From Streptomyces asiaticus (GTDB lineage: Bacteria; Actinomycetota; Actinomycetes; Streptomycetales; Streptomycetaceae): a stretch of 64,000 bases of DNA. Positions 1 through 64,000 of the stretch are shown piece by piece. Location of the stretch: the NCBI RefSeq assembly GCF_018138715.1, contig NZ_JAGSHX010000006.1:4030001-4094000 (forward strand), written 5' to 3'. The notes beneath the pieces are model-generated. The model was not told the origin of the DNA, searched no databases, and saw nothing but the letters and a program-made list of their open reading frames with translations. Every line of letters starts with the position of its first letter. Position 1 is the first letter of the stretch. Position numbers and translations under genes: made by a program.

Positions 1-1
1 C

Positions 2-283
2 ATGACGAAGTGGACCCCCAAGCACGAGGCGCCGGAGCCCCTCGAGGGCAATGTCGTGGCCACGATCACCGGCGGCACGATCGTGTGGTTCGTCCTCTTC
101 CTCACCCAGCTGCCCTTCTACGGCTGGTTCCACGAGCACGGACATCTGTGGTGGCTGTGGACCTGCCTGGCCGGCGGCGGGCTCGGGCTGCTCGGCATCT
201 GGTACGTACGGGCCCGGGAGGCGGCGATCCGGCGCGGCTCGCGGAACGGGGACGCGCGGACGGCCGACGCGCAGAACGGCTGA
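2..283 (+). CDS. DUF2530 small membrane protein
   Basis: A 93-residue protein of the actinobacterial DUF2530 family, function unknown. Two hydrophobic helices are visible at about residues 18-42 and 48-68, with a short polar N-terminus (MTKWTPKHEAPEPLEG) and an Arg-rich C-tail, so it is probably a two-pass inner membrane protein. The ATG is the second base of the window, so its upstream signals cannot be seen. The last 15 codons already consist of the short GC repeat that continues into the intergenic region as a tandem array, so the C-terminus has probably been altered by repeat growth. Confidence 0.8.
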   Translation: MTKWTPKHEAPEPLEGNVVATITGGTIVWFVLFLTQLPFYGWFHEHGHLWWLWTCLAGGGLGLLGIWYVRAREAAIRRGSRNGDARTADAQNG

Positions 284-728
284 CCCGCGGTACGGCTGAC
301 GCGCGGAACGGCCGACGCTCGGTACGGCTGACGCTCGGAACGGCCGACGCTCGGACGGCCGACGCACGGAACGGCTGACGCTCGGACGGCCGACGCACGG
401 AACGGCTGATACGCGGCACCGCTGACGCACAGAACGGCCAGCCCACTCCCGCGGCGGCGCGGCGCCGGGCCGTCCGCCGTTCCCGGCAGCGGCCCGGCGC
501 CCTGGCCTGGTGCGCGGGCGCGCTCCCCTCCTCGCGACGCACCCGCTCACCCGTCTGTGGTGCGCACAGAAAGATGAGGGCCCCGCCGCGGGGACGCGCG
601 GGCGGAGCCGGATGAGCCAACTGTACGATCTTCACGGGCTGTTCACAATGTTGCGGAAGCCTCACGACGGGCACTTTGTTCGGGAACTACCGTCTTGTGG
701 TCACCAACTCACCAGTAATGTGAGGGAT
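284..728. repeat. Gene-free stretch with 31-bp and shorter tandem repeats
   Basis: No credible gene. Between about 255 and 420 there are degenerate copies of a 14-16 bp unit (gacgctcgga-cggcc type). A 31-bp unit occurs twice without mismatch at 346-376 and 377-407. The array begins inside the 3' end of the DUF2530 gene. The remainder (about 430-728) must hold the promoter of the downstream methyltransferase; I could not place convincing -35/-10 boxes. Confidence 0.75.
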
Positions 729-1547
729 ATGACCGGTAACCGCTTTCGTGCCGATGAGATCGACACCAGCAAGCCGCACTCGGCCCGCATGTACGACTAC
801 TTCCTGGGCGGCAAGACCCACTACGCAGTCGACACCCACGCCGCCGAACAGGTCGAGGCCGTCTGGCCCGACGTCAAGCCGTGGACCCGTGCCAACCGGT
901 CATTCATGCACCGCGCGACCCGCTGGCTCGCGGGCGAGGCGGGCATACGTCAGTTCCTGGACATCGGCACCGGCATCCCCACCGAGCCCAACCTCCACCA
1001 GGTCGCCCAGAAGGCCGCCCCGGACTCCCGGGTCGTCTACGCGGACAACGACCCGATAGTGCTGGCCTACGCGCAGGCCCTGTTGCTCTCCACGCCCGAG
1101 GGCCGCACCGCCTACATCCACGCGGACGTCAGCGATCCGGAGGCGATCCTGGCCGCCGAGGATCTGAACGACACCCTCGATCTGTCCCAGCCGGTCGCGC
1201 TGTCGCTCAATGCGATCATGCACTTCATCGCGGACGAGCAGAAGCCGTACGAGATCGTGCGCCGACTGGTCGAGCCCTTGGCCTCGGGCAGCTATCTCGT
1301 GCTCTCGCACGGCGGTCTCGACCCCCGCCCCGGGGTCTCGGACGCGGTCACCAACCTCTACCGCAGCAGCGGCATCCATGTGCAGGGACGCACCCAGGAA
1401 GAGATCCTTCCGTTCTTCGACGGGCTGGAGCTGGTCGATCCGGGCGTGGTGATGCCGCACCGCTGGAAGCCCGAGAGCGAGCAGGCCAGGGCCGAGGCGG
1501 AGGCGGAGGAGCTGTGGATCTTCGCGGGCGTGGCCCGCAAGCCCTGA
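729..1547 (+). CDS. SAM-dependent methyltransferase, DUF574/Methyltransf_19 family
   Basis: A 272-residue protein of the large Streptomyces DUF574 family of putative S-adenosylmethionine methyltransferases; natural substrates are unknown. The family signature RMYDYFLGGKTHY lies at about 20-32, motif I FLDIGTGIPT at about 76-85 and an acidic VYADND motif near 105, matching the Rossmann-like SAM site. I chose ATG 729 because the family normally starts MTGN/MTD just before the D-S-KPH-ARMYDY segment. An in-frame start at 510 would add 73 residues of unusual composition. The gene converges on the large ATPase-like gene with a perfect terminator palindrome between them. Confidence 0.85.
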   Translation: MTGNRFRADEIDTSKPHSARMYDYFLGGKTHYAVDTHAAEQVEAVWPDVKPWTRANRSFMHRATRWLAGEAGIRQFLDIGTGIPTEPNLHQVAQKAAPDSRVVYADNDPIVLAYAQALLLSTPEGRTAYIHADVSDPEAILAAEDLNDTLDLSQPVALSLNAIMHFIADEQKPYEIVRRLVEPLASGSYLVLSHGGLDPRPGVSDAVTNLYRSSGIHVQGRTQEEILPFFDGLELVDPGVVMPHRWKPESEQARAEAEAEELWIFAGVARKP

Positions 1548-1556
1548 CCGGGGAAC

Positions 1557-1580
1557 GGGCCTTGCCCCGGGGCAAGGCCC
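1557..1580. terminator. 24-bp perfect palindrome between convergent genes
   Basis: The sequence is fully self-complementary (arms gggccttgcc / ggcaaggccc around ccgg). It lies 10 bp after the methyltransferase stop and 29 bp after the stop of the opposing gene, so it can terminate both. No U-tract follows, as is usual for Streptomyces hairpins. Confidence 0.7.
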
Positions 1581-1608
1581 GCGCGCACGCCCCGTACGCG
1601 CGCGCCCG

Positions 1609-4600
1609 TCAGTCGAACCAGCGGGCCCGTGCCAGCTCCTCCGTACGGGTCAGATCCTCCAGCAGGGCCGCCACCTCGAACCGGCGCGCCCAGTGGCCGG
1701 CGGCCCAGGACAGACCGGCCGCGACGCCCTCGACCGTCGAGGCGTGCAGGGTGCCGTCCACATACCGCCAGTCCAGCTCGATCTCGCCCGCACCCGCGCC
1801 CGAGCCCTCGCCCTCGCCCTCGATCAGCAGTTCCTCGTGCTCGATGTACGACAGCGGGGCGCCCGGGAGGAGTTCGCGGACCGCCTCGGGCACCTCGTGC
1901 GGATCGCCCTGTGAGGTCACCCGCGCCGGGTACGCCTCGCTCAGCCGCCGCACCTGGAACAGCTCGGCCAGCTCCGCCGCCCGCGTGGGCCGTACGGGCA
2001 GCAGCGCCCGGCCGTCCGCCTCGGCCAGCGGCATCAGGTCCGGGGCGTCCGCGACCAGCGCCTCGCCCGCCTCGACCACCGTCGGCTCGCCGTCCACGAT
2101 GGCGCGCAGCTCGTCCGGCAGGGTCACCTGCTCCGGGTCCAGGTCGGCCAACTGCCCGTAGATGGCGTGCAGCTGGGCGGGGGCCACCTCGCGGTCCGGG
2201 TCGGCGAGGCGGGCCAGCAGTTCGGCGGCGCCGCCCGGCTCGTCCAGCAGCGAGGCGACGGAGGTCCGTACGCCCAGCGCCCGCAGCACCTGCTCGTCCT
2301 CGAACCCGGCCGCGTCCACCGCCTCGTACAGCCCCGCCAGCAGCGGATCGCCCCCGGCCGCGCGCAGCCCGGCGGGGCGGCGGCCGTCCAGCACCGGATG
2401 GCCGCGCAGCCACCACGCGGTGTACGAGCGCACGATCTCCGTCGTGCCGTCCGGCAGCAGCACCCGCACCGGCGCGGTCAGCGCGTCGCGCAGCGGCGGC
2501 TGGGCGAGCATGGCCAGGGCCCGCGGCCAGGCGTCGTCGTCGACCAGGTCCAGGTCGCGTACGGCCACGATCTCGGTGGCCACCGGCGGCACCGGCGTCT
2601 CCGGCAGCCGGTCCAGCACGTCCTCGCACCACACGTCGACGGCGTCCAGCACGCCGACGTCGTCCGGTTCGGTGAAATCGCCCTCGCGGGGCTCCAGTTC
2701 ATCCGGGTCCAGCACCACATCGGTGGCCCTGACCAGCGTGAACCCCGCCAGCACACCGACCGCGGCGAGCGGCTGCTCACCCCAGCGCTCGGCCAGCTCG
2801 GCGTCGCACGCGGCCAGTTCGCCCTCCCGCATCACCTGCTCGAAGGCGCTGCCGGGGAGGACCAGCTCACCGGCCGGGGCCAGCTCACCGTCCTCGTCCG
2901 GGAGCGCGAGCGCGGCCAGCCACGGCTCGTCGCCGGGCGCCAGCCGGGCCTGCTGGACCAGGCCGAGGACCGTGTCGGCCAGCGTGTCGGCGTCCAGCGC
3001 CGCGCCCAGGCCGCCCTCGCCCTCCTCCGCGAACGGGTCGTACTCGTCCTCCGCCTCCAGCGAATGCGCCACGGCGGCCCGTACCTGCGGGGTCGTCAGC
3101 ACGGCGCGGGGCGTGGCGGGGGTCGCGCCGAGCTTCTCCAGCAGCGGATGGGCGGCGTCCGGATGTGCAACTTTCAGGCCGAGGCGGGCGAGGGTGCGAT
3201 GCGTATCGCTGACCGTGGCGCCGCGCTCGGGGGGCCGCGCGGATTCGACGGTTCCGGCGGACGCGGAGATTCCGGCGGACGCGGAGATTCCGGCGGGCTC
3301 GGTGGTGACTGCGGGCTCAGCGATTCCGGCGGACTCGGCGGTTCCGATGCTGTCCAGGCCGTGCGGGCTGTCCAGGCCGTGCGAGCCGTCCAGGTCGCCG
3401 TCGGCCTCGCCCGGCAGCGGCAGCAGCACCTGCCGGGGCCCGATCGTCGTCCGGCCGTCCGCCAGCGGCACCGGCAGCCCGCTGAGCCGGTCCGGGTCGA
3501 TACCGCCCAGCGAGTCGTACAGCCGCCGCCACCAGGCCGGGGCGCGCTCCACGCCCGCGAGCCGGTCGATGAGCTCGCCCAGCGGTACCCGGGCCACGCC
3601 CAGCACCCGCAGCTCCGAGCGGCGCTCGAGACCGGCGGGCAGCAGCGTCGGGAACAGCTCGGCCAGCACCTCCACCGTCTCCGCGCCCGCGCCCTCGACG
3701 ATCTCGGCGTCCCGGGGCCGCAGCGCGTACGGCTCGCCCTCGGCGCCGCCGCGCGCCAGCACGTCGTCGTCCCAGTCGGCCGGGGCGGGCGCGGACGGGG
3801 CGGCAGCCGGCTCGTCCGCCGCGGGGCCGCCCTGGGCGGCGTCCGGGCCGAGCGCCTCCGGCGAGCCGAGCCAGCCCGCCACGGCCTCGGCCACGGCCGC
3901 GTCCTGCGTGCCGCCCACGCCCACCGCCGGTGCGGCGGCACTGGGCAGGAAGGGCACCCTCGGCAGCCGCTCCAGCACCCGCTGGCGCAACTCCCCGTCC
4001 AGCTCGCCCCGGCCCAGCTGGCCCGGGACCAGGTCGATCGAGCCGACCGAGACCGGATGCCAGTCGCGCAGCAGCGTCGCGTACGCCTCGGCCGCGCGGT
4101 CCAGCAGGAAGTCCGTGAGCGGCCCGGGGGCGGTGTGGCGGCGGGTGGGTTCCAGCGGGAAGGACGCGATCAGCAGCGCGGGCATGCCCAGCGGCTCATC
4201 GGTCGGCGTCGGGGCGTGGACCACCGGGGCGGTCGCGGGGCGCGTCGGCGCGCCCTCCGCGTCCACCGGAACCGCCCAGGTCACCGACCACACCGGGCGC
4301 AGCCGCTCCTCCACCGGGCGGTCGGCGAGCAGCTCCGGCTCCAGCCGCCCCCCGATGCTCTCGGTGCGCCAGCGCGTCGTACCGCGGGCGCCGCTGTCCT
4401 CGACGACGGTGTACGGGCCGTCCTGGCGGCGGCGCAGCGTCCGGGTGCCCTCGACGGTCTCGACCACGACCTCGGCCAGGCCGGGGAGGGTCAGCAGCAG
4501 CGCGTCGTCGATCCCGGCCAGCAGCCGCTCGGCCACGTCCCAGGCGGCGCCGTCGCGCAGCGGCAGCACCACGACGGTGTCGTAGCCCTCCGGGGCGCTC

Positions 4601-5202
4601 CCCTCGGCGGGCAGCGGCAGCCGCAGCAGCGGTACGTGGCCGTCGCGGCGGCGCAGCTCCTCGGCGAGGCCGGGGCCGGGGCCGGCGGCGGTGGCGGCGG
4701 CGGTGGCGGCGCGCTGGGTCAGCTCCCGCGCCTCGGCCAGCGACCAGCGCACCCCGCCGGTGCGGCCCACGACCGCGGGCTCGTCGCTCACCGCGAGCAC
4801 CGCCGCGAAGCCGACGCCGAACCGCCCGACCGCGCTCTCCGGCTCGTCCCGCTTGGCCGACGCCCGCAGGGTGGACAGCGACTCGACGCCCGCCGCGTCC
4901 AGCGGCGCCCCGGTGTTGGCGACGGCCAGCACGGCGGGCTCGCCGTCGGTGGCCGGCCGCAGGGTCAGCCGCAGCCGCCCGGGCACCCCGGCGCGGGCGG
5001 CGGCGTCCGCCGCGTTCTGGGCCATCTCGACGACCAGCCGGTCCCGGTGGCCGCCCAGCGCCAGGTCCTCCTCGGCGTTGGCGTCCTCCCGGAACCGGGC
5101 GGGCGACGCGGCCCAGGCGTCCAGCACGCCGCGCCGCAGCCGCGCGGTCCCGAACGGGTCCGCGTCCTCGGTCGCGCCTCGCACCATCGCCGTGCTGCTC
5201 AC
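1609..5202 (-). CDS. Sacsin N-terminal ATPase-like protein
   Basis: About 1197 residues. Near the N-terminus an N-box-like MAQNAADAA (about 60-68) and, near 130, a glycine-rich GRFGVGFAAVL segment are the Bergerat ATP-binding motifs of Hsp90/sacsin-type GHKL ATPases. The rest is a long acidic region of unknown fold typical of actinobacterial sacsin-like proteins. A Gly/Ser/Glu-rich stretch with repeated ISASAGI-like units sits around residues 630-660. The start is a GTG six bases after GGAGG, five codons before the first ATG. Function is not established; a chaperone-like or ATP-dependent scaffold role is inference from the domain only. Confidence 0.75.
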   Translation of the reverse strand: MSSTAMVRGATEDADPFGTARLRRGVLDAWAASPARFREDANAEEDLALGGHRDRLVVEMAQNAADAAARAGVPGRLRLTLRPATDGEPAVLAVANTGAPLDAAGVESLSTLRASAKRDEPESAVGRFGVGFAAVLAVSDEPAVVGRTGGVRWSLAEARELTQRAATAAATAAGPGPGLAEELRRRDGHVPLLRLPLPAEGSAPEGYDTVVVLPLRDGAAWDVAERLLAGIDDALLLTLPGLAEVVVETVEGTRTLRRRQDGPYTVVEDSGARGTTRWRTESIGGRLEPELLADRPVEERLRPVWSVTWAVPVDAEGAPTRPATAPVVHAPTPTDEPLGMPALLIASFPLEPTRRHTAPGPLTDFLLDRAAEAYATLLRDWHPVSVGSIDLVPGQLGRGELDGELRQRVLERLPRVPFLPSAAAPAVGVGGTQDAAVAEAVAGWLGSPEALGPDAAQGGPAADEPAAAPSAPAPADWDDDVLARGGAEGEPYALRPRDAEIVEGAGAETVEVLAELFPTLLPAGLERRSELRVLGVARVPLGELIDRLAGVERAPAWWRRLYDSLGGIDPDRLSGLPVPLADGRTTIGPRQVLLPLPGEADGDLDGSHGLDSPHGLDSIGTAESAGIAEPAVTTEPAGISASAGISASAGTVESARPPERGATVSDTHRTLARLGLKVAHPDAAHPLLEKLGATPATPRAVLTTPQVRAAVAHSLEAEDEYDPFAEEGEGGLGAALDADTLADTVLGLVQQARLAPGDEPWLAALALPDEDGELAPAGELVLPGSAFEQVMREGELAACDAELAERWGEQPLAAVGVLAGFTLVRATDVVLDPDELEPREGDFTEPDDVGVLDAVDVWCEDVLDRLPETPVPPVATEIVAVRDLDLVDDDAWPRALAMLAQPPLRDALTAPVRVLLPDGTTEIVRSYTAWWLRGHPVLDGRRPAGLRAAGGDPLLAGLYEAVDAAGFEDEQVLRALGVRTSVASLLDEPGGAAELLARLADPDREVAPAQLHAIYGQLADLDPEQVTLPDELRAIVDGEPTVVEAGEALVADAPDLMPLAEADGRALLPVRPTRAAELAELFQVRRLSEAYPARVTSQGDPHEVPEAVRELLPGAPLSYIEHEELLIEGEGEGSGAGAGEIELDWRYVDGTLHASTVEGVAAGLSWAAGHWARRFEVAALLEDLTRTEELARARWFD

Positions 5203-6451
5203 GTCTCGCCTCCGGAAGTTCCTGGTCGGGGTCCGTCCTGCGCCGCGGCGCCACACCGCCGAGTCCCCCGCGGTGCGGATCGCCCCACCGCGCTCGCCGT
5301 TCCCAAGCGTGCCGCGCTTGCTAGCCGCGAACGTACCTCTATCCGCCCCCAAACGACGCCCCGGGCCCCACACAACCGGATTCTCCCCCTCACCTTGGGC
5401 CCCTCGGACCCCTGGGCCGCCGGGTCCCTGCCTCGGGCACACAGGCGGAGGCGCACCCTCCGCCACCGCCGTGGCCCTGGCTGTGGCCGCCGTGACGCCT
5501 GCGGCGGGCTGTTCCCCTCCCGCCCCTTCCCACAACTGGGGCTTCGCCCCAGACCCCGGGGGTCCAGGGGCGAAGCCCCTGGTAGCGGGAAGGGGAGGGG
5601 CGGGGCGGGGAGGGGAAAGACCCACCGGTCACCACACCCCATAGGTGCCCCTGGGCGTCGCAGCCCCGGCCGTTGGGCGGCAGCCTGCGGGGAGGCCGCC
5701 CGCTGCGGGCGAACCAGGGCGGCCGGACTCACCATGGGGACCTGCCGACGACGCGGCGGACGGGCCGAAGTCGTACGACGCCGCGCCGCCAAGGCCTACG
5801 AGGGCCGGGGACGACCGGGACGCGCTGTGCAGGCCGCCGCCCGGGCGTACGGGTCCGGCCACACCCGACCGCACGTCGCCCGACCAGCCCCGGAGGCAAC
5901 GCATCCGGGGCTACGGTGGGCAGCTTGCGCTGCCCGGCGGGGTGGCAGCCGCGAGGGGCCGGGGCGCCGGCGCCGCGACGCGCTGGTACGCGCGCCTCCG
6001 CCGGGGCGAGACTTCGCGGCCGCCGTCGCGGCGACCGTGCGCCGGGCGGCGGCCCCGGGGCCGTCGTTCCGCAGTAGCGGGGCCGGGGCCGTCGTTCCGT
6101 AGCAGCCCGGCCGGGGCCGTCGTTCCGTAGCAGCCCGGCCGGGGCCGTCGCTCCGTAGCAGCCCGGCCGGGGCCGTCGTTCTGTAGCAGCTCGGCCGGGG
6201 CCGTCGTTGTGGCGGGCCAGGGGCGGCATTCCCCAGCAGCCGGGCCGGGGCCGTCATTCCGCAGCAGCGGGACCGGGGCCGTCGCTCCGCAGCAGCCCGG
6301 CCGGGGCCGTCGTTCCGCAGCAGCCCGGCCGGGGCCGTCGCTCCGTTGCAGCCTCGCCCCGGCCCGTTCCGTTGTGGCGAGCCAGGGGCGGCATCCCCCA
6401 GCAGCCGGGCCGGGAGCGGCGCGGGGCGGGCCTGGCCGGGCCCCGGGTTCC
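5203..6451. repeat. Long gene-free region: dispersed repeat plus 28-bp minisatellite
   Basis: I see no credible gene in these 1.25 kb. Around 5525-5620 is a G/C-rich element (ccccgggggtccaggggcg type) of the dispersed kind common in Streptomyces intergenic DNA. From 6061 to about 6362 there are ten copies of a 28-bp unit of the form ccgtcgttccgtagcagccc plus gg-rich filler. Copies start at 6061, 6089, 6117, 6145, 6173 and 6201, then after a 50-bp gap at 6251, 6279, 6307 and 6335. The 22 bp interrupting block (around 6210-6240) recurs at about 6373-6410. The period is not a multiple of three, which argues against coding. Confidence 0.8.
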
Positions 6452-7363
6452 TCAGCTGTGGCCCAGTTCCTCCGGGGGCGTGTCCGGCTCGACGGAGCCG
6501 CTTGTGCGGTCCGGGTGGAGGGGGAGGGGTTCGACGACCGTTTCGTCGATGACCGGGGGGGCCGGGCGGGGGGGCTTGGGCATGACGGCGGCCTCGGAGT
6601 GGGCGCCGCAGCCGTAGGAGAGGGAGACGACGCGGCCGTCCGCCGGGCTGAACTCGTTCGCGCAGACCCCGAACGCCTGCCCCAGCGAGCCGCCGACGGC
6701 CACCAGGAAGCCGCAGGTCGCGCAGGTGCCGGGGGCCGCCTGGGCCATGGGGGTCTTGGGGCCGTACGCCTCGTCCCAGCGGTCGGCCGCGTCGTGGAGG
6801 CCGTAGCGGGACAGCACCCGGGCGCGCCGCATGCCCAGCTCCTCGGCGACGGCCGCGATCGAGCCGGTCGTGGGCGGGGTCTGCGCCACGGGGGCGCCGG
6901 CCGTCACATCGGCCTCCTCCACCGCCGCGAGCTGCTGCATCTCCTCCGAGACCGCGGAGTTGGGCGGCGGGGCGTCCTCGCCCGAGTAGCCGGGCTCCAG
7001 GCGCGGGTCCTCGGCCTCGGTGGGGAGCAGATCGCCCGGCCCCATGTCGCCGGGGCGCAGCCGCTCGCTCCAGGGCACCCACTCCGGCGCGAGCAGCGCG
7101 TCGGGGCCGGGGAGCAGCACCGTCTCGTCCAGGGTGACGGCCTTGGCGCGGGAGGCGCGGGTCACCGTGACCGCCCAGCGCCAGCCGCGATAGCCCGGCT
7201 CGGGGCTCTCGAAGAGATGCGTGACCACGCGGTCGCCCTCGGCGACAGCGCCCAGATACTCGCCCACCTGCCCCGGATGGGCGGCTTCCTGAGCCGCCTC
7301 GCGGGCGAGTTCGACCGCCTCGGCGCACAGGCGGTCGGGGGTACGGCTTCGCATCGCACTCAC
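6452..7363 (-). CDS. DUF3027 family protein
   Basis: About 303 residues of the actinobacterial DUF3027 family. Visible features are a conserved N-terminal half (DRLCAEAVELAREAA and GYRGWRWAVTVTRA) and a C-terminal CATCGFLV segment, with a second cysteine in FGVCANEF about 20 residues later and a SYGCGAHSEA motif, suggesting a metal-binding Cys cluster. Function is unknown. I chose GTG 7363; ATG 7354 three codons downstream is the alternative, and neither has a strong Shine-Dalgarno sequence. The stop lies about 45 bp from the 28-bp minisatellite. Confidence 0.75.
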   Translation of the reverse strand: MSAMRSRTPDRLCAEAVELAREAAQEAAHPGQVGEYLGAVAEGDRVVTHLFESPEPGYRGWRWAVTVTRASRAKAVTLDETVLLPGPDALLAPEWVPWSERLRPGDMGPGDLLPTEAEDPRLEPGYSGEDAPPPNSAVSEEMQQLAAVEEADVTAGAPVAQTPPTTGSIAAVAEELGMRRARVLSRYGLHDAADRWDEAYGPKTPMAQAAPGTCATCGFLVAVGGSLGQAFGVCANEFSPADGRVVSLSYGCGAHSEAAVMPKPPRPAPPVIDETVVEPLPLHPDRTSGSVEPDTPPEELGHS

Positions 7364-7774
7364 AGGATCGATTCTCTCTTCCACGCCGTCGCAGCCGTCT
7401 GACCTGGTGCGCCAGCCGTACGGCCGTCGCGGGACCGCGGACGGAGCGGACCATGGGGCCGCGTCGACGTCCGCGCCCATCCGGCCTTGGGGCGCACCTT
7501 GTACGTCCCATTCTGCGGGATGACTACTCGGCACACGGCCAGGAACGACCCTCGGTGGCGCGGTTACGCACGCTACCTTGTCCGGCCGCACCGGCCCTAC
7601 CCCCGTCTCATCCCGATCACACCCCACGGCGCCGTACGCCCCCTCCCCTCTCGCCCCCGTGAAAGCGCATTTCCGCTGGACAGCGGGGTGTTGCCGATCC
7701 CCGGCGACGGCGCCGCCATCCGGAAAGCCGTCGAAGGTCTGACGCTTCGGCCGCGTTGGCTGCACCATGGTCAG
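7364..7774. other. Divergent intergenic region, no gene called
   Basis: This stretch separates the DUF3027 gene (left) from the MFS gene (right) and should carry both promoters. It is codon-open on the plus strand, so the MFS start could lie farther upstream than annotated, but its composition does not look like the family N-terminus. I see no repeat, RNA gene or clear operator. Confidence 0.4.
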
Positions 7775-9316
7775 GTGGCAGGAACGCGGTGGTACAGCGG
7801 CGGCTCGACCAGGAGGTCGGGCCGTTGGGTCGTCCACGCGCTCCGTCTCCCCTTCGCGCTCCGCCTCCCTTTCACCGCGGCCGGGCGCGGCATCCGCCGG
7901 GCCACCCACGCCCACGGCGCCGGCGAGTCGGGGCTCGGCAAGCTGATCGAACTGCACGCGGTGAACTCCGCGGGCGACATGCTGATCACCGTCGCCCTCG
8001 CCTCCACGATCTTCTTCTCGGTCCCGACCGACGAGGCCCGCGGCCGGGTCGCGCTCTACCTGGTCATCACCATGGCGCCGTTCGCGCTGCTCGCCCCCGT
8101 CATCGGCCCGTTCCTCGACCGCATTCCGCACGGCCGCCGCGCGGCGATGGCGGGCGCGATGCTGACCCGCGTGGTGCTCGCGCTGACGATGGCGGGCGCG
8201 GTGGCGGGCGGCGGGCTGGAGCTGTATCCGGCGGCGCTGGGCGTGCTGGTGGCGTCGAAGGCGTACGGAGTCGTCCGTTCCGCCGTCGTGCCACGGCTGC
8301 TCCCACCCCACTTCTCCCTGGTCAAGGCCAACTCACGGGTCACCCTCGCCGGGCTGCTCGCCACCGGCGCGGCGGCCCCGCTGGGGGCCGGGCTGCATCA
8401 GATCGGGCCGAGCTGGCCGCTGTACGGGGCGTCCGTGATCTTCCTGCTGGGCGGATTCCTGTCGTTCACCCTGCCGCACAAGGTGGACTCCGCGAAGGGC
8501 GAGGCCAGGGCGCAGCTGACCTCGGGGCAGCGCCATCTGCATCTGCCGGTGACGGTGCGCAAACCCAAGGCCAGGGTGGGCGGGGCCTGGGCCGCCCCCG
8601 GGGCCGGTGGGGGCGGGACCGCCTCCTCCAGGACCGTCTTCTCCAGGACCGCCTTCTCCAGGACCGCCTTCTCCAGGACCGTCTCCAGGCTCGCCTTCTG
8701 GAGGGGCCGGTCCCGGCGGCCCGGCCTCAGTACGGTCGGCCCCTCCGTGCTGCACGCCCTTCAGGCGTGTGCCGCGCTGAAGACCCTGTCCGGGTTCCTC
8801 ACCCTCTTCCTCGCCTTCCTCCTCCGCGACCAGCCGCTGGGCGGGCTAGGCCCCGAGGTCTCGCTCGGCCTGGCCGCGGTCTGCGCGGGCGGCGGCAACG
8901 CGCTGGGCACCGCGATCGGCGCCTGGCTGCGGGCGCGCGGCCCGGAGCTGATCATCGCGGTGGTGCTGAGCTCCGCCCTGGGCGTGCTCATCGTGTCGGC
9001 GGCCCTCTACGGCTCGGTGACGGTGGCCGCCGTGGCCGCCACCGCCGGGATCTCCCAGGCGCTGGGCAAGCTGTCGCTGGACGCGTTGATCCAGCGGGAC
9101 GTCCCGGAGGAGGTCCGCACCTCGGCGTTCTCGCGGTCCGAGACGACGCTCCAGATGGCGTGGGTCGTCGGCGGCGCCATCGGCATCGTGCTGCCGCTCC
9201 ACGGGGTGCTGGGGATGGCGGTCGCCGCGGCGGTGATCGCGCTGGGCGCGGCGCTGAGCGTCCGCGGACTGCTGAGCGCCTCCCGGCAGGGGGCGCCGTA
9301 TCCGCGGGTGGCGTGA
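7775..9316 (+). CDS. MFS transporter-like membrane protein
   Basis: About 513 residues with roughly 12 predicted membrane helices and the actinobacterial family signature HAHGAGESGLGKLIELH near the N-terminus, followed by GDMLITVALASTIFF. The cytoplasmic loop after helix 6 contains a repeat-derived insert: four copies of a S-R-T-x-F unit from a roughly 15-bp DNA repeat at about 8629-8690. The substrate is unknown. The start is uncertain: GTG 7775 places about 12 residues before the conserved RSGR segment, and no good ribosome binding site is visible. Confidence 0.75.
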   Translation: MAGTRWYSGGSTRRSGRWVVHALRLPFALRLPFTAAGRGIRRATHAHGAGESGLGKLIELHAVNSAGDMLITVALASTIFFSVPTDEARGRVALYLVITMAPFALLAPVIGPFLDRIPHGRRAAMAGAMLTRVVLALTMAGAVAGGGLELYPAALGVLVASKAYGVVRSAVVPRLLPPHFSLVKANSRVTLAGLLATGAAAPLGAGLHQIGPSWPLYGASVIFLLGGFLSFTLPHKVDSAKGEARAQLTSGQRHLHLPVTVRKPKARVGGAWAAPGAGGGGTASSRTVFSRTAFSRTAFSRTVSRLAFWRGRSRRPGLSTVGPSVLHALQACAALKTLSGFLTLFLAFLLRDQPLGGLGPEVSLGLAAVCAGGGNALGTAIGAWLRARGPELIIAVVLSSALGVLIVSAALYGSVTVAAVAATAGISQALGKLSLDALIQRDVPEEVRTSAFSRSETTLQMAWVVGGAIGIVLPLHGVLGMAVAAAVIALGAALSVRGLLSASRQGAPYPRVA

Positions 9317-9358
9317 GTCCCGGGCCGCATCCGAGCCCGGCGGGACCGCCAACGGCGA

Positions 9359-9511
9359 GTCGTACCCGCGCGCGAGGCGGTCCGGTGGTGGTCTTGGGCA
9401 AGGAAGAATTGAGCTTGCGGAGTCGTACCCGCGCGCGAGGCGATCGGTGGGTCCATGGGCCGCTCGCGGATTTCGAGGATGCGTCGCACCCGCGCGCGAG
9501 GCGATCGGTGC
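9359..9511. repeat. Three 29-30 bp direct repeats with 32-33 bp spacers (CRISPR-like)
   Basis: Copies lie at 9359-9388 (30 bp), 9422-9450 and 9483-9511, sharing the core cccgcgcgcgaggcg. The two intervening sequences are 33 and 32 bp and unrelated to one another. A 29-bp repeat with 32-bp spacers is the architecture of type I-E CRISPR arrays, and the first two thirds of the unit resemble Streptomyces I-E repeats (GTxxTxCCCGCGCG...). Against this, the unit lacks the usual perfect central palindrome, only three copies exist, and no cas gene is in the window. It may instead be a dispersed Streptomyces repeat. Confidence 0.6.
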
Positions 9512-9530
9512 GGCCAGATAGCCTGCCCGC

Positions 9531-10037
9531 ATGACCGCTGCGCTGTTTTCCAGGGGCAAGGGCCGCCGCGCCGTCACCGCCGCCTGTGCCGTGTCCCTCG
9601 GGCTCGTCGCCCTCTCCGCCTGCGACAAGCCGACCCCGCTGGCAACGGTGACGGTCGGTTCGAACACCGTGACGACCGAGGCGAGCAACGGCTGCTACGG
9701 CGACGGCAAGGACCTGAGCTCGAAGAAGTTCAAGGACTGCCTGTCCGCCAAGCCCGAGAAGACGATCAAGGTGACCTCCGGGGACAAGGTACGGATCGGG
9801 GTGGACCCCGAGATCGCCAAGTCCAGCTGGGGCCTGATCGCCAACAACCCGGTCATGGCCGAGGCGAGCAAGGAGACGTACCGCAGCTTCGACAGCGATA
9901 CGCTCTTCGCCCGGCAGAACCCGCAGACCGGCCAGACCACGCTCGAGAAGAAGGTCACGATCACGGTCGCCGAGCTCGGCAAGAGCAGCCAGGGCGTCAA
10001 GGGCATCTGGCGTTTCACGCTGGAACGGGACTCCTGA
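9531..10037 (+). CDS. DUF2771 family lipoprotein
   Basis: A 168-residue exported lipoprotein. The N-terminus has positive residues (SRGKGRR), a hydrophobic stretch and a lipobox LSAC with the acylated cysteine at about residue 31. The mature part is a small soluble domain (GCYGDGKDLSS, KTIKVTSGDKVRIGVDPE) of the DUF2771 family. It sits just upstream of mqnB in the same orientation, as in other Streptomyces. A TAGCCT box 7 bp before the ATG and the absence of a Shine-Dalgarno sequence suggest a leaderless transcript. Role unknown. Confidence 0.8.
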   Translation: MTAALFSRGKGRRAVTAACAVSLGLVALSACDKPTPLATVTVGSNTVTTEASNGCYGDGKDLSSKKFKDCLSAKPEKTIKVTSGDKVRIGVDPEIAKSSWGLIANNPVMAEASKETYRSFDSDTLFARQNPQTGQTTLEKKVTITVAELGKSSQGVKGIWRFTLERDS

Positions 10038-10161
10038 CGGGACGCTTGGCGGGGCTCCTGACCAGCGCAACTCCGGACGGAGCACCGACGCGCGGGGCCC
10101 GGTCGCACCGGGTCACCGGCCGCGCCGTGACAGGGTTGTGTGTGACAAGGGGGAGTCACCC

Positions 10162-11136
10162 ATGCGCGTACTGATCGTCACGGCCGTACCCGCCGAGCGG
10201 GACGCCGTCGTACGGGGCGTCGGCGCCACCGCCCCCGAGCTGGCCGAACTCCCCGTCCCCGGCGGGATGCTCCACCGGCTGAGCCCGGCGCCGCCCTCCG
10301 GGCCGCCGCTCACCGTGGACGTCCTGGCCGCCGGGGTCGGCCCGGCGGCCGCGGCGGCCGGAACCGCCGCCGCCCTGACCGTGGCCGCGGTCGCCCGCAC
10401 CCCCTACGACCTCGCCGTGTCGGCCGGTATCGGCGGCGGCTTCAGCACCACGCGGCCCGCCGTCACAGCGCCCGCCGTCACAGCGCCCGGAGCCGCGGGG
10501 CCCGAAGCCGCAGGGCCCGAAGCCGCGGGGCCCAGAGGCGCGGCGCCCGAAGCCGCAGGGTCCAGAGGCGCGGCGCCCGGAGCCGCAGGGCCCGAAGCCG
10601 CAGGGTCCAGAGGCGCGGCGCCCGAAGCCGCAGGGTCCAGAGGCGCGGCGCCCGGAGCCGCGGCGACCGCCACCGCCCACCTCGGCTCCGTCGTCGTGGC
10701 CGACGCCATCGTCGCCGCCGACCTGGGCGCCGAGACCCCCGACGGCTTCGCCGCCGTCACCGACCTGGGCTTCGGAACCGTCGAACACCTCCCGCCCGCC
10801 CCGCTCGTCGCCGCCGTCGCCGAGGCGACGGACGCCGTGCGCGGCACCGTGCTCACCGTGTCGACCGTGACCGGGAGCGCCGAACGGGCCGCCGAGCTGC
10901 TGCGCCGCCATCCGCGCGCCGTCGCCGAGGCCATGGAGGGCTTCGGCGTCGCGGAGGCCGCCGCGGCCCAGGCCGTGCCCGCCCTGGAAGTACGGACGGT
11001 CTCCAACGCCGTCGGACCGCGCGACCGCGCGGCCTGGCGGATCGGGGAGGCCCTCGAAGCGCTCACGGGCGCCTTCGCGACCATCGCCCCCCTCCTCGGC
11101 ACCTGGACCTTTGACCCGGAAGGAACCCGGCAGTGA
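10162..11136 (+). CDS. mqnB: Futalosine hydrolase MqnB
   Basis: About 324 residues. It belongs to the nucleoside phosphorylase-like fold and removes the base from futalosine (or aminodeoxyfutalosine) to give dehypoxanthine futalosine in the alternative menaquinone pathway. The fold is visible as MRVLIVTAVPAERDAV, DLAVSAGIGGGF, VVVADAIVAADLGAETPDGF and the late EAMEGFGVAEAA motif that carries the ribose-binding Met-Glu. An in-frame Ala/Pro/Gly repeat (GAAGPEAAG-type units) of about 60 residues is inserted at about 105-168, making the protein longer than the usual 220-250 residues. The ATG is preceded by GGGGGA. Its stop overlaps the start of mqnD. Confidence 0.88.
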   Translation: MRVLIVTAVPAERDAVVRGVGATAPELAELPVPGGMLHRLSPAPPSGPPLTVDVLAAGVGPAAAAAGTAAALTVAAVARTPYDLAVSAGIGGGFSTTRPAVTAPAVTAPGAAGPEAAGPEAAGPRGAAPEAAGSRGAAPGAAGPEAAGSRGAAPEAAGSRGAAPGAAATATAHLGSVVVADAIVAADLGAETPDGFAAVTDLGFGTVEHLPPAPLVAAVAEATDAVRGTVLTVSTVTGSAERAAELLRRHPRAVAEAMEGFGVAEAAAAQAVPALEVRTVSNAVGPRDRAAWRIGEALEALTGAFATIAPLLGTWTFDPEGTRQ

Positions 11137-12047
11137 CTGAGCCCCTGAGCGAGCCCCTGGCTGAGCCTTCAACTGAGCCTTCGACTGAGCCTCTGAAGAT
11201 CGCCTACTCCCCGTGCCCGAACGACACCTTCGTCTTCGACGCCTGGGCCCACGGCCGCGTCCCCGGCGCGCCCGCACTCGATGTCACCTTCGCCGACATC
11301 GACATCACCAACGGGATGGCCGAGCGCGGTGAGTTCGACGTACTGAAGGTGTCGTACGCCGTACTGCCGTGGGTGCTGGACGACTACGCGCTGCTGCCCT
11401 GCGGCGGTGCGCTCGGCCGCGGCTGCGGTCCGCTGGTGCTCACGCGGCAGCCCGGCGCGGGGCAGCCGCTCACCGGCAAGGACCTGGCGGGGAAGACGGT
11501 CGCGGTGCCGAGCGAGCGTTCGACCGCGTATCTGCTCTTCCGGCTGTGGGCCGCCGCCGAGGTGCCGGGCGGGGTCGGCGAGATCAAGGTGCTGCCGTTC
11601 CACGCGATCATGCCCGCGGTGCGGGACGGCGAGGTCGACGCCGGGCTCGTCATCCACGAGGCCCGGTTCACCTATCAGAATTACGGGCTGCACTGCCTGG
11701 CTGACATGGGCGAGCACTGGGAGCAGACCACCGGACTCCCGATCCCGCTCGGCGCGATCATCGCCAAGCGCTCACTGGGCACCGAACGGCTGCGGGAGCT
11801 CGCCGACGCCGCCCGGACATCGGTGCGGATGGCCTGGGACGACCCGGAGGCGTCGCGGGCGTATGTCCTGGAGCACGCCCAGGAGATGGACCCGTCCGTC
11901 GCCGATCAGCACATCGGACTGTACGTCAACGAGTTCACCGCCGACCTCGGCGAGAGCGGCTACGCCGCGGTGCGCGGGCTGCTGACCCGCGCGGCGGCCG
12001 AGGGGCTGGTGCCGCCCCTCGGCCCCGGGGCGCTGGACGCGGTCTGA
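11133..12047 (+). CDS. mqnD: 1,4-dihydroxy-6-naphthoate synthase MqnD
   Basis: 304 residues. It converts cyclic dehypoxanthine futalosine to 1,4-dihydroxy-6-naphthoate, a late step of the futalosine route to menaquinone. The family signature SPCPNDTFVFDAW is near residue 25, followed by DVTFADIDITN and DVLKVSYA; the periplasmic-binding-protein-like fold is typical. The GTG start overlaps the mqnB stop as GTGA, so the two are translationally coupled. The first 20 residues are a short repeat (EPLxEP/STEPSTEP) not found in most homologues. Confidence 0.92.
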   Translation: MTEPLSEPLAEPSTEPSTEPLKIAYSPCPNDTFVFDAWAHGRVPGAPALDVTFADIDITNGMAERGEFDVLKVSYAVLPWVLDDYALLPCGGALGRGCGPLVLTRQPGAGQPLTGKDLAGKTVAVPSERSTAYLLFRLWAAAEVPGGVGEIKVLPFHAIMPAVRDGEVDAGLVIHEARFTYQNYGLHCLADMGEHWEQTTGLPIPLGAIIAKRSLGTERLRELADAARTSVRMAWDDPEASRAYVLEHAQEMDPSVADQHIGLYVNEFTADLGESGYAAVRGLLTRAAAEGLVPPLGPGALDAV

Positions 12048-12184
12048 CGCCTCGGCACGTGGTCATACGCCAAGCGGAGCCGGACGGGTATCCATCCGGC
12101 TCCGCTGACGGGATGTCGTATGTGCCGATGCATGCCGAGCCGCTCAGGTCGAACTCGGCCCGGACTCAGCCCAGGCTCAGGTCA

Positions 12185-12324
12185 GACGTCGAGGGCCAGA
12201 CGCCGAAGGTCAGACGTCGAGCGTCAGACACCGAGGATCAGACGCCGAGGATCAGACGCCGAGGATCAGACATCGAGGATCAGGCACCGAGGATCAGACG
12301 CCGAGGATCAGACGTCGAGGGTCA
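12185..12324. repeat. 14-bp tandem repeat (10 copies) seeded at the csp stop codon
   Basis: Ten copies of a 14-bp unit (consensus gacgccgaggatca) run without a gap from 12185 to 12324. The next, diverged copy is the coding 3' end of the neighbouring cold-shock gene, whose stop codon TGA (12322-12324) is the final triplet of the array. The period is not a multiple of three. The remaining bases from 12048 to 12184 hold no gene. Confidence 0.9.
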
Positions 12325-12705
12325 GACGTCGAGCTGGTCGGCCACCGCTCGCAGCATGCCCGCGATCTTGTGGCCATGTGCCTTGTCCGGATAACGGCCG
12401 CGCTCCAGCTGCTGCGTCACATTCTCCAGCAGGGTGGTCAGATCCTGGACAATGGACGCCAGCTCATCAGGCTTGCGGCGCTGGGCGGCCGCCACGGAGG
12501 GAGTCGGATCGAGAACGGTGACGGACAATGCCTGATCCCCGCGATTTCCGGCCACCACGCCGAATTCCACGCGCTGCCCCGGCTTCAGTGAGTCGACGCC
12601 TTCCGGAAGCACCGACGAGTGAACGAAGACGTCGCCACCGTCATCGCGGGAGAGAAAGCCAAAGCCCTTCTCACTGTTGAACCACTTGACCTTGCCGGTA
12701 GGCAC
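12322..12705 (-). CDS. Cold-shock domain protein with C-terminal extension
   Basis: 127 residues. The first 67 form a cold-shock (OB-fold) RNA/single-stranded DNA-binding domain with RNP1 KGFGFL and RNP2 DVFVHSS. A helical tail of about 55 residues follows ([20 protein letters not shown]), a form common in Streptomyces. The start is a GTG ([14 protein letters not shown]). The extra tail distinguishes it from the 67-residue canonical CSP encoded at 42 kb. Confidence 0.9.
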
Positions 12706-12872
12706 GTCTGTCTCGTCCTCGTCGCTCGTCGGAAAACACGGAAAAACAGCTCTCGATAGCACTACAGCGGGTCGTAAGACCCGCCACCACAAGGCTAATG
12801 GTCCCGAGCCTGGTGACAAGACGTACCCGGGCGGTTCCTATGCGCGCTCTGGCACGGATCTACCCTGGTCCG

Positions 12873-13181
12873 GTGAGTAATGAAACCCCGCACCGCGGCG
12901 GCTCCCCCAGCCACCCCCGAGAGGCGCCCCTTCCCGGCGACCGGCTCATCCGGTCCGGCGTCATCGTCTTCGCCATCGGAGCGGTGGCCACGCTCGTCAC
13001 CGTCGCGCCGCTTTTCCTGGGCGCGGACCCACTGCCTTCGGTGGCGTACTTCGTATGCATGCTGATGGGCGTCGGCTTCGCCCTCGCCGCCGTCGGTCTG
13101 CTGCGCTCCATCGCGGCACAGCGGCGGGAGGCCGCGGCGGCCGCCCAGGTGTCACAGCCGCCCGTACCGCCGTCCGGGTGA
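12873..13181 (+). CDS. Small two-helix membrane protein
   Basis: About 102 residues starting at a GTG (VSNETPHRGG). Two hydrophobic helices span about residues 28-50 (VIVFAIGAVATLVTVAPLFL) and 57-78 (VAYFVCMLMGVGFALAAVGL), followed by a charged Arg/Ala-rich C-tail. I do not recognise a named family; similar proteins sit next to the cold-shock gene in other Streptomyces. Function unknown. Confidence 0.65.
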   Translation: MSNETPHRGGSPSHPREAPLPGDRLIRSGVIVFAIGAVATLVTVAPLFLGADPLPSVAYFVCMLMGVGFALAAVGLLRSIAAQRREAAAAAQVSQPPVPPSG

Positions 13182-13250
13182 ACCGGGTGCATCGGGTGAA
13201 CCGGCCGAGCTCGTGAGCTCGTGAACACGTGAGCTCGTGAGCTGGGCGGG

Positions 13251-13883
13251 TCAGCCCGCCGTGCGATCACCTATGTAGCCCGACAGCCAGGCCGGGAACG
13301 CCGTCAGATCGTCCAGCACGACATCCGCGCCGGCCGCGAGCAGCTCGTCCACCGCGCAGGGTCCGGTGGCGACCGCCACGGAGAGCGCACCGGCCGTACG
13401 GGCGCCCCGGACGTCACCCGTGTGGTCCCCGACATACACCGTCGCCCCGTACTCCCGCAGCGCCTCCGCCTTGGCCTCGGCCCACAGCCAGCCGATGACC
13501 GCGTCCGCCTCGATGCCCAGATGGCTCAGGTGCAGCTTGGCGTTGGGCTCGTGCTTCGCGGTGACGACGATGGCCCGGCCGCCCGCCCGCCGCACGGTCT
13601 CGATCGCCTCCCGCGCCCCCTTCATGGCCGGGGTGGGCGCGATCGCGTACTCCGGGTAGAGCTCGCGGTAGAGCTCGCCCACCTCCTCCACGCGCTCATC
13701 GGGGAACCAGTGCACCAGCTCCTGCTCCAGCGGCGGGCCGAGCCGGGTGATGGCGAGGTCGGAGTCGATGTAGGTGCCGGTCCGTGCCGAAAGCGCCTCG
13801 TACGCCGCCTTGATGCCCGGCCGGGAGTCGATGAGGGTCATGTCGAGGTCGAAGCCGACGGTGGGAGCGGAGTGCGAAGACAT
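13251..13883 (-). CDS. HAD-family hydrolase
   Basis: About 210 residues of the haloacid dehalogenase superfamily with a phosphoglycolate-phosphatase-like helical cap. Motif I is GFDLDMTLIDS (nucleophile Asp at about residue 13), motif II is AIVVTAKHE, and motif III/IV is VYVGDHTGDVRGA. It probably dephosphorylates a small phosphometabolite. ATG 13883 is used; ATG 13892 three codons upstream is possible. It diverges from the iron-importer operon with an iron box between them. Confidence 0.82.
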   Translation of the reverse strand: MSSHSAPTVGFDLDMTLIDSRPGIKAAYEALSARTGTYIDSDLAITRLGPPLEQELVHWFPDERVEEVGELYRELYPEYAIAPTPAMKGAREAIETVRRAGGRAIVVTAKHEPNAKLHLSHLGIEADAVIGWLWAEAKAEALREYGATVYVGDHTGDVRGARTAGALSVAVATGPCAVDELLAAGADVVLDDLTAFPAWLSGYIGDRTAG

Positions 13884-13911
13884 ACCCGCCATTGTGCCTT
13901 GGCCCACCCCA

Positions 13912-13930
13912 TACACTTAGCCTCGCCTAA
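13912..13930 (-). promoter_or_regulatory. Iron box (DmdR/IdeR-type operator)
   Basis: On the minus strand the 19-mer reads TTAGGCGAGGCTAAGTGTA, matching 13 of 19 positions of the DmdR/IdeR iron box TTAGGTTAGGCTAACCTAA, with the first half and centre best conserved. It lies 29 bp before the ATG of the first FecCD permease, where iron-loaded repressor would block transcription of the importer. The assignment rests on the match plus the function of the downstream genes. Confidence 0.6.
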
Positions 13931-13958
13931 CTTCGTAGCCGACGAGCGAACGGACGCG

Positions 13959-15053
13959 ATGACCGCCGACCGGACCAGCAACCGCCCTCCCAGAGCCCCC
14001 CTGGTCCGCACCTCCCCGGTCCACACCTCTCCCGTACGCACCTCTCCCGTACGCACCTCCCTGGTCCGCCGCCGCCTCGGCTGGACGGCCGCGGCCGTTG
14101 TCGCCCTGCTGCTCGCGGTCCTGCTGAGCCTCGCCGTGGGCAGCCGCCAGATCGCGCCGAGCGCGGTCCTGGACGCGCTGCTGCACGGCGGTTCCAGCGA
14201 CGCCGCCGACATCGTGCGGTCCCTGCGGCTGCCACGCACCCTCATCGGGCTGATGGTCGGCGCGGCGCTCGCCATGGCGGGCACCGTCATGCAGGGCGTC
14301 ACCCGCAACCCGATCGCCGACCCCGGCATCCTCGGCATCAGCCAGGGCGCGTCGGTGGGCGTGGTGCTCGCGATCGCCTTCGCCGGGGTGCACACCCTCA
14401 GCGGCTATGTCTGGTTCGCCTTCGCGGGCGCGGGGGTGGCGTCGGTCGCCGTCTACGCCATCGCCACCAGCGGGCGGGGCGGCGCTACCCCGGTCAAGCT
14501 CGCGCTCTCCGGTGCCGCGATCAACGCGCTGCTGGTGTCCGTGACGACGGGCGTGCTGACGACGAAGGCGGCGGCCCTGGATGAGTTCCGCTTCTGGCAG
14601 ATCGGCTCGCTCGCCGGGCGGGACACCGGGATCGTCGGCCAGATCTGGCCGTTCCTGCTGGTCGGCACGGTGCTGGTGATCGCGGTGGCACGCGGTCTGG
14701 ACGCGCTGGCACTCGGCGAGGACGTCGCGAAGGGGCTCGGCCAGAACGTGGCGGTCGTACGGATCGTCGCCGCCCTCGGCGCCACGATCCTCACCGGCGT
14801 CGGGGTCGCCGCCGCCGGTCCGCTCGCGTTCATCGGCCTCGCGATCCCCCATATCGCCCGCGCGGTCGTCGGCACCGACCACCGCTGGGTGCTGCCGATG
14901 GCCGCCCTGATCGGCCCGGTGATGCTGCTGGTCTCGGATGTGGTGGGCCGAGTCGTCTTCCCGCCGAGCGAGGTCCCGGCGGGCGTGATGACGGCGCTGA
15001 TCGGGGTGCCGTTCCTGGTCACGCTGGTGCGCCGGAAGGCGGTGGCCGCGTGA
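13959..15053 (+). CDS. FecCD-family iron-siderophore ABC permease (first subunit)
   Basis: 364 residues with about nine membrane helices and the BtuC/FecCD signature: RSLRLPRTLIGLMVGAALA, QGVTRNPIADPGILGISQGA and, near the C-terminus, GPLAFIGLAIPHIAR. It would form a heterodimeric channel with the next gene product and import ferric siderophores. A repeat (VRTSPVHTSPVRTSPVRTS) fills the N-terminal cytoplasmic part. The stop overlaps the following GTG start. No substrate-binding lipoprotein is encoded in this cluster, so the importer must use one encoded elsewhere. Confidence 0.9.
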   Translation: MTADRTSNRPPRAPLVRTSPVHTSPVRTSPVRTSLVRRRLGWTAAAVVALLLAVLLSLAVGSRQIAPSAVLDALLHGGSSDAADIVRSLRLPRTLIGLMVGAALAMAGTVMQGVTRNPIADPGILGISQGASVGVVLAIAFAGVHTLSGYVWFAFAGAGVASVAVYAIATSGRGGATPVKLALSGAAINALLVSVTTGVLTTKAAALDEFRFWQIGSLAGRDTGIVGQIWPFLLVGTVLVIAVARGLDALALGEDVAKGLGQNVAVVRIVAALGATILTGVGVAAAGPLAFIGLAIPHIARAVVGTDHRWVLPMAALIGPVMLLVSDVVGRVVFPPSEVPAGVMTALIGVPFLVTLVRRKAVAA

Positions 15054-16231
15054 CGGCGATGGAGAGCCACACCGTCCGCCCGGGGGGCCGCCCGGGGGTC
15101 CGCCCGGGGATCCGCCCGGGGGTCCGCCCGGCCGGGTACGGGCTGATCCGCATCAGGAGCAATGGGCGTGGCGGGCGAGGCGGGCGTGGCGGACATGGCG
15201 GATCGTTCCTGCTGCATCGCCGCTCGGCCCTTGTCGCGATCGGGCTGGCCCTGGCCACCGCCGCAGTCTGCGTGGCGTATCTGTGCGTCGGCGAGAGCTT
15301 CGTCGCCCCCGCCGACGCCGTGCGGGCCGTCCTGCACACCCAGTGGGGCCTCGGACCGGCCACCCCGAACGACCTCGTCGTCGGCACGCTGCGGCTGCCC
15401 CGGATGACGCTCGGCCTGATGGTCGGCGCCGCCTTCGGCATCGCGGGCGCGCTGATCCAGACGGTGGCCCGCAACCCCCTCGCGAGCCCCGACATCATCG
15501 GCGTCAGCCAGGGCGCGAGCGCGGTGACCGTGGGCGCGATGACCTACGGGGTCAGCTCCTACGCCGTCCTGCCGTACCTCTCCGTCCTCGGCGGTCTCGC
15601 CGCCGCCGCGCTGGTGTACGTCTTCGCCTGGCGCGGCGGGCTCCAGGCGGCCCGCTTCGTGCTCATCGGCATCGGCTTCGCCGTCGCGCTGCGCTCGATC
15701 ACCCATCTCTTCCTGACCAAGGGCGACTATCTCGTGGCCCAGCAGGCGAAGGTGTGGATGACCGGTTCGCTCAACGGACGCGGCTGGGCCGAGGCCGCTC
15801 CGCTCGGCTGGGCGCTGCTGGTGCTGCTGCCCGGTGTGCTGTGGGCGGCGCGGGCACAGCGCACGGTGTCCATGGACGACGACACGGCGACCGCGCTGGG
15901 CGTACGGCTCGGACGGGTGCGGTTGGGCCTGGTGGCCCTCGGCGTCGTACTCGCGTCCATGGCGACGGGCGCGGCCGGCCCGGTGGACTTCGTGGCGCTG
16001 CTCGCCCCGCAGATCGCCCGCCGGATGACCCGGACCGCCCAGATCCCGCTGCTGTGCTCGGCCCTGACCGGAGCATTCATCGTCGTCACCGCCGATCTGC
16101 TGGCCCGCAAGCTGTTCGCGCCGACCGAACTGCCGGTGGGTGTGCTGACGGCCGCGGTCGGCGCCCCGTATCTGATCCACCTGCTGCTGTCTTCCGGGGG
16201 ACGCGGCCGTAAGGGAGGCACCGCCGCATGA
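15050..16231 (+). CDS. FecCD-family iron-siderophore ABC permease (second subunit)
   Basis: 393 residues, the partner permease. Family motifs are [38 protein letters not shown] and [17 protein letters not shown]. The GTG start overlaps the preceding stop as GTGA, indicating coupled translation. The first 50 residues are low-complexity Arg/Gly/Pro ([16 protein letters not shown]), again from short DNA repeats. Its stop overlaps the ATG of the ATPase gene. Confidence 0.9.
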
Positions 16232-17223
16232 CCGCTTCGGCGTCCACAACGGGAACGAGCCCGGAGACCGGTCCGGCGGAGACCAGTCCGGCGGAGACCA
16301 GTCCGGCGGAGGCCGGTCCGGACGAGACCGGTCCGGCGGAGACCGCTTCCGCGAACCGACCGGACCGGCCGGACGGGCCGGACGGGCCGGACGGGCCGGA
16401 CGGGCCGGACGGGCCCTGTCGGCCGAACCGGCTCACCGCACGCGAGCTGACCCTGGCCTACGAGGACCGCACCGTCGTGGACGGGCTGGACCTGGACATA
16501 CCCGACGGCGAGGTCACGGTCATCGTCGGCCCCAACGCCTGCGGCAAGTCCACCCTGCTGCGCGCCCTCGGGCGGCTGCTGCGGCCGCGCGGCGGCGCAG
16601 TGCTCCTCGACGGCACGGATCTCGCGCGCATCCCGACGAAGAAGATCGCCCAGTCCGTGGGGCTGCTTCCACAGACCCCGGTCGCGCCCGAGGCGATCAC
16701 CGTCGCCGATCTCGTCTCCCGTGGCCGCCAGCCGCATCAGCGGTGGTGGCAGCAGTGGTCGGAGGACGACGAACGGGCCGTCACGGACGCCATGGAGCGC
16801 ACGGACGTGACGGCGCTCGCCGACCGCCCGGTGGACGAGCTGTCGGGCGGGCAGCGGCAGCGCGTATGGATCGCGATGGCGCTCGCGCAGGAGACCGATC
16901 TGCTGCTGCTGGACGAGCCGACGACGTACCTGGACATCTCCCACCAGGTGGAGGTGCTGGACCTGGTGCGCCAGCTCAACCACGAACGCGGCCGTACGGT
17001 CGTCGCCGTCCTCCACGACCTCAACCAGGCGGCCCGCTACGCCGACCATCTGATCGCGATGAAGGGCGGCAGCATCGTGGCACGCGGCCGCCCGGGGGAC
17101 ATCGTCACGGCCGATCTGGTGCACGAGGTCTTCGGCCTCGACTCGGTGGTCGTCCCGGACCCGGTGACCGGCAGCCCCCTGGTCGTCCCGGGCACGCCTT
17201 GGCAGGCCGCCGAGCAAGACTGA
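16228..17223 (+). CDS. Iron-siderophore ABC transporter ATPase (FepC/FecE type)
   Basis: 331 residues. After an unusual 70-residue N-terminal extension made of PAETS and GPD repeats, a canonical ABC ATPase follows: Walker [10 protein letters not shown] at about 104-112, Q-loop LLPQTPV, signature [17 protein letters not shown], Walker B LLLLDEPT and switch His in [16 protein letters not shown] overlap with the second permease completes a three-gene operon. The extension is absent from typical FepC proteins of about 270 residues. Confidence 0.92.
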
Positions 17224-17303
17224 CCGCAAGACGCTTACGCGCCCGGCGTCAGCCCTTGCGCCTCGCCGCCCCGGCGTTCAGCCCTTGCGCCTTGCCCCGG
17301 CGT

Positions 17304-18599
17304 TCAGCCCTTGCGCCTCGCGGCGCGCCAGAGGAGGAACAGCACCGAGGCGATGGCCGCGCCCCGGACGACGTAGGGCCAGGTCTCGGTCAGGGCGTCC
17401 TTCCAGCCGTGTTCGGGGATCGGCTCGCCCCACTTGTGGTCGGCTCGGCCGTACAGCCAGATCGCGGCCCCGGCCACGACCAGGCCGGGCATGCCCAGCG
17501 CCGCCCACTTCGCCTCGGCCGGGGAGCGGCGGTAGGTGCTGTAGTACGCGATCACCCAGCCGAACGCGATCGGGATGATGTTGCCCAGGGCGGCGCCCGC
17601 CACGAGGAGCCCGACCGCCACCAGCAGCACCGGGCCGAGCCCGGACAGCCAGGTGGGGACGCCGCTCCCGCCCGCGGGCTGACCGGCGGCCTTACCCGCC
17701 TTACCGGGCCCGAGCAGTACGCGGCGCAGCCCGCCGCGCTGCTTGCCCCCGGCCTCCGCCTTCTTGGCCTCAGCCTTCGCCTTCGCCTCCGCGGCGGCCT
17801 CGGCCTCGGCTGCCTCGGCCTCAGCCGCCGCCTTCGCCTCGGCCTCCCGCCGCTCCTGGCGCTCCTGCTCGGCCGACTTGCCCTTACCGAGCAGTTCGGG
17901 GATCTCGATCCCGCCGGTGAACCCCTCGACCGCGCCGTACTGCGCGTCACGCTGCTCGGGCTGGGCGAACGGGCCCGGCTCGACGTGCCACCAGTCCATG
18001 TCGGACTCGCGCGGGCCCAGTTCGTCCTCGCCCGCGAGGTGCGGCGGCGAGGCGGCATTGGACGGGGGCGGGGCGGGGGTGGCGGGCCTCGGCTTGATCA
18101 GGGAGGGGGTGCCGTCGCCCGGGGTGTGGTTGGCGGGGCCGTTCCCGTTCCGGTCGTTCCCGTTCCGGCCGGTGCCGGGCGCCCCCGGGGCGTCCTCCTC
18201 GCGCGGGGCGGGCACCTTACCGGTGAGACCGCTGCTCTTGGCGAGCCCGGCCAGCTTGTCGCGGGCCGCCCGCGCCGCCCCGGCGGCTCCCCGTGGCGAC
18301 GCGCCGCCGCCCGCACCGCCGCCCCCCGTACTGGGCCCACCACCCATTCCCCCCGATCCCGGATCGGGGCCTCGGCCACCCGCGGCGGCCACCACATCGG
18401 CCGGTGAGCCCAGCTTGGACAGGATCCGCTTCACCCCGGCCGGGCTGTCCGCCCCTCCGGTGGCCCGGCGATGGTCGATATCGGCACGGAGTCCGGAGAC
18501 CAGCCGCATACGTTCACCGGACGACAGACCTTGTTGCTGAGCCAGGTCCCCGACACGGCTCAGATAGTCGTAGACGAGCTTCTCGCTCTCGATCCCCAC
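17304..18599 (-). CDS. Membrane protein with conserved N-terminal helical domain
   Basis: About 431 residues. The N-terminus (ESEKLVYDYLSRVGDLAQ to about residue 65) resembles the short helical domain found before membrane regions in Streptomyces DUF1700/HAAS-like proteins. A long disordered Gly/Pro-rich middle follows, then an Ala/Glu/Lys coiled-coil-like run at about 240-285 (EAEAKAAAEAEAAEAEAAAE), then four C-terminal membrane helices at about 315-425. The start GTG 18599 has AGGGG five bases upstream. Function unknown; the gene is convergent with the ABC operon. Confidence 0.7.
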   Translation of the reverse strand: MGIESEKLVYDYLSRVGDLAQQQGLSSGERMRLVSGLRADIDHRRATGGADSPAGVKRILSKLGSPADVVAAAGGRGPDPGSGGMGGGPSTGGGGAGGGASPRGAAGAARAARDKLAGLAKSSGLTGKVPAPREEDAPGAPGTGRNGNDRNGNGPANHTPGDGTPSLIKPRPATPAPPPSNAASPPHLAGEDELGPRESDMDWWHVEPGPFAQPEQRDAQYGAVEGFTGGIEIPELLGKGKSAEQERQERREAEAKAAAEAEAAEAEAAAEAKAKAEAKKAEAGGKQRGGLRRVLLGPGKAGKAAGQPAGGSGVPTWLSGLGPVLLVAVGLLVAGAALGNIIPIAFGWVIAYYSTYRRSPAEAKWAALGMPGLVVAGAAIWLYGRADHKWGEPIPEHGWKDALTETWPYVVRGAAIASVLFLLWRAARRKG

Positions 18600-18785
18600 C
18601 AAGACCCCTGAGTATGCGCACCGTCGGCGTATCAGTCGGCTCCGACGGTACCGCGCGGAACCGGAATCCCGCCGCATCCCCTCCGTCCCGCACCCCGCGG
18701 GTACTGTGGATCGAATGAGCAGTTCATGGAATCGAGAGGGCTGACATGCCCGAAGAGACCAGCTCGCGCAACCGGGAGGCATGAG

Positions 18786-21700
18786 TTGCCCGCAGACACC
18801 GGCCACGGGGACAGCGGTCCGCCGGATCGCGTCCCCCGGGGCGGCGGCCCACGAGACGGCGGCCACGGCGACCGTGGCCGCGGGGTGCCGCGCACCCTCG
18901 CCGAGGAGCTGCGCACCCGGCCCGACGACGCCCTCGCCGCCCTGCTGCGCGCCCGCCCCGATCTGCTCTCCCCGGTCCCGAACGACCTCACCCAGCTCGC
19001 CACCCGGGCGGGCACGCGCGCCTCGGTGGTACGGGCGGTGGAGCGTCTCGACCGATTCGCGCAACAGACCGCCGAGGCCCTGGCCGTCGCGCCCGACCCC
19101 TGCTCGTACGAGACCCTGCGGGACCTGCTGACGGGCGACGAAGGCCCCGAGGGGGCCGGGAGTCCGGAGGAGGCCAGGAGTCCGGAGAAGGCCAGGAGTC
19201 CGGAGAAGGCCGGGGGCCCGGAGAAGGCCGGGGAACCAGAGAAGGCCGGGGGCCCGGAGAAGGCCGGGGATCCAGAGAAGCCCGGGAGTCCGGAGGAGGC
19301 CGGGGGTACTGGGGCCGCCCGTAGTGCCGGGAGCGCCCAGCCCCCGGGGGATACCTCGGCCGCCGGGCCCGCGTCGGGCGTCGGCGCCGCTTCAGGCACC
19401 AGGGCCGCTCAGGGGCTCGGGCCCGCCGCGGGCACCGGGACCGCCGCGGGCACCGGGACCACCTCGCGCACCGGAACCGCCTCCGGCACCGGGACCACCT
19501 CGGCCGCCGGAGCCACCGCGGGCATCGGCGCGCCCCTGCGCGCCGAGGAACGTGCCGCGATCGTCGACGAGTTGCCGCGGGCCGTGGCCACGCTGCGCGA
19601 GCAGGCCCTGATCTGGGGTGGGGACGATCGGCTTCGGCTCGTCCGAACCGCTCGCGAGTTGCTCGCGCCCTCGCCCACCTCGCCCTCCCCCACCGGGCTC
19701 GGCCCGACCGTGCGGGAGGCCACGTCCGGGATGTCGCCGGGGCGGCTTCAGGAGCTGCTGGCGGCGGCCGGGCTGTCGCCCACGCACGATCCCGTCACGG
19801 CGGTGACGGCCCTGGCCGAGCTGTTCCGGGACCGCGCCCGGATGGCGGCGCTGCTCGACGGGGCGCCGGCGGGCGCGGCGGCCGTGCTGGCCAAGCTGAC
19901 CTGGGGGCCGCCGTACGGGGAAGCGTCCGTCACCTCGCCCACCCCGCCCGTCGGCTGGCTGCTGGACCGCGCGCTGCTGCTGCCGTCCGGGCCGCGCAAT
20001 GTCGTACTGCCCCGCGAGGTCGCCCTGCATCTGCGCCACGGCCGGGCACACCGCGCACCCGAGCCGTTCGCCCCGCCGCTCTCGCCCACCACCGAGCACG
20101 ATCCACAGGTTGTGGACAACACCGCCGCGGGCCAGACCTTCACCGCCCTGGCCACTGTCGAGGAGCTGCTGGGGCAGTGGGAGACCGCCGGGCCGCCCGT
20201 TCTGCGCGCGGGCGGGCTGAGCGTCCGCGATCTCAAGCGGACCGCCGTGGCACTCGACGTGTCCGAACCGGTCGCCGCCTTCTGGATCGAGCTGGCGTAC
20301 GCGGCCGGGCTGGTGGCCTCCGACGGCGAGACCGACGAGCGCTACGCCCCCACCCCCGCCTACGACGACTGGCTGCGGCTGCCCGCCGAGGAGCGCTGGG
20401 CGCGGCTCGCCGCCGCCTGGCTGCCCGCGACCCGTACGTCGGGCCTGGTCGGCGGCCGGGACAGCAGGGGCCGCACCCTCGCCGCGCTCGGCCCGGAGCT
20501 GGACCGCTCCCCGGCCCCCGAGGTCCGCCGCCGGGTCCTGGAACTCCTGGCCACCCTCCCGCACGGCGCCGCGGCCGCCCCCGACGTCCTGCTGGCCCGG
20601 CTGCGGTGGGAGCGGCCGACCGGCCACCGCGGGGCCCCGGCCCCCACCGCGGCCGCCCCCGGCGCGGCCGCCCCTTCCGCCCCCGCCCCCGGGGCCGCCT
20701 CCACCGCCGCCTCGCCCACCGCCGCCTCGCCCACCGGCGCCTCGCCCACCGGCGCCTCGCCCACTGGCGCCTCCGCCTCGCCCACCGGCGAGGACCTGCG
20801 CTCGCGGCTGGCCCGCTGGGCCGTCGCCGAGGCCGAAATGCTCGGGGTCACCGGCCGGGGCGCGCTCTCCGCCCATGGCCGCGCCCTGCTGGAACGCCAT
20901 CCGGACGAGCCGACGGCCGCCGAGAGCGACCTCGCGTCCGCCCAGGCCGCCCGGCTGCTCGCGCCGCTGCTCCCCGAGCCGCTCGACCACGTCCTGCTCC
21001 AGGCCGACCTGACCGCCGTCGCGCCCGGCCCGCTGGAGCGGCCGCTCGCCGAGACCCTGGGCATCCTCGCCGACGTCGAGTCCAAGGGCGGCGCGACCGT
21101 CTACCGCTTCACGCCCGAGTCCGTACGCCGTGCGCTGGACGCCGGACGGACCGCCGACGATGTGCACACCTTCCTCGCCGCGCACTCCCGCACCCCGGTG
21201 CCCCAGCCGCTCGCCTACCTCGTGGACGACGTGGCCCGTAAGCACGGACGGCTGCGCATCGGCGCCGCCTCCGCGTATCTGCGCTGCGACGACGACGCGC
21301 TGCTCGCCGAGATCCTCGCCGACCGCCGTTCGGCGGGGCTGCGGCTGCGCCGCCTCGCCCCCACCGTGCTGGCCGCCCAGGCGCCGCCGGACACACTGCT
21401 GGAGGGGCTGCGGGCGATGGGGTACGCCCCGGCGGCCGAGTCCGCCGAGGGTGATGTGCTGGTCAGCCGGGCCGAAGCCCAGCGCACCCCGCCCCGTAGG
21501 CCGCCCGCCCCGGTCCCGGAGGGCCCCCCGGTGCCGGACGCCACCCTGCTGGGCGCGGCGGTGCGCGCCATCCGCGCCGGGGACCTCGCCGCGACGGCGC
21601 CCCACAAACCTGCGGCCGTGGCCGAGGCGAGGCCGGAGGCCGCTTCCGGCTCACGGCCTGGGGCCGCGTCCGGGTCCGCCGCCAGTGGCGACCGGCTCCC

Positions 21701-21932
21701 CCGCACCACCTCCGCCGACACCCTCGCCACCATGCAGGCCGCGGCCCTGACCGGCTCCAACGTCTGGATCGGCTACGTCAACGCGAACGGCGCGGCCACC
21801 CAGCGCGTGATCGCCCCGGTGCGGGTCGAGGGCGGCTTCGTCACGGCGTACGACCACACGGCCGACGAGGTCCGTACGTACCCCCTGCACCGCATCACGG
21901 GCGCCGCCGAACTGGCCGAGGACGCCACCTGA
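18786..21932 (+). CDS. Helicase-associated (XPB/Ssl2 N-terminal-like) domain protein
   Basis: About 1048 residues. It contains the actinobacterial helicase-associated domain (DLTQLATRAGTRASVVRAVE at about 76-96, LIWGGDDRLRLVRTARELL, LLLPSGPRNVVLPREVALHL) and a C-terminal winged-helix-like part with AALTGSNVWIGYVNANG. No Walker motifs are present, so it is not itself a helicase; it probably partners XPB or acts in DNA repair. Two low-complexity inserts enlarge it: SPEKA/GPEKA units at about 125-180 and Ala/Thr/Gly units at about 190-250. Start choice: TTG 18786 is preceded by GGGAGG at six bases, better than ATG 18726 or GTG 18885. Confidence 0.75.
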   Translation: MPADTGHGDSGPPDRVPRGGGPRDGGHGDRGRGVPRTLAEELRTRPDDALAALLRARPDLLSPVPNDLTQLATRAGTRASVVRAVERLDRFAQQTAEALAVAPDPCSYETLRDLLTGDEGPEGAGSPEEARSPEKARSPEKAGGPEKAGEPEKAGGPEKAGDPEKPGSPEEAGGTGAARSAGSAQPPGDTSAAGPASGVGAASGTRAAQGLGPAAGTGTAAGTGTTSRTGTASGTGTTSAAGATAGIGAPLRAEERAAIVDELPRAVATLREQALIWGGDDRLRLVRTARELLAPSPTSPSPTGLGPTVREATSGMSPGRLQELLAAAGLSPTHDPVTAVTALAELFRDRARMAALLDGAPAGAAAVLAKLTWGPPYGEASVTSPTPPVGWLLDRALLLPSGPRNVVLPREVALHLRHGRAHRAPEPFAPPLSPTTEHDPQVVDNTAAGQTFTALATVEELLGQWETAGPPVLRAGGLSVRDLKRTAVALDVSEPVAAFWIELAYAAGLVASDGETDERYAPTPAYDDWLRLPAEERWARLAAAWLPATRTSGLVGGRDSRGRTLAALGPELDRSPAPEVRRRVLELLATLPHGAAAAPDVLLARLRWERPTGHRGAPAPTAAAPGAAAPSAPAPGAASTAASPTAASPTGASPTGASPTGASASPTGEDLRSRLARWAVAEAEMLGVTGRGALSAHGRALLERHPDEPTAAESDLASAQAARLLAPLLPEPLDHVLLQADLTAVAPGPLERPLAETLGILADVESKGGATVYRFTPESVRRALDAGRTADDVHTFLAAHSRTPVPQPLAYLVDDVARKHGRLRIGAASAYLRCDDDALLAEILADRRSAGLRLRRLAPTVLAAQAPPDTLLEGLRAMGYAPAAESAEGDVLVSRAEAQRTPPRRPPAPVPEGPPVPDATLLGAAVRAIRAGDLAATAPHKPAAVAEARPEAASGSRPGAASGSAASGDRLPRTTSADTLATMQAAALTGSNVWIGYVNANGAATQRVIAPVRVEGGFVTAYDHTADEVRTYPLHRITGAAELAEDAT

Positions 21933-21965
21933 CCCCACCTGGGCCGGAATCGTCCCGTCCGGCGC

Positions 21966-22862
21966 TCACGCCGCGGGCGGCGCCTCGGTCCCCCGCCGGG
22001 TCCACCGGTGCCACCAGTGGCGGCGGCGCGGATGCAGGGCCCGGCCGAGCCAACGGCCGACCACGACATAGCCGAGCAGCGCGCCCGAGGTGTTGAGGAT
22101 GACGTCGTCGATGTCGAAGGCCCGGCCTTCGACGATGAGCCCCTGAGCGGTCTCGACGGCCACCATCACCAGGGCCGTCACCACGACCACCCGCACCGCG
22201 CCCCGCGCCTTCGGCACCAGCATCGGCAGCAGCACCCCGAAGGGCGCGCCGAGCAGCACATTGCCGCCGATCTGCTTCACCGTGTCCTGGAAGGCGGGCT
22301 GGTCGACGTAGGCGCGCAGCGAGCGTCCCGGATGCAGATTGGTGTGGACGAGGTCGACGGAGCCGGGCTGGGGCACGAGCGTGGCCTTGGCGAGCGCCGC
22401 CGCGAAGCCGACCATGCAGACGAACGCGACGAGCAGCACCATCGCCCGTGCCACGCGCGCGCCGAACGAGGTGCGCTGTAGCGGCGCCTTCTCCGGGGCG
22501 CCCTGGGGCTCGAGGGGTTCGGGGGGTTCGGCAACCCGGCCCTTCACGGGCGGCGCCTTCGTGGGCGGCGTCTTCGTGGGCCGCGCCTTCGTGGGCTGGG
22601 CCTTCGCCGTCCGGGCCTTCGCGGTCGGCGACTTCGCGCTCTGCTTCTTCGCGGCCACGGACCCCTTCGTCGGGCCCCCGCCCGTCCGCGGCCCGTTCTT
22701 CTGACCGGCGGCCGCGGCCGCCTTCTTCCGGCCCTGTCCACTCGTCTTCTTCTGGTCGCCCGTCGTCCGGGAACCCGTCTTCGGCTTCTTCTCCGCCGTC
22801 CGCTTTACCGTCGTCCTCTTCTCCGCCGTCCGCCGGATCTCCCATCCAGCGATGCTGATCAC
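21966..22862 (-). CDS. VanZ-family membrane protein with Lys/Ala-rich N-tail
   Basis: About 298 residues. The C-terminal half is a VanZ-like domain with membrane helices and signature segments NVLLGAPFGVLLPML and ETAQGLIVEGRAFDIDDVILNTSGALLGY. The first 130 residues are a highly basic repeat-rich tail (TAKARTAKAQPTKARPTKTP), perhaps nucleic-acid or envelope binding. The VanZ fold is linked to teicoplanin resistance in enterococci, but most chromosomal homologues have unknown roles. GTG 22862 has GGGAGG nine bases upstream; ATGs at 22883 and 22991 are alternatives. Confidence 0.75.
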   Translation of the reverse strand: MISIAGWEIRRTAEKRTTVKRTAEKKPKTGSRTTGDQKKTSGQGRKKAAAAAGQKNGPRTGGGPTKGSVAAKKQSAKSPTAKARTAKAQPTKARPTKTPPTKAPPVKGRVAEPPEPLEPQGAPEKAPLQRTSFGARVARAMVLLVAFVCMVGFAAALAKATLVPQPGSVDLVHTNLHPGRSLRAYVDQPAFQDTVKQIGGNVLLGAPFGVLLPMLVPKARGAVRVVVVTALVMVAVETAQGLIVEGRAFDIDDVILNTSGALLGYVVVGRWLGRALHPRRRHWWHRWTRRGTEAPPAA

Positions 22863-23029
22863 AGGGACTCGCCTCCCGCCCATGGCTCCGTTGTCGCCGC
22901 TGCGTCGGTCCGTTTTCCGTCTTCGCCGCTTGCCCGTAGCCGCCCGGAGTATCCCTGTGGCTCTCCGCCATGCCTCCTCGATGGGGGACACTGGTTCTTT
23001 GGCCGGCCAGCACGAAAGGACCCAGGCGC

Positions 23030-24679
23030 GTGAACGGACCCCTCATCGTCCAAAGCGACAAGACGCTCCTGCTCGAGGTGGATCACGAGCAGGCGGACGC
23101 CTGCCGCCGCGCCATCGCGCCCTTCGCCGAGCTGGAGCGAGCGCCCGAGCACATCCACACCTACCGGGTGACCCCGCTCGGGCTGTGGAACGCCCGCGCC
23201 GCCGGGCACGACGCCGAGCAGGTCGTGGACGCCCTCGTGGCGTACTCCCGCTACCCCGTCCCGCACGCCCTCCTCGTGGACGTCGCGGAGACCATGGCCC
23301 GCTACGGGCGGCTGCGGCTGCTCAAGCACCCCACCCACGGGCTGGTCCTGGAGACCAGCGACCGCCCGGTCCTCGAGGAGATCCTGCGGTCGAAGAAGAT
23401 CCAGCCGCTGGTCGGCGCCCGGATCGACCCGGAGACGGTCGTCGTCCACCCCTCCGAGCGCGGCCAGATCAAGCAGACGCTGCTGAAGCTGGGCTGGCCC
23501 GCCGAGGACCTGGCCGGCTATGTGGACGGCGAGGCGCACCCCATCGAGCTGCGCGAGGACGGCTGGGCGCTGCGGCCGTATCAGACGCAGGCCGTGGAGG
23601 GCTTCTGGCACGGCGGCTCGGGCGTCGTCGTGCTGCCCTGCGGTGCCGGAAAGACGCTGGTCGGGGCGGGTGCTATGGCCACCGCCAAGTCGACCACGCT
23701 GATCCTGGTCACCAACACCGTCTCCGCCCGCCAGTGGAAGCACGAGCTGGTGCGCCGCACCTCGCTCACCGAGGAGGAGATCGGTGAGTACAGCGGTACG
23801 CGGAAGGAGATCCGCCCGATCACCATCGCCACGTACCAGGTGCTCACCACCAAGCGGAAGGGCATCTACCCGCACCTCGAGCTGTTCGACTCCCGTGACT
23901 GGGGCCTGATCGTCTACGACGAGGTGCATCTGCTGCCGGCGCCCGTCTTCAAGTTCACCGCCGACCTCCAGGCGCGGCGGCGGCTCGGGCTCACGGCGAC
24001 GCTCGTCCGGGAGGACGGCCGGGAGTCCGATGTCTTCTCGCTCATCGGGCCGAAGCGCTTCGACGCGCCCTGGAAGGAGATCGAGGCGCAGGGCTACATC
24101 GCGCCCGCCGACTGTGTCGAGGTCCGGGTCAATCTGACCGAGACCGAGCGGCTGGCGTACGCGACCGCCGAGACCGACGAGAAGTACCGCTACTGCGCCA
24201 CGACCGACTCCAAGCGGCAGATCACCGAGGCGCTGGTCGCCCGGCACAAGGGACAGCAGACGCTGGTCATCGGGCAGTACATCGACCAGCTCGACGAGTT
24301 GGGCGAGCACCTGGACGCGCCCGTCATCAAGGGCGAGACCACCAACGCCCAGCGGGAGAAGCTCTTCGAAGCCTTCCGGCAGGGCGAGCTGTCGGTGCTC
24401 GTCGTCTCGAAGGTGGCCAACTTCTCCATCGACCTCCCCGAGGCCACGGTCGCCATCCAGGTCTCCGGCACGTTCGGCTCCCGCCAGGAGGAGGCCCAGC
24501 GGCTCGGCCGGGTGCTGCGCCCGAAGGCCGACGGCCACCCGGCGGTCTTCTACTCGGTGGTCGCGCGCGACACGATCGACCAGGACTTCGCGGCGCACCG
24601 CCAGCGGTTCCTGGCGGAACAGGGGTACGCGTACCGGATCGTGGACGCGAGCGAGCTGCTCGCGGACGAGGACGTCTGA
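23030..24679 (+). CDS. DNA repair helicase XPB
   Basis: 549 residues, a superfamily 2 helicase of the bacterial XPB type. The N-terminal domain (LIVQSDKTLLLEVDH) is followed by Walker A LPCGAGKTLVGAG at about 202-214, the DEVH box VYDEVHLLP near 297, motif III LTATLVRED, and the C-terminal RecA lobe with SVLVVSKVANFSIDLPEA and QRLGRVLRPK. It likely unwinds DNA in nucleotide excision repair. GTG 23030 is preceded by GAAAGGA, and the MNGPLIVQSDKTLLLEVDHE start matches homologues. It diverges from the VanZ gene. Confidence 0.93.
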   Translation: MNGPLIVQSDKTLLLEVDHEQADACRRAIAPFAELERAPEHIHTYRVTPLGLWNARAAGHDAEQVVDALVAYSRYPVPHALLVDVAETMARYGRLRLLKHPTHGLVLETSDRPVLEEILRSKKIQPLVGARIDPETVVVHPSERGQIKQTLLKLGWPAEDLAGYVDGEAHPIELREDGWALRPYQTQAVEGFWHGGSGVVVLPCGAGKTLVGAGAMATAKSTTLILVTNTVSARQWKHELVRRTSLTEEEIGEYSGTRKEIRPITIATYQVLTTKRKGIYPHLELFDSRDWGLIVYDEVHLLPAPVFKFTADLQARRRLGLTATLVREDGRESDVFSLIGPKRFDAPWKEIEAQGYIAPADCVEVRVNLTETERLAYATAETDEKYRYCATTDSKRQITEALVARHKGQQTLVIGQYIDQLDELGEHLDAPVIKGETTNAQREKLFEAFRQGELSVLVVSKVANFSIDLPEATVAIQVSGTFGSRQEEAQRLGRVLRPKADGHPAVFYSVVARDTIDQDFAAHRQRFLAEQGYAYRIVDASELLADEDV

Positions 24680-24897
24680 CGTTCGGCCCCGGGGCCGGTC
24701 GCTCATGGCCCCATGACCCCTGACGCCATGTCCCTGGTTTCATGCCCCCTGGCCCCCTGGCCCCATGTCCCCATGCCCCCATGACTTCTGTCATGGGGGA
24801 CCGGTGATGGGCGGCTCTGTCCGGGACGTTCCCCGCCCGGAAGGATCGTGAGTGTCAGCAGGACACGGCACCACATGACGCCGAAGGGGCGGGGGGC

Positions 24898-25404
24898 ATG
24901 GGCATCAGCATCCGCAATCGCAAAGCCGAGACCGAGGCCGAGACCGAGGCCGAGACCAAGACCGAGACCAAGACCGAGACCAAGACCGAGACCAAGACCA
25001 AGACGAAGACCACCGAGGTCGATCTGAGCGGGATCAAGCCGCTGCCGCTGTGGTTCTTCGGCTTCGAGGGTGTCATGGGGGCCGCGTACGACCTGACCAA
25101 GGCGTGGGACGACGCATGGATGGTGCTCATCGGGATCGCCCTGGTGAACATCGCCGTCGGGGCGACCGTGCTGCGCCGCCGGGTGAAGCTGATGCGCGCG
25201 ATGCTCAAGAACTCCCACACCCGGAAGATCGCCATCGGGCTGCTCGCGCTCCGCGTCGGCCTCCATCTCGTCCTCGCCGCACTCGGCGCCCCGGTCACCT
25301 CGGTCGCCGGGCATCTGGCCGTCGCGGTCCTGATGGGCACGGCGACGGTGACGCTGATGTGGTTCAACCAGCGCATGACCTTCCGCGCGCTGCGACTCGC
25401 CTGA
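24898..25404 (+). CDS. Small membrane protein with ETKT repeat
   Basis: 168 residues. A hydrophilic N-terminal tail of ETEA and ETKT repeats (about residues 10-40) is followed by LPLWFFGFEGVMGAAYDL and three or four membrane helices. The ATG is well placed after a G-rich Shine-Dalgarno sequence (GGGGCGGGGGGC). No named family recognised. The upstream 24680-24897 has a string of ccccatg-type repeats and no other gene. A strong terminator follows at 25441. Confidence 0.65.
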   Translation: MGISIRNRKAETEAETEAETKTETKTETKTETKTKTKTTEVDLSGIKPLPLWFFGFEGVMGAAYDLTKAWDDAWMVLIGIALVNIAVGATVLRRRVKLMRAMLKNSHTRKIAIGLLALRVGLHLVLAALGAPVTSVAGHLAVAVLMGTATVTLMWFNQRMTFRALRLA

Positions 25405-25440
25405 CCGGTCCGATGGTGACTCGTTCGAGGAGCCGCCCCC

Positions 25441-25479
25441 GGGCCGGGGGAGCCGCCTCCGGGGCGGCTCCCCCGGCCC
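25441..25479 (+). terminator. Strong intrinsic-type hairpin (17-bp perfect stem)
   Basis: Arms gggccgggggagccgcc (25441-25457) and its exact complement (25463-25479) enclose a 5-nt loop. It lies 37 bp after the stop of the small membrane protein and 190 bp before the HelR-like gene, isolating that gene transcriptionally. Confidence 0.85.
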
Positions 25480-25668
25480 CGTCATAATTCATTCGCCTCC
25501 CCGACATGCCCTGCCTACAATCGCCGGTCTTGCCGCCTCCCGCGTTCCGAACGGGAGAGCCGCCGCCCGGACGGAAACCGGTCGGCATCTCGTATCGCGC
25601 GTCCTGTACGTACCGCGCATCCGCTTTGTGCACTCGCTTGTGTGTACTCGCTCGCCGGAGGCTACGCC

Positions 25669-27741
25669 GTGCCCTCGCACGCCCCTGACCACTCAGACCC
25701 CCTCGCGCGGGAGCGCGCCCATCTGACCGCGTCCCGCGCCGCACTGCGCGTCATGCGCGCCGACGTCGAGGCCCTCGACCTCCGGGACGTCGCCGCGAAC
25801 TGGGTCAACGCCGAAGCGCTGCACCACCAGGTCAGCGAGCGCATCAAGGCCCTCGCCGACCTCGCCGACACCCCGCTCTTCTTCGGCCGCCTCGACTATC
25901 TGCACGCGCCGGGCGCGGAGACGGCGGAGGGCGCCGAGGGAGAACGCTTCTACATCGGCCGCCGCCATGTGCACGACGCGGACGGCGACCCCATGGTCAT
26001 CGACTGGCGTGCCCCCGTCTCCCAGCCCTTCTACCAGGCGTCCAAGAAGGCGCCGATGGACGTCGGGCTGCGCCGCCGCTTCGGCTATACGGGCGGCGAA
26101 CTGACGGCGTACGAGGACGAACGGCTCTCCGACCCCACCGAGGACGAGCAGACCAGCAAGCTGCTCCAGTCCGAGATCGAGCGCCCGCGCGTCGGCCCCA
26201 TGCGGGACATCGTGGCGACGATCCAGCCGGAGCAGGACGAGATCGTCCGCCAGGGGATCGGCGGCACCATCTGCGTCCAGGGGGCGCCGGGCACCGGTAA
26301 GACGGCCGTGGGGCTGCACCGGGTGGCCTATCTGCTCTACGCCCACCGCGAGCGGCTGGCCCGCTCCGGCACCCTGGTCATCGGCCCGAACCGCTCCTTC
26401 CTCCACTACATCGAGCAGGTCCTGCCCGCCCTCGGCGAGCTCCAGGTGGCGCAGGCGACCGTCGAGGACCTGGTGACCCGGCCGTCCCTGGGCGCGGTGA
26501 CGCGGGGCACCGACTCCGCCGACGCGGCCCGTATCAAGGGCGACGCACGGCTGGCCGAGGTGCTGCGCCGCGCCCTGCGCTCGTACGTCACCCGCCCCAC
26601 CGAGCCGTGCGTCGTGGTGCGGGGCTCACGCCGCTGGCGGGTGCCCGCGTACGAACTGGAGGAGATCGTCGAGGAGTTGCTCACCCGCGACATCCGCTAC
26701 GGCGCGGCCCGCGAGGCGCTTCCGCGGCGCATCGCGCACGCCGTGCTGGTCCGGATGGAGCAGTCGGGCGAGGCGCCCGACGACCGGGTGCAGGACGCGG
26801 TGGCCCGTAACCCCGCCGTCAAAGCGGCCGTCAAGGCGATCTGGCCGCCGGTCGACCCGGCCAAGCTGGTGCTGCGGCTGCTCTCCGACGCCGACTTCCT
26901 GGCCGAGCACGCGGACGGCGTCCTCGACGCCGATGATCAGAAGACCGTCCTGTGGGCGAAGCCCGGGCGTGGTGTGAAGTCCGCGAAGTGGTCCCCGGCG
27001 GACCTGGTGCTGATCGACGAGGCCGCCGATCTCATCGAGCGCACCTCGTCCCTCGGTCATGTGGTCCTGGACGAGGCGCAGGACCTCTCCCCCATGCAGT
27101 ACCGCGCGGTCGGCCGCCGATGCAGCACCGGCTCGGCGACCGTGCTCGGCGACATCGCGCAGGGCACCACCCCGTGGGCGACGGCCAGTTGGGAGGAGGC
27201 CCTGACCCATCTGGGCAAGGAGGGAGCAGGGATCGAGGAGCTGACCCAGGGCTTCCGCGTGCCGCGCGAAGTGATCGCGTACGCCTCCCGGCTGTTGCCC
27301 GCGATCGCCCCCGGCCTGTCGGAGGCCACCTCGATCCGCGAGGCGGCGGGCGACTTCTCCGTACGGGCCGTGGACCCCGCGGACCTGGACGCGGCCGTGA
27401 TCGCCGCCTGCCACGAGGCCCTGGCCCACGAGGGCTCGATCGGGCTGATCGCGGCCGACGCCCGCATCCCGGCCCTGGCCCAGGCCCTCGACGCGGCGGG
27501 CCTGACCCACCTCACCCCCGGCGAGGAGACCAGCGCCGAGTCCCGCCTCACCCTCGTCCCGGCGACGCTGGCCAAGGGTCTGGAGTACGACTACGTGGTC
27601 CTGGACGAGCCGGCCGCCGTGGTCGACGGCGAACCCGACGAACGCACGGGGCTGCGCCGCCTGTACGTGGCCCTGACGCGTGCGGTGTCCGGGCTGACGG
27701 TGATCCACGGCGCGCCGTTGCCGGAGCGGCTGGCGACCTGA
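25669..27741 (+). CDS. HelR/HelD-type UvrD-like RNA polymerase recycling ATPase
   Basis: About 690 residues, superfamily 1 (UvrD/Rep-like). Walker A GAPGTGKTAVGLHR is at about 204-217, Walker B VVLDEAQDLSPMQYRAV near 465, a late TLAKGLEYDYVVLDEP motif V and RRLYVALTRAVSGLTVIHG motif VI. Conserved N-terminal segments (FFGRLDY, FYIGRRHVHDADGDPMVIDWRAPVSQPFY) match the actinobacterial HelD/HelR family, which dislodges stalled RNA polymerase; HelR members confer rifamycin tolerance. GTG 25669 follows GGAGG at seven bases. The DNA immediately after the stop (27742-27893) is a roughly 22-bp GC repeat. Confidence 0.82.
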   Translation: MPSHAPDHSDPLARERAHLTASRAALRVMRADVEALDLRDVAANWVNAEALHHQVSERIKALADLADTPLFFGRLDYLHAPGAETAEGAEGERFYIGRRHVHDADGDPMVIDWRAPVSQPFYQASKKAPMDVGLRRRFGYTGGELTAYEDERLSDPTEDEQTSKLLQSEIERPRVGPMRDIVATIQPEQDEIVRQGIGGTICVQGAPGTGKTAVGLHRVAYLLYAHRERLARSGTLVIGPNRSFLHYIEQVLPALGELQVAQATVEDLVTRPSLGAVTRGTDSADAARIKGDARLAEVLRRALRSYVTRPTEPCVVVRGSRRWRVPAYELEEIVEELLTRDIRYGAAREALPRRIAHAVLVRMEQSGEAPDDRVQDAVARNPAVKAAVKAIWPPVDPAKLVLRLLSDADFLAEHADGVLDADDQKTVLWAKPGRGVKSAKWSPADLVLIDEAADLIERTSSLGHVVLDEAQDLSPMQYRAVGRRCSTGSATVLGDIAQGTTPWATASWEEALTHLGKEGAGIEELTQGFRVPREVIAYASRLLPAIAPGLSEATSIREAAGDFSVRAVDPADLDAAVIAACHEALAHEGSIGLIAADARIPALAQALDAAGLTHLTPGEETSAESRLTLVPATLAKGLEYDYVVLDEPAAVVDGEPDERTGLRRLYVALTRAVSGLTVIHGAPLPERLAT

Positions 27742-27893
27742 CGGGGGTGGGGGGCGGTCTGGCGGGGCGGGGTGCGGTCTGGCGGGGGCGGGGGCGGTCC
27801 AGCGGGGGTGGGGCGCGGCCCGGCGGGGGCGGGGTGCGGCCCGGCGGGGGCGGGGCGCGGCCCGGCGGGGTCCGGCCCGGCGGTCGCCCCCGG
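27742..27893. repeat. GC-rich tandem repeat between convergent genes
   Basis: About six diverged copies of a roughly 22-bp unit (cggcccggcgggggcggggy) fill the whole gap between the HelR-like gene and cutC. Nothing else is visible. Confidence 0.7.
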
Positions 27894-28616
27894 TCAGGCC
27901 ACCGGAACCGGCGCGTCCAAGACCGTGCGCCACTGGCCGACCGCGGTGGCGTCCACCGGGCCCGACCAGCCGTCGGGGCGGGCCGCGCCACCGATGTGGA
28001 AGGCGTTGATCCCGGCGGCGCGCAGGGCGGGCAGATGGTCGAGGCGCAGCCCGCCGCCCACCATGATGTGCGCTTCGTAGCCCGGGGTACCGGCCCGCTC
28101 GGCCTCGGCGAGCAGGGTGGGCAGACCGTCGTCCACGCCGCGCGCCGACCCTGCGGTGAGATATGTGTCGAGGCCGGGGATGTCCGCGAGCCGCTTGCGC
28201 AGGCCGTCGCGATCCGCGGCGCGGTCGATGGCCCGGTGGAAGGTCCAGCGGCTCTCGTCCACGCCGCCGCCCGCGCCCACGACCTCGGTCAGCGCGGTGA
28301 CGGCGGCCAGGTCGACCCCGCCGTCGTCGGCCAGGAAGCCCAGGACGAACTCATCCGCCCCCTCCGAGTGCAGCGCGGCGGCGGCCTCGCACAGCGCGTC
28401 GAACGCGTTTCCGGTCGCGAAGCCGTCCGACGCGCGGAGCATCACCCGCACCGGCAGATCGACGGCCGAACGAACGGCGGCGAAGGTCTCACGGGATGGG
28501 GTGAGCCCGTCGGCGGCCATGTCGGTGACCAGTTCGAGGCGGTCCGCCCCTCCGGCCTGTGCGGCGATCGCGTCCGTGGGGGTCAGGGCGATCACCTCGA
28601 GCAATGGTCTAGACAT
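27894..28616 (-). CDS. cutC: CutC-family copper homeostasis protein
   Basis: 240 residues forming the CutC TIM-barrel: LLEVIALTPTDAIAAQAGGADRLEL at the N-terminus, DLPVRVMLR, EGADEFVLGFLADDGGVD and WTFHRAID all match the family. CutC is linked to copper tolerance, although its biochemical role is unsettled. The ATG at 28616 lies inside a near-palindrome resembling a DasR box (see the separate entry). It is convergent with the HelR-like gene and divergent from the HD gene. Confidence 0.9.
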   Translation of the reverse strand: MSRPLLEVIALTPTDAIAAQAGGADRLELVTDMAADGLTPSRETFAAVRSAVDLPVRVMLRASDGFATGNAFDALCEAAAALHSEGADEFVLGFLADDGGVDLAAVTALTEVVGAGGGVDESRWTFHRAIDRAADRDGLRKRLADIPGLDTYLTAGSARGVDDGLPTLLAEAERAGTPGYEAHIMVGGGLRLDHLPALRAAGINAFHIGGAARPDGWSGPVDATAVGQWRTVLDAPVPVA

Positions 28617-28618
28617 GC
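28603..28618. promoter_or_regulatory. DasR-box-like palindrome over the cutC start
   Basis: aatggtctagacatgc contains the core TGGTCTAGAC of the DasR operator (consensus ASTGGTCTAGACCAST) and matches about 12 of 16 positions. Part of the match is forced by the codons Met-Ser-Arg-Pro, so chance or coding constraint could explain it. Confidence 0.3.
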
Positions 28619-28647
28619 AGGACAGCTTGCCACACCGCACAAGAGGG

Positions 28648-28811
28648 CAAACCGCTACCCCACAGTTGGCCCATGCCCACACCCGCACCCGCACCCACAC
28701 CCGCACCCACCCGTCATCCGGCCCATGACGCGCTGCAAACCGCTACCCCACAATTGGCCCATGCCCACATCCGCACCCTCACCCGCCCGCCATCCGGCCC
28801 ATGACGCGCTG
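28648..28811. repeat. Tandem duplication (88 and 76 bp) over the start of the HD gene
   Basis: Copy 1 (28648-28735) and copy 2 (28736-28811) both run from caaaccgctacccca to catgacgcgctg. They differ by two substitutions and a 12-bp difference in the cacccg hexamer tract. Each has its own ATG (28673 and 28761). Because the copies are 88 bp apart, the upstream ATG reads out of frame and stops at a TGA near 28803. Confidence 0.9.
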
Positions 28812-29438
28812 CTCACCCGCTGGACGGACCTCCTCACCAGCGCCCGCGACGCCACGGCCCCGTCCCCCGTTCCCTACGGCGAAGACCTCCTGACCCGCTG
28901 GGCCGAGCCCCAGCGCCGCTACCACACCACCGATCACCTGCTCGCGGTCCTGGACCGGGTGGACGAGCTGCTCCCCCACGTCCAGGCCCCCGACCCCGCC
29001 GCGATCCGCCTCGCCGCCTGGTTCCACGACGCCGTCTACCTCCCCGACCGCTCCACCAACGAGGAACGCAGCGCCCGCCTCGCCGAACGCGCCCTCCCGG
29101 AAGCCGGCGTCCCGGACCCCCGCGTGGCCGAAACCGTCCGCCTGGTCCTCGTCACCGCCGACCACGACCCCGCCGAGGGCGACACCAACGGCGAGGTCCT
29201 CTGCGACGCCGACCTCGCCGTCCTGGCGGGCTCCCCCGAGGACTACGGCGCCTATGCGGCGGCGGTCCGCGAGGAGTACGGATTCGTCCCCGACGACACC
29301 TTCCGCGAGGGCCGGGCGAACGTCCTCCGCCATCTGCTGGGGCTGTCCCGCCTCTTCCGCACGCCCATCGGCAACGACCGCTGGGAGGCCGCCGCCCGCC
29401 ACAACATGGCCACTGAGCTGGAGCTGCTCGGTGCGTAA
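28761..29438 (+). CDS. HD-domain metal-dependent phosphohydrolase-like protein
   Basis: 225 residues of the actinobacterial HD-like family often annotated as predicted metal-dependent HD superfamily phosphohydrolase. Key segments are RRYHTTDHL (first His), AAWFHDAVY (HD pair at about 89-90) and LVLVTADHDP with a second acidic/His pair. The substrate is unknown. ATG 28761 lies in the second copy of a tandem duplication; the upstream copy carries a decoy ATG in another frame. No clear ribosome binding site precedes either. Confidence 0.75.
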   Translation: MPTSAPSPARHPAHDALLTRWTDLLTSARDATAPSPVPYGEDLLTRWAEPQRRYHTTDHLLAVLDRVDELLPHVQAPDPAAIRLAAWFHDAVYLPDRSTNEERSARLAERALPEAGVPDPRVAETVRLVLVTADHDPAEGDTNGEVLCDADLAVLAGSPEDYGAYAAAVREEYGFVPDDTFREGRANVLRHLLGLSRLFRTPIGNDRWEAAARHNMATELELLGA

Positions 29439-29495
29439 CATGTGCCGTTCGCGGCTCTAAAGTTGACGGTCCATCCGCGCTCGCCAGGGGGCAGC

Positions 29496-29870
29496 ATGGA
29501 CGACAACGCAGTACACCTCGATGACCAGGCACTCCCCTTCTGGGTCGAGGTGACCGAGGACGGCGACGACGACTCGATGGGCATCCTCGGAGGAGGCAAC
29601 CCCGAACTGCGCATGGTCCCGCTCGGCCCACTGCGCAAGAACCTCGCCGCGACCGTCGACGCCCTCCAGCAGGTCTTCGCCGACGTCGCCGCCCGCGGCG
29701 GCACCCTCCCGCTCGCGGAGGCCCAGCTGTCCTTCCAGGTCAAGTCATCCCCAGAGGACAACTGGCTGCGATCGCTCAGCATCTCGACAGATCAGTACCG
29801 GATGTCGCAGATCGCCTTGCCGAGCTGGGGTTCGAGATACCTGACCCCCTGCCCGCCTCTGAACTCGTAA
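29496..29870 (+). CDS. Truncated trypco (CU044_2847)-like protein
   Basis: 124 residues as read. The part up to about residue 85 (LPFWVEVTE ... LGPLRKNLAATVDALQQVFA ... LPLAEAQLSFQVK) resembles the trypsin-co-occurring trypco/CU044_2847 domain, a small acidic partner in actinobacterial conflict systems. After FQVK the expected beta-strand end of the domain is missing, and the reading frame runs out of frame through DNA that, in frame +2, encodes a wHTH repeat. The ATG follows a CAGGGGG ribosome site. I interpret this as a deletion that fused the remnants of two genes; expression and function are doubtful. Confidence 0.5.
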   Translation: MDDNAVHLDDQALPFWVEVTEDGDDDSMGILGGGNPELRMVPLGPLRKNLAATVDALQQVFADVAARGGTLPLAEAQLSFQVKSSPEDNWLRSLSISTDQYRMSQIALPSWGSRYLTPCPPLNS

Positions 29871-30155
29871 CTCAAAAAGATGCACAGCTGTTCAAGCGCG
29901 GGTACCGAATTCCATCGGACTGGCCTGCCGAAAACAGACCAGTCGATGTTTGAGACTGAGCAGCTACTCGCTGACGTACTCAATCCGAAGACCGCGATGA
30001 CGATCGAATCCGCCCGCAGCGACCACCGTATCGGCCCTATTTCCCTGCCAGCTCTCGCCTCAGTCGCGATGCGCCACCGGACAACCTTCCGCGAGGCGGC
30101 CGAGCTCGCCGCACGGCTCGGCATGTCCCACGAGGCGGAGGACTGGTTCGAGTAA
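29750..30155 (+). pseudogene. Frameshifted remnant of a wHTH-repeat protein
   Basis: From about 29750 to the TGA at 29951-29953 one frame reads QLAAIAQHLDRSVPDVADRL then AELGFEIPDPLPASELV and FKRGYRIPSDWPAENRPVDV. This is the helix-turn-helix repeat pattern (rP..dVA.RLa.LGf.vPdp) of large actinobacterial wHTH proteins. The next frame continues from 29946 to 30155 with ISLPALASVAMRHRTTFREA and AELAARLGMSHEAEDWFE, which resembles the C-terminal repeat of the same proteins. There is no start codon for the first part and a frameshift near 29950, so it is a decayed gene. Confidence 0.5.
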
Positions 30156-30165
30156 GACGCCTGCG

Positions 30166-30390
30166 TCAGACCTCAGGGAACTCACCGCGTATGAGAGCGG
30201 ACACGAACGACGACCAGCCCTCCGCGGGGAAAGTCAGCGTCGGTCCGTGCGGGTTCTTGGAGTCGCGGACCGGGATGGTGTCGTGGGTCTGGGCGAAGGT
30301 GCGGGAGAACTCGACGCACTGGCCGCCGCTGCCGTCGCTGTAAGAAGACCTGTCCCATTGGGCAGCCGTGAGATCCAAGTCGGCGCTCAT
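30166..30390 (-). CDS. DUF397 protein
   Basis: 74 residues, the DUF397 family: LDLTAAQWDRSSYSDGSGGQ, VEFSRTF, IPVRDSKNPHGPTLTF and W..FVSAL. In Streptomyces these small proteins are encoded directly after an XRE regulator with a DUF5753 domain and act with it as a regulatory pair (in the BldB/AbaA-like and WhiJ systems); direct biochemical data are few. Its ATG overlaps the XRE stop (ATGA), implying coupled expression. Confidence 0.88.
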   Translation of the reverse strand: MSADLDLTAAQWDRSSYSDGSGGQCVEFSRTFAQTHDTIPVRDSKNPHGPTLTFPAEGWSSFVSALIRGEFPEV

Positions 30391-31217
30391 TCGCGGTACT
30401 CCTTCGACACGGTCTTGATCAGGCTCAGTGATCGATCCGGGGACAGCGCATGCGCCCTGAGCAGATCATAGTCATCCAGGGCACTGGCGACCGTCCGTGC
30501 GGAGTCGTGCATCCTGCCGCCCACCCGGGTCTCGGTGTAAAGCACCGTGGGGGCATCCGTGAAGCGCAACAAGGTGAAGGGCTTCGCGTGTGCGGCGGGA
30601 GCTCCTGCCGAGAACGGCATGACCTGAAGCTTGACGTGTGGTGACTCCGCCGCCGTCAACAGGTACTCAAGCTGCCCGGTCATGACGTCGGCGCCGCCAA
30701 CCACCGTTCGCAGGCACGCTTCGTGCAGGATGACCCAGAGGAGCGGCGGAGCCTCCAGCTCGAATACCGCGCGTCGGCTCAGACGTGCCGCGACCTTGCC
30801 CTCGATCACCTCGGCTTCTTCCCGCGGATGGGATGACCGGAAGATGGCCCCTGCGTAGTCCTTCGTCTGAAGGATGCCGATCACGAGGTTCGCCGAATAA
30901 TCGAGCACCCGTGACGCCTTGCGTTCCAGGTTGAGATACGGGGTGAACCACGAGGGATGGTCGCCCTCATCGATCCGCCGAAGCATGCCCGCGAACAACT
31001 CTCCCGTGCCGAACGCGATATCGCAGCCCTTCGCGAACTTGTCGCTGGGTCTGGGCAGAAGCTTCCCGGCCTCCACCCTGCTGACGTACGCCTCCGAGTA
31101 GCCGGCCGCCTGGCCCAGGCGCTTCTGCGTGAGCTTGCGGGCGAGACGGACCTGTTTGACGTCACGACCGAAGCGCTGGAGCGGGTTCAAGTGAGCTGGT
31201 GGGGTGGTCTCGTCCAA
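30387..31217 (-). CDS. XRE-family regulator with DUF5753 domain
   Basis: 276 residues. An N-terminal helix-turn-helix (RLARKLTQKRLGQAAGYSEA ... YVSRVEAGKLLP at about 24-55) is followed by the DUF5753 C-terminal domain (YLNLERKASRVLDYSANLVI and LQTKDYA, then LLWVILHEACLRTVVGG). It is a WhiJ-like regulator paired with the DUF397 gene. The start is a TTG (31217) with AGAGG about eight bases upstream. The divergent small gene at 31390, now broken by an intron, is a typical companion of such pairs. Confidence 0.88.
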   Translation of the reverse strand: MDETTPPAHLNPLQRFGRDVKQVRLARKLTQKRLGQAAGYSEAYVSRVEAGKLLPRPSDKFAKGCDIAFGTGELFAGMLRRIDEGDHPSWFTPYLNLERKASRVLDYSANLVIGILQTKDYAGAIFRSSHPREEAEVIEGKVAARLSRRAVFELEAPPLLWVILHEACLRTVVGGADVMTGQLEYLLTAAESPHVKLQVMPFSAGAPAAHAKPFTLLRFTDAPTVLYTETRVGGRMHDSARTVASALDDYDLLRAHALSPDRSLSLIKTVSKEYRE

Positions 31218-31433
31218 TGCTGTGACCTCTCGCTATGTGATCAGGGCCAGCATCGCGGCAGGTCACGGACTTGCGCGCAGCCGTTCAATGCGTCTCATTC
31301 TCTCGGCATCCGCGTTACCCGCGTGACCAATTGACTACACGCGGTGCCCATCCTGGCGTCGCCGGAAACAGCTGAGTGGAGCTGATGACATGAACGGTCT
31401 ACGCCTCTTGCCATGGTCCAGCCCGGAGGGGTC

Positions 31434-31504
31434 GAGTAGCCGAGGGGAGTCGCACCCCTCGGCTCTCACGGAACCGTGCGTAACAGTCTCCCGTTACACG
31501 GCTC
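31434..31504 (-). ncRNA. Group II intron domains V and VI
   Basis: Domain V is 31471-31504. An 8-bp lower helix (GAGCCGUG with CACGGUUC), a 2-nt CG bulge and a 6-bp upper helix closed by a GAGA tetraloop give the standard 34 nt. Domain VI follows, with arms GAG-CCGAGGGG and CCCCUCGG-CUA-CUC, the bulged A being the likely branch point. These are the catalytic core and branching domains. Confidence 0.85.
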
Positions 31505-31519
31505 TTATCGTTCTGATCG

Positions 31520-32779
31520 TCAGGTCGATACGGCCACGGTGGTGCAGTGCCAGTGCGCGAACATTCGGGGGTATCGCCGGGCGATCTCCTGCATCTTCGC
31601 GATGGCTGTCCGCCGGGCCGAGAGCCGTTTGTATTTCTTGCGGATCCAGCGCACCAGGTAGGCGTTGATGCGCATCAAGAGCGGATACATCTCCCAGGGC
31701 CGGAAACGGCCGTAGTAGTTGATCCAGCCCGCGACGACGGGGTTCATCCGACGTGCGAGCTCGGCGAAGGACAGGTCGGAGCGACGATGCAGGCGCCAGG
31801 AACGGACCTCGCGGCTCATCTTCTTCAGGGCCTCTTTACTGACCGCCGGTTCGAACGACAGGAACTGACTGCCATGTCGGTCCCGGTTGCGTCTGGCGCG
31901 GAAGGTGTACCCCAGGAACGTGAACGCGGTGTCCTCGAAGGCGCGTTTGCGTTTGCCGTCCTTGCAGTACACGATCCGGGTCTTGGCCGGATGCAGTCGC
32001 AGTCCAACCTCGGCCATCCTGTCCGTGAGCGCGGCCAGCACGTGGCGGGCCTGGCGCTCGGAGACGCAGTGCAGCACCGCGTCATCCGCATACCGCTCGA
32101 ACCAGACGGCCGGGAACTCCCGTGCCATCCAGGTGTCGAACGCGTAGTGCAGGAACAGGTTTGCCAGCACGGGAGATACCGGGGCTCCTTGCGGGGTTCC
32201 CCTCTCCCGCTCCAGCAGGGATCCGTCGGGCATGACGAGCGGGGCACCGAGCCACCGCCGCACGTACAACTTCACCCAGACGGCGTCGGTGTGCGCTTCC
32301 ACCGCCTTGACCAGCAGGTCCCAGGGCACGCTGTCGAAGAACCTGGCGATGTCGAGTTCCACCACCCAGTCCCGCTTCCAGCAGCGTTTCCGGCACCTTT
32401 CCACTGCATCCAAGGCAGACCGTCCGGGCCGGTATCCGAAACTGTCCGGGTGGAAAACGGGCTCCACCCTACGCATCAGATGCCGGGCCACCACGGTCTG
32501 TGCCACCCGGTCGGCGACAGCGGGAATGCCGAGCATCCTCGTGCCACCGCCGTGCGGTTTGGGAATAGCCACCGCCCGCACCGGAGGCGGAAAGTACGAG
32601 CCCGACGACATCCGGTTCCAGATCTTGTACAGATTGTTCTTCAGACCCTTTTCGAAGTCATCGATTCCCTGCCCATCCACCCCCGGCGCACCCTTATTCG
32701 CTCTGACTTCCTCCCACGCCTCCTTGACTTCCCACTTCGAAATTTCAAATGGCTTGACCTGTGACTTCAACTGGCCCAT
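31520..32779 (-). CDS. Group II intron reverse transcriptase/maturase
   Basis: 419 residues. Reverse-transcriptase motifs are present: AIPKPHGGGTRMLGIPAVAD, FGYRPGRSALDAV, ELDIARFFDSVPWD, GTPQGAPVSPVLANLFLH and the catalytic YADD in FERYADDAVLHC near 235. The maturase (X) domain has MNPVVAGWINYYGRFRPW. No HNH/endonuclease domain follows, so mobility would rely on reverse splicing without second-strand cleavage by the protein. ATG 32779 has GGAGGAG upstream. The gene looks intact, so the intron may still be active. Confidence 0.92.
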   Translation of the reverse strand: MGQLKSQVKPFEISKWEVKEAWEEVRANKGAPGVDGQGIDDFEKGLKNNLYKIWNRMSSGSYFPPPVRAVAIPKPHGGGTRMLGIPAVADRVAQTVVARHLMRRVEPVFHPDSFGYRPGRSALDAVERCRKRCWKRDWVVELDIARFFDSVPWDLLVKAVEAHTDAVWVKLYVRRWLGAPLVMPDGSLLERERGTPQGAPVSPVLANLFLHYAFDTWMAREFPAVWFERYADDAVLHCVSERQARHVLAALTDRMAEVGLRLHPAKTRIVYCKDGKRKRAFEDTAFTFLGYTFRARRNRDRHGSQFLSFEPAVSKEALKKMSREVRSWRLHRRSDLSFAELARRMNPVVAGWINYYGRFRPWEMYPLLMRINAYLVRWIRKKYKRLSARRTAIAKMQEIARRYPRMFAHWHCTTVAVST

Positions 32780-33362
32780 CGAACTCCTCCCGGAGATCCT
32801 CCGGTTGATGCGATCAACACAGTCACGAACGACCCGGCCCCTTCGCTCCACCCCCGCTACAGGGGCTTCACCACTACTACGAGCCGGTCCGCCGGCACGC
32901 CCCGCCTCGGTACTCGACCCCTCACAGTTTCTGCTGCTTGGGGCACTCCCTCTCACCCGCCAAGGCACGGCGGGCAGTATCGAGGCGTGCCTTCTCCTGT
33001 TCCATGCGGAAGCCGCAGACCGGATTCACGTCGCCTCCATGCCGGACATCGCCTGGCCAATAGACGGGCACCCGCCAGACCCATCCCGGAGTTGGCTTTA
33101 AACCCCGGTTTTGATGTCGTCTTGTAGCATTTCGACACGTCAGCAGCGATTCACTTGCGTTCGTCTTCCCGGTCCCTACCTGACGCCTCTCGGGCGCCTT
33201 TTCCTCATCGCTCACCACAACGGTCTTCAGCCAATGCAGCATGAGGCGGTTTGAAGCCTCCCCCCGCAGGGCGACTCCGAAGGGCCAAAACCTTCATCTC
33301 CCGCACAGCACCACTTCCAGAAGCTGCCCTACAACCAACTCCCTTTCATGTTCAGGACACAC
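32780..33362 (-). other. 5' structural part of the group II intron (domains I-IV)
   Basis: These 580 bases carry no other gene. They correspond to the ribozyme domains before the maturase. A GAACGCAAGTGAAT-like segment (around 33150) resembles the conserved domain I core, and the candidate EBS1 is at 33094-33099. Confidence 0.7.
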
Positions 33363-33632
33363 AAAGCCCTGCTATCTGGCGACGGACAACGGCAACAGCC
33401 GATTGAGCCGGAAGGCAGACGAGGTCGAGGCTCTCCAACTCGCCATGGGCGTCCAACTGCTCGCCCATGCCCGCGCTCTGCTCGACGAGGACAAGGCGAC
33501 AAGTGGTGGACTCCGCTTTCTGGCCCGGCGGCTGGTTGAGGCGCTGACAGACGCATTGCGCGTCGTCGAGAGCAGGGGTGGACGGCTCCTTGTCCGTGGC
33601 GAGCAGGGCGCCGACGAGCGGAACCGAGCCGA

Positions 33633-35099
33633 TCAGCGACGGTAGTCATGGGGTCGGTTGGTGTACCTGTGGCCGGTGGGGGCGGTCCAGGTGGTGGTGC
33701 CGGTTCGGGAGTCGCGCTTCACCGCCCAGCCGGGGTGGTGGGTCTTCATCCGGTGGTGGCGTCTGCACAGAGCCCCGAGGTTCTCCGGGACCGTCTGGCC
33801 GCCCGCCGCCCGGTCGTGGTGGTTGAACGGCTCGACATGGTCCAGGTCGCAACGGTGGGCGGGCATGCGGCAGGTCGGGAAGGTGCAGTAGGCGTCGCGG
33901 GCGATGACATGCCGCTCGGTTTCGGCGGTGGGTTTGTAGGTGGTGGGGTCGGTCTTGATCAGCATCCCGGTCTTCGGCTCGATGATCAGGCGGTGCCAGA
34001 CCGTGCCCTTGGCGAAGGCGATCCTTCGGGCCTGCCCTGCGGTGATCGGGCCGTAGCCCTTGAGCTGGGCCGGGTCGTCGCTGTCCCCCATCAGGACGTC
34101 CAAGGGGACGGTGACCTGGACGACTGCCGCCGAGCGGCCACCTGTGGTCGGCCCACTTGTGATCGGACCACTTGTGATCGGACCGCCCAGGCCCGACCTG
34201 CCCGGGGCCGGCCTGCTCGGGGCCGACCCGCTCGGGGTTGGCTCGCCCAGGACCGGTTCACCTGAAGCCCGCACACCTGAAGTCGCCACACCCGGGTCGG
34301 TGCGGTTGAGCACCAGGTCGACCAGGGCGTCCACCCGCTTCTGCTCCAGGGTGCGGCCCTCGTCGGGCAGGGTGGCGGCGTGGGCGTCGACGGCGGCGTT
34401 CATGGCCGCGGCCTGCTCGGCCGGGAGGGTGGCGCCCCAGAGCGCCATGCCGTCGTCCTTCGGATAGTGGACCATCTGCCGCTCGCGCTTACGGGCCTGG
34501 TGGCGCTGCTCGGCGCCGTGCGGATCGGCTCGTAGGATCTCGCGGGCCAGAGCGCGGCGGGTCTGGCCGGTGGCCATGCCTGGCATCTTCTCCACCAAGG
34601 CGGCCTCGACCTGTCCCGCCACCTCGGGGTCCAGGACTGCGCATGCCTCGGTGACGGCTACTGCCTGCATGTAGCAGATCTCTCCGCGCTCCAGCATCCC
34701 CAGCGTGGTGGGGTAGTGCCGGTCGAGCTCGCGGGCTACCTCCAGACGCTTTGCGGCCGTCGTGCCGGACAGCTTCAGCGCACAGGCCACTTCCTCGCAG
34801 GTGAAGTTCCAGGCGGCCTCCGCGTCGCGATCCCGTACGGCCGCCGGTAGCTCCGCCTCGGCGTCCGCTTCCAACGCGGCCAGGATCTGGGCCTGGTGTG
34901 CCTGGATCCACCCCGTATGACGCTCCAGGGCTTTTAGTGCGTCGATCCGGCCAGTGCGGGACAGCTTCTCCGCGTCCAGGACCGGCAGTACGGCCGCGGT
35001 CTCCGGCCCCGGAGCCGCTGTGGCCAGATACGCGGCCCATTCGTCCGGCGTGCCCGGGCCGTTCAGTTCGCTGGTCGTCTCCTCCGTCACGTCGATCAC
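33633..35099 (-). CDS. DUF222/13E12-type HNH endonuclease protein
   Basis: 488 residues. The N-terminal DUF222 (13E12-repeat) region includes LDAEKLSRTGRIDALKALER and AAKRLEVARELDRHYPTTL. A C-terminal HNH nuclease motif reads CDLDHVEPFNHHDRA ... NLGALCRRHHRMKTH near residues 425-455. Such proteins are common in actinobacterial accessory DNA; their biological role is unknown. A SGPITSGPTTSG-type linker (about 300-335) separates the two parts. GTG 35099 is preceded by GAGGAG at about ten bases; ATG 35117 upstream is the alternative. Confidence 0.82.
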   Translation of the reverse strand: MIDVTEETTSELNGPGTPDEWAAYLATAAPGPETAAVLPVLDAEKLSRTGRIDALKALERHTGWIQAHQAQILAALEADAEAELPAAVRDRDAEAAWNFTCEEVACALKLSGTTAAKRLEVARELDRHYPTTLGMLERGEICYMQAVAVTEACAVLDPEVAGQVEAALVEKMPGMATGQTRRALAREILRADPHGAEQRHQARKRERQMVHYPKDDGMALWGATLPAEQAAAMNAAVDAHAATLPDEGRTLEQKRVDALVDLVLNRTDPGVATSGVRASGEPVLGEPTPSGSAPSRPAPGRSGLGGPITSGPITSGPTTGGRSAAVVQVTVPLDVLMGDSDDPAQLKGYGPITAGQARRIAFAKGTVWHRLIIEPKTGMLIKTDPTTYKPTAETERHVIARDAYCTFPTCRMPAHRCDLDHVEPFNHHDRAAGGQTVPENLGALCRRHHRMKTHHPGWAVKRDSRTGTTTWTAPTGHRYTNRPHDYRR

Positions 35100-35278
35100 C
35101 CCCCGTGATCTCCTCAACCCGCCTCCCCCAGCGGGTTCACATCTCCATCCTTCCTCACTCAGCGTGACGACACCAGGTCACAACCGCCAGTCCACACCAT
35201 CGAGTGAACGTTCGAGAAGCGCACACCCCGATGTTCCGCGCAGGAATGCCGACCTCGTTCCACGACGTTGAGCCTGGC

Positions 35279-36562
35279 ATGCCCTCCTCCTCCCCAGCGG
35301 ATTCCGCTCGCTCCCGCATGCCCCTGGCGGTCTACGTCCTCGGGCTGTCCGTGTTCGCCCTCGGTACCTCCGAGTTCATGCTGTCCGGGCTGCTGCAACC
35401 CGTCGCGCGGGACATGGGGGTGTCGATCCCCACCGCCGGGCTGCTGATATCGGCCTTTGCGATCGGGATGGTGGTCGGGGCGCCTGTACTGGCGGCGGCC
35501 ACGTTGCGGTTGCCGCGGCGGACGACGCTGATGGCGCTGCTTGCGGTGTTCGGGCTCGGGCAGATCGCGGGGGCGGTGGCGCCGTCGTACGGGGTGCTGT
35601 TCGCGTCCCGGGTGGTGAGCGCGCTGGCGTGCGCCGGGTTCTGGGCCGTGGGCGCCGCGGTGGCGGTGTCGCTGGTGCCGGTGAACGCGCGGGCCAAGGC
35701 GATGGCGGTGATGGTCGGCGGGCTGAGCATCGCGAACATCGCCGGGGTACCGGCCGGGGCGTTCCTCGGGCAGCACGCGGGGTGGCGGGCCGCCTTCTGG
35801 GCGGTGGCCGGGCTGTCGGTGGTCGGGCTGGTCGGGGTCGTCGCGCTCGTACCGCGTACGGAGGTGCCGACCGGGGACGACCAGCCGCGGCTGCGGGCCG
35901 AGTTGCGCATCTACCGCGACCGGCAGGTGTGGCTGGCGCTGGCCGCCACCGCGCTGAGCGGTGGCGCGGTCTTCTGCCTGTTCTCCTACCTCGGGCCGCT
36001 GCTGACGGACGTGGCGGGGCTGGACGAGGGCTGGGTGCCGACCGTGCTGGCGCTGTTCGGGGTCGGCGCGCTGCTGGGTACGGTGATCGGCGGGCGGATC
36101 GCGGACGCGCATCTGTTCGGCACGATGTTCTGGGGCATCGTCGCCTCGACGGTCGTGCTGAGCGCGCTGGCGCTGACCGCGCACAGCGCGGTCGCGGCGG
36201 TGACCTTGGCGCTGATGCTCGGCTTCACCGCCTTCTTCACCGCGCCCGCGCTCAACGCCCGGATGTTCAACCTCGCCAACGCCGCGCCCACGCTCGCGGG
36301 CGCAACGAACACCTCAGCCTTCAACATCGGCAACACCGTGGGCCCGTGGCTCGGCGGCCTCGTCATCGACGCGGGCTGGGGCTACCCGGCCGTGGCCTGG
36401 ACGGGCGCGGCCCTCGCCGGTACGGGCGCGGCGACGACGGCCGCCGCGATGCGGGTGCACCGGGCGGAGGGCGCGTCCCGCGTCATCGCCACATCGGCCT
36501 CCTCGGCGGGCAGGGAAGCGGCCCACGACCTGGCCGCTGACCCGTCGCGCACCACGCGCTGA
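35279..36562 (+). CDS. Cmx/CmlR-like MFS drug exporter
   Basis: About 427 residues, 12 membrane helices. The N-terminal LAVYVLGLSVFALGTSEFML and GLLISAFAIGMVVGAPVLAA are close to the Cmx/CmrA/CmlR chloramphenicol-efflux branch of the DHA1 family; the actual drug is not shown. The motif A-like and antiporter segments (RVVSALACAGFWAVGAAVAV) are intact. The start is uncertain: ATGs at 35231, 35246 and 35279 and GTG 35204 are in frame and none has a good ribosome site. Confidence 0.8.
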   Translation: MPSSSPADSARSRMPLAVYVLGLSVFALGTSEFMLSGLLQPVARDMGVSIPTAGLLISAFAIGMVVGAPVLAAATLRLPRRTTLMALLAVFGLGQIAGAVAPSYGVLFASRVVSALACAGFWAVGAAVAVSLVPVNARAKAMAVMVGGLSIANIAGVPAGAFLGQHAGWRAAFWAVAGLSVVGLVGVVALVPRTEVPTGDDQPRLRAELRIYRDRQVWLALAATALSGGAVFCLFSYLGPLLTDVAGLDEGWVPTVLALFGVGALLGTVIGGRIADAHLFGTMFWGIVASTVVLSALALTAHSAVAAVTLALMLGFTAFFTAPALNARMFNLANAAPTLAGATNTSAFNIGNTVGPWLGGLVIDAGWGYPAVAWTGAALAGTGAATTAAAMRVHRAEGASRVIATSASSAGREAAHDLAADPSRTTR

Positions 36563-36922
36563 ACAGGCGCCCGCCTCGCTGCGCGGGCTGCGGCAACACC
36601 GCCCGCACACGCCCGCACACGCCCGCACACGCCTGCACACGCCCGCACACGCTCGTGGGCACGAGCGGCGGCGCGGCACCGCGCGCGGCGAGGGCGCGGA
36701 CCCGCGCGCGGACCCGCGCGCGACGAGGGCGCGGCGAGGGCGCCGTGCGGCCGGTCGGAGAGCGGCAGAGCGGCGAGGCGGCAGAGCAGCGAGGCGGCAG
36801 AGCGGCAGAGCAGCCGGTCGGCAGAGCGGCAAGGCGGCAGAGCGGCAAGGCGGCAGAGCGGCAAGGCGGCAGAGCGGCAAGGCGGCAGAGCGGCAAGGCG
36901 GCCGCGGGCCCGCCCATTCCGG
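36563..36922. repeat. Repeat-filled gap: cgcccgcaca tract and 16-bp minisatellite
   Basis: No gene. At about 36599-36655 is a run of 10-bp units (cacgcccgca). From 36831 there are at least four exact copies of the 16-bp unit aaggcggcagagcggc (36831, 36847, 36863, 36879), with partial copies on both sides from about 36770 to 36902. Confidence 0.85.
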
Positions 36923-37195
36923 TCAGTCGGCGCCCGCGGCCCGCTTGGGTCGGCGGAGGCCCGCGGCCTTGAGGCGGCGGAGGAGTTCCTTGCTGCCGAC
37001 CTCCTCCGCACCCGCCCGTACCGCCTTCGCGTACAGCTCGCTCGGCACGTCGTAGTGGTCGCGGTCGAAGCCTCGGCGCGGGGCGCCGATGCGGGCGGCG
37101 AAGGCGTGGAGTTCGGCGTAGGAGGCATCGCTGACGAGGTGGGACCACAGGCGGCCGTGGCCCGGCCACGCGGGCGGGTCGATCAGGACGGCCAT
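36923..37195 (-). CDS. DUF4031 small protein
   Basis: 90 residues of the actinobacterial DUF4031 family: MAVLIDPPAWPGHGRLWSHL ... VSDASYAELHAFA, then PRRGFDRDHYDVP. No function is known. Its ATG overlaps the stop of the upstream 123-residue gene (ATGA), so they form a coupled pair. Confidence 0.85.
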   Translation of the reverse strand: MAVLIDPPAWPGHGRLWSHLVSDASYAELHAFAARIGAPRRGFDRDHYDVPSELYAKAVRAGAEEVGSKELLRRLKAAGLRRPKRAAGAD

Positions 37196-37566
37196 CAGAG
37201 GGTGGTGCCCAGCGATCCCACGGGCGCCACCGCGACCGCCGTCTTGCCGCAGACCCAGTGCGGGTCGGGGCCCAACTCGGGCTCCACGTCGAGGGCGTGG
37301 AGGTCGCCGCCCGTGGTGCAGACGGGGCACAGCGGCCAGCGGCCGTACCGTTCCAGCAGGGCGTCCTGGACGTCCTGGGCGACCAGACCGGCCACGTACG
37401 CGGCGCCCTCCGGCCATTGCTCGACCCACCACCGCCGGTGCGCGATCGCGTCTTCGACCAGCGAGACGATGTCGGCGCGGGCGACCTCCCCCGCCGCGAG
37501 GTCGGCCAGGACGAGAGCGCGGGCCGCGTGCAGTGCCTGTTCGAGCTTCATGGGTCCCATTGTCAC
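37195..37566 (-). CDS. Hypothetical protein coupled to DUF4031
   Basis: 123 residues, soluble. The N-terminal half is helical (MKLEQALHAARALVLADLAA) and the C-terminal part has a CPVCTTGGD motif with a further WVCGKTA cysteine, suggesting a small zinc-binding knuckle. Family not recognised, although such genes accompany DUF4031 in Streptomyces. The start is GTG 37566, eight bases after GGAGG. Confidence 0.7.
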   Translation of the reverse strand: MTMGPMKLEQALHAARALVLADLAAGEVARADIVSLVEDAIAHRRWWVEQWPEGAAYVAGLVAQDVQDALLERYGRWPLCPVCTTGGDLHALDVEPELGPDPHWVCGKTAVAVAPVGSLGTTL

Positions 37567-37904
37567 CTTTGCTTCCTCCTGTCGCCTGTTCGCTTCGCCC
37601 GCGGGCCCGGTCCGTCCCGGGCCGGTCCGTCCCGACTCGGTCCGTCCCGGCTCGGTCCGTCCCGGCTCGGCTCGGCCCGCGACCGTTCGATTCCTCCGCC
37701 TCCCGGCTGCCCCGTCCGTCTCGGCTGCCCCGTCCGTCCCGGCTACCCCGTCCGTCCCGGCTACCCCGTTCGTCCTGACTGCCCCGTCCGTCCCGGCTAC
37801 CCCGCGCCCGCTCGCCGACCCGCCGCGTCGTCGTCCGGAGGGTTGACCGGCACCGTGGCCGGAAATAGTTTTCGCTGGTGAGTAGCGATCTGAAGGAAAC
37901 TTTC
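37567..37904. repeat. Divergent promoter region with 15-18 bp repeats
   Basis: Between 37600 and 37810 are about four copies of a 15-bp unit (cggtccgtcccggct) and then five copies of an 18-bp unit (ccccgtccgtcccggcta). No gene. The final 40 bases carry the MurR-type palindrome. Confidence 0.75.
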
Positions 37905-37905
37905 A
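37891..37905. promoter_or_regulatory. Near-palindrome overlapping the RBS of the RpiR-type regulator
   Basis: tgaaggaaactttca is a 15-bp inverted repeat (TGAA-G...C-TTCA, one internal mismatch). It contains the AAGGAA ribosome binding site and ends on the A of the ATG. The TGAAA/TTTCA style is typical of RpiR/MurR operators, so autoregulation is inferred. Confidence 0.45.
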
Positions 37906-38855
37906 TGCCTCCTCCGCAGCCCGACGCCACACCACCCACACCAGCACCCACACCGCCCACACCCCTCGCCCCACCCGCCCCTGCCGCCCTCGCCGCCAAG
38001 GTCCGCACGTTAGCCCCCTCCATGACCCGGTCCATGCACCGCGTCGCCGAAGCCGTGGCCGGCGATCCGGCCGGTTGCGCGGCGCTCACCGTCACCGGGC
38101 TCGCCGAGCGGACCGGTACCAGTGAGGCCACGGTCGTCCGCACCTCCCGGCTGCTCGGCTACCCCGGATACCGGGATCTGCGCCTCGCGCTCGCCGCGCT
38201 CGCCGCCCAGCAGGCCGCCGGCCGGGCCCCGGCCGTCACCGCGGACATCGCGGTGGACGATCCGATCGCCGACGTGGTCACCAAGCTGGCGCGGGAGGAG
38301 CAGCAGTGCCTCGCCGACACCGCCGCCGGGCTGGACACCAGCCAGGTCGAGGCGGCCGTCTCGGCGCTGGCCGCCGCCCGCCGGATCGATGTGTACGGGG
38401 TCGGGGCGTCCAGCCTCGTCGGCCAGGACCTGGTCCAGAAGCTGCTGCGCATCGGGCTGATAGCCCACGCCCACGCCGATCCACACCTCGCGGTCACCAA
38501 CGCGGTCCAGCTGCACTCCGGCGACGTCGCCATCGCGATCACCCACTCCGGGCGTACGACCGACGTCATCGAGCCGCTGCGGGTGGCCTTCGAGCACGGG
38601 GCGACCACCGTCGCGATCACCGGACGGCCGAACGGCGAGGTCGCGCAGTACGCGGACCTGGTGCTCACCACCTCCACCGCCCGCGAGAGCGAGTTGCGCC
38701 CGGCGGCCATGTCCAGCCGGACCAGCCAGCTGCTGGTGGTGGACTGCCTGTTCATAGGGGTCGCCCAGCGGACGTACGAATCGGCGGCGCCCGCGCTCTC
38801 CGCGTCGTACGAGGCGCTCGCGCACCGCCACGATCCGCGTCCCGGGCACCGCTGA
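37905..38855 (+). CDS. MurR/RpiR-family transcriptional regulator
   Basis: About 316 residues: a Pro/Thr-rich N-terminal tail, an HTH_6 domain (MHRVAEAVAGDPAGCAALTV ... TGTSEATVVRTSRLLGYPGYRDLR, about 45-95) and a SIS sugar-phosphate-binding domain (IDVYGVGASSLVGQDL, DVAIAITHSGRTTDVI, AITGRPNGEVAQYAD). Directly upstream of murQ in the same direction, it probably controls MurNAc-6-phosphate use. ATG 37905 has AAGGAA upstream; GTG 37878 is a less likely start. Confidence 0.88.
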   Translation: MPPPQPDATPPTPAPTPPTPLAPPAPAALAAKVRTLAPSMTRSMHRVAEAVAGDPAGCAALTVTGLAERTGTSEATVVRTSRLLGYPGYRDLRLALAALAAQQAAGRAPAVTADIAVDDPIADVVTKLAREEQQCLADTAAGLDTSQVEAAVSALAAARRIDVYGVGASSLVGQDLVQKLLRIGLIAHAHADPHLAVTNAVQLHSGDVAIAITHSGRTTDVIEPLRVAFEHGATTVAITGRPNGEVAQYADLVLTTSTARESELRPAAMSSRTSQLLVVDCLFIGVAQRTYESAAPALSASYEALAHRHDPRPGHR

Positions 38856-39038
38856 GCCCGGCCGGTCCCGCCCGACGGCCCCTCCGCCCGACGGCCCCTC
38901 CGCCCGACGGTCCCGCCGGCCGGTCCCGCCCGCGCGCTCCCACCCCCGATACCGGTCGCTGTTTCGCCCGGTGACCGCCCTTCCAAGTCACCGTCACCCC
39001 CACCCTCACGCTGACGTACCGGAAAGAGCCGCTTCGCC

Positions 39039-39971
39039 ATGACTACCGCCGACTCCGCACAGCTCCGCGCCCAGCTCGACACCCTGACTACCGAGGCGTT
39101 CCGCCCCGAACTCGCCGAGATCGATCGGCTCGAAACCCTCGAGATCGCCCGGATCATGAACGCGGAGGACGCCGCCGTCCCCACCGCCGTCGCCGGCCAG
39201 CTCCCCCGTATCGCTGCCGCCATCGACGCCATCGCCACGCGGATGTCCCGTGGCGGCCGCCTCCTCTATACGGGCGCGGGCACCGCAGGACGGCTCGGGG
39301 TGCTCGACGCGAGCGAGTGCCCGCCCACCTTCAACACCCGGCCCGAGCAGGTCGTCGGGGTGATCGCGGGCGGCCCGGACGCCATGGTGACCTCGGTCGA
39401 GGGCGCGGAGGACAGCGCGGAGCTGGCCGCCCGGGACCTCGACCGGCTCGGGATCGGGCCCGACGACACCGTGGTCGGCGTCTCGGCCTCCGGCCGCACC
39501 CCGTACGCCGTGGGCGCGGTCGAACACGCCCGGCGGCGCGGCGCGCTCACCGTGGGGCTGTCCTGCAACGCCGGTTCGGCGCTCGCCGCCGCGGCCGACC
39601 ACGGCATCGAGATCATCGTGGGGCCGGAGCTGCTCACCGGCTCGACCCGGCTGAAGGCGGGCACGGCCCAGAAGCTGGTGCTCAACATGATCTCGACCAT
39701 CACCATGATCCGGCTGGGCAAGACCTTCGGGAATCTGATGGTCGATGTGCGCGCCTCCAACGACAAGTTGCGCGCCCGTTCGCGGAGGATCGTCTTCCTG
39801 GCGACCGGCGCCTCCGACGAGCGGATCGAGAGCGCGCTGGCGGCCACGGACGGCGAGGTGAAGAACGCGATCCTGACCATCCTGGGCGAGGTGGACGCCC
39901 CGACCGCCGAGAAGCTCCTCGCCGAGGCGCACGGCCATCTGCGCGCCGCCCTGGAGGCCGCCACGGGGTAA
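39039..39971 (+). CDS. murQ: N-acetylmuramic acid 6-phosphate etherase MurQ
   Basis: 310 residues. MurQ cleaves the lactyl ether of MurNAc-6-phosphate to GlcNAc-6-phosphate and D-lactate in cell-wall recycling. Conserved parts are RLLYTGAGTAGRLGVLDASE (SIS domain), CPPTFNT, GVIAGGPDAMVTSVEGAED and GLSCNAGSALA. The product GlcNAc-6-P would feed NagA, encoded at 51.5 kb. It follows the RpiR-family regulator after a 183-bp gap. Confidence 0.94.
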   Translation: MTTADSAQLRAQLDTLTTEAFRPELAEIDRLETLEIARIMNAEDAAVPTAVAGQLPRIAAAIDAIATRMSRGGRLLYTGAGTAGRLGVLDASECPPTFNTRPEQVVGVIAGGPDAMVTSVEGAEDSAELAARDLDRLGIGPDDTVVGVSASGRTPYAVGAVEHARRRGALTVGLSCNAGSALAAAADHGIEIIVGPELLTGSTRLKAGTAQKLVLNMISTITMIRLGKTFGNLMVDVRASNDKLRARSRRIVFLATGASDERIESALAATDGEVKNAILTILGEVDAPTAEKLLAEAHGHLRAALEAATG

Positions 39972-40029
39972 GCCCCTCATCTGAGCACGGGGCCCGGATA
40001 CGCCGTCTGGGCACGGGGCCCGGATACGC

Positions 40030-40069
40030 CGTCGGGGCGGCACCCCTGGGAGAGGGTGCCGCCCCGACG
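40030..40069. terminator. Bidirectional terminator hairpin (16-bp perfect stem)
   Basis: cgtcggggcggcaccc (40030-40045) pairs perfectly with 40054-40069 around an 8-nt loop. It lies between the convergent murQ and groEL2 genes and can serve both. A 23-bp segment just before it is repeated twice (around 39985-40032). Confidence 0.85.
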
Positions 40070-40112
40070 TTCGGACGGTACGACCGACCGGCGAGCGAAC
40101 GCGCCGAGTCGA

Positions 40113-41891
<1,779 letters not shown>

Positions 41892-41900
41892 CGCCAATGA

Positions 41901-41927
41901 TTAGCACTCGGACCCATCGAGTGCAAG
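41901..41927. promoter_or_regulatory. CIRCE operator (copy 2, distal)
   Basis: ttagcactc-N9-gagtgcaag: the left half is perfect, the right half matches GAGTGCTAA at seven of nine positions. Together with copy 1 nine bases away it forms a tandem HrcA operator, consistent with tight heat-shock repression. Confidence 0.85.
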
Positions 41928-42055
41928 CGGCATTGCACTCATGCGCCCTTGCGCCAAGCCGCTGATGATCAGCGCGGACACGCCGAAGGGTCCGTACCCT
42001 GTTCGGGGCACGGACCCTTCAGATTTGTTCGTTTCAGCTGCGTCGCGTCGGCGCG

Positions 42056-42262
42056 TCAGCCTACGGCCACGCGGACCATGTCGGCCTGCGGGCCCTTCTG
42101 ACCCTGCGAGATCTCGAACTCGACCCGCTGGCCTTCCTCGAGGGTGCGGTACCCGTCCATCTGGATCGCGCTGTAGTGGACGAACACGTCCGCACCACCG
42201 TCGACCGCGATGAAGCCGTACCCCTTCTCCGCGTTGAACCACTTGACGGTGCCCTGAGCCAT
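42056..42262 (-). CDS. Cold-shock protein (CspA type)
   Basis: A 68-residue OB-fold protein: [20 protein letters not shown] (RNP1 KGYGFI), DVFVHYSAI (RNP2), [16 protein letters not shown]. It is the canonical actinobacterial cold-shock protein (ScoF-like), an RNA chaperone. It sits next to groEL2 in the same order as in S. coelicolor. The upstream region is long (about 400 bp), leaving room for the long 5' leader typical of csp mRNAs. Confidence 0.95.
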
Positions 42263-42670
42263 TCCTAACTCCCCTATTGCTGGCCCTTGCGCAGGACCGC
42301 ACTCCGCGGACCCGGGTCAGACCTCACCCCCCGGATGTGGGGGGTGTGCGCCGGAACGCGTCGACCGCCGCTGAATGTATCCGTCCCAACGCCCTCTGCA
42401 ACAGGTCAATCGGACGAGAATTCTGGGCACGGCCGAACGGTTAAAAGTGAGAAATTATGTGAAGTTCGGGCAAGCCGGGCCGGACACAAGGAACCAACCC
42501 GACAATTCGCGCTCACACTTTACGCACAACTTGACGAGTTCTCATATGTGGCTCCGACCCCGGAGCCGTCGGGGAATCCGGGCAACTGTATCGCGATTCC
42601 ACACACGGAATCGCCCCGTCCGGTTGTCCCCGGACGGGGCGATGCCAAAGGTGAGGAGGGGGGCGCGAGG
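42263..42670. other. csp upstream region, comparatively AT-rich
   Basis: No gene. About 42415-42545 is clearly less GC-rich than the rest of the window (gaattctgggc, ggttaaaagtgag) and probably holds the csp promoter and leader. A terminator for the opposing thrC operon is at 42610-42643. I could not fix the transcription start. Confidence 0.5.
42610..42643 (-). terminator. Hairpin terminator after the thrC-MoaD/ThiS operon
   Basis: atcgccccgtccgg and its exact complement enclose a 6-nt loop (14-bp stem). It begins 28 bp past the stop of the MoaD/ThiS gene. Confidence 0.85.
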
Positions 42671-42949
42671 TCAGCAGCCGCCCGCGACCGCCGGGATGAT
42701 CGAGATCCCGGCGCCGTCCGGGGTCGCCGTGGCCAGGCCGTCGGCGAAGCGGACGTCGTCGTCGTTGACGTAGACGTTCACGAAGCGGCGGAGCTTGCCG
42801 GTGTCGTCCAGGACGCGCGCCGAGATGCCCGCGTGGTTCTTCTCCAGGTCCGCCAGGACCTCGGCGAGGGTCGCGCCCTCGGCCGGGACCTCGGCCTGAC
42901 CGCCGGTGTAGGTGCGGAGGATGGTCGGGATTCGGACGTTGACGCTCAT
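42671..42949 (-). CDS. MoaD/ThiS-family ubiquitin-like protein
   Basis: 92 residues with a beta-grasp fold: MSVNVRIPTILRTYTGGQ, FVNVYVNDDDVRFADG and the C-terminal ISIIPAVAGGC. MoaD/ThiS/CysO carriers are active with a C-terminal Gly-Gly; here one Cys follows, so a protease such as the JAMM-type Mec enzyme would be needed to expose it, or the tail is used directly. It overlaps the thrC stop (ATGA) and is co-transcribed with it. Confidence 0.9.
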   Translation of the reverse strand: MSVNVRIPTILRTYTGGQAEVPAEGATLAEVLADLEKNHAGISARVLDDTGKLRRFVNVYVNDDDVRFADGLATATPDGAGISIIPAVAGGC

Positions 42950-44238
42950 GCGAGGCCAGCCTCTCGGAACGAGTCAAGGGTGGGGCGGATGATGGCGGAG
43001 GGACCCGTGGTGGGGGCCACCGCGTCGAGGGTCTTGAGGCCGTCGCCGGTGTTGAGCACGACGGTCGTCAGGGACGGGTCGAGCAGACCGTCCTCGATCA
43101 GCTTCTTGGTCACGCCGACGGTCACACCGCCCGCGGTCTCCGCGAAGATCCCCTCGGTGCGGGCCAGCAGCTTGATGGCGTCGACGATCTGCTCGTCGTT
43201 CACGTCCTCCACCGCGCCGCCCGTACGGCGGGCGATGTCCAGGACGTACGGGCCGTCCGCGGGATTGCCGATGGCCAGCGACTTGGCGATGGTCCGCGGC
43301 TTCTGCGGCCGGACGACGTCATGGCCGGCCTTGAAGGCGGCGGAGACCGGGGAGCAGCCCTCGGCCTGGGCGCCGAAGATCTTGTAGGGCCGGTCCTCGA
43401 CCAGACCGATCGCGATCAGCTCCTTCAGCCCCTTGTCGATCTTGGTGAGCTGGGAGCCGGAGGCGATCGGGACGACGATCTGGTCCGGCAGCCGCCAGCC
43501 GAGCTGCTCGCAGATCTCGTACGCCAGGGTCTTGGAGCCCTCGCCGTAGTACGGCCGCAGATTGACGTTGACGAAGCCCCAGCCCTCACCCGCAGGGTCG
43601 CCGATCAGCTCGCTGCAGAAACGGTTGACGTCGTCGTAGGTGCCCTCGATGCCGACCAGCTCACCGCCGTAGACCGCGGCCATGACTACCTTGCCCGCCT
43701 CCAGGTCGTGCGGGATGAAGACGCAGGAGCGGAAGCCCGCGCGGGCGGCCGCGGCGCCCACCGCGCCGGCGAGGTTGCCCGTGGAGGAGCAGGAGAGGGT
43801 GGTGAAGCCGAAGGTGCGGGCGGCCTGGACGGCGATGGCGACGACCCGGTCCTTGAAGGAGTGGGTCGGGTTCCCGGAGTCGTCCTTGATGTGCAGCTCA
43901 CCGGTGACGCCGAGCTCACGGGCGAGGTTGTCGGCCTTGACCAGCTGGGTGAAGCCGGGGTTCAGGCTCGGCAGATCCGCCACGTCCGCGGGGACGGGCA
44001 GCAGCGGGGCATAGCGCCAGATGCTGTTCGGACCGGCCTCGATCTGCCGGCGCAGCCCCTCCGGGTCGCCGGCCGGGAGCTCGTACGCGACCTCGAGGGG
44101 CCCGAAACAGGCCTCACACGCGAAGATCGGACCCAGCTCGAAGCGCTCACCGCACTCCCGGCAGGACAATGCGACGGCGGGGCCGAAGGCACCGGAGGTG
44201 GAGGAGGTCGTTGAGCTTTCTACTGACTGCACAGCCAT
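42946..44238 (-). CDS. thrC: Threonine synthase
   Basis: 430 residues, fold-type II PLP enzyme converting O-phosphohomoserine to threonine. An N-terminal zinc-ribbon-like part has SCRECGERF and ACEACFGPLEVAY. The PLP lysine is in PTHSFKDRVVAIA and the phosphate/PLP loop is CSSTGNLAGAVGAAAA. A SAM-I riboswitch upstream suggests repression by S-adenosylmethionine. The gene leads a two-gene operon with the MoaD/ThiS carrier. Confidence 0.94.
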   Translation of the reverse strand: MAVQSVESSTTSSTSGAFGPAVALSCRECGERFELGPIFACEACFGPLEVAYELPAGDPEGLRRQIEAGPNSIWRYAPLLPVPADVADLPSLNPGFTQLVKADNLARELGVTGELHIKDDSGNPTHSFKDRVVAIAVQAARTFGFTTLSCSSTGNLAGAVGAAAARAGFRSCVFIPHDLEAGKVVMAAVYGGELVGIEGTYDDVNRFCSELIGDPAGEGWGFVNVNLRPYYGEGSKTLAYEICEQLGWRLPDQIVVPIASGSQLTKIDKGLKELIAIGLVEDRPYKIFGAQAEGCSPVSAAFKAGHDVVRPQKPRTIAKSLAIGNPADGPYVLDIARRTGGAVEDVNDEQIVDAIKLLARTEGIFAETAGGVTVGVTKKLIEDGLLDPSLTTVVLNTGDGLKTLDAVAPTTGPSAIIRPTLDSFREAGLA

Positions 44239-44588
44239 GGATGGCGAGGCCCTTTCTCCTCATCTTCCTCGCGACGCATTTCGCCACGAGACGGAATTGG
44301 CACCTTCCCGAGCTGGGAGCCTCGCTGCGGAATGCGAGATCAGCTGGAGGGTTGCCGGGGCTTCAACGGGCCGTTCCCTCTGCCCCTCTGGATGAGCGGT
44401 ATGGCACCGGGCGGACCCGGGGCGTTTGTCAGCACCAGCGTCGTCAGTACGTCGGTAAACGTCGAGGTCGACCCCGACATACGACGGCCATGTGCGTTGT
44501 TCAAGACTGTAACCGAAGGCCCGGATGGTTGAGGTAGCCGTCCGATGCGCGAGATGGGTCACAGCGACCACAACAGGGAGACACACAG
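44239..44588. other. Leader/promoter region between thrC and the GpgS-like gene
   Basis: No gene. The part 44288-44402 is the SAM-I riboswitch of thrC (minus strand). The remainder up to 44588 must hold the two divergent promoters; a ribosome site GGGAGA precedes the plus-strand GTG. Confidence 0.6.
44288..44402 (-). promoter_or_regulatory. SAM-I (S-box) riboswitch
   Basis: On the minus strand it reads CTCATCCAGAGGGGCAGAGG, then GAACGGCCCGTTGAAGCCCC, GGCAACC and, after a variable arm, GGTGCCAATTCC. These are the S-box landmarks in order: CAGAG, GAGGGAxxGGCCC, GAAxCCCxGGCAACC, GGTGCxAATTCC. It ends about 50 nt before the thrC start, consistent with control of translation or early termination by SAM. 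Confidence 0.9.
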
Positions 44589-45536
44589 GTGCTGGATGAG
44601 GTGGAGCGCTGGCTGAAGCGCCGCTCCTGGTCTGCCGACGACCGTCCGCTGGATCGCCTGCTGGCCGCGAAGCGGTCCGCGGCGACGACGGTGAGCGTGG
44701 TCCTGCCCGCCCTGAACGAGGAGGCCACGGTCGGCGAGATCGCCGACACGATCCGGCGTGAGCTGATGGGCGAGGCGATGCCGCTGGTGGATGAGCTGGT
44801 GGTGCTGGACTCCGGTTCCACGGACCGCACCGCCGAGGTCGCCGCGGCGGCGGGCGCCACCGTCGTCCCCCGCGACTCGCTGCTGCCCCGGCTGCCCGCG
44901 CTGCCCGGCAAGGGCGAGGTGCTGTGGCGGTCCCTGCTGGCCACCAGCGGCGACATCGTCTGCTTCATCGACGCCGACCTGCGGGAATTCGAACCGCGCT
45001 TTGTCTCGGGGATCATCGGTCCGCTGCTGACCGACCCCACGCTGCACCTGGTGAAGGGCATGTACGACCGCCCGCTCGGCGAGATGGCGGGCCAGGGCGG
45101 CCGGGTCACCGAACTGGTCGCCCGCCCGCTGCTGAATCTGCACTGGCCCCAGCTGGCCGGATTCGTCCAGCCGCTGGGCGGCGAGTACGCGGCGCGCCGC
45201 TCGCTGCTGGAGCGGCTGCCCTTCCCAGTCGGCTACGGCGTCGAGCTCGGGCTATTGGTGGACGCGCTGCACACGGTGGGGCTCGACGCGCTCGGCCAGG
45301 TGGACATCGGGGTGCGCAAACACCGCCACCAGGACGGGCAGGCGCTCGGCCGGATGGCGGCCGCGATCTACCGCACCGCGCAGCTACGGCTGGCCCGGGG
45401 CCACTTGGTGCGGCCGCGGCTGACCCAGTTCGACCGGGGCGAGAACGGCTTCGAGCCGCGCACCACGGCGGTGGACACCGAGGAGCGGCCGCCGATGATC
45501 GAGGTCCCGGAGTACACGGCGCGGCGCGCGGCGTGA
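44589..45536 (+). CDS. Glucosyl-3-phosphoglycerate synthase-like glycosyltransferase
   Basis: 315 residues, GT-A fold: VSVVLPALNEEATVGEIADT, ELVVLDSGSTDRTAEVA, GKGEVLWRSL and the DxD motif FIDADLREFEPRF. GpgS transfers glucose from an NDP-glucose to 3-phosphoglycerate in glucosylglycerate and methylglucose lipopolysaccharide synthesis. The location next to otsA and otsB fits a compatible-solute or polysaccharide role. GTG 44589 follows GGGAGACACACAG. Confidence 0.88.
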   Translation: MLDEVERWLKRRSWSADDRPLDRLLAAKRSAATTVSVVLPALNEEATVGEIADTIRRELMGEAMPLVDELVVLDSGSTDRTAEVAAAAGATVVPRDSLLPRLPALPGKGEVLWRSLLATSGDIVCFIDADLREFEPRFVSGIIGPLLTDPTLHLVKGMYDRPLGEMAGQGGRVTELVARPLLNLHWPQLAGFVQPLGGEYAARRSLLERLPFPVGYGVELGLLVDALHTVGLDALGQVDIGVRKHRHQDGQALGRMAAAIYRTAQLRLARGHLVRPRLTQFDRGENGFEPRTTAVDTEERPPMIEVPEYTARRAA

Positions 45537-45719
45537 CGCCGGGCCGCGGCTGGGCGCCCACGGAGTGACGGCGGCTGGTCGCCCACGGCTCGGCGCCCGC
45601 GGCTCGGCGTCCGCGGAGGGTGGCGCCTCGGCGTCCACGGCTCGGCGTCCGCGCGGGATGGCGCCTCGGCGCTTACGTGGCCGGAACCGGAATAGCACCT
45701 ACGGGGCAAGAAACCGTAC

Positions 45720-45758
45720 GTACGTTTGCGCGGGGCCGCGTCTGGCTAGGCTCGCGAC
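45720..45758 (+). promoter_or_regulatory. Candidate promoter for leaderless otsA
   Basis: TTTGCG (45725-45730) and TAGGCT (45747-45752) are 16 bp apart and resemble an HrdB-type promoter. The expected transcription start falls on the otsA ATG at 45759, and there is no Shine-Dalgarno sequence. Confidence 0.4.
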
Positions 45759-47249
45759 ATGGCAGTTCCGCGCACCGCCCCGATCCTGGTCGCGTCCAAC
45801 CGCGGCCCGGTCTCGTACACCCTGGCCGAGGACGGCTCGCTCACCGCCCGGCGCGGCGGTGGCGGGCTGGTCTCCGGGCTCAGCGCGATCGGCCCCGAGT
45901 CGGGCGGGGTGTGGGTGTGCGCGGCGCTCGGCAAGGGCGACCGCGAGGCGGCCCGGCGGGCCGGGGACAGCCATCTGAACCCCGGTGACACCGGCGGCCA
46001 GCAGGTGCGGATGCTCGACATCGCGCCGGACGTCTTCGCCGCCGCGTACAACGGCGTCGCCAATTCGGTGCTGTGGTTCGTCCACCATCTGCTCTACCAG
46101 ACCCCGGTCGAGCCGGTCTTCGACGCGGAGTTCGCCGAGCAGTGGGCGGCCTACGAGAGCTATAACGCGGCCTTCGCGGACGCGCTCGCCCAGGAGGCGG
46201 TGGACGAGGCCGTCGTCCTGGTGCAGGACTACCACCTGGCGCTGGTGCCCGCGATGCTCCGCGAGCGCCGCCCCGATCTGCGGATCGGTCACTTCTCCCA
46301 CACCCCGTGGGCCCCGCCGGACTACTACCGGCTGCTGCCGGACGACGTCGCGGCGGGTGTGCTGCGCGGCATCCTCGGCGGCGACCGCGCCGCCTTCCTC
46401 ACCGAGCGCTGGGCCACCGCCTTCGCCGACTGCTGCGCGGCGGTGCTGGGCGCGGAGATCGTCCGCGACGGCGACGGTAGCGGTGGCGCTAGCGGTGGCG
46501 GTGGCGGTGGCGGCAGGGTGACGGCCGTGCGCTTCGAGGGCCGGGAGACCCGGCTGGGCGTCCACGGCCTGGGCGCCGACGCGGACTTCCTGCGGGAGCG
46601 GTCGCGCCAGCCCGATGTGGACGAACGGCTGAGCACTCTGCGGGCGCAGATCGGGCCGGGCCGGAAGTCGATCGTCCGGGTGGACCGCACCGAGCTGTCC
46701 AAGAACATCGTGCGCGGGCTGCTGGCTTACCGGCGGCTGCTGGAGACCCGCCCCGAGTGGCGCGAGCGCGTGGTGCACGTCGCGTTCGCCTACCCCTCGC
46801 GCCAGGACCTCGCGGTCTACCGCGACTACACCGAGCGGGTGCGGCGGATCGCGGACGAGATCAACGAGGAGTACGGCACGGAGGGCTGGACCCCGGTCGC
46901 CCTGCATGTGAAGGACGACTTCGCCCGGTCCCTCGCGGCCTACCGGCTGGCGGACGTGGCCCTGGTCAACCCCATCCGGGACGGGATGAACCTGGTGGCC
47001 AAGGAGGTCCCGGTGGTCTCCGGGCGGGGCTGCGCGCTGGTGCTGTCCCGGGAGGCGGGCGCTTACGCCGAGCTGGGCGAGGACGCGCTGGTGGTGAACC
47101 CGTACGACGTGGAGGGCACGGCCCGCGCGCTGCATGAGGCGCTGCGCATGAGCGACGACGAGCGCGCGGACCGCACGAAGCGGCTCGCCGCCGCGGCGAC
47201 CGCGCTACCGCCACAGGCATGGTTCCTGGCGCAGCTGCGGGCGCTGTGA
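45759..47249 (+). CDS. otsA: Trehalose-6-phosphate synthase OtsA
   Basis: 496 residues, GT20 family. It joins NDP-glucose and glucose-6-phosphate to trehalose-6-phosphate. Conserved parts are ILVASNRGPVSYT, the GGGGLVSGL sugar-phosphate loop, DYHLALVPAMLRERRPDLRI, RVDRTELSKNIVRG and NPIRDGMNLVAKE. A Ser/Gly-rich insert (about residues 240-253, DGSGGASGGGGGGG) lies in a loop. otsB follows on the other strand. Confidence 0.92.
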   Translation: MAVPRTAPILVASNRGPVSYTLAEDGSLTARRGGGGLVSGLSAIGPESGGVWVCAALGKGDREAARRAGDSHLNPGDTGGQQVRMLDIAPDVFAAAYNGVANSVLWFVHHLLYQTPVEPVFDAEFAEQWAAYESYNAAFADALAQEAVDEAVVLVQDYHLALVPAMLRERRPDLRIGHFSHTPWAPPDYYRLLPDDVAAGVLRGILGGDRAAFLTERWATAFADCCAAVLGAEIVRDGDGSGGASGGGGGGGRVTAVRFEGRETRLGVHGLGADADFLRERSRQPDVDERLSTLRAQIGPGRKSIVRVDRTELSKNIVRGLLAYRRLLETRPEWRERVVHVAFAYPSRQDLAVYRDYTERVRRIADEINEEYGTEGWTPVALHVKDDFARSLAAYRLADVALVNPIRDGMNLVAKEVPVVSGRGCALVLSREAGAYAELGEDALVVNPYDVEGTARALHEALRMSDDERADRTKRLAAAATALPPQAWFLAQLRAL

Positions 47250-47277
47250 CGGCTCGGTCCGGGTGAGTAGCGTGACC

Positions 47278-47430
47278 CGGGCGCCAGGCGCGGCCCGGCT
47301 TACGGGCGCGGCCCGGCTTACGGGCGCGGCCCGGCTTACGGGCGCGATCCGGCTTACAGGCGCGATCCGGGCGCCTGACACGATCCGGGTGCCTGACACG
47401 ATCCGGGTGCCTGACACGATCCGGATGCCG
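47278..47430. repeat. Two 18-bp tandem repeat blocks between otsA and otsB
   Basis: About five diverged copies of an 18-bp unit (gcgcggcccggcttacgg) are followed by about three copies of another 18-bp unit (acgatccgggtgcctgac). They fill the convergent gap between the two trehalose genes. Confidence 0.8.
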
Positions 47431-47453
47431 GGCGGGCGCTGTCCCGCCCAGCC

Positions 47454-48317
47454 CTACGCGGCTTCGTCGCTGACGGCGGCCGCCAGAGCCGACAGCAGGT
47501 CCACCACGCCCGCCGGACCGTCGACCACCAGGTCGGCCCGTTTCGCGAGCTCGGTCACCTCCGTGCTGCCGCTGCACACCAGCAGCCCCGGCACACCCTC
47601 CTCGCGCAGCCGCTCCACCGCCGCGAACGCGGCCAGGTCGCCCAGGTCGTCGCCCGCGTAGAGCACGGCTTCCGCGCCCGTCCGTCGTACGTAGTCGATG
47701 AGCGCGACGCCCTTGTCCATGCCCGGCGGCCGCAGCTCCAGCACCAGTCGGCCGGGCTCGACGATCAGCCCATGGCGCTCGGCGAGCGCGTGCAGCGGCG
47801 CGCGCAGCCGCTCGAACGTGGCCTGGGGGTCCTCGGCACGGCGGGTGTGGACGGCGACGGCGCGGCCCTTGTCCTCGATCCACGTACCGCGCGAGGCGCC
47901 GTGCTCCTCGAGGACGGCGGGGAGTTCGGCCTGGACGGCGGCGACGCCGGGGTGCGGGTCGGGCGCCTGGACCTCGCCGCTGCCCGCGTCCCAGCGCTCG
48001 GCGCCGTAGAGGCCGAGGACGACGAGCCCGTCCAGCCCCTCGGCCCCGGCGAAGCCGCCGTACCGTACGGCGATCTCGGCCGGGCGCCCGGTGATCACCG
48101 CGACCGAGCGGATCCGCGGGGCCAGCCGGGAGAGCGCGGGGACGGCGCCGGGGTGGGCGCGGGCCTGGTCGGGGTCGGGGACGATCTCGGCGAGGGTGCC
48201 GTCGAAGTCGAGTCCGACGACGGCGCGTCCGGGCCGTGCGAGGAGGGCGACGAGGCCCTCACGACCGGCGGAGGTGGTGGGTACGGGGACGGGGTGACTT
48301 CCCATAGCGCTGCCCAT
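47454..48317 (-). CDS. otsB: Trehalose-6-phosphate phosphatase OtsB
   Basis: About 287 residues, HAD superfamily. Motif I is VVGLDFDGTLAEIVPDPD, motif II VAVITGRPAE, and the late AVLYAGDDLGDLAAFAAVE holds the Mg-binding acidic pair. It completes trehalose synthesis with OtsA, encoded convergently. ATG 48317 (MGSAMGSHPVPV) is used; ATG 48305 is four codons inside. Confidence 0.92.
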   Translation of the reverse strand: MGSAMGSHPVPVPTTSAGREGLVALLARPGRAVVGLDFDGTLAEIVPDPDQARAHPGAVPALSRLAPRIRSVAVITGRPAEIAVRYGGFAGAEGLDGLVVLGLYGAERWDAGSGEVQAPDPHPGVAAVQAELPAVLEEHGASRGTWIEDKGRAVAVHTRRAEDPQATFERLRAPLHALAERHGLIVEPGRLVLELRPPGMDKGVALIDYVRRTGAEAVLYAGDDLGDLAAFAAVERLREEGVPGLLVCSGSTEVTELAKRADLVVDGPAGVVDLLSALAAAVSDEAA

Positions 48318-48659
48318 GGCAGCGACCCTACCGGGCCCGGCAACACGTCGGGCTCCGCCCGGCCGTCCCCCCGGTGAACGCGCCACGGACGCCCAGCCGG
48401 TGAACGACCCCCGGGCGCCCGGCCGGTGAAGGGCTTGCGCGTGCCCGGCCGGCGAACGCGCCACGGACGCCGACCGGTGAACGGCCCCACGGCCGCCCCA
48501 CCGGTGACCAGCCCCCACGATCGCCCCGCCGGTGAAGGGCCCCGCCCCCGCCGGTGCAGGGCCCCGCCCCCGCCGACGCACGGTTCCGGCCGTCCCGTCA
48601 GCGACCGGTTCCCGCCGTCCCGTCAGTGCACGGGTCCGGCCGTCCCGCCCCGAGGCGCG
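48318..48659. repeat. Degenerate repeat tract before otsB
   Basis: No gene. Repeated ccggtgaacg(g)cccc motifs, spaced about 30-40 bp, run from about 48360 to 48620. The otsB promoter must lie near 48320-48350. Confidence 0.6.
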
Positions 48660-48962
48660 TCAACGCCTTCCGCGGCGCTCGTCCCTGATCCGGCGCAGCC
48701 GGTTGACGGTCACCGGGTCGTGCTCCAGGGCCCTGGGGTCGTCAAGCAGCGCGTTCAGCAGCTGGTAGTAGCGGGTCGGGGAGAGGCCCAACCCCTCCCG
48801 TATCGCCCGCTCCTTGGCGCCGGGGCCCGGCCAGCCGCGCCGTTCCACGGCGAGGACGGCCAGGTCGCGCTCCGACAGCCCGGCATCCGCGCCCGGCTCC
48901 TCTTCCCCGACCTGGTCGGCGGGGTCTTCGGAAGGGCCGGGGTCGGGCGTGTCCACTGTCAT
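48660..48962 (-). CDS. DUF3263 putative DNA-binding protein
   Basis: About 100 residues. The second half (LSERDLAVLAVERRGWPGPG, AKERAIREGLGLSPTRYYQL) is the helix-turn-helix-like DUF3263 family common in actinobacteria. Function unknown. The start lies in a triplicated 28-bp segment; ATG 48962 and an in-frame ATG 49019, which overlaps the stop of the sugar-binding protein gene as ATGA, are both possible. Confidence 0.82.
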   Translation of the reverse strand: MTVDTPDPGPSEDPADQVGEEEPGADAGLSERDLAVLAVERRGWPGPGAKERAIREGLGLSPTRYYQLLNALLDDPRALEHDPVTVNRLRRIRDERRGRR

Positions 48963-49043
48963 GCCCCCGCATTCTCCATGGCGTCTGTCATGCCCCGGCA
49001 TTCTCCATGGCGTCTTCATGCCCCCGCATTCTCCATGGCGTCG
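48959..49043. repeat. Triplicated 28-29 bp segment at a stop/start junction
   Basis: Three copies of tcatgccccsgcattctccatggcgtc start near 48959, 48988 and 49016. On the minus strand each copy contains GGAG, ATGA and the codons for Asp-Ala-Met-Glu-Asn-Ala-Gly-Ala. They are duplicates of the end of the sugar-binding-protein gene and the start of the DUF3263 gene. Confidence 0.9.
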
Positions 49044-50299
49044 GCCTCGCGCTGGATCTGGCCCAGCACGCTCGCCGGGTCGCCGCCCTTGGCCACGGTC
49101 GAGCCGATCTTCTGCTTGATCAGCTTGCTGACCTCCGCCCAGGAGGTCTTGTCGGCCGGGTAGAACTCCGCGGTCTCCAGCTCGTCCAGGAACCGCCACA
49201 GCCGCTTGTACTCACGGTCGCCGAGCATCGTCTGCTCGACGGCGGTGGTCACCGGCAGCAGGTCGTACTCGGTGACGAAGTCCAGCACGTTGTTCTCGGT
49301 GTAGACGAAGTCGAGGAACTTCCCGATCTCCTTACGGTGGCCGTTCTGCTTGAAGGCCATCAGCCAGTCGGCGACGCCCATCGTCGACGGGGACTTGCCC
49401 CTGCGGCCGGGCAGCGGCGCGGTGCCGTAGGCGATGCCGTGGCCGGACGCCTGCTGCATCAGGGTGGGGTGGCCGTTGAGCATGCCGACCTCGCCGCGGG
49501 CGAAGGCGTCGAAGGTGTCCTGCCGGTTGGTGCGGGCGGGGGAGCCGGGGCCGGTGAGGTCCGCGCCGACGAGTTCGTCGCGCAGCCATTCGAAGGCCTC
49601 GATGTTCTGGGTGGAGTCGATGGTGTAGCTGCCGTTGGGGTCGGTGTAGCCGCCACCGCCGCTGAGCATCCACATCATGGTCTCGGCCTGGCACTCCTCG
49701 GGGCCGAGCGGCAGCCCGTACGGGATCTTCACCCCGTTGGCCTTGAGCCGGACGGCCGCCTCCTTGAGCTCGTCCCAGCTGGTGGGGGCGGAGGATATCC
49801 CGGCCCGGTCGAAGAGCTTCTTGTTGTAGAAGAGCAGCCGGGCGCTGGCCACGAACGGCACTCCGTACTGCACCCGCCGCACCTCACCCGCATGGGCGAT
49901 CGAGGTGATGAAACCGGCCTGGGTGGGGATGGAGAGCATCTCGTCGGCGCGGTAGAGCTTGCCCTGCGCGGCGTAGTCGGCGTACGCGCCGATCTGTGCG
50001 ATGTCCGGGGCCTGACCGTTCTTGACCATCTCGGCCACCCGCCGGTCCACCTCGGTCCAGCTGTAGACCTTGACGTCGACCTTGAGGCCGCTGTTCTTGG
50101 CCTCGAAGGCCCGGACCACCTTGTTCCAGTACTTCTGAGAGCTGTTGGCGATGCTGTCGCCGTAGTCGGCCGCGACCACCTTCAAGGTGACATCACCGCC
50201 GGAGCCGGAGCCTTCGCTGCCGCAGGCCGTGAGTCCTGGTGCCGTCGCCACCGCCGCGACACCCGCCGTTGTCAGACCCAAGAACCGTCGCCGCTGCAC
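49016..50299 (-). CDS. Extracellular sugar-binding lipoprotein (family 1 SBP)
   Basis: 427 residues. The N-terminus MQRRRFLGLTTAGVAAVATA has a twin-arginine-type RRRFLG and a lipobox LTAC, so it is exported (probably Tat) and lipid-anchored. The mature protein is a type 1 ABC solute-binding fold (VAADYGDS, GQAPDIAQIGAYADYA, PYGLPLGPEECQAETMMWML). It lies next to nagK/nagA, suggesting an aminosugar or oligosaccharide ligand. No permease genes are adjacent. GTG start at 50299. Confidence 0.88.
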   Translation of the reverse strand: MQRRRFLGLTTAGVAAVATAPGLTACGSEGSGSGGDVTLKVVAADYGDSIANSSQKYWNKVVRAFEAKNSGLKVDVKVYSWTEVDRRVAEMVKNGQAPDIAQIGAYADYAAQGKLYRADEMLSIPTQAGFITSIAHAGEVRRVQYGVPFVASARLLFYNKKLFDRAGISSAPTSWDELKEAAVRLKANGVKIPYGLPLGPEECQAETMMWMLSGGGGYTDPNGSYTIDSTQNIEAFEWLRDELVGADLTGPGSPARTNRQDTFDAFARGEVGMLNGHPTLMQQASGHGIAYGTAPLPGRRGKSPSTMGVADWLMAFKQNGHRKEIGKFLDFVYTENNVLDFVTEYDLLPVTTAVEQTMLGDREYKRLWRFLDELETAEFYPADKTSWAEVSKLIKQKIGSTVAKGGDPASVLGQIQREADAMENAGA

Positions 50300-50382
50300 C
50301 GCTGTTTTCCCACCCTATGGCTTGTTTCATCCTCAAGGGTCCTCCCCCGAGGTCGAGCGAGTCTGCCTTGCAAACCTCCACA

Positions 50383-50398
50383 AGGTCTACACCATGGG
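50383..50398. promoter_or_regulatory. DasR box (dre) near the sugar-binding-protein gene
   Basis: The core ggtctacacca (50385-50395) matches the DasR operator TGGTCTAGACCA at 10 of 11 positions; TGGTCTACACCA-type variants are natural dre sites. DasR represses aminosugar genes and is released by glucosamine phosphates. It is about 90 bp upstream of the lipoprotein start. Confidence 0.55.
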
Positions 50399-50546
50399 CA
50401 TATCGCTTCGGTATCGGAGCCCAAATGCCCAGGTGAGCGAGGTGCTACACGCGTAAGTGGGATGTGTCACCCAGCCACAAACGGAGGGATTGGTTCACAC
50501 CAACTCCACCACGGGCGACGGCGTGAACTCCCGACGAGAAGCGGCG

Positions 50547-50562
50547 AGTGGACTAGACCTCT
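50547..50562. promoter_or_regulatory. DasR box (dre) upstream of nagKA
   Basis: agtggactagacctct matches the consensus ASTGGTCTAGACCAST at 14 of 16 positions and is symmetric. It is immediately before the nagK start, as in S. coelicolor, where nagKA is a DasR target. Confidence 0.8.
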
Positions 50563-50582
50563 CATGGTGGATCGCGCGAGAC

Positions 50583-50598
50583 TGTTCCATGTGAAACA
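50583..50598. promoter_or_regulatory. parS-like sequence at the nagK start
   Basis: tgttccatgtgaaaca matches the ParB site tgtttcacgtgaaaca at 14 of 16 positions and spans the nagK GTG. Streptomyces ParB sites cluster around oriC, but they are usually closer to the consensus. It may be a weak ParB site or coincidental. Confidence 0.35.
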
Positions 50599-51523
50599 CG
50601 TCATCGCCCTGGATGTGGGCGGCACCGGTATGAAGGCCGCCCTGGTCGGGGCGGACACCACACTCCTCCACGAGGCCAGGAGGCCCACCGAGCGGGAGCG
50701 CGGGCCCGAGGCGGTCGTGGCCGCGATCCTCGACTTCGCCGCCGAGCTGCGCGAGATCGGCGAGCGGCGGTTCGGCGGGCCCCCGCTGGCCGCGGGGGTC
50801 GGCGTGCCCGGGGTCCTGGACGAGGACCGCGGGGTGGCCGTCTTCGCCGCCAACCTCGGCTGGAGCGACGTCCCGCTGCGTGCGCTGCTCACCGAGCGGC
50901 TGGGCGGGATCCCGGTCGCGCTCGGCCATGACGTCCGGCTGGGCGGGCTGGCCGAGGGGCGCATAGGAGCGGGCGAGGGCGCCCGGCGCTTCCTGTTCGT
51001 CTCCGTCGGCACCGGCATCGCGGGCGCCATCGGTGTCGACGGACGCATCGACCCCGGGGCCCATGGCTCCTCCGGCGAGATCGGCCACATCGTCGTCCGG
51101 CCGGGCGGCGCCGCCTGCGGCTGCGGTCAGTCCGGCTGTCTGGAGACGCTCGCCTCGGCGGCCGCGGTGGGCCGCGCCTGGGCCGCCGCAAGCGGCGATC
51201 CGGCCGCCGACGCCGCCGACTGCGCCAAGGCCGTCCGGTCCGGCGATCCCAGGGCCGTGGCCGCGTGGGGGGAGATGGTGGGCGCGCTCGCCGACGGCCT
51301 GGTCACCGGCCTCACCCTGCTGGACCCCGGTGTGCTGATCGTCGGCGGTGGGCTGGCCGAGGCCGGGGAGACGCTGTTCGCGCCGCTGCGCACCGCGGTC
51401 GAGGAGCGGCTCACCTTCCAGCAGCTCCCCCGTATCGTCCCGGCGGCCCTCGGGGACACCGCCGGCTGCCTGGGCGCGGGTCTGCTCGCCTGGGACCGAC
51501 TCTCCACGGAGGTTACCGCCTGA
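50591..51523 (+). CDS. nagK: N-acetylglucosamine kinase NagK (ROK family)
   Basis: 310 residues. The ROK fold has HVIALDVGGTGMKAALVG (phosphate loop), GVGVPGVLDE, SVGTGIAGAIG and the zinc motif GEIGHIVVRPGGAACGCGQSGCLE. It phosphorylates GlcNAc to GlcNAc-6-phosphate, the substrate of NagA. GTG 50591 matches the usual N-terminus; ATG 50564 in the same frame is nearer the dre site. Its TGA overlaps the nagA ATG (TGATG). Confidence 0.88.
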   Translation: MKHVIALDVGGTGMKAALVGADTTLLHEARRPTERERGPEAVVAAILDFAAELREIGERRFGGPPLAAGVGVPGVLDEDRGVAVFAANLGWSDVPLRALLTERLGGIPVALGHDVRLGGLAEGRIGAGEGARRFLFVSVGTGIAGAIGVDGRIDPGAHGSSGEIGHIVVRPGGAACGCGQSGCLETLASAAAVGRAWAAASGDPAADAADCAKAVRSGDPRAVAAWGEMVGALADGLVTGLTLLDPGVLIVGGGLAEAGETLFAPLRTAVEERLTFQQLPRIVPAALGDTAGCLGAGLLAWDRLSTEVTA

Positions 51524-52794
51524 TGGTCCAGCGAACGCATCTCACCGGCGCCCGGGTGGTCCTGCCGGACGGCGTGGTCGACAACGGGCGGGTGACGGTC
51601 GAGGGCACGCGCATCACGGCGGCGGGACCGGCAGCCGGACCCGCGGGGGGACCAGCGGCCGAGCCCACGGGGGGACCAGCGGCCGGGCTCGCGACGGAGC
51701 CAGCGGCCGGGCCCGCGGGGGATTCCGCGCCCGGCCAGGCGGATTCCGGCGGCGAGCGGGCGCTCGACCTGGCAGGCGGCTGGATCGTCCCCGGCTTCGT
51801 GGATCTGCATGTGCACGGCGGCGGCGGCGCCTCGTTCTCGGCGGGCACCCCCGAGGAGGCCCTGACCGCCATTGGTACGCACCGGCGGCACGGCACCACC
51901 ACGATGCTCGCCTCCACCGTCACCGGCGACCTGGACGACCTCGCCCGGCAGGCCGCCGCCCTCTCGGAGCTGGTGGAGCAGGGCGAGTTGGCGGGCATCC
52001 ACTTCGAGGGGCCGTTCATCTCCCCCGACCGCTGCGGCGCCCACCAGCCCTCGCTGCTGCGCGCGCCCGATCCGGCGGATGTGCGCAAGCTGGTGGACGC
52101 GGCGCGCGGCACCGCGCGGATGATGACCCTCGCCCCCGAGCTGCCGGGCGGGCTGGAGTCCGTACGGCTGCTGGCCGACAGCGGGGTCCTCGCGGCCGTC
52201 GGCCACACCGACTCGACGTACGAGGCGACGCTGGAGGCCGTCGAGGCGGGCGCGACCGTGGCGACCCACCTGTTCAACGCGATGCCGTCGCTGCTGCACC
52301 GCTCCCCCGGCCCGGTGGCCGCGCTGCTGGAGGACGAGCGGATCACCGTGGAGCTGATCAACGACGGCACCCATCTGCACCCCGCAGTCCTGGGGCTGGC
52401 CTTCCACCGGGCGGGCGCGGACCGGGTCGCCTTCATCACCGACGCGATGGGCGCGGCGGGCATGAGCGACGGCCGCTATCCGCTCGGCCCCATGGAGGTC
52501 GAGGTCAAGGACGGTGTCGCACGGATCAGCGACGGACCGACGGCCGGTTCCATCGCCGGCTCCACCCTCACCCTGGACCGGGCCTTCCGGCGGGCCGTCA
52601 CGATCGACGGGCTCGGCGTCGAGGCGGCCGTAAGGGCGCTGTCCGCGACCCCCGCCCGGGTGCTGGGCATCGCCGACCGGGTGGGTTCGCTCGAGCCCGG
52701 CAAGGACGCCGATCTCGTCGTGCTCGACGACGACTTCCGACTGCGAGGCGTGATGCGCCGAGGTGCTTGGGTGGTCCATCCCGAACTGAGCTGA
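51523..52794 (+). CDS. nagA: N-acetylglucosamine-6-phosphate deacetylase NagA
   Basis: About 423 residues of the amidohydrolase family. Metal ligands are visible: FVDLHVHGGGG near residue 93, FEGPFISPDRCGAHQP, AVGHTDSTYE, TDAMGAAGMSDG. It deacetylates GlcNAc-6-P. A Gly/Pro/Ala repeat (AGPAAGPAGGPAAEP...) of about 45 residues is inserted at about 30-75 before GWIVPG. It overlaps nagK (TGATG), with GGAGG upstream. Confidence 0.92.
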   Translation: MVQRTHLTGARVVLPDGVVDNGRVTVEGTRITAAGPAAGPAGGPAAEPTGGPAAGLATEPAAGPAGDSAPGQADSGGERALDLAGGWIVPGFVDLHVHGGGGASFSAGTPEEALTAIGTHRRHGTTTMLASTVTGDLDDLARQAAALSELVEQGELAGIHFEGPFISPDRCGAHQPSLLRAPDPADVRKLVDAARGTARMMTLAPELPGGLESVRLLADSGVLAAVGHTDSTYEATLEAVEAGATVATHLFNAMPSLLHRSPGPVAALLEDERITVELINDGTHLHPAVLGLAFHRAGADRVAFITDAMGAAGMSDGRYPLGPMEVEVKDGVARISDGPTAGSIAGSTLTLDRAFRRAVTIDGLGVEAAVRALSATPARVLGIADRVGSLEPGKDADLVVLDDDFRLRGVMRRGAWVVHPELS

Positions 52795-53006
52795 AGTGCC
52801 CCGATTCCAGAGGGTGGTGACGGTGTGTTGCCACTGTCGGACGCTGTCCGGAACGACGCGGAGGTCTGGGCCGAAGCCACTCGTTTTGGCATGATCGCTC
52901 GGGCACGGGAACGGGCAGGCACAACTCGGGTACGCACGGCTCGGCACACAGTCGCATTCAGCACAGGAGTCTCCGTCCGGCGGGGGACGGGAGAGGGGAT
53001 GCCAGG

Positions 53007-53969
53007 GTGATCCTCACGGTCACGCTCAACACCGCCCTCGACGTCACCTACCGGGTGCCGGAACTGCGCCCGCACACCACCCACCGCGTCACCGAGGTCA
53101 CCGAACGGCCCGGCGGCAAGGGCCTCAACGTGGCCCGGGTGCTGTCCGCGCTGGGCCATGACACCGTCGTCACCGGCTTCGTCGGCGGGGTCACCGGGGC
53201 GGTGCTGCGGCAGCTGCTCGCCGAGTTCGCCACGCCCGGCGGCGGCCCCAAGGCCCCTCGCGGCACGATCACCGACGCGCTGGTCCCGATCGCCGGCACC
53301 ACCCGGCGCACCATCGGCGTCGTGGACGCCGCCACCGGCGACACCACCCAGCTCAACGAGCCGGGCCCGATCGTCACCACCCCCGAGTGGTCCACCTTCA
53401 TGGACAGTTACGGCCGGCTGCTGCGCGAGGCGTCGGCGGTCGCGCTGTGCGGCAGTCTGCCGCCCGGGGTCCCCGTCGGGACGTACGCCCAGCTCATCCG
53501 GGAGGCGCACGCGGCGGGCGTGCCCACGCTGCTGGACACCAGCGGCGAACCGCTGCGCCGGGGCGTCGCCGCCCGCCCCCATCTCGTCAAGCCCAACGCC
53601 GATGAGCTCGCCGGGCTCACCGGCTCCACCGACCCGCTGCGCGCCGCGCGCGACGCCCGGCGGCGCGGGGCACGCGCGGTGGCCGCCTCGCTGGGCCCCG
53701 ACGGCATGCTCATGGTCACCGCCCACGGCGCCTGGCGCGCCACCCCACCGCGCCGGCTGACGGGCAATCCGACGGGCGCCGGGGACGCGGCGGTCGCGGG
53801 GCTGCTGTCCGGGCTGGTCGAGGAGGCGCCCTGGCCGGACCGGCTGGCCCGCGCCGTCGCCCTGTCGGCCGCCGCCGTAAGGGCCCCGGTGGCGGGCGAG
53901 TTCGACCGTGCGGTCTACGAGGAGGCGCTGGCGCGGATCGAGGTGACGGAGCACCCGGCGGCGGCCTGA
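53007..53969 (+). CDS. PfkB-family hexose/tagatose phosphate kinase
   Basis: 320 residues, ribokinase/PfkB fold of the 1-phosphofructokinase branch: ILTVTLNTALDVTYRVPELR, RPGGKGLNVARVLSALGHDT, HLVKPNADELAGLTG and the catalytic GNPTGAGDAAVAGLL. It phosphorylates a sugar phosphate such as fructose-1-P or tagatose-6-P; the exact substrate is not clear. It follows nagKA in the same direction after 212 bp. GTG start. Confidence 0.88.
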   Translation: MILTVTLNTALDVTYRVPELRPHTTHRVTEVTERPGGKGLNVARVLSALGHDTVVTGFVGGVTGAVLRQLLAEFATPGGGPKAPRGTITDALVPIAGTTRRTIGVVDAATGDTTQLNEPGPIVTTPEWSTFMDSYGRLLREASAVALCGSLPPGVPVGTYAQLIREAHAAGVPTLLDTSGEPLRRGVAARPHLVKPNADELAGLTGSTDPLRAARDARRRGARAVAASLGPDGMLMVTAHGAWRATPPRRLTGNPTGAGDAAVAGLLSGLVEEAPWPDRLARAVALSAAAVRAPVAGEFDRAVYEEALARIEVTEHPAAA

Positions 53970-54065
53970 CCAACCACCGAGCCCCGCCCCGGCCCTACGG
54001 GGTGTCCGGCGGCTCCGCCACGCGGCAGGGGCTTCGCCACTGGACCCCGGGGGCGGAGCCCCACC

Positions 54066-54157
54066 CAGCCCCTCCGGCGCTTGAGGAGCGGGGCCTGGGG
54101 CAGAGCCGCACCTTCCAGCCCCTCCGGCGCTTGAGGAGCGGGGCCTGGGGCAGAGCC
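54066..54157. repeat. 42-bp direct repeat, two copies (dispersed Streptomyces element)
   Basis: Copies 54066-54107 and 54116-54157 are identical apart from their ends, beginning cagcccctccggcgcttgag. The ccggcgcttgaggag core is one I know from many Streptomyces intergenic spaces; a related GC element is at about 5525-5620. The stretch 53970-54235 has no gene. Confidence 0.75.
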
Positions 54158-54235
54158 CCAGCTGTGGGAAGGGGCGGGGAGGGGAGCAGGCCGCCGCAGG
54201 CGTACGCGTACCGCCGGACACCACCCAGCCCTTGG

Positions 54236-55228
54236 CTAACCCTTGGCCTTGGCGAGCCACATCTGATCGAGGTTGGCATCGCACTTGTCGCCGGGGTCAC
54301 ACGACAGGGTGATCGTATTAGTACCCTTCGTGAGCTGGACGATCGACCAGGTCTCCGTCCAGCCCTTCTCGTAGTCACCCTTCGGCCCGCCCGAGAAGTT
54401 CTTCATGTTGAGCGGCCGCGTCTCCTTCTTGCCGTTGATCGTCAGCGACATGCTCTGGTCCTCGCCGGGCACGCCGTAGGTGACGTACAGCCGGTAGGAC
54501 TTCGCCTTGGCCACGTCCACGTTCCAGGTCGCGGACGAACCCGGGGTGTTGAGCCCGCCCACGTAGGTGCCGCCCGCGGCCTTGGCGCCCTTGATGTCGC
54601 TCGCGGGGGCCGCGCCGCCGGTCAGCTTCATCTTCGCGGCGTCCTCGGTGGGCAGCTTCTCGTCGCCCGGGCCCTTGGAGGGCCCGGAGGGCTCGCTGGG
54701 CTGGACGCTGGAGCCTGCCGTGGGCTGGCCGGCCGGGTCGGCCTTGTCGTCCTTGTTGTCGTCACCGTTGGTGATCATGGCGACGCCGATGCCCACGAGG
54801 ACCACCGCGACCACGGCGATGGCGCCGATGAGCAGCCCCTTGTTGTTGGGGCCCCGGCCGCCTCCGCCATGGCCGCCGCGCGGGGCGGCCGCACCGGGCT
54901 GGCGGGGGGCGCCGCCGGGCAGGGTCTCGGGGGCGGCGTAGTGGGCGTTCTGCCGACCGTAGCCGCCCTGCTGGCCGTAGCCCTGCGGCTGCTGGTTCGG
55001 GATCTGCTGGCCGTAGGTGCGCTCACCCACCGCGCGGACCTGGTTGTACGAGGTGCGGGGGACCCCCGGCTGAGCCGGGCCTGGGTAGCCGTAGCCACCG
55101 GTACGGGGGGCGGCACCCGGCTGGCCCGACTGACCGCCCTCGTTCCCTTGATCGCCCTCCGAGCGATACAGGTACGCGAACGGGTCGTCGTTCTCCGGTG
55201 TGCCCGAGCCGTTGTTGCCGGCCGTCAT
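54236..55228 (-). CDS. Membrane-anchored carbohydrate-binding-like protein
   Basis: 330 residues. A hydrophilic Gly/Gln/Tyr/Pro-rich cytoplasmic part (about 1-120) precedes one membrane helix (LLIGAIAVVAVVLVGIGVAM, about 131-150). The extracellular part ends in a beta-sandwich resembling CBM6/35 (SATWNVDVAKAKSYRLYVTY and GTNTITLSCDPGDKCDANLD). It is probably displayed outside the cell and binds polysaccharide; not proven. Confidence 0.72.
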   Translation of the reverse strand: MTAGNNGSGTPENDDPFAYLYRSEGDQGNEGGQSGQPGAAPRTGGYGYPGPAQPGVPRTSYNQVRAVGERTYGQQIPNQQPQGYGQQGGYGRQNAHYAAPETLPGGAPRQPGAAAPRGGHGGGGRGPNNKGLLIGAIAVVAVVLVGIGVAMITNGDDNKDDKADPAGQPTAGSSVQPSEPSGPSKGPGDEKLPTEDAAKMKLTGGAAPASDIKGAKAAGGTYVGGLNTPGSSATWNVDVAKAKSYRLYVTYGVPGEDQSMSLTINGKKETRPLNMKNFSGGPKGDYEKGWTETWSIVQLTKGTNTITLSCDPGDKCDANLDQMWLAKAKG

Positions 55229-55414
55229 CCCTCGTCACTCCCCTATGCATATGGCCATCGGCGCGGGATCAGAACGCGCCACGACAGCTCATATCAGGGT
55301 CGAGAGGGCCTCAACAGGGCGTGTGCTGTCCGGATGGCCAATATTCATGATCGGTTCACTGTCGGCGGCAGGGCCGCATCGGCGCAGCCTACCGCGCCCG
55401 ACCGGCCCCCTACC

Positions 55415-57106
55415 TCATCCGGCCCGGCGGCGCTCCTTGGAACGGGACCGCTTCTCGATGTACATCCGCTGGTCAGCGGAGTGCAGAACCTCTTCGGCCG
55501 ACATTCCGCAGCCCGCCCACCCGATACCGAAGCTGGCGCCGACCCGGACCGCGCGGCCGTCCACCCGGATGGGCGGAATGATCGCGTTCCGCAGCCGCAC
55601 CGCCAGGTCAGCCGCGTCGGCCCGGCCGAGGCCGTCGGCGAGGACGACGAACTCGTCACCACCGAGGCGGGCGACCGTGTCCCCTTCCCGCACTCCGTTG
55701 GTCAGCCGCCGGGCGACCTCGATGAGCACGGCGTCGCCCGCGTGGTGCCCGAACCGGTCGTTGATGGACTTGAAGCCGTCGAGGTCGCAGAAGAGCACCG
55801 CGAGCCCCTTGTGGCCGTCGTCGATGTCGGAGTCCTCGTTGGGCGGGACGGTGTGCACATGACCATCGAACGGGGCGGTCTCGACCGGGGGCGGGGTGCC
55901 GAAGCACTCGAACTCGTCGAAGCCGTGCAGATGCCCCGCCGCGTCCACATAGACCCCGGCGGAGCCCGCGGCACCGCCGTCCGCGGCGCCCCCGTCCTCG
56001 TACCCCCCGCCCGGCCGGGGCGGGGTGGCGCACAGCCGGGCGGCGAGCCGGGCGCGCAGCTCGGCGCTGTTGGGCAGGCCGGTCAGCGAGTCATGGCTGG
56101 CGCGGTGGGCGAGCTGGAGCTCATGGCGCTTCCGCTCCTCGATGTCCTCGACATGGGTGAGCAGGAAGCGCGGGCCGTCGGCGGCGTCGGCCACCACCGA
56201 GTTGCGCAGCGAGACCCAGACGTACGAACCGTCGCGGCGGGCCAGCCGCAGCTCGGCGCGGCCGCCCTCGGCGGAGGTGCGCAGCAGGGTGCCGATGTCC
56301 TCGGGGTGGACCAGGTCGGAGAAGGAGAAGCGGCGCATCGCGGAGGCCGGGCGGCCCAGCAGCCGGCACAGGGCGTCGTTGGTGCGCAGCAGCCGGCCGT
56401 GCTGGTCGCCGCCCATCTCGGCGATGGCCATCCCGCTGGGCGCGTACTCGAACGCCTGCCGGAAGGACTCCTCGCTGGCGCGGAGCGCCTGCTGCTCGCG
56501 CTCCAGGCGCAGCAGGGCGCGCTGCATATTGCCGCGCAGCCGGGCGTTGCCGATCGCGACGGCGGCGTGGAAGGCGTACATCTGGAGGGCCTCGCGGCCC
56601 CAGGCGCCGGGGTGGCGGCCGTTGCGCGGTTTGTCGACGGACAGGACGCCGATGAGCTCGCCGCCGGAGGCGCCCGCCGCGTAGAGCGGGGCGAACAGGC
56701 GGTCCATCGGATGCCATTCGTCGGGGAAGCGGGGGGCGGGTCCCGGGGTGTGCCACTGCGGGACGTCGTCGTCGTCGAGGACCCAGCCCTCGCTGTACGG
56801 GATGAAGCGCAGATCGCCCCAGCGCTCGCCCATGGACAGCCGACGCTCCCAGGAGGAGCGGGAGCCGACCCGCCCGGCCATCAGCGCCTCGGCCCCGGCG
56901 CTGCCGCCGACCGCGGCGACGACGAGGTCACCGTCGGGGCGGACGAGGTTGACGGCCGACAGCTCGAAGCCGAGCCCGGCGATGACGCCGTCGGCGACGG
57001 CCTGGAGCGTGTCGGCGAAGCTGCGAGCGGTGTTCAGATCGGCGACCACCTGGTGCAGCTGCCGCAGGGTCGCAAGGCGGATGTACGGCTCCGACTCGGT
57101 CTCCAT
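55415..57106 (-). CDS. cdgB: Diguanylate cyclase CdgB (GAF-PAS-GGDEF)
   Basis: 563 residues. A GAF-like domain (about 20-200), a PAS-PAC domain (SFRQAFEYAPSGMAIAEMGG, about 215-340) and a GGDEF domain with the active motif RLGGDEFVVL near 482 and an I-site REGD five residues before it. The GGDEF domain carries a 70-residue Gly/Ala-rich insert between its first helix and FCDLDGFKSIND. It makes c-di-GMP, which in Streptomyces acts through BldD on development. ATG 57106 has GGGGGAG eight bases upstream. Confidence 0.92.
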   Translation of the reverse strand: METESEPYIRLATLRQLHQVVADLNTARSFADTLQAVADGVIAGLGFELSAVNLVRPDGDLVVAAVGGSAGAEALMAGRVGSRSSWERRLSMGERWGDLRFIPYSEGWVLDDDDVPQWHTPGPAPRFPDEWHPMDRLFAPLYAAGASGGELIGVLSVDKPRNGRHPGAWGREALQMYAFHAAVAIGNARLRGNMQRALLRLEREQQALRASEESFRQAFEYAPSGMAIAEMGGDQHGRLLRTNDALCRLLGRPASAMRRFSFSDLVHPEDIGTLLRTSAEGGRAELRLARRDGSYVWVSLRNSVVADAADGPRFLLTHVEDIEERKRHELQLAHRASHDSLTGLPNSAELRARLAARLCATPPRPGGGYEDGGAADGGAAGSAGVYVDAAGHLHGFDEFECFGTPPPVETAPFDGHVHTVPPNEDSDIDDGHKGLAVLFCDLDGFKSINDRFGHHAGDAVLIEVARRLTNGVREGDTVARLGGDEFVVLADGLGRADAADLAVRLRNAIIPPIRVDGRAVRVGASFGIGWAGCGMSAEEVLHSADQRMYIEKRSRSKERRRAG

Positions 57107-57453
57107 CGATCGCACTCCCCCGAGACCTCGACAGCAAACTCCTGGCGTCTTGTCGTCCGATTGCCACGGCCACTGAATCACAGCGAGCTGCCCACTCGGT
57201 ACACAGGGTCAACAATTACTGCCTGCTGTGACTCATGTCACAGACCGTGTTCACTTCTTCAACCGAGCGGGTGGGAGCGCTCCTAGTTTTTGTGATCGCA
57301 AATCCCGGAACGAGGGCGCCTGGCCTTGCAAGGCGGCCGCCCGGGGAGCCCGGACACCCCCGGCCCGGCGCCGGGCTTACGGCCCGCGACCTACGCCCGG
57401 AGTGGTCCCCGGGCCCGATGCGGGGACCGGCCGGGGGCGGTTAGCGTCGAAGG
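57107..57453. other. Divergent cdgB/flavin reductase control region
   Basis: No gene. It includes a perfect Crp-like palindrome at 57226-57243 and a TAGCGT box (57442-57447) that could drive a leaderless flavin-reductase transcript. A BldD site is expected for cdgB, but I did not find one I trust. Confidence 0.5.
57226..57243. promoter_or_regulatory. Crp-type palindrome (TGTGA-N6-TCACA)
   Basis: ctgtgactcatgtcacag has two perfect 7-bp arms and matches both the E. coli CRP consensus TGTGAN6TCACA and the Streptomyces Crp pattern GTGN6GNCAC. It is 120 bp from the cdgB start and 211 bp from the flavin reductase start, so either could be controlled. Confidence 0.6.
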
Positions 57454-58011
57454 GTGTTCCCGACGACTCCTTCCAGCCCAGCCGAGCCCGCCGTCCCCCA
57501 TGCTGGTGGGGTGAGCGAGGACGAGTTCCGCACCGCGCTGTCGCGGTTCACCGCGGGTGTGGTGCTGGTGACCGCGCACGACCCGGAGGAGGGACCGCGC
57601 GGCGAGGACGTCGGCATGACGGCCACCGCGTTCATGTCAGTGTCACTTGACCCGCCGCTGGTGATGGTGAGCGTTCGCAACGGGTCCCGGATGGACGAGC
57701 TCCTGGAGCGACAGCCCCACTGGGCGGTATCGGTCCTGTCGGAGAGTCAGCGGCACATCGCGGGACGATTCGCCATGAAGGGGCGCATCAGCGACAGATT
57801 GCTGTTCGAGGACATGTCCGTGGTGCGGGGCGAGCATACGGGCGCGCCGCTCGCGGTGGGCTCACTGGCGACGCTGGAGTGCCGCACCGAGCAGCGGGTG
57901 ACGGCCGGGGACCACACGCTGGTGGTGGCCCGGGTGCTCGCCGCGGCAGCACCGGCCGCGGAGGGCGGGCCGCTGACGTACTTCAGGGGGCGCTACCGGG
58001 CGCTGGGGTGA
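57454..58011 (+). CDS. Flavin reductase family protein
   Basis: 185 residues of the FMN-binding split-barrel (HpaC/ActVB-like) family: FRTALSRFTAGVVLVTAHDP, GMTATAFMSVSLDPPLVMVS, AVSVLSESQRHIAGRFA and LTYFRGRYRALG. It probably reduces free flavin for a monooxygenase or has a house-keeping redox role. GTG 57454 would be leaderless; GTG 57511 (VSEDEFRTAL) is an alternative closer to typical homologues. Confidence 0.85.
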   Translation: MFPTTPSSPAEPAVPHAGGVSEDEFRTALSRFTAGVVLVTAHDPEEGPRGEDVGMTATAFMSVSLDPPLVMVSVRNGSRMDELLERQPHWAVSVLSESQRHIAGRFAMKGRISDRLLFEDMSVVRGEHTGAPLAVGSLATLECRTEQRVTAGDHTLVVARVLAAAAPAAEGGPLTYFRGRYRALG

Positions 58012-58158
58012 GGGGGCGCCGAAGAAGCTGGGGCGCTGGCGGCGAGGAAGCTGGGCGCGGGACGCCGTAGAAGCTGGGGCGCGGGGCCGCGCCGAACACG
58101 TGGCGACCGGGGAACGGTGACCGCGCGGCCCGGGCAGCCCGGCCCGAGCGGCCCGGCC

Positions 58159-58258
58159 CGGGGCTACGTCCAGCCCGGCCCGGGGCTACGTCCAGCCCGG
58201 CCCGGGGCTACGTCCAGCCCGGCCCGGGGCTACGTCCAGCCCGGCCCGGGGCTACGTC
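58159..58258. repeat. 22-bp tandem repeat seeded at the arfB stop
   Basis: Five copies of a 22-bp unit (ggggctacgtccagcccggc + cc) start at 58159, 58181, 58203, 58225 and 58247. The last copy contains the arfB stop codon (58252-58254) and its last codons, so the array grew from the 3' end of that gene. Confidence 0.9.
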
Positions 58259-58680
58259 CAGCCCCGCCCCGTACGCCCCCGCTTGGTCTCGCTCCGCTGC
58301 TTCTTCTCGCGCAGCCGCCGCTCGTTGATGCCCCGGGGGATCCGGGTGGGGCGGCGCGGCTTGGGCGGTGGCGCGGTCGCCTCCGCGAGCAGTGACGCGA
58401 GCCTTACGGCGGCCGTCTCGCGGTTACGCCATTGCGAACGGTGCTCGGAGGCCCGTACGGTCACCACCCCGTCCACCAGCCGCCCCGCCAGCCGCTCCAG
58501 GGCGCGCTCCTTCCATACGGGCGGCAGCGCCTGGGTGCGGGCGAGGTCGAAGCGCAGCTCGACCTGGCTGTCGCTGGTGTTGACGTGTTGTCCACCGGGC
58601 CCGGAGGACCGCGAGAAACGCCACATCAACTCGGCCTCCGGCAAGAAGACCGAACCTCGGATGACATAGGGCGCGGGCAT
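58252..58680 (-). CDS. arfB: Alternative ribosome-rescue factor ArfB
   Basis: 142 residues. The catalytic GGQ is in [20 protein letters not shown] at about 29-31, followed by the basic C-tail ([23 protein letters not shown]) that inserts into the mRNA channel. ArfB hydrolyses peptidyl-tRNA on stalled ribosomes. ATG 58680 is used ([20 protein letters not shown]). Confidence 0.9.
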
Positions 58681-58862
58681 GTCCCCATGGTCGCCTGCCG
58701 ACCCCGGCGACGTCATCTTGTTATCTCGTCGTACCCCGACATCAGGGTTTGGCAAAGAAAGTAAAGAGAGCTGGAACCTGTCGGGCCATCCATGGCGTTG
58801 TGGAGGGTGACGACGGCTTCGCCCGTCGCCTCGGACCATCGAGACCACGAAAGGGACTCCCC

Positions 58863-59438
58863 ATGGCTGTAAGCCTGTCCAAGGGCGGCAACGTCTCGCT
58901 CACCAAGGAGGCACCGGGCCTGACCGCCGTCACGGTCGGCCTCGGCTGGGACGTCCGCACCACCACGGGCACCGACTTCGACCTCGACGCGAGCGCCATC
59001 GCCGTGAACACGCAGGGCAAGGTCTACTCCGACCAGCACTTCGTGTTCTTCAACAACAAGTCCACGCCGGACCAGACCATCGTCCACACCGGTGACAACG
59101 TCACCGGCCAGGGCGAGGGCGACGACGAGCAGATCAACGTCAACCTGGCCGGGCTGCCGGCCGACGTGGAGAAGATCGTCTTCCCGGTCTCGATCTACGA
59201 AGCCGAGTCCCGTAGCCAGAACTTCGGCCAGGTGCGGAACGCGTTCATCCGCATCGTCAACCAGGCCGGCGGCACCGAGATCGCCCGCTACGACCTGAGC
59301 GAGGACGCCGCCACCGAGACCGCCATGGTCTTCGGCGAGCTGTACCGCAACGGCGCGGAGTGGAAGTTCCGCGCCGTGGGCCAGGGCTACGCCTCCGGCC
59401 TGGTGGGCATCGCCAAGGACTTCGGCGTCAACGTCTGA
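58863..59438 (+). CDS. terD: TerD-family calcium-binding stress protein
   Basis: 191 residues, the TerD domain: [40 protein letters not shown] (Ca2+-binding acidic motif), [19 protein letters not shown] and [20 protein letters not shown]. TerD proteins belong to the tellurite/stress response systems. ATG 58863 follows AAAGGGA. Confidence 0.92.
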
Positions 59439-59460
59439 GGTTCCACCAGCGCACCACCGC

Positions 59461-59492
59461 CGAGGGCCGCCCCGCACCCGGGGCGGCCCTCG
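59461..59492. terminator. Hairpin between terD and the Uma2 gene
   Basis: cgagggccgccccg and its exact complement around a 4-nt loop (14-bp stem) lie 23 bp after the terD stop and 40 bp before the end of the opposing Uma2 gene. Confidence 0.85.
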
Positions 59493-59531
59493 CCGTGTCC
59501 GTGGCCATGTCCGCGCTGAAGGGGAACGGGG

Positions 59532-60074
59532 TCAGAACTCGCTGGTGTCCAGGTCGAACCCGAGAGGTTCGGGCAGCGACAGCGGCTGGGAGATGTCGAC
59601 CTCGACCTTGCGGGTGTACCTCTTCCCAGCGGGCAAGGAGTGCAGGACGGCCTGGTTCCGCTCCCGGTCGATCAGCAGGTAGAACGGAATGCCCGCCGCC
59701 GCGTAGCCCCGCAGCTTGGGGCCCCGGTCCCTCTCCGCCGTCACAGCCGACGTCACCTCGCAGACCAACATCACCGCTCCCGGACCGTGGAACTCCAGGG
59801 AGTTCCGGAAACTGCCCTTCGGCGCGATGACAAGATCGGGTAAGCCTCTGCCTTCCGGCGAGGTACCCGGGAGGTGGAGGCCGAGACCGGTGTAGCACCC
59901 CAGCCCTTTTCGGTGGCCCCTCACCTGACCGGACACGGACGACACGATCCCCGCGTGCCCCCCATCGCCGGGACCCGTCACATGGATCGCACTTTCGACG
60001 ACCTCCACGCGCCATCCCTCGGGGGCCGCCGCGCTCAACGCCCCGAAAGCATCCTCGGCAGCAGTAGGTGTCAC
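59532..60074 (-). CDS. Uma2-family (PD-(D/E)XK-like) protein
   Basis: 180 residues of the Uma2 family, a restriction-endonuclease-like fold whose actinobacterial copies have unknown function. Visible are PDLVIAPKGSFRNSLEFHGP (catalytic Asp), VMLVCEVTSAVTAERDRGPK (E and K) and FYLLIDRERNQAVLH. GTG 60074 follows GGGGAGG at four bases. It is common in Streptomyces, possibly recently mobile. Confidence 0.85.
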   Translation of the reverse strand: MTPTAAEDAFGALSAAAPEGWRVEVVESAIHVTGPGDGGHAGIVSSVSGQVRGHRKGLGCYTGLGLHLPGTSPEGRGLPDLVIAPKGSFRNSLEFHGPGAVMLVCEVTSAVTAERDRGPKLRGYAAAGIPFYLLIDRERNQAVLHSLPAGKRYTRKVEVDISQPLSLPEPLGFDLDTSEF

Positions 60075-60135
60075 AGTGCCTCCCCTTCCTGGCGCGATGC
60101 TTTCAGCCGGGGCGAACGCCCCGTATGTCACCCGT

Positions 60136-60717
60136 TCAGGGATTGAGCACCCCGAAAGCGCCCGCGACCGCCTGGGCCAGGGCCTGCTTGCGGCGGGTGT
60201 GGGCCTCGGGCGGGTCGTCGGGGGCGGCGGTGGCGGAGAGGCCGGCCGCGGACCAGGTCAGGGCCATGGCGAGGACCAGCGCGAGGACGTCCGGGGGGTC
60301 GATCGAGGCGGTGACACGGCCGGCGCGCTGGGCCTCGGCGATCGCCTCGAGTTTGACGGTGACGGCGGATGACTTGGTCACCAGGTTGTCGGTGCCCACT
60401 CCTTCGAGCTTGGCCCAGGCGGCCAGGCGGATCAGCTCCGGCCGTTCCATGGCGGTCTCGTACAGCCGCACGGCGTACTGGGGGAGGTCGTCGGCCGTGA
60501 ACGGCACGGCCTCGACGACGGCGTCGGCGTGGAGGCGGAAGACGGCGCCGAAGAGGCCGAGCTTGTCCCCGAAGTAGGCGTACAGCTGCGCCTTGTTGAC
60601 GCCCGCGGCGGCCGCGATGCGGTCGACGCGGGCACCCGCGATGCCATGGGCGGCGAAGTCGGCGGTGGCCGCGTCGAGCAGGCGGCGGCGGGTGGCATCG
60701 CTTTTCCGGGGAGACAC
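60136..60717 (-). CDS. TetR-family repressor
   Basis: 193 residues. The N-terminal HTH is typical (RRRLLDAATADFAAHGIAGA ... VDRIAAAAGVNKAQLYAYFG). The C-terminal ligand-binding domain is helical. It diverges from an alcohol dehydrogenase gene; two near-identical palindromes in between are likely its operators. GTG 60717. Confidence 0.9.
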   Translation of the reverse strand: MSPRKSDATRRRLLDAATADFAAHGIAGARVDRIAAAAGVNKAQLYAYFGDKLGLFGAVFRLHADAVVEAVPFTADDLPQYAVRLYETAMERPELIRLAAWAKLEGVGTDNLVTKSSAVTVKLEAIAEAQRAGRVTASIDPPDVLALVLAMALTWSAAGLSATAAPDDPPEAHTRRKQALAQAVAGAFGVLNP

Positions 60718-60727
60718 GGGTTCAGAT

Positions 60728-60743
60728 TACCAACTGGTTAGTT
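60728..60743. promoter_or_regulatory. TetR operator copy 1
   Basis: taccaactggttagtt differs from the second copy at two of 16 positions. It lies 11 bp before the TetR start codon, where binding would give autorepression. Confidence 0.6.
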
Positions 60744-60781
60744 GCCAACGCTGGGGGTGGGCGCGTAGCGTACAAAAATCC

Positions 60782-60797
60782 AACCAACTAGTTAGTT
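60782..60797. promoter_or_regulatory. TetR operator copy 2
   Basis: aaccaactagttagtt is a near-perfect palindrome (seven of eight pairs) centred on AACTAGTT, 21 bp before the dehydrogenase ATG. The match to copy 1 supports control of both genes by the adjacent TetR protein. Confidence 0.65.
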
Positions 60798-60817
60798 AGA
60801 AAATGAGGTGGGGACGC

Positions 60818-61828
60818 ATGACCGTGCGCGCGTACGCGGTGGAGCAAGCCGGTGGGCCCGTACAGCCGCTCGAGTACGAGCCGGAGCCCCTGGGGCCGCT
60901 GGAGGTCGATGTCGCCGTGACGCACTGCGGCGTCTGCCAGACCGACATCGGCCTGGTCGACGACGTGTACGGCGTCTCCCGGTTCCCGGTGGTCGCGGGG
61001 CATGAGGCGGTCGGCGTGGTCGAGGCCGTGGGCAGCGCCGTCGACGGCACGCGGCTGGCCGTGGGGCAGCGCGTGGGCGTCGGCGCGGTGGCCGGGGCGT
61101 GCTTCAGCTGCGAGTGGTGCCTCACCGGCCGGCAGTTCCTGTGCCCGCACAAGGACGACACGGTGCTGCGCGGCGACCGCGGCGGGTTCGCCACCCGGGT
61201 GCGGGCGAGCGACTGGCGGTATGTCCAGCCCCTGCCCGACGCCCTCGCCTCCGAGCACGCGGCACCGCTCCTGTGCGCCGGAATCACGGTCTTCTCGGCG
61301 ATCAGCCGGAACGGGGTCCGGCCCACGGACCGGGTCGCCGTGGTGGGCGTGGGCGGCCTGGGCCACCTCGCGATCCAGTTCCTCGCCAAGTGGGGCTGCC
61401 ATGTGACCGCCATCTCCTCGACGGCGGCGAAGGCGGACGACGCCCGGCGGTTCGGCGCCCATGAGTTCATCGTTTCGGAGGAGGGGCTCGAGCGGGCCGC
61501 GGGCTCGTTCGACTTCATCCTCTCGACCGTCTCGGCCGATCTGCCGTGGGACGCGTATCTGGCGGCGCTGCGCCCGCAGGGGACGCTGTGCGTGGTCGGC
61601 GTTCCCCACGGGTCGTTCAGCTTCCACCCGTTGAGCCTGCTGCCGGGCGAGAAGCGGCTCGTCGGCGGCGTCGTGGGATCGGCGGAGGAGAACCGGCAGA
61701 TGCTGGACTTCGCGGTGCGGCACGGTATCCGCCCGGTCGTCGAGCCGTTCCCGGTCGCGCGCATCGGCGAGGCGCTCGACCACGTCCGCCACGGACGCGC
61801 GCGCTACCGGGCGGTGCTGGAGTTCTGA
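60818..61828 (+). CDS. Zinc-dependent alcohol dehydrogenase (MDR, CAD-like)
   Basis: 336 residues. The catalytic zinc ligands are THCGVCQTDIG and AGHEAVGVVE, structural zinc cysteines FSCEWCLTGRQFLC (with one more upstream), and the NAD(P) motif VVGVGGLGHLAIQFL. Similar to YahK/CAD-type NADP aldehyde reductases. ATG 60818 follows GAGGTGGGGA. It is likely repressed by the TetR protein. Confidence 0.9.
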   Translation: MTVRAYAVEQAGGPVQPLEYEPEPLGPLEVDVAVTHCGVCQTDIGLVDDVYGVSRFPVVAGHEAVGVVEAVGSAVDGTRLAVGQRVGVGAVAGACFSCEWCLTGRQFLCPHKDDTVLRGDRGGFATRVRASDWRYVQPLPDALASEHAAPLLCAGITVFSAISRNGVRPTDRVAVVGVGGLGHLAIQFLAKWGCHVTAISSTAAKADDARRFGAHEFIVSEEGLERAAGSFDFILSTVSADLPWDAYLAALRPQGTLCVVGVPHGSFSFHPLSLLPGEKRLVGGVVGSAEENRQMLDFAVRHGIRPVVEPFPVARIGEALDHVRHGRARYRAVLEF

Positions 61829-62522
61829 GGCTGGGGCCGCGCCCCCGGGAAACACCGTCGCGCACGGCCCAGCACGCAGAACCCAACCACCTCCACCACG
61901 GACCCCGACCCCGCCAGGCGCGCCACACACACCCGCCAGGCGCCCCCGGGAAACACCGTCACGCACCGCCCAGCACGCAGAACCCGACCACACCTCCACC
62001 ACGGACCCCGACCCCGCCAGGCGCGCCACACACACCCGCCAGGCGCCCCCGGGAAACACCGTCACGCACCGCCCAGCGCAGCAGATCGTCTTCTCGTCGC
62101 GTGCACAGCAACACTCGGTAACTCCGCCCGCCGCGCCCGCCCATCCCCCCGCCGCGCTCGTCACCTGGGCGATCGGCCGGGTCCCGCCCCCGCGCCCGCC
62201 GGAGGCACCGATGCGGCAGGGGCATGACGTAGTGGCATAAGTCGGCATCAACCAGCCGTTGTTGCCTCATGCCTCGCTGACCGAATTCGCCCCTACTTGA
62301 ACAACGTCGAGTCAAATTCTTGTTACGCGCCTACCCCAATCGATCGTTCAATGACAATCTCTGGTCGGCCCGCCGCGCGTCTTCTGACTCCGCGGTAAGG
62401 CCCTCATGCACCTCATCTGTGCACCACTCGCACCACTCCTGCTCGACCGGACGGCCCACCCATGGCCGGCCGTACCCCCTACGCAGGGCCGCGACCCGGC
62501 GGCCCCAAGGCAAGGAGACCGA
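61829..62522. repeat. 694-bp gap with 101-103 bp tandem repeat
   Basis: No gene. A unit of about 102 bp starting gcgcccccgggaaacaccgt occurs at 61839, 61940 and 62043 (third copy partial, ending near 62085). The first two copies are almost identical. The rest (62090-62522) should contain the M4 protease promoter; around 62280-62340 the sequence is AT-richer (caaattcttgttacgcg), but I cannot fix -10/-35 boxes. Confidence 0.8.
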
Positions 62523-64000
62523 GTGAGACCCATCGCTTCCTCCCCCCGTAAGAAGACCGTCCGCGTGGCGGCGCTCGTCGCCTCCGCCGCCATGGTCGTC
62601 ATCGGCGTGCAGACCGGCCAGGCCAGCGCCCAGCCGGAGCACTCCCGCGAGGCGGGCGCCACGGCGCTTCCGCTGACCGCGGGCGAGCGCGCCACCGCGA
62701 TCAAGGCGGCCCAGGCCGACGCCTCCGCGCAGGCCGAGTCCCTCGGGCTCGGGGCCAAGGAGAAGCTCCTCGTCCGCGACGTCATCAAGGACGCGGACGG
62801 AACCGTTCACACCCGCTATGAGCGCACCTACGCGGGGCTGCCCGTCCTCGGCGGCGACCTGGTCGTCCACGAGAAGACCAGCGGCGCGCGCTCCGTCAAC
62901 AAGGCCACCGACGCGCGCATAGCGGTCAAGAGCACCGACGCCGCCGTGGCCTCCTCGGCCGCTTCCGGCACCGCGCTGAAGGCCGCGCCGAAGGCGACCA
63001 CCGGCGAGAAGGCCAAGTCGCCGCGGAAGGTGGTCTGGGCGGCCACCGGCAAGCCCGTCCTGGCCTGGGAGACCGTCGTCACCGGCACGCAGGCCGACGG
63101 CACCCCGAGCGAGCTGCACGTCGTCACCGACGCCACCACGGGCAAGAAGCTGTCCCAGTGGGAGGGCGTCGAGACGGGCACCGGCACCAGCAAGTACAGC
63201 GGCACGGTGCCCCTGGGCACCACCAAGAGCGGCTCCACGTACAGCCTCACCGACTCCACACGGGGCAACCACAAGACGTACGACCTGAACCAGGGCAGCT
63301 CGGGAACCGGCACCCTGTTCACCGACGCGGACGACGTATGGGGCGGCGGGCGCCAGACCGCCGGCGTCGACGCGCACTACGGCGCGGCCGAGACCTGGGA
63401 CTTCTACAAGGAGGTCCTGAACCGCAACGGCATCAAGAACAACGGCGTGGGCTCGTACTCCCGCGTCCACTACGGCAACAACTACGTCAACGCCTTCTGG
63501 CAGGACTCCTGCTTCTGCATGACGTACGGCGACGGCTCGGGCAACGCCAACGCGCTGACCGCGATGGACGTGGCCGGCCACGAGATGAGCCACGGCGTGA
63601 CCGCGGCCACCGCGAACCTCAACTACTCCGGTGAGCCCGGCGGTCTCAACGAGGCCACCTCCGACATCATGGCCACCGCGGTGGAGTTCTACTCGGGCAA
63701 CTCCGCGGACGCCGGTGACTACCTCATCGGCGAGAAGATCAACATCAATGGCGACGGCACCCCGCTGCGCTACCAGGACAAGCCCAGCAAGGACGGGGTG
63801 TCCAAGGACTACTGGTCCTCGACGCTCGGCAACATCGACGTCCACTACTCCTCCGGCCCCGCCAACCACTTCTTCTACCTGCTGTCCGAGGGCAGCGGCG
63901 CGAAGGTGATCAACGGCGTGAGCTACAACAGCCCGACCTACGACGGCTCGACCGTCACCGGGATCGGCCGGGACAAGGCCATCAAGATCTGGTACCGGGC
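62523..64000 (+). CDS. M4-family (thermolysin-like) metalloprotease, 3' end missing
   Basis: About 492 codons are seen, running off the window end. GTG 62523 follows AAGGAG. An Arg/Lys N-region and hydrophobic stretch (VAALVASAAMVVIGVQTGQA) are a signal peptide. A propeptide follows (LLVRDVIKDADGTVHTRYER, FTP/PepSY-like). The catalytic HEMSH (HExxH) is at residue 353 in DVAGHEMSHGVTAATANL, with NEATSDIMATAVEFYSG providing the third Glu ligand. It is an exported neutral protease. Confidence 0.92.
   Translation, partial: MRPIASSPRKKTVRVAALVASAAMVVIGVQTGQASAQPEHSREAGATALPLTAGERATAIKAAQADASAQAESLGLGAKEKLLVRDVIKDADGTVHTRYERTYAGLPVLGGDLVVHEKTSGARSVNKATDARIAVKSTDAAVASSAASGTALKAAPKATTGEKAKSPRKVVWAATGKPVLAWETVVTGTQADGTPSELHVVTDATTGKKLSQWEGVETGTGTSKYSGTVPLGTTKSGSTYSLTDSTRGNHKTYDLNQGSSGTGTLFTDADDVWGGGRQTAGVDAHYGAAETWDFYKEVLNRNGIKNNGVGSYSRVHYGNNYVNAFWQDSCFCMTYGDGSGNANALTAMDVAGHEMSHGVTAATANLNYSGEPGGLNEATSDIMATAVEFYSGNSADAGDYLIGEKININGDGTPLRYQDKPSKDGVSKDYWSSTLGNIDVHYSSGPANHFFYLLSEGSGAKVINGVSYNSPTYDGSTVTGIGRDKAIKIWYR

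Follow-up and report, generated by a model that had tools for sequence, protein, structure and literature searches.

The window, the 64,000-nt stretch of Streptomyces asiaticus DNA analysed here, contains a complete group II intron that splits a small plus-strand gene beside a divergent XRE regulator and a DUF397 gene. The features of the locus are as follows.

30166..30390, minus strand: DUF397 protein
30387..31217, minus strand: XRE regulator with HTH_31 and DUF5753, oriented divergently to the small gene
31390..31430, plus strand: small gene, N-terminal part (13 codons + 2 nt), 41 nt
31431..33362, minus strand: complete group II intron of 1932 nt; 5' GUGUG at 33362, 3' GAC at 31431
31431..31506, minus strand: domains V and VI; Rfam RF00029, 56.8 bits, match terminating exactly at 31431
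31432, minus strand: penultimate intron nucleotide, A(-2)
31437, minus strand: branch-site A within domains V/VI, the single bulged A in the fold
31520..32779, minus strand: intron-encoded protein (IEP), 419 aa; RVT_1 + GIIM, YADD motif, no endonuclease domain detected
33094..33099, minus strand: EBS1 AAAGCC, intron positions 264-269
33124..33129, minus strand: probable EBS2 TGCTAC, intron positions 234-239; 5/6 pairs with IBS2
33178..33295, minus strand: group-II-D1D4-2 segment; Rfam RF01999, 103.1 bits
33362, minus strand: first intron nucleotide, G1
33363..33368, minus strand: IBS1 GGCTTT (GGCUUU), end of the 5' exon
33363..33645, plus strand: small gene, C-terminal part including the stop codon, 283 nt
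33370..33375, minus strand: probable IBS2 ATAGCA

Structure and state of the intron

A preliminary description of this DNA had called the element a group II intron with a canonical domain V and termini GTGTG and GAC, and each of these calls is borne out. Two Rfam models match it, a domain V hairpin is followed by a domain VI with a bulged A, the domain V-VI strand folds with a z-score of -5.5 and one bulged A at the branch position, and the interior encodes a reverse transcriptase/maturase. The termini agree with the group II consensus 5' GUGYG / 3' AY (GUGUG...AC in the window intron), fall at the same positions in full-length relatives, and agree with the zero-gap empty sites described below; the 3' terminus is also where the RF00029 match stops. 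A 5' end two bases further inward, beginning GUGUCC and leaving GT in the exon, was rejected: the bases that pair with EBS1 are those immediately 5' of GUGUG, and an exon lengthened by GT does not pair. Assignment to class C (IIC) was likewise rejected: the 5' end reads GUGUGUCCUGAACAUG and the insertion lies 41 nt into a coding frame; class C introns are described, in a passage of PMC4028801, as starting with GUNYGCCNRGCAUGG and inserting after terminators.

The start of the IEP was chosen by alignment, and a longer open reading frame is possible from a GTG at 32968. The protein matches TIGR04416 at 394.9 bits (cut-off 300), and besides this model only RVT_1, GIIM and RdRP_1, which overlaps RVT_1, exceed their cut-offs; the profile search gave no HNH/En domain above cut-off. 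The element looks intact and, judged from its anatomy, might splice from a transcript of its own strand. It might instead be a fossil that has lost splicing and mobility, and the genome does contain no second near-identical copy; what it has is a relative on contig C2 with 67% identity. This is rather unlikely, however, because the IEP is open over its whole length with YADD in place and can be aligned over its full length to 12 relatives (60-84% identity), and domain V, the branch A and EBS1 are all intact.

The interrupted gene and its empty sites

Joining the two exon pieces (41 + 283 nt) gives 107 codons plus a stop, so that removal of the intron restores a continuous frame across 31390-31430 and 33363-33645, as had been proposed. 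Homologues run through the junction. A strict N-terminal pattern spans it in 58 of 68 homologous proteins; of the other ten, six retain LLPW, after which come a divergent segment and YL, and the remaining four (P0001, P0022, P0036, P0056) lack it. Two orthologous empty sites, L034 and L035, align over both flanks with zero gap, no base gained or lost, and their XRE and DUF397 genes are placed as they are in the window. Farther empty-site candidates for loci L004 and L006 have gaps of 0 (L160, L161, L180, L182), 3 (L164, L183), -3 (L181) and 12 (L162, L163).

The intron lies on the minus strand and the gene on the plus strand, in agreement with the antisense orientation reported earlier. A transcript of the gene could not splice out an antisense insert, so the gene is probably broken, and the earlier expectation that splicing cannot rescue it stands on the same ground of orientation. 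Could the gene still work, for example from a start inside its 3' part? The 93 codons after the insertion remain open and are 83% identical to an ortholog, and the entries for three homologues (P0022, P0036, P0056) have no N-terminal segment, but 64/68 homologues keep an LLPW-containing segment like the one cut off here, which follows the strict pattern in 58, and a working remnant is improbable. If function is indeed lost, the insertion would be a clean knock-out made by nature, for which an exact empty site exists.

Target recognition

EBS1 and IBS1 of the window intron form 6/6 pairs, and the EBS1/IBS1 interaction suggested from the single sequence is confirmed by covariation of EBS1 with its own target across 64 loci. 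All six pairs form at 51/64 loci (window included) and at least five at 62/64, compared with 5.4% and 35%, respectively, of 3960 cross pairs in which EBS1 and target were mismatched. At L030 the profile end leaves EBS1 unpaired; by eye, it would pair if the intron started two bases earlier. For EBS2, fixed registers give a moderate signal (best 3.5-3.6 versus 2.4-2.7 pairs of 6), and a free search is uninformative (6/6 pairs at 19/64 loci versus 13.6% of cross pairs). EBS2-IBS2 pairing, a feature of IIA and IIB introns, is called probable for the window intron. The 64 loci comprise 56 distinct EBS1/target combinations, which could serve directly as retargeting data for actinobacteria of high GC content; among the papers listed by literature searches, none names Streptomyces group II introns in its title.

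Orientation relative to replication

Why does the intron lie antisense to the gene that it splits? The sense of the insertion is that of the replication fork, with topology assumed by genus, and the small gene is transcribed head-on, toward the replication origin; an intron that follows the fork is antisense in such a gene. Long copies with a mappable origin (dnaA) were scored for fork direction, with contigs checked for three genomes. Under a linear model 23/27 run with the fork, under a circular model 26/27, and all 27 do so if Streptomyces chromosomes are linear and those of Kibdelosporangium and Haloechinothrix circular, which we take to be the topologies of these genera. These 27 rows are partly non-independent, since two copies lie in G254, where a single insertion may have been duplicated, and some genomes contribute two to four rows each; two rows (G289, L129) are interrupted or have no recognised 5' end. 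Among nine intron fragments, one (linear model) or two (circular model) run against the fork.

It is very improbable that the intron lies antisense by chance, with replication playing no part. One insertion alone cannot show a bias, and calling gene sense from codon-position GC placed only 8/67 loci inside an open reading frame (6 antisense, 2 sense), a count that carries little weight because 59/67 loci, the window included, are uncalled. The bias of the long copies, by contrast, stands against 22/44 with the fork for control DUF397 genes, and a lagging-strand bias of introns lacking En has already been published, according to parts of PMC8919778 and PMC8914252.

The reading we prefer, with high confidence, is a fork-directed reverse-splicing insertion, antisense into a head-on gene, that broke the gene and left an element that still looks intact. 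The En-less intron would have reverse-spliced into the single-stranded lagging-strand template, reading its target through IBS1 pairing and probably IBS2 as well. Its own reverse transcriptase would then have copied it, primed from the nascent lagging strand, and so directed by the fork it would land antisense to a small gene facing the fork. The event itself is of an ordinary, known kind, and the rule that it suggests is simple: the intron follows the fork and is therefore antisense in head-on genes.

That the intron is drawn to XRE/DUF397 developmental-regulator loci and has a regulatory role there, a preference raised in the preliminary description, is extremely unlikely: the interrupted gene does begin 172 nt from the XRE gene, with DUF397 behind it, but tblastn gave no XRE, DUF397 or target-gene match in the flanks (some 1.5-4 kb or less) of 109 further intron loci, a few of which duplicate one another, the targets are as varied as the 56 combinations above, 48 DUF397 matches in this genome make such a neighbourhood not rare, and the pair also stands beside intron-free copies of the gene. 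Because the pair adjoins the small gene at 8/33 gene loci (the window's own, whose flank stops inside the intron, being counted among the 33), including 2/3 paralogues examined in this genome, and at none of the other intron loci, the neighbourhood tracks the gene family and not the intron.

Probable covariation of the first and penultimate nucleotides

Among 83 introns, the first and penultimate nucleotides are G/A in 56, U/G in 14, G/C in 11, and U/A and G/G in one each; the 3' dinucleotide is AC or GC in 67/76. IMG/VR yielded only five relatives, one of which (L154) was taken into the later comparison. Joint swaps from the canonical G1...A(-2) to U1...G(-2) recur, and the tree forces at least six changes. 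It is likely, then, that in this actinobacterial family the two nucleotides co-evolve, G1...A(-2) and U1...G(-2) being interchangeable states switched at least six times. The swaps resemble what natural covariation at the known first/penultimate contact would produce. The lone U1...A case, L085, is kept as U/A in the counts; its intron probably starts with G, because EBS1 in the usual place would pair fully with an exon that ends one base further upstream, a re-reading made after the fact. L087 (G1...G) remains an exception, and the G...C group (11/83) may end one base earlier, which would give a penultimate A.

The first/penultimate contact was reportedly studied on a yeast intron by Chanfreau and Jacquier in 1993. 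Later papers, in the passages concerned, credit the second-step contact to one 1993 study. In the literature searched, natural U1/G(-2) covariation was not found stated; Chanfreau and Jacquier 1993, outside that search, may do so. Introns starting with UUGCG are in themselves no novelty: later papers cite Michel et al. 1989 for them in the parts seen, and PMC6867995 refers to 379 plant sequences with this start in a passage that gives no 3' ends. The U1...G(-2) state would offer a natural double mutant of the second-step splicing contact and a better boundary profile for group II intron annotation.

Comparison with known systems

RmInt1 of Sinorhizobium meliloti, a class D intron, is like the window intron in encoding a reverse transcriptase and maturase without En. 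In the relevant part of PMC8914252 it prefers the lagging-strand template, as here. As partly described there, RmInt1 differs in ending with CC and in having an insertion sequence as its natural target, whereas the introns here end mostly in AC or GC (67/76) and use many EBS1/target pairs. The En-less introns of class E/F and the new varieties described by Toro and Martinez-Abarca (2013; PMC3552965) likewise have no En domain; Actinobacteria supply 16/50 ORFs in their class F-related set, in the section concerned.

UHB.I2 (PMC7923331), Ceratocystis SPAM3 (PMC8208691) and Ophiostoma rnl-576 (PMC12308204) have the form UUGCG...G-Y, like 14/83 introns here and unlike the window intron, which is G...A. 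They come from other lineages and, in the passages describing them, are single cases termed unusual or rare, with no pairing rule stated. If the covariation is real, a U in first place implies a G next to last, and this rule would also account for the 'unusual' UUGCG introns known here and there from fungi and from other bacteria.

The intron and the interrupted gene

The window carries an unexceptional group II intron, which belongs to an actinobacterial family lacking the endonuclease, within a small gene on the opposite strand. The features are:

31390-31430 and 33363-33645, plus strand, exon pieces of the small gene, 107 codons when joined
33362 to 31431, minus strand, full group II intron, 1932 nt
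32779-31520, minus strand, intron-encoded protein (IEP), 419 aa, RVT_1 and GIIM
44257-44398, minus strand, SAM riboswitch (RF00162, 80.2 bits)

The preliminary description had recognized a group II intron with a canonical domain V and GUGUG...GAC ends, antisense to a gene whose 107-codon frame is restored by intron removal, and all of this is borne out. The joined exon pieces give that frame, the Rfam domain V/VI model matches at 56.8 bits and stops exactly at 31431, and the fold of domains V and VI (-45.1 kcal/mol, z -5.5) shows a single bulged A at the branch position, the seventh nucleotide from the intron 3' end. Rfam group-II-D1D4-2 lies at 33295-33178 (103.1 bits). The IEP passes TIGR04416 (394.9 bits, cut-off 300), the solved protein nearest to it in sequence is the GsI-IIC RT, and domain searches of the protein found no endonuclease domain. 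The intron is present once in the 11.9-Mb genome; a relative with 67% identity, on a 210-kb contig, has an open RT frame of only 333 codons. Two more group II-like RT genes of this genome, at G000:C6:9970056-9971243 and 7555644-7556831 (C6 being the window's contig), have 641-codon open frames with 37% identity to the query.

A search with the small gene's 3' part alone, over which no Pfam or NCBIfam family exceeded its cut-off, recovered 68 homologues, with Streptomyces as every organism name shown, and this part is matched in 205 of 295 Streptomyces genomes. The check originally proposed, a search for the uninterrupted gene in other Streptomyces, found homologues that cross the junction: a strict N-terminal pattern spanning it occurs in 58, LLPW and a diverged stretch are kept in six more, and the N-terminal segment is absent in four. 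Insertion of the window intron was precise, because the flanks of two empty sites, L034 and L035, align up to the junction and meet there with zero gap. L034, the nearest ortholog (83% identity), has XRE and DUF397 genes on its left and, as read by eye from its DNA, the DUF222/HNH region on its right. The near-identical homologue P0001 starts MVQPGGKPCYL, implying that its record has one base fewer exactly at the window's insertion site; this would be a frameshifted empty site or a different start call. In the window, a DUF222 protein (33633-35117, minus strand; HNH match under cut-off) converges on the interrupted gene, and the two overlap at their tails.

The suggestion that XRE/DUF397 developmental loci mark the mobility of such introns found no support. 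By tblastn over flanks of limited length, XRE, DUF397 or target-gene matches were found in 0 of 109 other intron loci, and the XRE-DUF397 pair accompanies the small gene without the intron, adjoining it in 8 of 33 gene loci, two of the three paralogues in this genome among them.

Exon binding and other insertion sites

As first proposed, IBS1 GGCUUU (33368-33363) pairs with EBS1 AAAGCC (33099-33094). Six of six standard EBS1/IBS1 pairs form in 51 of 64 loci, the window included, and at least five in 62, against 5.4% and 35% of 3960 mismatched EBS1/target combinations. The 64 loci hold 56 distinct combinations, and therefore most copies have a site of their own, with an EBS1 to match. For EBS2/IBS2 a fixed register gave a moderate signal (3.5-3.6 versus 2.4-2.7 pairs of six; five of six in the window), and free search gave none.

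At two Kibdelosporangium banguiense loci (L078, L079) the intron, at about 3420-5339 of each, apparently lies in sense inside tRNA genes just past the T arm. Inspected by eye, it is preceded by GGTTCGAA..CCTGG and followed by an acceptor-like strand; ARAGORN did not call these split tRNA genes. At L019, L020, L031 and L092 the exon ends CTGAAAAAAG and the intron directly follows an A6G run, the programmed frameshift motif, apparently in sense within a gene that resembles an IS3-type transposase gene. Three Haloechinothrix loci (L125, L126, L128) share the target GAAGTTGATC(A/G)AC, with a palindrome inside.

Orientation and the replication fork

What might explain the antisense orientation? dnaA lies at C6:4,627,053 and the minus-strand intron at C6:4,061,431-4,063,362, to its left, so that the intron's sense strand runs with the leftward fork, in the lagging-strand template. 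Orientation was scored for 27 long intron copies whose contig also carries dnaA (among genomes reached through loci, three had the shared contig checked by its length, and in the remaining three it was judged from the size of the genome); one of 18 genomes in one scan gave no dnaA match, and copies on dnaA-less contigs were left out. With the fork run 23 of the 27 under a linear chromosome model and 26 under a circular one. All four linear-model misses are Kibdelosporangium and Haloechinothrix, whose chromosomes are expected to be circular, and the single circular-model miss is a Streptomyces, a genus expected to have linear chromosomes; because misses fall by genus, the expected topology of each gives 27 of 27. 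For Streptomyces alone the linear model gives 19 of 19. Of nine intron fragments, eight run with the fork under the linear model and seven under the circular one; as a control, 22 of 44 DUF397 genes on this chromosome do so. Because the small gene lies to the left of the origin and on the plus strand, it meets the fork head-on, and the intron is therefore antisense to it; most likely the fork sets the direction. Strand bias is already described for many IEP types (PMC8919778) and for RmInt1 (PMC8914252).

First and penultimate nucleotides

Some close relatives start UUGUG or UUGCG and end GGC, unlike the GUGUG...GAC window intron. In these U1 relatives the bases that pair with EBS1 are those immediately preceding the U, in unchanged register. 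One of them, L006, has an uninterrupted target copy in its own genome (L199, GACCAGGTC^GAACAG), and another genome carries a copy with 92% identity (L180). For L004, L160 and L161 are empty sites with zero gap, more distant candidates giving gaps. By empty sites alone, L006 and L004 allow one base of slide, since C is the last base of exon and intron alike; L014, L070 and L077 have ends that would permit none.

States of the first/penultimate (-2) nucleotides were counted in two sets:

First/penultimate states of the introns
76 non-duplicate introns: G/A 53, U/G 13, G/C 8, U/A 1, G/G 1
83 introns: G/A 56, U/G 14, G/C 11, U/A 1, G/G 1

The larger set adds two genome scans and one viral scan; its introns differ in sequence or flanks, and related copies within one genome are counted apart. 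An IEP tree of 82 rows requires 8 changes for the U/G state, of which well-supported branches force at least 6; some placements on it are uncertain owing to the long branches L216, L154 and L213. The window intron (G/A) falls within a clade mixing G/A and U/G. Six independent pairs have different first bases; in 5 or 6 of them the penultimate base shifted in step with the first, and in none did it shift against it, apart from one of 200 random pairings. With only six pairs, the sign test gives a borderline result (median p 0.06, range 0.03-0.22). L087 (G/G) contradicts a two-state reading. The profile end of L085 is U1...A(-2), and its EBS1 would find all its pairs if the exon were taken one base upstream; a start one base earlier, G then UUGUG, is suggested and would agree with two states. 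The G/C group (L022, L024, L091, L136, L139, L141, L208, L211, L213 and others) ends ACC or GCC, resembling the CC end of RmInt1, and its real end may lie one base earlier.

Chanfreau and Jacquier (1993) reportedly used mutants of a yeast intron to show that the first and penultimate nucleotides are in contact. PMC3669008 and PMC4238363 credit them with this contact, important for the second splicing step. We propose that this one contact has two interchangeable states, G1...A(-2) and U1...G(-2), since the contact is known and three single reports describe U/G ends. No U1/G(-2) pairing rule was found in the literature searched, including the available parts of those reports. Boundary covariation in this intron family deserves a test. 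The three introns, UHB.I2 from a hypersaline study (UUGCG...GU; PMC7923331) and those of Ceratocystis (UUGCG...GC; PMC8208691) and Ophiostoma (UUGCG...GGU; PMC12308204), called different, unusual or not typical, all fit the U/G state.
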